Below, in pieces: positions 1 through 15,942 of a stretch of DNA of 15,942 bases. The notes beneath the pieces are model-generated. The model saw nothing but the letters and a program-made list of their open reading frames with translations, made no database searches and was not told the DNA's origin. Every line of letters begins with the position of its first letter. The stretch's first letter is position 1. The DNA comes from Lachnospiraceae bacterium (GTDB lineage Bacteria; Bacillota_A; Clostridia; Lachnospirales; Lachnospiraceae): positions 1 to 15,942 of the forward strand of contig JAFSFU010000300.1 of the NCBI GenBank assembly GCA_017435025.1. The letters run 5' to 3'. Both the position numbers and the translations under genes were made by a program.

Positions 1-1
1 A

Positions 2-1165
2 CCACATGCTAACATTGGTACAATCGGACACGTTGACCATGGTAAAACAACAACAACAGCTGCTATCACAAAAGTATTAGCAGAAAGAGTTGCTGGAAAC
101 GTAAAAGTTGATTTTGAAAACATCGACAAGGCTCCAGAAGAAAGAGAACGTGGTATCACAATCTCTACAGCACACGTTGAGTACGAAACAGAAAACCGTC
201 ACTACGCACACGTTGACTGCCCAGGCCATGCTGACTATGTAAAGAACATGATCACTGGTGCTGCTCAGATGGATGGCGCTATCCTCGTAGTAGCTGCTAC
301 AGATGGTGTTATGGCTCAGACAAGAGAGCACATCCTTCTTTCCCGTCAGGTAGGCGTTCCGTACATCGTTGTATTCATGAACAAGTGTGATATGGTTGAT
401 GACGAAGAACTTCTTGAGCTGGTAGAGATGGAAATCAGAGAGCTTCTTGACGAGTACGAGTTCCCGGGTGATGACACTCCGATCATCAAAGGTTCCGCTC
501 TTCAGGCTCTTAACGATCCGGCAGGTCCGTGGGGCGACAAGATCATTGAGCTCTTCGACGCTGTTGACTCCTACATTCCGGATCCGGAGCGTGACACAGA
601 TAAGCCGTTCCTTATGCCGGTAGAGGACGTATTCACAATCACAGGTCGTGGTACAGTTGCTACAGGCCGTGTAGAGCGTGGTACACTTAAGCTCAACGAC
701 GAACTTGAAATCGTTGGTATCCAGGAAGAGAACAGAAAAACTGTATGTACAGGTATCGAGATGTTCCGTAAGCTCCTTGATCAGGCTCAGGCTGGTGACA
801 ACATCGGTGCTCTTCTCCGTGGTGTTCAGAGAACAGAGATCCAGCGTGGTCAGTGTCTCGTAAAACCGGGTTCTGTAAAGTGCCATAACAACTTCACAGC
901 TCAGGTTTACGTTCTGACAAAAGACGAGGGTGGCCGTCATACACCGTTCTTCAACAACTATCGTCCGCAGTTCTACTTCAGAACAACAGACGTTACAGGT
1001 GTTTGCCAGCTTCCGGAAGGCACAGAGATGTGCATGCCGGGTGACAACGTAGAAATGACTATCGAACTTATCCATCCGGTAGCTATGGAGCAGGGTCTTC
1101 GTTTCGCTATCCGTGAGGGTGGTAGAACAGTAGGTTCCGGTAGAGTTGCTAAGATCCTTGACTAA
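2..1165 (+). CDS. tuf: Elongation factor Tu, 5'-truncated by window edge
   Basis: EF-Tu is the GTPase that delivers aminoacyl-tRNA to the ribosomal A site in the cytoplasm. The frame is open from base 2, beginning [16 protein letters not shown], so only about ten N-terminal residues are missing; the first ATG inside the window (248) is internal. All G motifs are present: P-loop GHVDHGKT (fragment residues 9-16), switch [18 protein letters not shown] and GSAL. Domains 2 and 3 follow, ending with the usual [18 protein letters not shown] tail and TAA. The 387 visible residues fit a normal full length near 397. The more usual HVNIGT near the N-terminus reads HANIGT here, a mild substitution. Codon use is strongly biased (ctt, cgt, ggt, atc, aac), as expected for a very highly expressed gene. 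A strong terminator follows, so tuf is the last gene of its operon. Identity is essentially certain. Confidence 0.98.
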
Positions 1166-1217
1166 TCCTTGGATTTAGATCTACGATCACCTTAACAAGC
1201 GTTATAAATGCGAATTT

Positions 1218-1249
1218 AAGCCCAGAGGTTTATGCCTCTGGGCTTTTTT
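1218..1249 (+). terminator. Rho-independent terminator of tuf
   Basis: A perfect 11-bp stem pairs AAGCCCAGAGG (1218-1228) with CCTCTGGGCTT (1235-1245) around a 6-nt loop. The run TTTTTT at 1244-1249 directly follows. It lies 52 bp after the tuf stop codon. Confidence 0.95.
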
Positions 1250-1335
1250 GCGTGCAATTTGCGGGGGGCTTCGGGCTCTTTGTCAAGAGCTGGGAGATAG
1301 ATTTGTCAGTCGCATGTCAGTGTAAGGTGCGGGCG

Positions 1336-1346
1336 GTATCTATAGA
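1336..1346 (+). promoter_or_regulatory. TATCTATAGA motif, extra upstream copy
   Basis: GTATCTATAGA here is repeated exactly at 1417-1427. A third, inverted and slightly expanded copy (TCTATATAGATAC) lies at 1488-1500. The core TCTATAGA is itself palindromic, which suits a dimeric DNA-binding protein. All three lie 96-260 bp upstream of the predicted -10 of the surface-protein gene. An operator role is inference. Confidence 0.35.
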
Positions 1347-1413
1347 AAATTATTATGATTCCATATACTCATTTTAGCATTTTCAGACCATATTTCATCG
1401 ATTTTTGCGTTTT

Positions 1414-1503
1414 GAAGTATCTATAGACAAGAAGAGGGAGAAAAAATACCCGTTTGGTTGATTTTGGGTATATAGGCTGTGCCTTTTTCTATATAGATAC
1501 TTC
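1414..1503. repeat. Nested inverted-repeat element upstream of the surface-protein gene
   Basis: GAAGTATCTATA (1414-1425) is exactly inverted as TATAGATACTTC (1492-1503). Nested inside are AGAAAAA (1439-1445) with TTTTTCT (1484-1490), and ATACCC (1446-1451) with GGGTAT (1466-1471). The three arm pairs are collinear, so a 90-nt branched or interrupted hairpin could form in DNA or RNA. There is no U-tract for termination. It could be a pair of regulator sites, a small MITE-like remnant, or a regulatory leader if transcription starts upstream. The pairing is seen directly; the function is unknown. Confidence 0.55.
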
Positions 1504-1592
1504 GGATGCAGTTAGAATGGAAATAAACGCACCACGAAAAAGATAAGATATGAAAAAACGAAAAGATTCGTTATCGTATTTTCCTATATCTG

Positions 1593-1601
1593 TGTTATAA
1601 T
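1593..1601 (+). promoter_or_regulatory. Extended -10 promoter of the surface-protein gene
   Basis: TGTTATAAT is a perfect extended -10 (TGn plus consensus TATAAT at 1596-1601). No good -35 hexamer is present at 16-18 bp; TTATCG at 1571 is weak and too far. The extended -10 probably compensates, or an activator is needed. The 5' leader would be about 60 nt, leading to the AGGAGG site at 1653-1658, 7 nt before the ATG. Confidence 0.6.
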
Positions 1602-1665
1602 ATAAAAGATTAGACATTTTTATGCATATAGAAAGCAAAAGAATGATGTATCAGGAGGGATAAGT

Positions 1666-4600
1666 ATGAAAAAGCGGATTAAGAGACGTATTCTTTCCGT
1701 AGTGCTTTCTGCAGCAATGCTTCTTACAAGCACACCGGTGTACGCGGATGTCATGGCGGAACCGATCGACCCGGAAGTGGGTCTGTGCGAGCATCATACG
1801 GAGCATGAAGAGTGGTGTAGTTATGTTGCGCCGACGCCTGGAACTCCGTGCGGACATGAGCATGATGAAGCTTGCTATCGTGAAGTTCTGACATGTGGTT
1901 TGGAGGAAGATGTAACTGCGACTGACGGTAATTCTGCGCATATTCATGACGACGAGTGCTATGAACTAGAGGTGGATTGCCATCATGAACACGACGATGA
2001 GTGCGGCTATGTGGAAGCAAGTGCGGGTGCAGAGTGTGAGTTCACATGTGCAGAGTGCATTGCGCTGGAGGAACTGGGAGGCGAAGGTGAAGGTGTGTCA
2101 CCGTGGGTGATTAATGATCGATTTGCCGTAGATGGTCTTTGTTATAAAGAGATTGGTCCTGGCAAGGCGCAGGTATATGCGGTTGATGAGGATACTTTAG
2201 ACGATGTTGCCGGTGCGATTCAAATCGAATCAGAAGTAACAGATCCGGAGACATTAGAAGAATACACGATTACATCCATAGCAGAAGGTGTTTTCAAGGA
2301 TAATGATGATATTGTTTCCGTTACATTTGCAGAAGAATTTGAAGAAGATGATGCTATATTTCAAATTACCAAAATCGAAGATGAAATGTTTGCAGGATGT
2401 AGAAATCTTACTTCTGTAACGTATCCGAATACGGTCACAAGCATTGGTGATGGCGCGTTTGAGGGATGTAAGTCATTAAAGGAGATTGAGATTCCCAATG
2501 AGGTGACATCGCTCGGTGACGGTGTATTTAAAAATTGTACAAAACTTGAAAGTGTTGATTTGGGCAATATTACAATATTACCAGCTCATACATTTGAGGG
2601 ATGTAGTTCTCTTGAGAGTATTGACATTAGTGGATTATTAGAAATTGGTGACTATGCTTTCTACAATTGTTCTAAACTTACTGCAGTTGATCCGAACACA
2701 TTTTTGGGTGATGGGCTCACAACGATTGGTGGTTATGCATTTGCAAATTGTATCGGACTTGAAGACGGCTTTTTAGATCGAGTTTTAGTGTGTGATGGTT
2801 GCGACGTCGAATATTGGGATGAGTACGATGACTATTACGGCCAAGTATGTGCAGAGTGTTTGAAATCTGTAATGTTGATTCCAAATTCTATCGAAAGTAT
2901 TGGAACCGGAGCATTTGATGTAACAGATTCCACTGATATTGTAACAAAAGTGGTATGTACGAATGACTCTGCAACAGGATATGCTTATAGAATCGCAGAT
3001 ATGATTGCGAATGCTAGTAATGGCTTTTGTTCTCTTATTTGTATTGAAAATAGTGTCGCATTATACAATTCTTTTTACACGGATTGTTATATAGTTGATT
3101 CAGATACAGTTTATGCTCCTGATTCTGAAGGTTACTACAAGTCATATGAAATAGAATATGTCTATAAAATTAATGAGTATGCATCTTATGATAAAGCAGG
3201 AAAGGCAGAACTGATTTCTGTTGAGTATTTACCTGAAGATTGTGATGCACCTCAGCCGGCTTATTTAGAGATTTATGTTTGGGGACCTGTTCAGAAGTAT
3301 GATACATATGGAAACTTATACGATTATCAAGTGACCGGTATCAGCAATGATTTCAATATCGATTTATACGACATTCCATACGATGTTTATTTTGATTATG
3401 AGATTGAATATATTGGCAACAATGCTTTCAAAGATGAAAGTAACTTAATGAATGTCTATATAAATACAGAGTCTTTGGCAATTGGTGAGAGCGCATTTGA
3501 AAACTGTACATCATTAAGCGGAATCGAACCTAAAGGTCAAGAATCGCTTTTAAATATTGTTCCATTGACATCAGGAGGAAGCAATTTTGTGATTCCTCAG
3601 GGAATTCACACTATTGGTGATCGTGCATTTGCAGGATGTGATTATTTTTATGAAGTTGAAATTCCATATTCTGTTGAGAATATGGGGAAAGAAGTATTTG
3701 CAGAATGTGGAAATCTGCAGTATGTAACCTTTGCCAATCCGAAATATATTGAATTAGACAGAGGGACTTCTGTGGATTATGAAAATACCAAAGAAATTGT
3801 AATGGTTCCGGAGGGGATGTTCAAGGATTGTAAAAATTTGATTGGTGTAAAGATACCGGATACAGTAACTGAAATTGGTGCGAGTGCATTTGAGAACTGT
3901 CGTGAGTTTTATATGCTACTGCAGTATGAAAATTATAAAGATGAGTACGGGAATGAATGTTTTGATATTATCTATAACGAAGATGATTCTGTGCCTGAAT
4001 GCACACTTCCGTCTACGATTACCACAATTGGCTCTCGTGCATTTTACAGGTGTACAAAGTGGAACACAGTGTATGCCGGAGAAAACATTACTAGTGTTGG
4101 AACAAATGCGTTTAGCAAAGGAACAAGATTTATTACTGATAGTTCTATAGTTCAGCTGATGCTTGTAGCAAGTATCGATAACAACACTATTCCAGAAACT
4201 TCTTGGGACGGTTTTGCAGATGTTGAACCGGGAGCCATTGTTACGGTAGATGATGGTGCTATGCTTACCGGCGATATCGGTCAGAATGCAGAGGTAACAA
4301 TACCGGCTGGCAGTTCTGCAACAATTAATAAAACAACTAATGAAACAACTAATGAAACAATTAATGAAACAATCAACCTTGCTAAAGATGCAACGCTGTA
4401 TGTATCTGGTTCACTTGCTTTGAACGGAACAATTGCAGGACCAAACGAGGGTTACGCAACTATTTATATACCGGATCTTTCTTGTGTGACCGGAGAGGGA
4501 GGAGTTACTGGTAATATTAATTTGATCACAACGCTGAAATCCTCTATGATTCAGCTACCGGATGTTGATGAATATGCACATTCTGGTGAGGAAATAAAGC

Positions 4601-5721
4601 CAACACCGACAGTTACAGTAAAATTTGGTGGTCAGACATTTGTTTATATTGAAGATACAGATTATGAAGTTACATATTCCAATAACATTAGTACTGGAAC
4701 AGCGACAGTAATCGTAACAGTAAAAGATGGAGGCAATCTCCTTGGAAGAACCGCTCGCAAGAACTTCACCATCGGTAAAGCAACACCAACTGTTACTGCC
4801 AGCCAGCCAACAATCGATAAGACCAATGTAACTATAACTGCAGAAGTTTCCGGTGGCGTGGGTTCCGGTTATGATGGAACTATGACTATCCAGGTATTGC
4901 AGGATAACAAGGTGAAACTTGTAAAGAATATCCAGATGGATGGGTCTTCAACATCTGTAGAGTATACTTGGAATAATCTTTACAACGGCAACTACACAGT
5001 TAAAGCAATTTACAACGGTGACAGATATCATACATCTGCGACATCTGCTAATCAGGTTGAATTCACAATTAACGTAGCAGGAAACGATGCTCCGCTTGGT
5101 ACCGGCGGCTCTGGCGGCTCCGGTGGAGGTGGAGGCGGCGGTGGTACCGGCGGTGGAAGCACCGGCGGACAGGCGCCGGCAATTCCGGATCCGAACACAA
5201 ATCCGAACAATTCCGAACCGATCGATTGGGGTGTGATCACATTGGACCCGGTGAAGGGTTATGTGAGCAGCAACTATGGTATTATGGCAAGGGATAGCCA
5301 GGATAAGCACAGTACATGGAAAGTGGATGAGATTTCTGCTCTGATCTGGGGTGGAAATAAGGATGATTACTGGCAGCTTCAGTATCCGAATGGTTCTGTG
5401 GCGAAGGGCAGCACATCTGTAGATGAAAACGGTCAGCCGAAAGAAAATTACCTTTGGGAGCAGGACAACGGCAAATGGTGGGTATTTGATTCCAAGGGTT
5501 ATGCTAAGATGGGATGGGTATTTGACCCGAACTATCAGGCATGGTTCTACGTCCATGTGAAACATGGTATGATGACCGGCTGGATTCAGATTGATAATTT
5601 GTGGTATTATCTCCATGAAGTATCTGATGGACGCAAGGGCTGCATGTACGCAGCGACCAGAACACCGGACGGCTACTATGTAAGAGAAGATGGTTCCTGG
5701 GATGGCAAACCCAAACAGTAG
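1666..5721 (+). CDS. Large secreted BspA-like LRR surface protein with wall-binding C-terminus
   Basis: A 1351-residue exported protein. Start ATG follows AGGAGG by 7 nt. Residues 1-27 form a signal peptide (KKRIKRR, hydrophobic core, VYA before Asp28). Residues 41-131 are rich in Cys and His in HxHxxxC patterns. From about 205 to 826 run BspA/LRR_5-type repeats (pattern IGxxAFxxCxxLxxVxIPxxVTxIG), interrupted by a large Tyr/Asp-rich section and by a CxxC-x15-CxxC insert (376-398). Residues about 885-904 are a Thr/Asn tandem repeat in a likely beta-rich stretch. Two Ig-like domains follow (about 979-1140), then a Gly/Ser linker (1146-1168). The C-terminus (about 1262-1351) has aromatic WWVFDSKGYAKMGW- and MTGWIQIDNLWYY-type repeats resembling choline/glucan-binding wall repeats. 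There is no LPxTG motif. Such proteins are thought to act in adhesion or in host or polysaccharide contact; the ligand is unknown. The repeat middle is visibly more AT-rich than both ends, suggesting a mosaic origin. Confidence 0.85.
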   Translation: MKKRIKRRILSVVLSAAMLLTSTPVYADVMAEPIDPEVGLCEHHTEHEEWCSYVAPTPGTPCGHEHDEACYREVLTCGLEEDVTATDGNSAHIHDDECYELEVDCHHEHDDECGYVEASAGAECEFTCAECIALEELGGEGEGVSPWVINDRFAVDGLCYKEIGPGKAQVYAVDEDTLDDVAGAIQIESEVTDPETLEEYTITSIAEGVFKDNDDIVSVTFAEEFEEDDAIFQITKIEDEMFAGCRNLTSVTYPNTVTSIGDGAFEGCKSLKEIEIPNEVTSLGDGVFKNCTKLESVDLGNITILPAHTFEGCSSLESIDISGLLEIGDYAFYNCSKLTAVDPNTFLGDGLTTIGGYAFANCIGLEDGFLDRVLVCDGCDVEYWDEYDDYYGQVCAECLKSVMLIPNSIESIGTGAFDVTDSTDIVTKVVCTNDSATGYAYRIADMIANASNGFCSLICIENSVALYNSFYTDCYIVDSDTVYAPDSEGYYKSYEIEYVYKINEYASYDKAGKAELISVEYLPEDCDAPQPAYLEIYVWGPVQKYDTYGNLYDYQVTGISNDFNIDLYDIPYDVYFDYEIEYIGNNAFKDESNLMNVYINTESLAIGESAFENCTSLSGIEPKGQESLLNIVPLTSGGSNFVIPQGIHTIGDRAFAGCDYFYEVEIPYSVENMGKEVFAECGNLQYVTFANPKYIELDRGTSVDYENTKEIVMVPEGMFKDCKNLIGVKIPDTVTEIGASAFENCREFYMLLQYENYKDEYGNECFDIIYNEDDSVPECTLPSTITTIGSRAFYRCTKWNTVYAGENITSVGTNAFSKGTRFITDSSIVQLMLVASIDNNTIPETSWDGFADVEPGAIVTVDDGAMLTGDIGQNAEVTIPAGSSATINKTTNETTNETINETINLAKDATLYVSGSLALNGTIAGPNEGYATIYIPDLSCVTGEGGVTGNINLITTLKSSMIQLPDVDEYAHSGEEIKPTPTVTVKFGGQTFVYIEDTDYEVTYSNNISTGTATVIVTVKDGGNLLGRTARKNFTIGKATPTVTASQPTIDKTNVTITAEVSGGVGSGYDGTMTIQVLQDNKVKLVKNIQMDGSSTSVEYTWNNLYNGNYTVKAIYNGDRYHTSATSANQVEFTINVAGNDAPLGTGGSGGSGGGGGGGGTGGGSTGGQAPAIPDPNTNPNNSEPIDWGVITLDPVKGYVSSNYGIMARDSQDKHSTWKVDEISALIWGGNKDDYWQLQYPNGSVAKGSTSVDENGQPKENYLWEQDNGKWWVFDSKGYAKMGWVFDPNYQAWFYVHVKHGMMTGWIQIDNLWYYLHEVSDGRKGCMYAATRTPDGYYVREDGSWDGKPKQ
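4321..4377 (+). repeat. 12-bp in-frame tandem repeat
   Basis: The unit ACAACTAATGAA (Thr-Thr/Ile-Asn-Glu) occurs in about five consecutive copies: ACAATTAATAAA, ACAACTAATGAA twice, ACAATTAATGAA, then a degenerate ACAATCAAC. Because the unit is a multiple of three, copy-number change would alter protein length without breaking the frame. Confidence 0.85.
5101..5169 (+). repeat. Gly-codon-rich low-complexity linker
   Basis: A run of GGC/GGT/GGA codons encodes a Gly/Ser/Thr linker (residues about 1146-1168) between the Ig-like region and the C-terminal wall-binding module. It is a flexible hinge and a likely site for slippage or recombination between paralogues. The DNA is far more GC-rich than the adjacent coding sequence. 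Confidence 0.8.
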
Positions 5722-5747
5722 TAGAAGAGTAATAACGATGTAGTACA

Positions 5748-5780
5748 GGGGCTGTTGCGAAATAGCGACAGCCCCCATTT
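5748..5780 (+). terminator. Probable terminator after the surface-protein gene
   Basis: GGGGCTGTTGC (5748-5758) pairs with GCGACAGCCCC (5765-5775) over 11 bp with one G-U, around a 6-nt loop. The tail (CATTTATAGG) is only weakly T-rich, so some readthrough into arsM is possible. The hairpin ends about 18 nt before the arsM start. Confidence 0.6.
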
Positions 5781-5793
5781 ATAGGATAAGTAT

Positions 5794-6597
5794 ATGCAAA
5801 ATGAAAAGATGATTCCGGATGAAAATAATAGAGATGTCCATGACAGTGTCCGAAATGACTATAGCCAGATCGCAGCCGGTGATATGGATAAGACCATCCT
5901 GCATGTGACACGCACAACAGCAGAGATGTCTGCCAGCGTCGGCTATACAGAAGAAGAGCTGGCTTTGGCACCGGAGGGCGCCAATAAAGGTTTAGGATGT
6001 GGCAATCCGCATCGGAAGGCCAATATTCAGAATGGGGAAATTGTGCTGGATCTCGGCAGTGGAACCGGTCTGGATTGTTTCCTTGCCGGAAAAGCGGTAG
6101 GCAGAAGGGGACGCGCCATCGGTGTGGATATGACACCGGAAATGATCTCCAGGGCAAGACAGTTGGTAAAAGAAAACAAGATCCGCAACGTGGAGTTTCG
6201 CCTGGGTGAGATTGAGAATCTGCCGGTGGCAGACAATACGGCTGATGTCTGTATTTCTAACTGTGTCATCAATCTTTCTGACAACAAGCCGCGGGTATAT
6301 CGGGAGATTTACCGTGCATTGAAACCGGGTGGACGAATTTCCATCTGCGATATTGTGATCATGAAGGAATTGACGGAGGAGATGCAGAAGGATGAAGCCA
6401 TGCACTCCTGCTGAGTGTCCGGAGCTTCTTCAGTTGAAGAATTGCAAAGAATCATTGAGACTGCGGGATTTGTGGATGTGAATATCGAAACAAAGCCGGT
6501 TTCAAAAGAATATGAAGAGCAGTGGGGACGGGGACTTGCCATTGGTGAGTATGTGATGTCCTCTGCGATTACGGCTCAAAAACCGGAAAATAATTAA
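5794..6597 (+). CDS. arsM: Arsenite methyltransferase with in-frame TGA, candidate selenoprotein (Sec207)
   Basis: SAM-dependent methyltransferase of the ArsM/AS3MT family, which methylates As(III) bound to cysteines. Read through the TGA at 6412-6414 the product is 267 residues, about family length. Visible: GYTEEEL (50-56), GLGCGNP with Cys69, SAM motif VLDLGSGTG (84-92), GVDMTPEMI, LGEIENLPVAD, SNCVINLS with Cys157, and LKPGGRISICDIV. The family then has a conserved Cys followed by V/I/L-x-GA. Here that Cys position is the TGA codon, giving HSC-U-VSGASS. After it the frame stays open for 60 codons of recognisable ArsM C-terminus to a TAA. Cys69, Cys157 and residue 207 match the three arsenic-binding cysteines of human AS3MT (as I recall, 61, 156 and 206). 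A hairpin typical of bacterial SECIS elements follows the TGA. The alternative is a recent nonsense mutation. The ribosome site is weak (AGGA at 5783). The ArsM assignment is strong; selenocysteine decoding is inference. Confidence 0.8.
6412..6445 (+). promoter_or_regulatory. Candidate bacterial SECIS: UGA plus downstream hairpin
   Basis: The TGA codon (6412-6414) is followed after 11 nt by the perfect stem TTCTTC (6426-6431) with GAAGAA (6436-6441), enclosing the four-base loop AGTT. Below it G6424-C6445 and C6425-G6444 can also pair across a two-base bulge. The loop starts 17 nt after the TGA and has G in its second position. As I recall them, the published bacterial SECIS rules ask for a small apical loop with an early G, about 16-37 nt after UGA. 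The hairpin lies wholly in coding sequence, as bacterial SECIS elements do. Confidence 0.55.
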
Positions 6598-6603
6598 ATA
6601 CAT

Positions 6604-6643
6604 ACAAAAAACGGCCCCGAAGGTAACCAATACCCTCGGGGTC
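6604..6643 (-). terminator. Terminator of the glycerate kinase-ZIP operon, facing arsM
   Basis: The stem arms are 6613-6625 and 6631-6643 (13 nt each, one mismatch and one G-U) around a 5-nt loop. On the minus strand the stem is followed by TTTTTT (complement of 6606-6611), so it terminates leftward transcription. On the plus strand it lies directly after arsM but lacks a good U-tract; it may still slow rightward transcription. Confidence 0.85.
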
Positions 6644-6655
6644 GCAGTATTTGCT

Positions 6656-7411
6656 TTATTCTAAATAAAAAGTCATTGCCAGCATCAGACAGAAACCGGC
6701 AAGCAATGCGTAAGTTACGCCGCGCGCATCGTCGTGGTGGGTTTCCGGAATCATCTCGTCACTGATCACGTATAACATGGTTCCACCGGCGAATGCCAGA
6801 GCAAACGGCAAAATCGCGGAGGAGAGGCTGACTGCAAAATAGCCGAGAAGTGTTCCCAGCACTTCCACAACGCCGGTCATCATAGCGGCAACGAAGGTGC
6901 GCATCGGACTAAGTCCGGCTGCCAGCATCGGGGCAATAATGACCATACCTTCCGGGATATTCTGAAGAGCGATACCTAAGGCGATGGTGATCGCCTCACC
7001 GGTGTTTCCGGTACCGAAGCCGGCACCGGCGGCAATTCCTTCCGGAAGATTGTGGATCGCAATTGCCATGACAAACAGAAGAACTTTGTTCAGCTGATCA
7101 GTTTTCTGCGGGTGCGATTCCTGGTCCACACCAGCCAAATGGTGCAGATGGGGAACCAGTTTGTCCAGCAGATTTAGGCAGTAGGCACCGCAAAAGATTC
7201 CAAGTACTGTGACCGGGAGACCGGTTTCCCCACCATATTCCAGGGACGGGAGAATCAGACCGATCACCGCGGCTGCAAGCATGACGCCGGCGGCGAACGC
7301 CAGGACGATATCGCTGAAACGATGGGAGATATTTTTAAATAAAAAACCAATAACTGCACCAAATACTGTGGCGCCACCCACGCCAAGTGCAGTGAGAAGG
7401 ACCATTCTCAT
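6656..7411 (-). CDS. ZIP family divalent metal transporter
   Basis: A 251-residue polytopic membrane protein of the ZIP family (ZupT/GufA branch), which moves Zn2+ or other divalent cations into the cytoplasm. About eight hydrophobic helices are visible. The binuclear metal-site motifs are HNLPEG (120-125, TM4) and QNIPEG (150-155, TM5); the second has Gln where E. coli ZupT has His, as in the GufA-type branch. A His-containing loop (PHLHHLAGVDQESH, about 87-100) precedes TM4, and DEMIPETHHDD (218-228) lies before the last helix. ATG is preceded by AGGAGG (complement of 7421-7426) at 9 nt. This ribosome site overlaps the glycerate kinase stop codon, so the two genes are cotranscribed and perhaps translationally coupled. 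The family is certain; the exact metal is not. Confidence 0.9.
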   Translation of the reverse strand: MRMVLLTALGVGGATVFGAVIGFLFKNISHRFSDIVLAFAAGVMLAAAVIGLILPSLEYGGETGLPVTVLGIFCGAYCLNLLDKLVPHLHHLAGVDQESHPQKTDQLNKVLLFVMAIAIHNLPEGIAAGAGFGTGNTGEAITIALGIALQNIPEGMVIIAPMLAAGLSPMRTFVAAMMTGVVEVLGTLLGYFAVSLSSAILPFALAFAGGTMLYVISDEMIPETHHDDARGVTYALLAGFCLMLAMTFYLE

Positions 7412-7424
7412 AAAACTGTACCTC

Positions 7425-8594
7425 CTAGATTAGTGTGTGGATCAGGCGGAAAACCTGTTCCACAGTTGCGATCATATTGCTGCGGGCATTTTCAGTATCC
7501 ATTGCTTCATCCAGAGATACCACACCGCGCAGGATCGGGAAAAAGGCATCGATTCCGTGTTCATTGCAGGCAGTTGCGTCTGCCGTCACACAGCCGGAGA
7601 ATGCCAGAACTTTTTTGTCAAATTTCTTTGCTGTTTTTGCCACACCGATCGGTGCCTTTCCCATAACGGTCTGTCCGTCGAGGCGGCCTTCACCGGTGAT
7701 GACGAAATCAGCGTCTTTCACATAATCATCCAGTCTCGTTTCTGTAAGCACAATAGAAACGCCGGATTCCAAAACTGCGTTGGTAAATGTGGAGAAGGCG
7801 AAACCAAGCCCGCCGGCTGCTCCTGTGCCCGGGTATTCGGCATCTGCGTCAGCAAATACCGTTGAGGCGATCGCAGCAAATTTGCCAAGCCAGGAATCCA
7901 TATCGCGGATCATTTCCGGTGTAGCTCCTTTTTGCGGTCCATAGATCGCGCTGGCACCGAGCGGTCCGCAGAGCGGATTGTTGACATCGCAGGCGATCTT
8001 GAAGGTACATTCAGAAAGCTCCGGTACAGTATGTTCGGTGGTGATGGCAGCCAGATCAGACAGTCCATATGCCCCGAAACGGATGGGGGATCCGTTTTTA
8101 TCCAGCAAACCATATCCAAGGGCCTGCAGCATGCCGGCACCGCCGTCATTGGTGGCGCTTCCGCCAATGCCCATGATAAATTTTCTGCAACCTTTTTGGA
8201 TCGCATCCAGGATCATCTCACCGACACCGTAGGTAGTTGTCTTTAATGGATTGCGAAGTTCCGGCGGTACAAGGGTAATACCGGCCGCCTGCGCCATTTC
8301 CATAACGGCGGTCTTTCCGCTTATTCCCGCAGAACCGGGCATGGAAAGATCATCGATAATTCCGTATTTTGCAGTCACAGGTTCTCCAAGCGGACCGGTT
8401 ATGGTGATTGTCTGTAAGGTACCGCCCATACCAAAGGTCAGGGCCTCAACGGTTCCCTCACCGCCATCTGCCAGCGGACGAACACAGATATCTGCGTCCG
8501 GATAGATATTTTTGATTCCGGTTTCGATGGCATGTCCCGCTTCAAGAGAAGAGAGACTGCCTTTAAAGGAGTCAATCGCGATCGTCACTTTCAT
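7425..8594 (-). CDS. glxK: Glycerate kinase (GlxK/GarK family)
   Basis: Phosphorylates D-glycerate with ATP, feeding it into lower glycolysis; the family makes 2-phosphoglycerate in most bacteria. The 389-residue length fits the family (about 380). Visible motifs: IAIDSFKGSLSS (5-16), RPLADGGEGT (39-48), MGIGGSATNDGGAGM (141-155), YGPQKGAT (218-225) and ITGEGRLDGQTVMGKAPIGVA (299-319). Two ATGs are possible. The upstream one (8600) sits only 1 nt from the AGGAGG site and would add Met-Ile. The one at 8594 is 7 nt away and gives the usual MKVTIAIDSFKG start, so it is chosen. The gene is first in an operon with the ZIP transporter and divergent from the two-component system. No glyoxylate or tartrate catabolic genes are in view. 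Confidence 0.93.
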   Translation of the reverse strand: MKVTIAIDSFKGSLSSLEAGHAIETGIKNIYPDADICVRPLADGGEGTVEALTFGMGGTLQTITITGPLGEPVTAKYGIIDDLSMPGSAGISGKTAVMEMAQAAGITLVPPELRNPLKTTTYGVGEMILDAIQKGCRKFIMGIGGSATNDGGAGMLQALGYGLLDKNGSPIRFGAYGLSDLAAITTEHTVPELSECTFKIACDVNNPLCGPLGASAIYGPQKGATPEMIRDMDSWLGKFAAIASTVFADADAEYPGTGAAGGLGFAFSTFTNAVLESGVSIVLTETRLDDYVKDADFVITGEGRLDGQTVMGKAPIGVAKTAKKFDKKVLAFSGCVTADATACNEHGIDAFFPILRGVVSLDEAMDTENARSNMIATVEQVFRLIHTLI

Positions 8595-8600
8595 GATCAT

Positions 8601-8747
8601 TCCTCCTGATAAAGTGATACTATGGTGAGTTTACTACATTTCAGAGTAAAGTACAAGGTCAATTCGAGGCAAACCTGTGGCGTAGTATTTACCGAAATGG
8701 TGCAAAATGTTATACTAGAGAAAGAAGTGGTAAGGAGGAATGACAGC
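8601..8747. promoter_or_regulatory. Divergent intergenic region with regulator promoter
   Basis: For the rightward response regulator, TTTACC (8688-8693) and TATACT (8711-8716) are spaced by 17 bp with an extended TG at 8708-8709, a good SigA-type promoter. AGGAGG at 8733-8738 lies 9 nt before the ATG. For the leftward glycerate kinase the best -35 is TTGACC (complement of 8657-8662), but no convincing -10 follows at the right distance. Confidence 0.65.
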
Positions 8748-9449
8748 ATGGCAAAACGCATTTACGTAGCTGACGATGAACAGAATATCTGCTTTCTGAT
8801 CCGAAATTTTCTGGAGAAAGAGGGCTATGAAGTAGAGTGTTTCGAAGACGGAGAATCGATTTTGGCGGCCTGCGAGAGAAGTATGCCGGATATGTGTATT
8901 CTTGATATTATGATGCCGGGAATGGATGGTTTGACAGTCTGCACCCAGATTCGAAAGAAGAGTCATGTTCCGATCATTATGGTTTCGGCTAAGGATTCGC
9001 CGCTGGACCGCATTACGGGAATTACACTGGGAAGTGATGATTATCTGGTGAAACCGTTTCTTCCGCTGGAGCTGGTGACCCGTGTGAAAGCATTATTCCG
9101 CCGTGTGGAGGCGTTTTCAGCGCAGGAAGAGGAAGTGCGCGAGGATCTGGAATTCGGCGATATCCGCCTGTACCCGAAGCGCCGCGTGGCAATGCTTTCA
9201 GGAGCAGATTTTGCTTTAACTCCGTTGGAGTTTGATTTCCTGTGCCATATGCTGGAACACCCGGAACATGCTGCCAGCCGAGACGATCTTTTGAAAGCGC
9301 TCTGGAAGGTGGACAGCAAAGAAGTGGATACAAGAGCAGTCGATGATATGGTGAAACGTTTGAGAAAGAAATTGAAAGAGCAGGGCAGTTCGGTAAAGAT
9401 TGAGACTGTGTGGGGATACGGCTTCCGATTGACTGTCAGTGGTGAATAG
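8748..9449 (+). CDS. OmpR/PhoB-family response regulator
   Basis: Cytoplasmic DNA-binding response regulator of 233 residues. The receiver domain (about 3-115) has the acidic pair Asp9-Asp10, phospho-acceptor Asp53 in CILDIMMPG, Ser80 and Lys102 (YLVKPF). The C-terminal winged helix (about 132-230) has LEFGDIRLYPKRR, LTPLEFDFLCHMLEHP, the recognition-helix region DTRAVDDMVKRLRKKL and the closing WGYGFRL. The frame extends upstream to 8622, but the ATG at 8748 is chosen because AGGAGG lies 9 nt before it and the protein then starts with the normal KRIYVADDE. It lies 17 bp before a histidine kinase gene, its cognate partner. Target genes are unknown; the small secreted protein downstream is the nearest candidate. 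Confidence 0.95.
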   Translation: MAKRIYVADDEQNICFLIRNFLEKEGYEVECFEDGESILAACERSMPDMCILDIMMPGMDGLTVCTQIRKKSHVPIIMVSAKDSPLDRITGITLGSDDYLVKPFLPLELVTRVKALFRRVEAFSAQEEEVREDLEFGDIRLYPKRRVAMLSGADFALTPLEFDFLCHMLEHPEHAASRDDLLKALWKVDSKEVDTRAVDDMVKRLRKKLKEQGSSVKIETVWGYGFRLTVSGE

Positions 9450-9466
9450 ATGAGAAAGGCGAGACG

Positions 9467-10867
9467 ATGAAACTAAGTATCCGAATGAAGATATTCCTGC
9501 CGGTCATGGCTCTTTTAGTCATTTTTCCTATGGCTGTATGGCTGGTGTTTCGGTATGCGCTGGATGTCCATATGAACTATAATGCCAGAAGAAATCTGGA
9601 CTGGGCCATCGGACGTGTGGTGGAGATCCTGAAAGAGGATGAGGATCTGATCGGGGAGTTCGGAGAGGAACTGGCCGGCGAGAGTGTGGAAACCCGGATG
9701 ATGGCGGTTGGCGATGGATATCGTCTTCTGTATCCGATGGATTTCAGCACGTATCCGGAATTGAATGAATTGTATACTCTGTTTCTGACGAAGGCAACCG
9801 GAGCAGAGGATTCCTGGACGACCGGTGTGACGGTGGAGGAAACTGTAGGGGAAGAAAAATACCTTCTTTATTATCAGGATCTGACAGAAGAGACCGATGA
9901 ACAGGTGAATTATGTGGTCCTATATTCTCCGCTGTACGATACCAGCAGGATTATGTCCCATGTGTCCCAGTTTGTATTTATGGTTGTTCTTGCAGCCGCA
10001 GCTGTTTCGATCGTGCTGTTCTGGTTTGTGGCCGGAAGTATTTCCGGACCGGTGATCCGACTTTGCGAGGCAGCCAGAGGTATCGGTGAAAAACGGTTTA
10101 AGAAAGTTGAGACTGGAGCAACCGTGAAGGAATTGTGTCAATTGGAGGACGAGATCAACCGAATGCAGGAAAAACTGGCCCAGGCGGATCAGGCTGAGAG
10201 GACCTTTTTCCAGAATGCATCCCATGAACTGCGTACCCCTCTGATGTCGATCAGCGGTTATGCTCAGGGAATCCAGTGCGGTATTTTTGACGATGTGTCT
10301 CAGGCTGCCGGAGTGATCATGGACGAGAGCACTCGTCTGACGGAAGTGGTTGACGGCATTCTTACACTGACCCGTATGGATCAGTCCCGCTACCAGCTGG
10401 TTCCGGTGGAAGTGGATATCAACGGGTTTGCGGAAGAACGACTGGAGCTTCTGGAGGGATTTGCCTATTCCCAGAAAAAGAAGCTGGTGTTTACTCCCGG
10501 TGTGAGAAAGACGATGATCCTGGATGCCATGCTCTTGGAGCGTGCATTTTCCAATGTGGTATCCAACTGCATCCGGTATGCGGAGGATACGGTAACAGTT
10601 GCGATCGAACCGCAGGAGAGCAGGGTTATACTTACGATTTCTGACGATGGACCGGGAATTCCGGCAGAAGAAACAGAGCATATTTTTGACCGGTTCTACA
10701 AAGGAAAGAATGGAAACCATGGACTTGGTTTGGCGATCGCTAAGCGATCCCTGGAATATATGGGCGGCTCCGTGCATGCAGTCAGTTCTGAAGCTGGGGC
10801 TGTATTTGTACTGACTTTACCGTATGATTGCCGCAGCTTTGCCCCAGAAGACTGGAAAGATTTGTGA
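9467..10867 (+). CDS. Sensor histidine kinase, HAMP/HisKA/HATPase
   Basis: A 466-residue membrane kinase partnering the preceding regulator. TM1 is at about 9-30, an extracytoplasmic sensor region of roughly 135 residues follows (31-166), and TM2 is at about 169-190. HAMP runs through VAGSISGPVIRLCEAARGI, then HisKA with the phospho-acceptor His253 in FFQNASHELRTPLMSISGY. The HATPase domain has N-box NVVSNCIRYA (Asn363, Asn367), G1 DDGPGI (393-398), F-box IFDRFYKG and G2 HGLGLAIAKR. All catalytic residues look intact. The sensor region is acidic and rich in Glu and Asp, with no domain I recognise, so the signal is unknown. The start ATG is 17 bp after the regulator stop, with a modest GAGAAAGG ribosome site. 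Confidence 0.95.
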   Translation: MKLSIRMKIFLPVMALLVIFPMAVWLVFRYALDVHMNYNARRNLDWAIGRVVEILKEDEDLIGEFGEELAGESVETRMMAVGDGYRLLYPMDFSTYPELNELYTLFLTKATGAEDSWTTGVTVEETVGEEKYLLYYQDLTEETDEQVNYVVLYSPLYDTSRIMSHVSQFVFMVVLAAAAVSIVLFWFVAGSISGPVIRLCEAARGIGEKRFKKVETGATVKELCQLEDEINRMQEKLAQADQAERTFFQNASHELRTPLMSISGYAQGIQCGIFDDVSQAAGVIMDESTRLTEVVDGILTLTRMDQSRYQLVPVEVDINGFAEERLELLEGFAYSQKKKLVFTPGVRKTMILDAMLLERAFSNVVSNCIRYAEDTVTVAIEPQESRVILTISDDGPGIPAEETEHIFDRFYKGKNGNHGLGLAIAKRSLEYMGGSVHAVSSEAGAVFVLTLPYDCRSFAPEDWKDL

Positions 10868-10895
10868 TATGCTATAGTTACAAAGGAGGGTGCCA

Positions 10896-11372
10896 ATGAG
10901 AAAGTTCGTATTTTTATTTAGTTTGGTGTTCTGTCTTCTAAGTATGACTCTGGTGGGATTCGCTGCACCGACCGAGGCGGAGAAACAGAAATACGCAGAA
11001 GCGATTGAAACAAATCTGACGGAAATGTTAAAAGGCAGTATAGCACTTGATAAAGGAAGCGCTGATAATAAAACATATTTGTTAAACTGGCTGTTGGCGG
11101 AAACACAGCCGAAGGAAGCAAAAAAGATCGTGACAAAGATTGAAAAGCTGGAAGCAGAGCAGGCAAAAGATCGTGAGAGTATGGATCCGTATCTGCAGGC
11201 GAAGAAGATCTGTGATGAAAAACTGAATGCGGACGGAGCGAATGCAGCTTTGGAGAATGTAATCCGTATCCAGAAAGACTGGCTGAAAGACCAGGAGGAG
11301 ATCACTGCACTTTGGAAGAAAGTGGATCTGATCTTGAAGAAAGAATCCCCCGAATGTGAGAGCAGGCAATGA
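10896..11372 (+). CDS. Small secreted helical protein of unknown function
   Basis: A 158-residue protein with a signal peptide (MRKFVFLFSLVFCLL..., likely cut near GFAA, residues 21-24). The mature part is highly charged (Lys/Glu) and predicted helical: about 27-50, 70-92 and 100-148, with a coiled-coil look in IVTKIEKLEAEQAKD. There is no lipobox and no enzymatic motif. A GTG at 10890 is in frame, but the ATG at 10896 is chosen because AGGAGG (10884-10889) lies 6 nt before it. It starts 28 bp after the kinase gene and shares its terminator, so it is probably cotranscribed and may be an input, accessory or output of this two-component system; that is inference. I do not recognise a family. 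Confidence 0.75.
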   Translation: MRKFVFLFSLVFCLLSMTLVGFAAPTEAEKQKYAEAIETNLTEMLKGSIALDKGSADNKTYLLNWLLAETQPKEAKKIVTKIEKLEAEQAKDRESMDPYLQAKKICDEKLNADGANAALENVIRIQKDWLKDQEEITALWKKVDLILKKESPECESRQ

Positions 11373-11391
11373 AAACCTGCTCTTTTGTTTT
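11359..11391 (+). terminator. Terminator of the two-component operon
   Basis: AGAGCAGG (11359-11366) pairs with CCTGCTCT (11376-11383), followed by TTTTGTTTT (11383-11391). The left arm lies in the last codons of the secreted-protein gene, and its TGA stop (11370-11372) sits in the loop. Confidence 0.88.
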
Positions 11392-11502
11392 GCATCCTTT
11401 GTTTCAGATAAAAGTGGAATAAAGTCAGATGAAAACGCATAAATATCATTTGTTGGGATTTGGGTATGCAGCACCGCCGAAAACGAGAAAAGAGTGGAAA
11501 AA

Positions 11503-11532
11503 TTGGCCGGAATATGGTTAAATAGAGATAAT
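11503..11532 (+). promoter_or_regulatory. Possible promoter of the S1-alarmone-dtd-aminopeptidase unit
   Basis: TTGGCC (11503-11508) and GATAAT (11527-11532) are separated by 18 bp. Each differs from consensus at one or two positions. It lies about 30 bp before the S1-domain gene and after a strong terminator, so a promoter is expected here. Confidence 0.45.
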
Positions 11533-11563
11533 ATGAATTGCTGCAGAAAGAAGGTATTTTGAT

Positions 11564-12463
11564 ATGGAAACAATGGCTGATTTCAGAGAAGAACTGGAAG
11601 CGTCCTTAAAAAAAGTAAGAATTGGTGATGTGATCACAGGCACCGTTATTGATGTAAAAGAAGATGCTGTCCTGGTGGATCTAAAGACTTATGCGGATGG
11701 TATTATCCGTAAAGAAGATCTGAGTGATGATCCGGAATTCAATATGCTTTTAGAGATTCACCCGGGTGATGAGATCACCGCGACTGTAATGGCGACCAAC
11801 GACGGAGAGGGCAATATGGTTCTTTCCAAGAAAGAAGCGAATGCTGTTCTCGCATGGGATAAATTAAAACAGATGATGGAAGACCGCACAATGGTAAAAG
11901 TAAAGATCCAGGAAGTGGTGAATGCCGGTGCGATCGCATATTTGGAGGGAATCCGTGGCTTTATTCCGGCATCCCGTCTCTCTGATGAGTATGTGGAAGA
12001 ACTGGAAGAGTGGAACGGTAAGACCATCGAGGTAACGGTTATCACAGCTGACGAGGAATCCCGCCGTCTTGTACTGTCCGGTCGCGAGGCTGCAAGAGAG
12101 AAAAAACAGGCAGAGTTGGGTAAAAAGATCGCAAAGTGTGAAGTTGGCGCAGTGATGAGTGGTACTGTTGAAACACTGAAGGACTACGGCGCATTTGTGG
12201 CTCTGGAAAACGGACTTACCGGTCTCCTTCATATTTCCCAGATCAGCACCCAGCGAATCAAACATCCGGGTGCAGTGCTGAAAGAAGGTCAGGAAGTGAC
12301 TGTTAAGATCATTTCCACAGAAAATAATAAGATCAGTCTCAGCATGAAAGTTCTCGCAGAGGAACAGGCAGAGGCAGAGTCCCATGAAACATTTGATTAC
12401 AAAGAGGAAGGTCAGGCAAGCACAGGACTTGGCGCCCTCTTAAAAGGTCTGAAATTTAACTAG
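11564..12463 (+). CDS. S1-domain RNA-binding protein (ribosomal protein S1-like)
   Basis: A 299-residue cytoplasmic protein with three S1 (OB-fold) RNA-binding domains at about 20-91, 107-174 and 193-262. The third, GAVMSGTVETLKDYGAFVALENGLTGLLHISQIS, is the most canonical. The first starts GDVITGTVIDVKEDAVLVDL and the second carries GIRGFIPASRLS. The acidic tail (266-283) ends in GLGALLKGLKFN. It is shorter than the six-domain proteobacterial S1 and resembles the short S1-like proteins of Firmicutes, which bind RNA and associate with ribosomes or mRNA. Start ATG has AAGG at 11551-11554, 9 nt upstream; a second ATG at 11573 is possible. It heads a run of four close, same-strand genes. Confidence 0.9.
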   Translation: METMADFREELEASLKKVRIGDVITGTVIDVKEDAVLVDLKTYADGIIRKEDLSDDPEFNMLLEIHPGDEITATVMATNDGEGNMVLSKKEANAVLAWDKLKQMMEDRTMVKVKIQEVVNAGAIAYLEGIRGFIPASRLSDEYVEELEEWNGKTIEVTVITADEESRRLVLSGREAAREKKQAELGKKIAKCEVGAVMSGTVETLKDYGAFVALENGLTGLLHISQISTQRIKHPGAVLKEGQEVTVKIISTENNKISLSMKVLAEEQAEAESHETFDYKEEGQASTGLGALLKGLKFN

Positions 12464-12517
12464 TTTTTGCGTGTGTGATTTCAGAGTACGATCCTGTGCA
12501 GAAATGAGGATTGTATT

Positions 12518-13156
12518 TTGAATCGTAAAATTGACAAGACCGATCAGGTTGACCAGTGGAAGTCAACGATGTTTTTATATAGTTCAGCACTCAAATCTAT
12601 CAACACAAAGATTGAGATCCTGAACAATGAATTTATCCAGCTTTATAATTATACACCGATCGAACATGTAACATCCCGATTGAAGACACCGGACAGTATT
12701 GTAAAGAAACTGCAGAATGACGGCGTTGATGTGACCATCGAAAATATGGTGAATCATCTGAATGATATTGCGGGTGTGCGTATTATCTGCTCGTTTATGT
12801 CGGATATTTACCCGATCGCGGATATGATCGCGAAGCAGGCCGATATCACAGTTCTGCATGTGAAGGATTATATTAAATTCCCTAAAACGAACGGCTATAA
12901 GAGTTACCACATGGTGGTAAGTGTACCGGTTTATCTGTCCGACGGTAAGGTGGATACGAAGGTGGAGATCCAGATCCGCACCATCGCGATGGATTTCTGG
13001 GCTGCCCTTGAGCACAAGATTGCCTATAAATTCGAGGGTCAGGCACCGGAGAATCTGGAGGCAGAATTAAAGGCATGTGCCGATATGGTGGATATTCTGG
13101 ACGCGAAGATGTTCTCCCTGAATCAGGCGATCGCCGAACTGGGGAACGACAAGTAG
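12518..13156 (+). CDS. relQ: Small alarmone synthetase, (p)ppGpp synthetase RelQ/SasB type
   Basis: Transfers pyrophosphate from ATP to GDP or GTP to make (p)ppGpp, the stringent-response alarmone. The 212 residues contain only a RelA/SpoT synthetase domain; there is no HD hydrolase, TGS or ACT domain. Motifs: YTPIEHVTSRLKTPDSI (45-61), DIAGVRIICSF (83-93), the G-loop-like TNGYKSYHMVV (124-134), and VEIQIRTIAMDFWAALEHKIAYKF (149-172) with catalytic Glu150. This matches the B. subtilis YjbM/SasB pattern. The start is TTG, supported by AGGA at 12507-12510, 7 nt upstream; the next in-frame ATG (12569) would remove 17 residues. It lies 54 bp after the S1 gene with no terminator between. Small synthetases are usually controlled by transcription or by allosteric ligands; nothing specific is visible here. 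Confidence 0.92.
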   Translation: MNRKIDKTDQVDQWKSTMFLYSSALKSINTKIEILNNEFIQLYNYTPIEHVTSRLKTPDSIVKKLQNDGVDVTIENMVNHLNDIAGVRIICSFMSDIYPIADMIAKQADITVLHVKDYIKFPKTNGYKSYHMVVSVPVYLSDGKVDTKVEIQIRTIAMDFWAALEHKIAYKFEGQAPENLEAELKACADMVDILDAKMFSLNQAIAELGNDK

Positions 13157-13191
13157 CGAAATGTACAAAAACTTTTTGACGGAGGATTGAC

Positions 13192-13647
13192 ATGAGAGCA
13201 GTACTTCAGAGAGTGATAGAAGCGTCCGTCCGTGTGGACGGCGACGTGGTCGGCTCCATCGGCAAAGGATTTTTTATTCTTCTCGGCGTATCCGATGAAG
13301 ATAATGAAGCAGTTGCCGACAAGCTGGCAGATAAGATCTGTAAACTGCGTATTTTTGAAGATGAGAACGGAAAGACAAACCTGTCCCTTGCAGATGTGGG
13401 CGGTGAACTTCTTGTTGTGAGTCAGTTCACCCTGTATGCAGACTGCAGAAAGGGCAACAGACCGAGCTTTATCGGTGCGGGTGCACCGGCAGAGGCAAAT
13501 CGTTTGTACGAGTATTTTATGGAACGTTGCAAGACCCATGTGGAAAAGGTGGAACATGGCATCTTTGGCGCAGATATGAAGATTTCTCTGGTGAACGACG
13601 GTCCGTTTACCCTTATGCTGGACAGCAAAGATCTTTTTACAAAGTAA
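13192..13647 (+). CDS. dtd: D-aminoacyl-tRNA deacylase
   Basis: Hydrolyses D-amino acids, and glycine mischarged on tRNA-Ala, from tRNA in the cytoplasm. The 151-residue protein matches the family throughout: [17 protein letters not shown] at the N-terminus, [27 protein letters not shown], the active-site SQFTLYAD (77-84), [10 protein letters not shown], and the Gly-cisPro motif as [11 protein letters not shown] (135-145). The residue after Gly-Pro is Phe where Val is more usual, a conservative difference. GGAGG at 13181-13185 lies 6 nt before the ATG. It begins 35 bp after the alarmone synthetase; dtd also sits beside rel genes in many Firmicutes. Confidence 0.96.
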
Positions 13648-13662
13648 ACAAAGATTTGTTTA
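13645..13662. repeat. 18-bp AT-rich palindrome at the dtd stop codon
   Basis: TAAACAAAGATTTGTTTA is an 8-bp perfect inverted repeat with a 2-bp centre. It starts with the dtd stop codon and lies 38 bp before the aminopeptidase start. It is too AT-rich and lacks a U-tract for a terminator. It could be an operator or a weak RNA hairpin. Confidence 0.4.
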
Positions 13663-13700
13663 GCGAATCATGGAATCATAAAGAGAAAAGGAGAAGAAAA

Positions 13701-15092
13701 ATGGCAGGTAAGGAATTAGAGAAAGAGCTGTTATGGGAAACTCCGCATATTGCGAAAGAAGCTCCGGAGCAGTTAGAGGCAGCACATGCATTCTGCGAAG
13801 GCTACAAAGAGTTCCTGAACAAAGGTAAAACAGAGCGTGAGTGCGTGAAAGAAGCGATCGCAATGCTCACTGCAGCCGGTTACAAGGAGTTTGATGAGAC
13901 AGTAACTTACAAGACTGGTGATAAAGTATACTGGAATAACCGCGGCAAAGCGCTGGTTGCAGCTACCTTCGGTAAGCTGAGCCCGGAGGCAGGTATCCGT
14001 ATGAACGGTGCTCATATCGACTCTCCGAGACTGGACTTAAAGCCAAACCCGTTATTTGAAAAAGGCGATATCGCGTACTTAAAACCGCATTACTACGGCG
14101 GTGTTCGTAAGTATCAGTGGACAACCGTGCCGCTTGCTATGCATGGTATCGTTGGCACAAAGACAGGAGAGATGATCGAGATCACCATCGGTGAGAACGA
14201 GGGCGAGCCGCAGTTCTGTATCACAGATCTTCTTCCGCATCTTGCTGCTGACCAGAACGGCAGAAAGCTGGGCGAAGGTGTGAAAGGTGAAGAGCTGAAC
14301 ATCATCGTTGGCTCCATCCCGTTCATGGGCGAAGAAGAAGATAAGATCAAACAGCCGGTGAAACTGATGGCTATGAAACTTCTCAACGAGAAGTATGGCA
14401 TCACAGAAAAAGATTTCACACGTGCTGAGATCGAGATGGTACCGGCTTACAAGGCACAGGATATCGGTCTTGACAGAGGCCTCATCGGTGCATACGGTCA
14501 GGATGACAGAGTATGCGCATATACTGCTTTAATGGCTGAGATGGAAGCAGTAGAGCCGGAGCACACAACTCTTACAATCCTTGCAGACAAGGAAGAGATT
14601 GGTTCCACAGGCAACACAGGTCTCAACTCCGATTTCGTTCTTCACATCGTTGAGGATATCTGTGACAACCAGGGTGCCAATACAAGAAAAGCACTTCGCA
14701 ATTCCCTGTGTTTATCTTCCGACGTAAACGCAGCTTACGATCCGACATGGTCTTCCGTATACGAGGACAGAAACGCAAGCTACATCCACAAAGGCTGTGT
14801 TCTCACAAAGTACACAGGCTCCAGAGGTAAGAACGGTTCCAACGATGCCAGCGCTGAGACAATGACAGAAGTGATCAACATCATGGATGCCAACGGCGTT
14901 TACTGGCAGACAGGCGAGCTTGGTGCTGTAGACGTTGGCGGCGGCGGAACCATCGCTCTCTTAGTGGCTCATATGGACGTGGACGTTGTGGATCTTGGTG
15001 TGCCGATCCTCTCCATGCATGCACCGTTCGAGCTGGCTTCCAAGCTGGATGTTTACAATACTTATAAGGCGTTCTGTGCGTTCTATAAATAA
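13701..15092 (+). CDS. M18 family zinc aminopeptidase
   Basis: Cytosolic metallopeptidase releasing N-terminal, often acidic, residues from peptides. The 463 residues carry the M18 metal and catalytic signature: His105 in AHIDSPRLDLKP, Asp268/Asp269 in YGQDDRVCAY, Glu298-Glu299 in DKEEIGSTG, Asp341 in SSDVNAAYDP and His440 in SMHAPFELASKLD. The frame is open upstream to 13527 inside dtd, but the ATG at 13701 is chosen because AAAGGAG lies 7 nt before it and the N-terminus fits the clostridial family. Codon use in the later part resembles that of tuf (aac, atc, gct, gtt preferred), suggesting high expression. It is the last gene of the run and is followed by a strong terminator. It could have its own promoter in the 53-bp gap after dtd, although none is clear. 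Confidence 0.95.
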   Translation: MAGKELEKELLWETPHIAKEAPEQLEAAHAFCEGYKEFLNKGKTERECVKEAIAMLTAAGYKEFDETVTYKTGDKVYWNNRGKALVAATFGKLSPEAGIRMNGAHIDSPRLDLKPNPLFEKGDIAYLKPHYYGGVRKYQWTTVPLAMHGIVGTKTGEMIEITIGENEGEPQFCITDLLPHLAADQNGRKLGEGVKGEELNIIVGSIPFMGEEEDKIKQPVKLMAMKLLNEKYGITEKDFTRAEIEMVPAYKAQDIGLDRGLIGAYGQDDRVCAYTALMAEMEAVEPEHTTLTILADKEEIGSTGNTGLNSDFVLHIVEDICDNQGANTRKALRNSLCLSSDVNAAYDPTWSSVYEDRNASYIHKGCVLTKYTGSRGKNGSNDASAETMTEVINIMDANGVYWQTGELGAVDVGGGGTIALLVAHMDVDVVDLGVPILSMHAPFELASKLDVYNTYKAFCAFYK

Positions 15093-15131
15093 GAAAAATA
15101 TATTTCCTTGAATGGAAATTAATGAGAGAGG

Positions 15132-15164
15132 AAAATCCCGGGATGAGTGATGTCCCGGGATTTT
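15132..15164. terminator. Bidirectional terminator between convergent genes
   Basis: AAAATCCCGGGA (15132-15143) and TCCCGGGATTTT (15153-15164) form a perfect 12-bp stem around a 9-nt loop. A-rich and T-rich ends on both sides let it work for the aminopeptidase unit (plus) and for the 176-residue gene (minus). Confidence 0.92.
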
Positions 15165-15205
15165 CTGTGTATGAAGGCGGTTAAAAGATAGGGAGGATGA
15201 GACCG

Positions 15206-15736
15206 CTATACAATCAGAAATTCGTTTTCCAGCTCCAGATATCGGCAGAATGCGAACAGTCCGCCGAGGATTGCAGGGGAAAAACCATGTTCATCTTCCA
15301 GATTCCAGCCGCCGGAAATACCTTTGTGGAGGAGTCTTACGATGTCTTTTCCATCAGCGTTTTGCAGGGAAAAGTTTTGTGTATTATGCATGATCAGGAC
15401 ATAATGTGCACCGTGTATAGTAAGCTCTGCTTGATTGACCTTCGGTAGTCGACAGACCGGCCATCCGGTTTCCGATGGATCTTCACCTTTGGCGTAGAAG
15501 GGCTGCGCGATGGCAATGGGATGATCGCTGTTATCGATCATGACATATTTTTTTAATCGCACATCCACTGCTGACTTGTCTGTGGTATCCGGATATTGAA
15601 TGTCTGTTTTCAAGAAGGGGTGATTGTCCGGGTGTGAAATTGTTTTTATCGGCCCCGGCAAAGCACTTCGTATTTTTGCCAGTACCTGATGTTCCGGCTC
15701 CTGATACAGAGCACCTGATTTTATTGTATACCTCAT
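15206..15736 (-). CDS. Conserved-looking protein, possible tubby/LURP-one-like fold
   Basis: A 176-residue soluble protein with no signal peptide or membrane segment. A longer upstream start is possible, but the ATG at 15736 is chosen because AGGAGG (complement of 15743-15748) lies 6 nt before it. Alternating beta-like segments run throughout: RLKKYVMIDNSDHPIAIAQPFY (about 60-81), LPKVNQAELTIHGAHYVLIMHNTQNFSLQNADGKDIVRLLHKG (98-139), then GGWNLEDEHGFSPAILGGLFAFCRYLELENEF. A beta-rich body closed by a hydrophobic C-terminal helix is the layout of tubby-like/LURP-one domains, but the match is by eye and weak. It follows the chromate-transporter gene on the same strand by 35 bp. I do not recognise a function. 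Confidence 0.65.
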   Translation of the reverse strand: MRYTIKSGALYQEPEHQVLAKIRSALPGPIKTISHPDNHPFLKTDIQYPDTTDKSAVDVRLKKYVMIDNSDHPIAIAQPFYAKGEDPSETGWPVCRLPKVNQAELTIHGAHYVLIMHNTQNFSLQNADGKDIVRLLHKGISGGWNLEDEHGFSPAILGGLFAFCRYLELENEFLIV

Positions 15737-15771
15737 AACAGACCTCCTTTTATGAAGACGAATAGAATATT

Positions 15772-15942
15772 TTAAAAAAACGAATAAAGGATGATGCCTG
15801 CGAGTCCGGATCCTGCCATCACATGCAGCGGGTTCAGCTTCCATTTTCGTAAGATAAGAAATCCGGTCAGGAATATTACCAGTGCAACGACATCGGTGTC
15901 GATAAGCCCTGCAGGAAGTGTTCGCTGCCCGAATACGGCCAT
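15772..15942 (-). CDS. chrA: Chromate transporter family protein, C-terminal fragment
   Basis: Read leftward from the window edge the frame is open for 56 residues to a TAA at 15772-15774. It gives FGQRTLPAGLIDTD, a hydrophobic helix VVALVIFLTGFLILRKWK, then LNPLHVMAGSGLAGIILY. The pattern of a helix, a basic turn LRKWKLNP, then a Gly-rich hydrophobic end is that of the C-terminus of CHR-family proteins, which carry chromate or related oxyanions across the membrane. The ATG at the very edge may be internal; the true start lies beyond the window. In many Firmicutes this family is split into two short tandem genes, which cannot be judged here. Confidence 0.6.
   Translation of the reverse strand: MAVFGQRTLPAGLIDTDVVALVIFLTGFLILRKWKLNPLHVMAGSGLAGIILYSFF

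Follow-up and report, generated by a model that had tools for sequence, protein, structure and literature searches.

Arsenite methyltransferases (ArsM) that carry selenocysteine (Sec) are an already known kind of protein. Arsenite S-adenosylmethyltransferase appears as a selenoprotein in a table row with the counts 8, 4, and 245, and the same source says that this selenoprotein occurs in prokaryotes and eukaryotes (PMC2398784). A second survey has an entry of 39 organisms and 41 selenoproteins for the Sec form (PMC5029168), and a third tabulates it as well (PMC9312934). In an entry of a further catalog, the family model NF008823 is listed as a selenoprotein with the motif UxxG and the example WP_011987699.1, credited to Fomenko et al. 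2007; double-Sec ArsM fusions are catalogued in the same source (PMC13188914). In addition, the annotated arsM coding sequences of two Paraclostridium bifermentans plasmids (L120 and L121; CP124691.1 and NZ_CP094934.1) already span a TGA codon. The initial annotation had suggested that a Sec-containing ArsM of this type was not known from a gut anaerobe; given these four sources and two plasmid records, its claim of novelty is not supported. Among the matches listed from the open-licence literature, we found no paper on a Sec-ArsM of Lachnospiraceae.

The DNA analyzed here (the window) is a stretch of 15,942 nucleotides from a Lachnospiraceae bacterium, and its arsM-type gene is, on comparative evidence, a well-supported further example of this kind of protein. 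Our reading, to which we assign a probability of roughly 0.93, is that the product is an ArsM-type arsenite S-adenosylmethyltransferase and that the UGA at 6412–6414 would be decoded as Sec by SelB and tRNA-Sec, guided by a stem-loop.

The arsM-type gene, its ligand positions, and its neighbors

Inspection of the frame showed that the TGA at 6412–6414 is the sole in-frame stop within 5794–6597. Under the standard code, the open reading frame (ORF) ends there after 206 aa; if the TGA is read through, a complete ArsM lies in one frame from ATG to TAA, with 60 sense codons past the TGA, as the initial annotation had proposed. The read-through product scored 294.3 bits against the NCBIfam arsenite methyltransferase model NF008823, above the curated cut-off of 263, and it also matched methyltransferase domains in Pfam. 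The features of the gene are as follows.

5794..6597, + strand: arsM-type gene, ATG to TAA, 267 residues with the predicted Sec207
5998..6000, + strand: Cys69 (GLGCGNP), predicted arsenic ligand by alignment to solved ArsM; kept in 120/120 of the best of 8000 scored database proteins
6262..6264, + strand: Cys157 (SNCVIN), predicted arsenic ligand by the same alignment; likewise kept in 120/120
6409..6411, + strand: TGC, Cys206, directly 5′ of the predicted Sec codon; Cys in 120/120 of the same proteins
6412..6414, + strand: in-frame TGA, codon 207, predicted Sec at the third arsenic-ligand position (from the frame, the alignment, and the codon count of the column)
6415..6597, + strand: tail after the TGA, 60 sense codons and the TAA stop, under purifying selection

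The top five solved-structure matches of the window protein are all arsenic or arsenite methyltransferases. In the alignment with the solved ArsM chain 4kw7, residue 207 pairs with the Cys that precedes L-G-G-A, residue 69 with the Cys of GCG, and residue 157 with the Cys of SNC; in the third of the matched chains, the motif aligned with Cys69 reads GAG, not GCG. The three As(III)-binding thiol positions of the family thus match Cys69, Cys157, and position 207 of the window protein, which places the TGA at the third arsenic-binding Cys, where the initial annotation had put it. For human AS3MT, Cys61, Cys156, and Cys206 are described as modelled arsenic ligands, with Cys156 and Cys206 required in both methylation steps and Cys32 and Cys61 in the first (PMC3877260). 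Matched via the algal enzyme, the human ligands Cys61, Cys156, and Cys206 would correspond to 69, 157, and 207 of the window protein. The cysteines of the latter are at 69, 95, 153, 157, 185, and 206, with none N-terminal to 69.

Left of arsM lies a gene for a BspA-type leucine-rich-repeat surface protein (1666–5721), and right of it, a ZIP transporter gene (6656–7411, minus strand). Further out in the window are genes for glycerate kinase, a two-component system, a RelA/SpoT-type protein, D-aminoacyl-tRNA deacylase, and an aminopeptidase, with EF-Tu at the left end. By eye, we also observed a GC-rich inverted repeat, GGGGCTGTTGCGAAATAGCGACAGCCCC, at 5748–5775, ending 18 bases upstream of the arsM start; it may terminate the surface-protein gene or be a leader element. 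In a related genome (G329, locus L128), about 1.1 kb separates EF-Tu from glycerate kinase, and its 16-kb stretch contains no match to the window arsM, surface protein, or ZIP protein. Since these are the three genes that lie between EF-Tu and glycerate kinase in the window, the window arsM sits in a variable stretch.

Among the window genes scanned, no ars gene was seen beside arsM, and the arsenic role of this copy therefore rests on family membership. This bears on an alternative that differs from our reading in substrate only, namely, that the protein is an ArsM-family selenoprotein acting not on arsenite but on another soft element or compound, such as antimony, selenium, or mercury species. 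The window copy is not alone in its setting, as two further copies (L131 and L132) have no recognizable ars neighbors among the flanking genes scanned. A relative in Faecalicatena contorta ET52 (L001) can be read both ways. Its TGA-bearing ArsM is fused to an N-terminal domain (L001:4538–6784) and lies directly 3′ of a SaoE/SO_0444-like permease gene (below cut-off). The upstream genes (L001:579–4533) encode a double-cubane-cluster reductase, an ArsR/SmtB regulator, and an MTH895/ArsE thioredoxin, all above cut-off, together with an MtaA-like methyltransferase and a CobW-like GTPase, both below cut-off. By their sequence matches, these genes resemble an organometal-handling cluster. The adjoining MtaA-like methyltransferase and double-cubane reductase would suit a different substrate, but the ArsR/SmtB and MTH895/ArsE-type neighbors point to arsenic, as does the NF008823 score of the window protein. 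Moreover, relatives that group with the TGA genes in the tree occur in plasmid ars gene rows: CP124691.1 has the order arsR–phosphoesterase–acr3–arsM, and NZ_CP094934.1 has arsR–phosphoesterase–arsM. On balance, we consider a substrate other than arsenite unlikely.

The N-terminal domain of the F. contorta fusion was assigned to DUF2703 by its likeness to the database protein P0026; its NF049942 score of 53.3 is below the cut-off of 70. P0026 and a second database protein, P0064, combine PF10865 with a methyltransferase. Among the literature matches listed, none joins DUF2703 and a selenoprotein.

Codon 207 in related genes and the hairpin beyond it

Relatives were collected with the arsM protein. 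The first locus set, the best 80 of at least 580 confirmed relatives, had TGC in 37, TGT in 34, and TGA in nine loci at column 207. The extended set combined these loci with genome-search loci and plasmid loci, one of the sources being 30 of the matches listed; 115 loci aligned across the column, and dropping seven duplicates left 108 distinct ones. Their codons are TGT (42), TGC (40), and TGA (26), and no other codon occurs. Together with the window, there are 27 TGA genes. The 26 TGA relatives have 56 to 61 further open codons past the TGA, and their frames end 57 to 62 codons on. In a draw of 299 genomes from the family of G001, three have an arsM match, and all three carry TGA. In 24/26 TGA genes versus 7/82 Cys genes, a further Cys lies one or two positions ahead of column 207; these counts come from related, not independent, rows.

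We then compared substitution rates between the window and seven TGA relatives. In the tail, pN is 0.14–0.31 and pS 0.60–0.86 per site; in the part before the TGA, the corresponding values are 0.15–0.29 (non-synonymous) and 0.68–0.88 (synonymous). The dN/dS of the tail is 0.07–0.20 in five of the seven comparisons, the other two being saturated, and that of the part before the TGA was computable in one comparison only (0.105). The tail is thus under purifying selection. It had been anticipated that only Cys or TGA would occupy column 207 and that the gene would not show the decay of a pseudogene; all 108 loci and the conserved tail agree with this. A frameshift or pseudogene was rejected on the basis of the conserved tail and the column identity.

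In a tree of 109 rows, a single branch (100/99) separates the 27 rows with TGA from the 82 with Cys, and one Cys/TGA change is found in 100% of 200 bootstrap trees, from a bootstrap that was not fully settled (0.986). The window clusters with L001, L086, and L002 (four rows, 100/91) and then with L087 (five rows, 100/99). Two distant ArsM-like genes (L114 and L115, 36–37% identity) have TGA in the same column, with the motifs HGT-U-VGGA and YGS-U-VGGA. They sit on a very long branch (4.17), so their place is unsure and the TGA may or may not have arisen a second time.

The initial annotation had also pointed to a hairpin just past the TGA, and this part of the gene holds one further feature.

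6426..6441, + strand: candidate SECIS upper stem-loop, TTCTTC-AGTT-GAAGAA, with the loop from 18 nt past the TGA and a G at the second loop position

Published rules for the bacterial SECIS call for a loop of 3–9 nt, a stem of 4–16 bp, a G in the first two loop bases, a spacing of 16–37 nt, and a minimum free energy (MFE) of −7.5 kcal/mol or less (PMC13188914). The window hairpin falls within those on stem, loop, G, and spacing. The lowest-energy fold of the window sequence contains the conserved hairpin when 36 to 48 nt are folded and another apical loop at 51, 54, and 60 nt; for the 51-nt stretch, the alternative loop reaches −9.3 kcal/mol, within the energy limit, and forcing the conserved hairpin gives −7.4 kcal/mol, just outside it. 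No Rfam match at gathering level was found in the window.

Taken alone, the window hairpin is ordinary. Its stability was matched by 17% of 300 synonymous resamples (rank 0.17), and we rejected it as stand-alone proof since the peptide explains much of it. Ranks of 0.05 or less were obtained for 3/27 TGA genes and 2/82 Cys genes. The stronger evidence is the conservation of the hairpin in relatives. Leaving aside L114 and L115, the inner five pairs are intact in all 25 TGA genes versus 5/82 Cys genes, and in 3/10 Cys genes whose peptide is similar; 14 of the 25 have a mismatch in the outer pair, and a single pair shows one T-A to C-G exchange (L106). L114 and L115 have other stems at almost the same place, with ranks of 0.0 and 0.02. 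With a less strict rule, 27/27 TGA genes and 22/82 Cys genes show some hairpin there. The hairpin is present where the initial annotation had seen it, with an inner stem conserved in every close TGA gene, but it is unexceptional in the window by itself.

Selenocysteine machinery in relatives and the reading of the TGA

The first SelB and tRNA-Sec scans took 50 of the 80 loci. SelB was above the curated cut-off in 13/13 TGA genomes tested (G001–G009, G167, G174, G529, and G530) and in 13/41 genomes with the Cys form; the 13 belong to a set that also includes 11 other TGA genomes and the hosts of both plasmids. Both genomes of the distant pair, L114 and L115, have SelB. tRNA-Sec exceeded the Rfam cut-off in 11/13 TGA genomes, nine of which (G001–G009) scored 61–70 bits; the exceptions, G174 and G530, have the TGA gene and SelB, yet no tRNA-Sec above the cut-off. 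Because this cut-off is permissive (5/14 control genomes pass), we gave SelB more weight. For the Lachnospiraceae group, selA and selD were above cut-off in all four of the TGA genomes tested (G001, G002, G167, and G174).

We also looked at the genomes closest to the window. When 397 genomes were ranked by DNA identity in the aminopeptidase gene, G098 (84%) and G612 (83%), two members of one genus, came first. In G098, neither SelB nor tRNA-Sec was above cut-off, and no selA or selD was found; this genome also has no match of EF-Tu strength and so looks incomplete, which is not proof, and little weight attaches to the absence. In G612, a SelB fragment reaches the end of a 4,153-base contig and a selD with an in-frame TGA is spread over two contigs, but no selA or tRNA-Sec was above cut-off; in G113, the genes for tRNA-Sec and SelA immediately precede selB, at the point where the G612 contig stops. 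selA and selD were not found in G648, from the genus of G098 and G612, and none of these three members of the nearest genus has an arsM match. SelB, tRNA-Sec, selA, and selD are all present in G113 and G329 (77% and 75% aminopeptidase identity).

These data bear on whether the TGA is a true stop, in which case the gene would make an ArsM cut short at 206 residues, as a pseudogene or as a shorter enzyme. Two observations speak for it: the best 120 of 8000 scored database proteins (188 to 455 residues) all end exactly at Cys206, like the standard-code ORF, where gene callers stop, and the nearest relative examined, G098, is without detected Sec machinery. Truncation would, however, cost an arsenic ligand, and it is at odds with a tail under purifying selection and with 26 relatives that place TGA in exactly that column and then continue with open codons. 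We therefore consider it very unlikely. It is conceivable, since a readable frame by itself names no residue, but highly improbable that some other amino acid is inserted through a suppressor tRNA or a variant code. Two genes of the window, one for the histidine kinase and one of 160 aa, end in TGA, and an altered code was rejected on this ground; no in-frame TGA was found in the 12 other window genes checked, Cys is the sole substitute in relatives, as expected for Sec, and SelB accompanies TGA.

The predicted Cys-Sec subclade and its relation to known systems

The shared end of the database proteins at Cys206 fits a large subclade that gene callers would cut off at the same codon, which was seen as TGA in the DNA of the window, L001, L002, L086, and L087. 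The vicinal Cys206-Sec207 pair of the initial annotation, its Sec predicted, is in line with the Cys206 invariant among these proteins. One of them, P0027 (455 residues), has by eye a second methyltransferase-like domain before an ArsM domain that likewise stops at the Cys ahead of the presumed TGA. Surveys of arsM built on proteins ending at Cys206 would misread the subclade. As far as our searches reach, the less described parts are the invariant Cys before the TGA in this subclade, the DUF2703-ArsM fusion, and the distant TGA pair.

If the UGA is read as Sec, SelB and tRNA-Sec would decode it with the stem-loop after an 11-nt spacer as guide. Sec207, Cys69, and Cys157 would then form the As(III)-binding triad at which methyl groups from S-adenosylmethionine (SAM) are added. 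We infer the chemical effect of the Cys-Sec pair, and the mechanism beyond the arsenic-ligand position, as follows. Sec may help arsenic binding and the recycling of the oxidized enzyme, because it is the better nucleophile and easier to re-reduce. Cys206 would be the likely resolving thiol, forming a selenenylsulfide, because the first Cys of the window protein is residue 69, whereas the first methylation by human AS3MT involves the N-terminal Cys32. For the host, an anaerobe close to gut Lachnospiraceae, the enzyme may serve arsenic detoxification or the production of methylarsenite. A bolder proposal is that gut Lachnospiraceae have an ArsM subclass in which the vicinal Cys-Sec acts as a selenenylsulfide redox switch that replaces the N-terminal redox Cys, making methylation selenium-dependent; we regard it as possible but doubtful.

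Our results indicate a conserved subclade of selenium-dependent arsenic methylation. If functional, it would tie arsenic methylation by gut microbes directly to selenium supply. With Sec in the place of an arsenic ligand, there is also a natural Cys/Sec enzyme pair with which to test what selenium gains in arsenic chemistry, and it is the Cys-Sec subclade that merits an experiment.

Compared with known systems, the window protein is like the eukaryotic and algal As(III) methyltransferases (human AS3MT; 4kw7 and 4fr0) in that the three arsenic-binding positions align; those enzymes have Cys instead of Sec, longer chains, and differ from the window protein, which has no Cys before residue 69. 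It has the ArsM domain in common with the double-Sec fusions NF041537 (AhpD), NF041536 (DUF2284), and NF047649 (UXPK-star). The window protein itself is not such a fusion, as it reached 163.8, 145.2, and 152.2 bits against the respective cut-offs of 510, 575, and 460 and has 267 residues with no second Sec domain. As a separate observation, an AhpD/CMD-family gene (L003:5402–5821) lies just upstream of a Clostridium Sec-ArsM, AhpD being the fused partner in NF041537 proteins. The Sec-ArsM of Clostridium and Paraclostridium falls with the window among the TGA rows of the tree and has the same hairpin, and the copies of plasmids CP124691.1 and NZ_CP094934.1 have 53.9% and 54.4% identity to the window protein; unlike the latter, these proteins have their extra Cys two residues before Sec (C-G-U), and the two plasmid copies adjoin ars genes. 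Finally, the window protein shares with the catalogued selenoprotein arsenite methyltransferase (PRK11873/NF008823) the same family model and the same Cys/Sec exchange, and its U207-V-S-G fits UxxG. It differs from this selenoprotein, whose example WP_011987699.1 was compared by motif, in belonging to a Lachnospiraceae-type subclade with a Cys directly before the predicted Sec.
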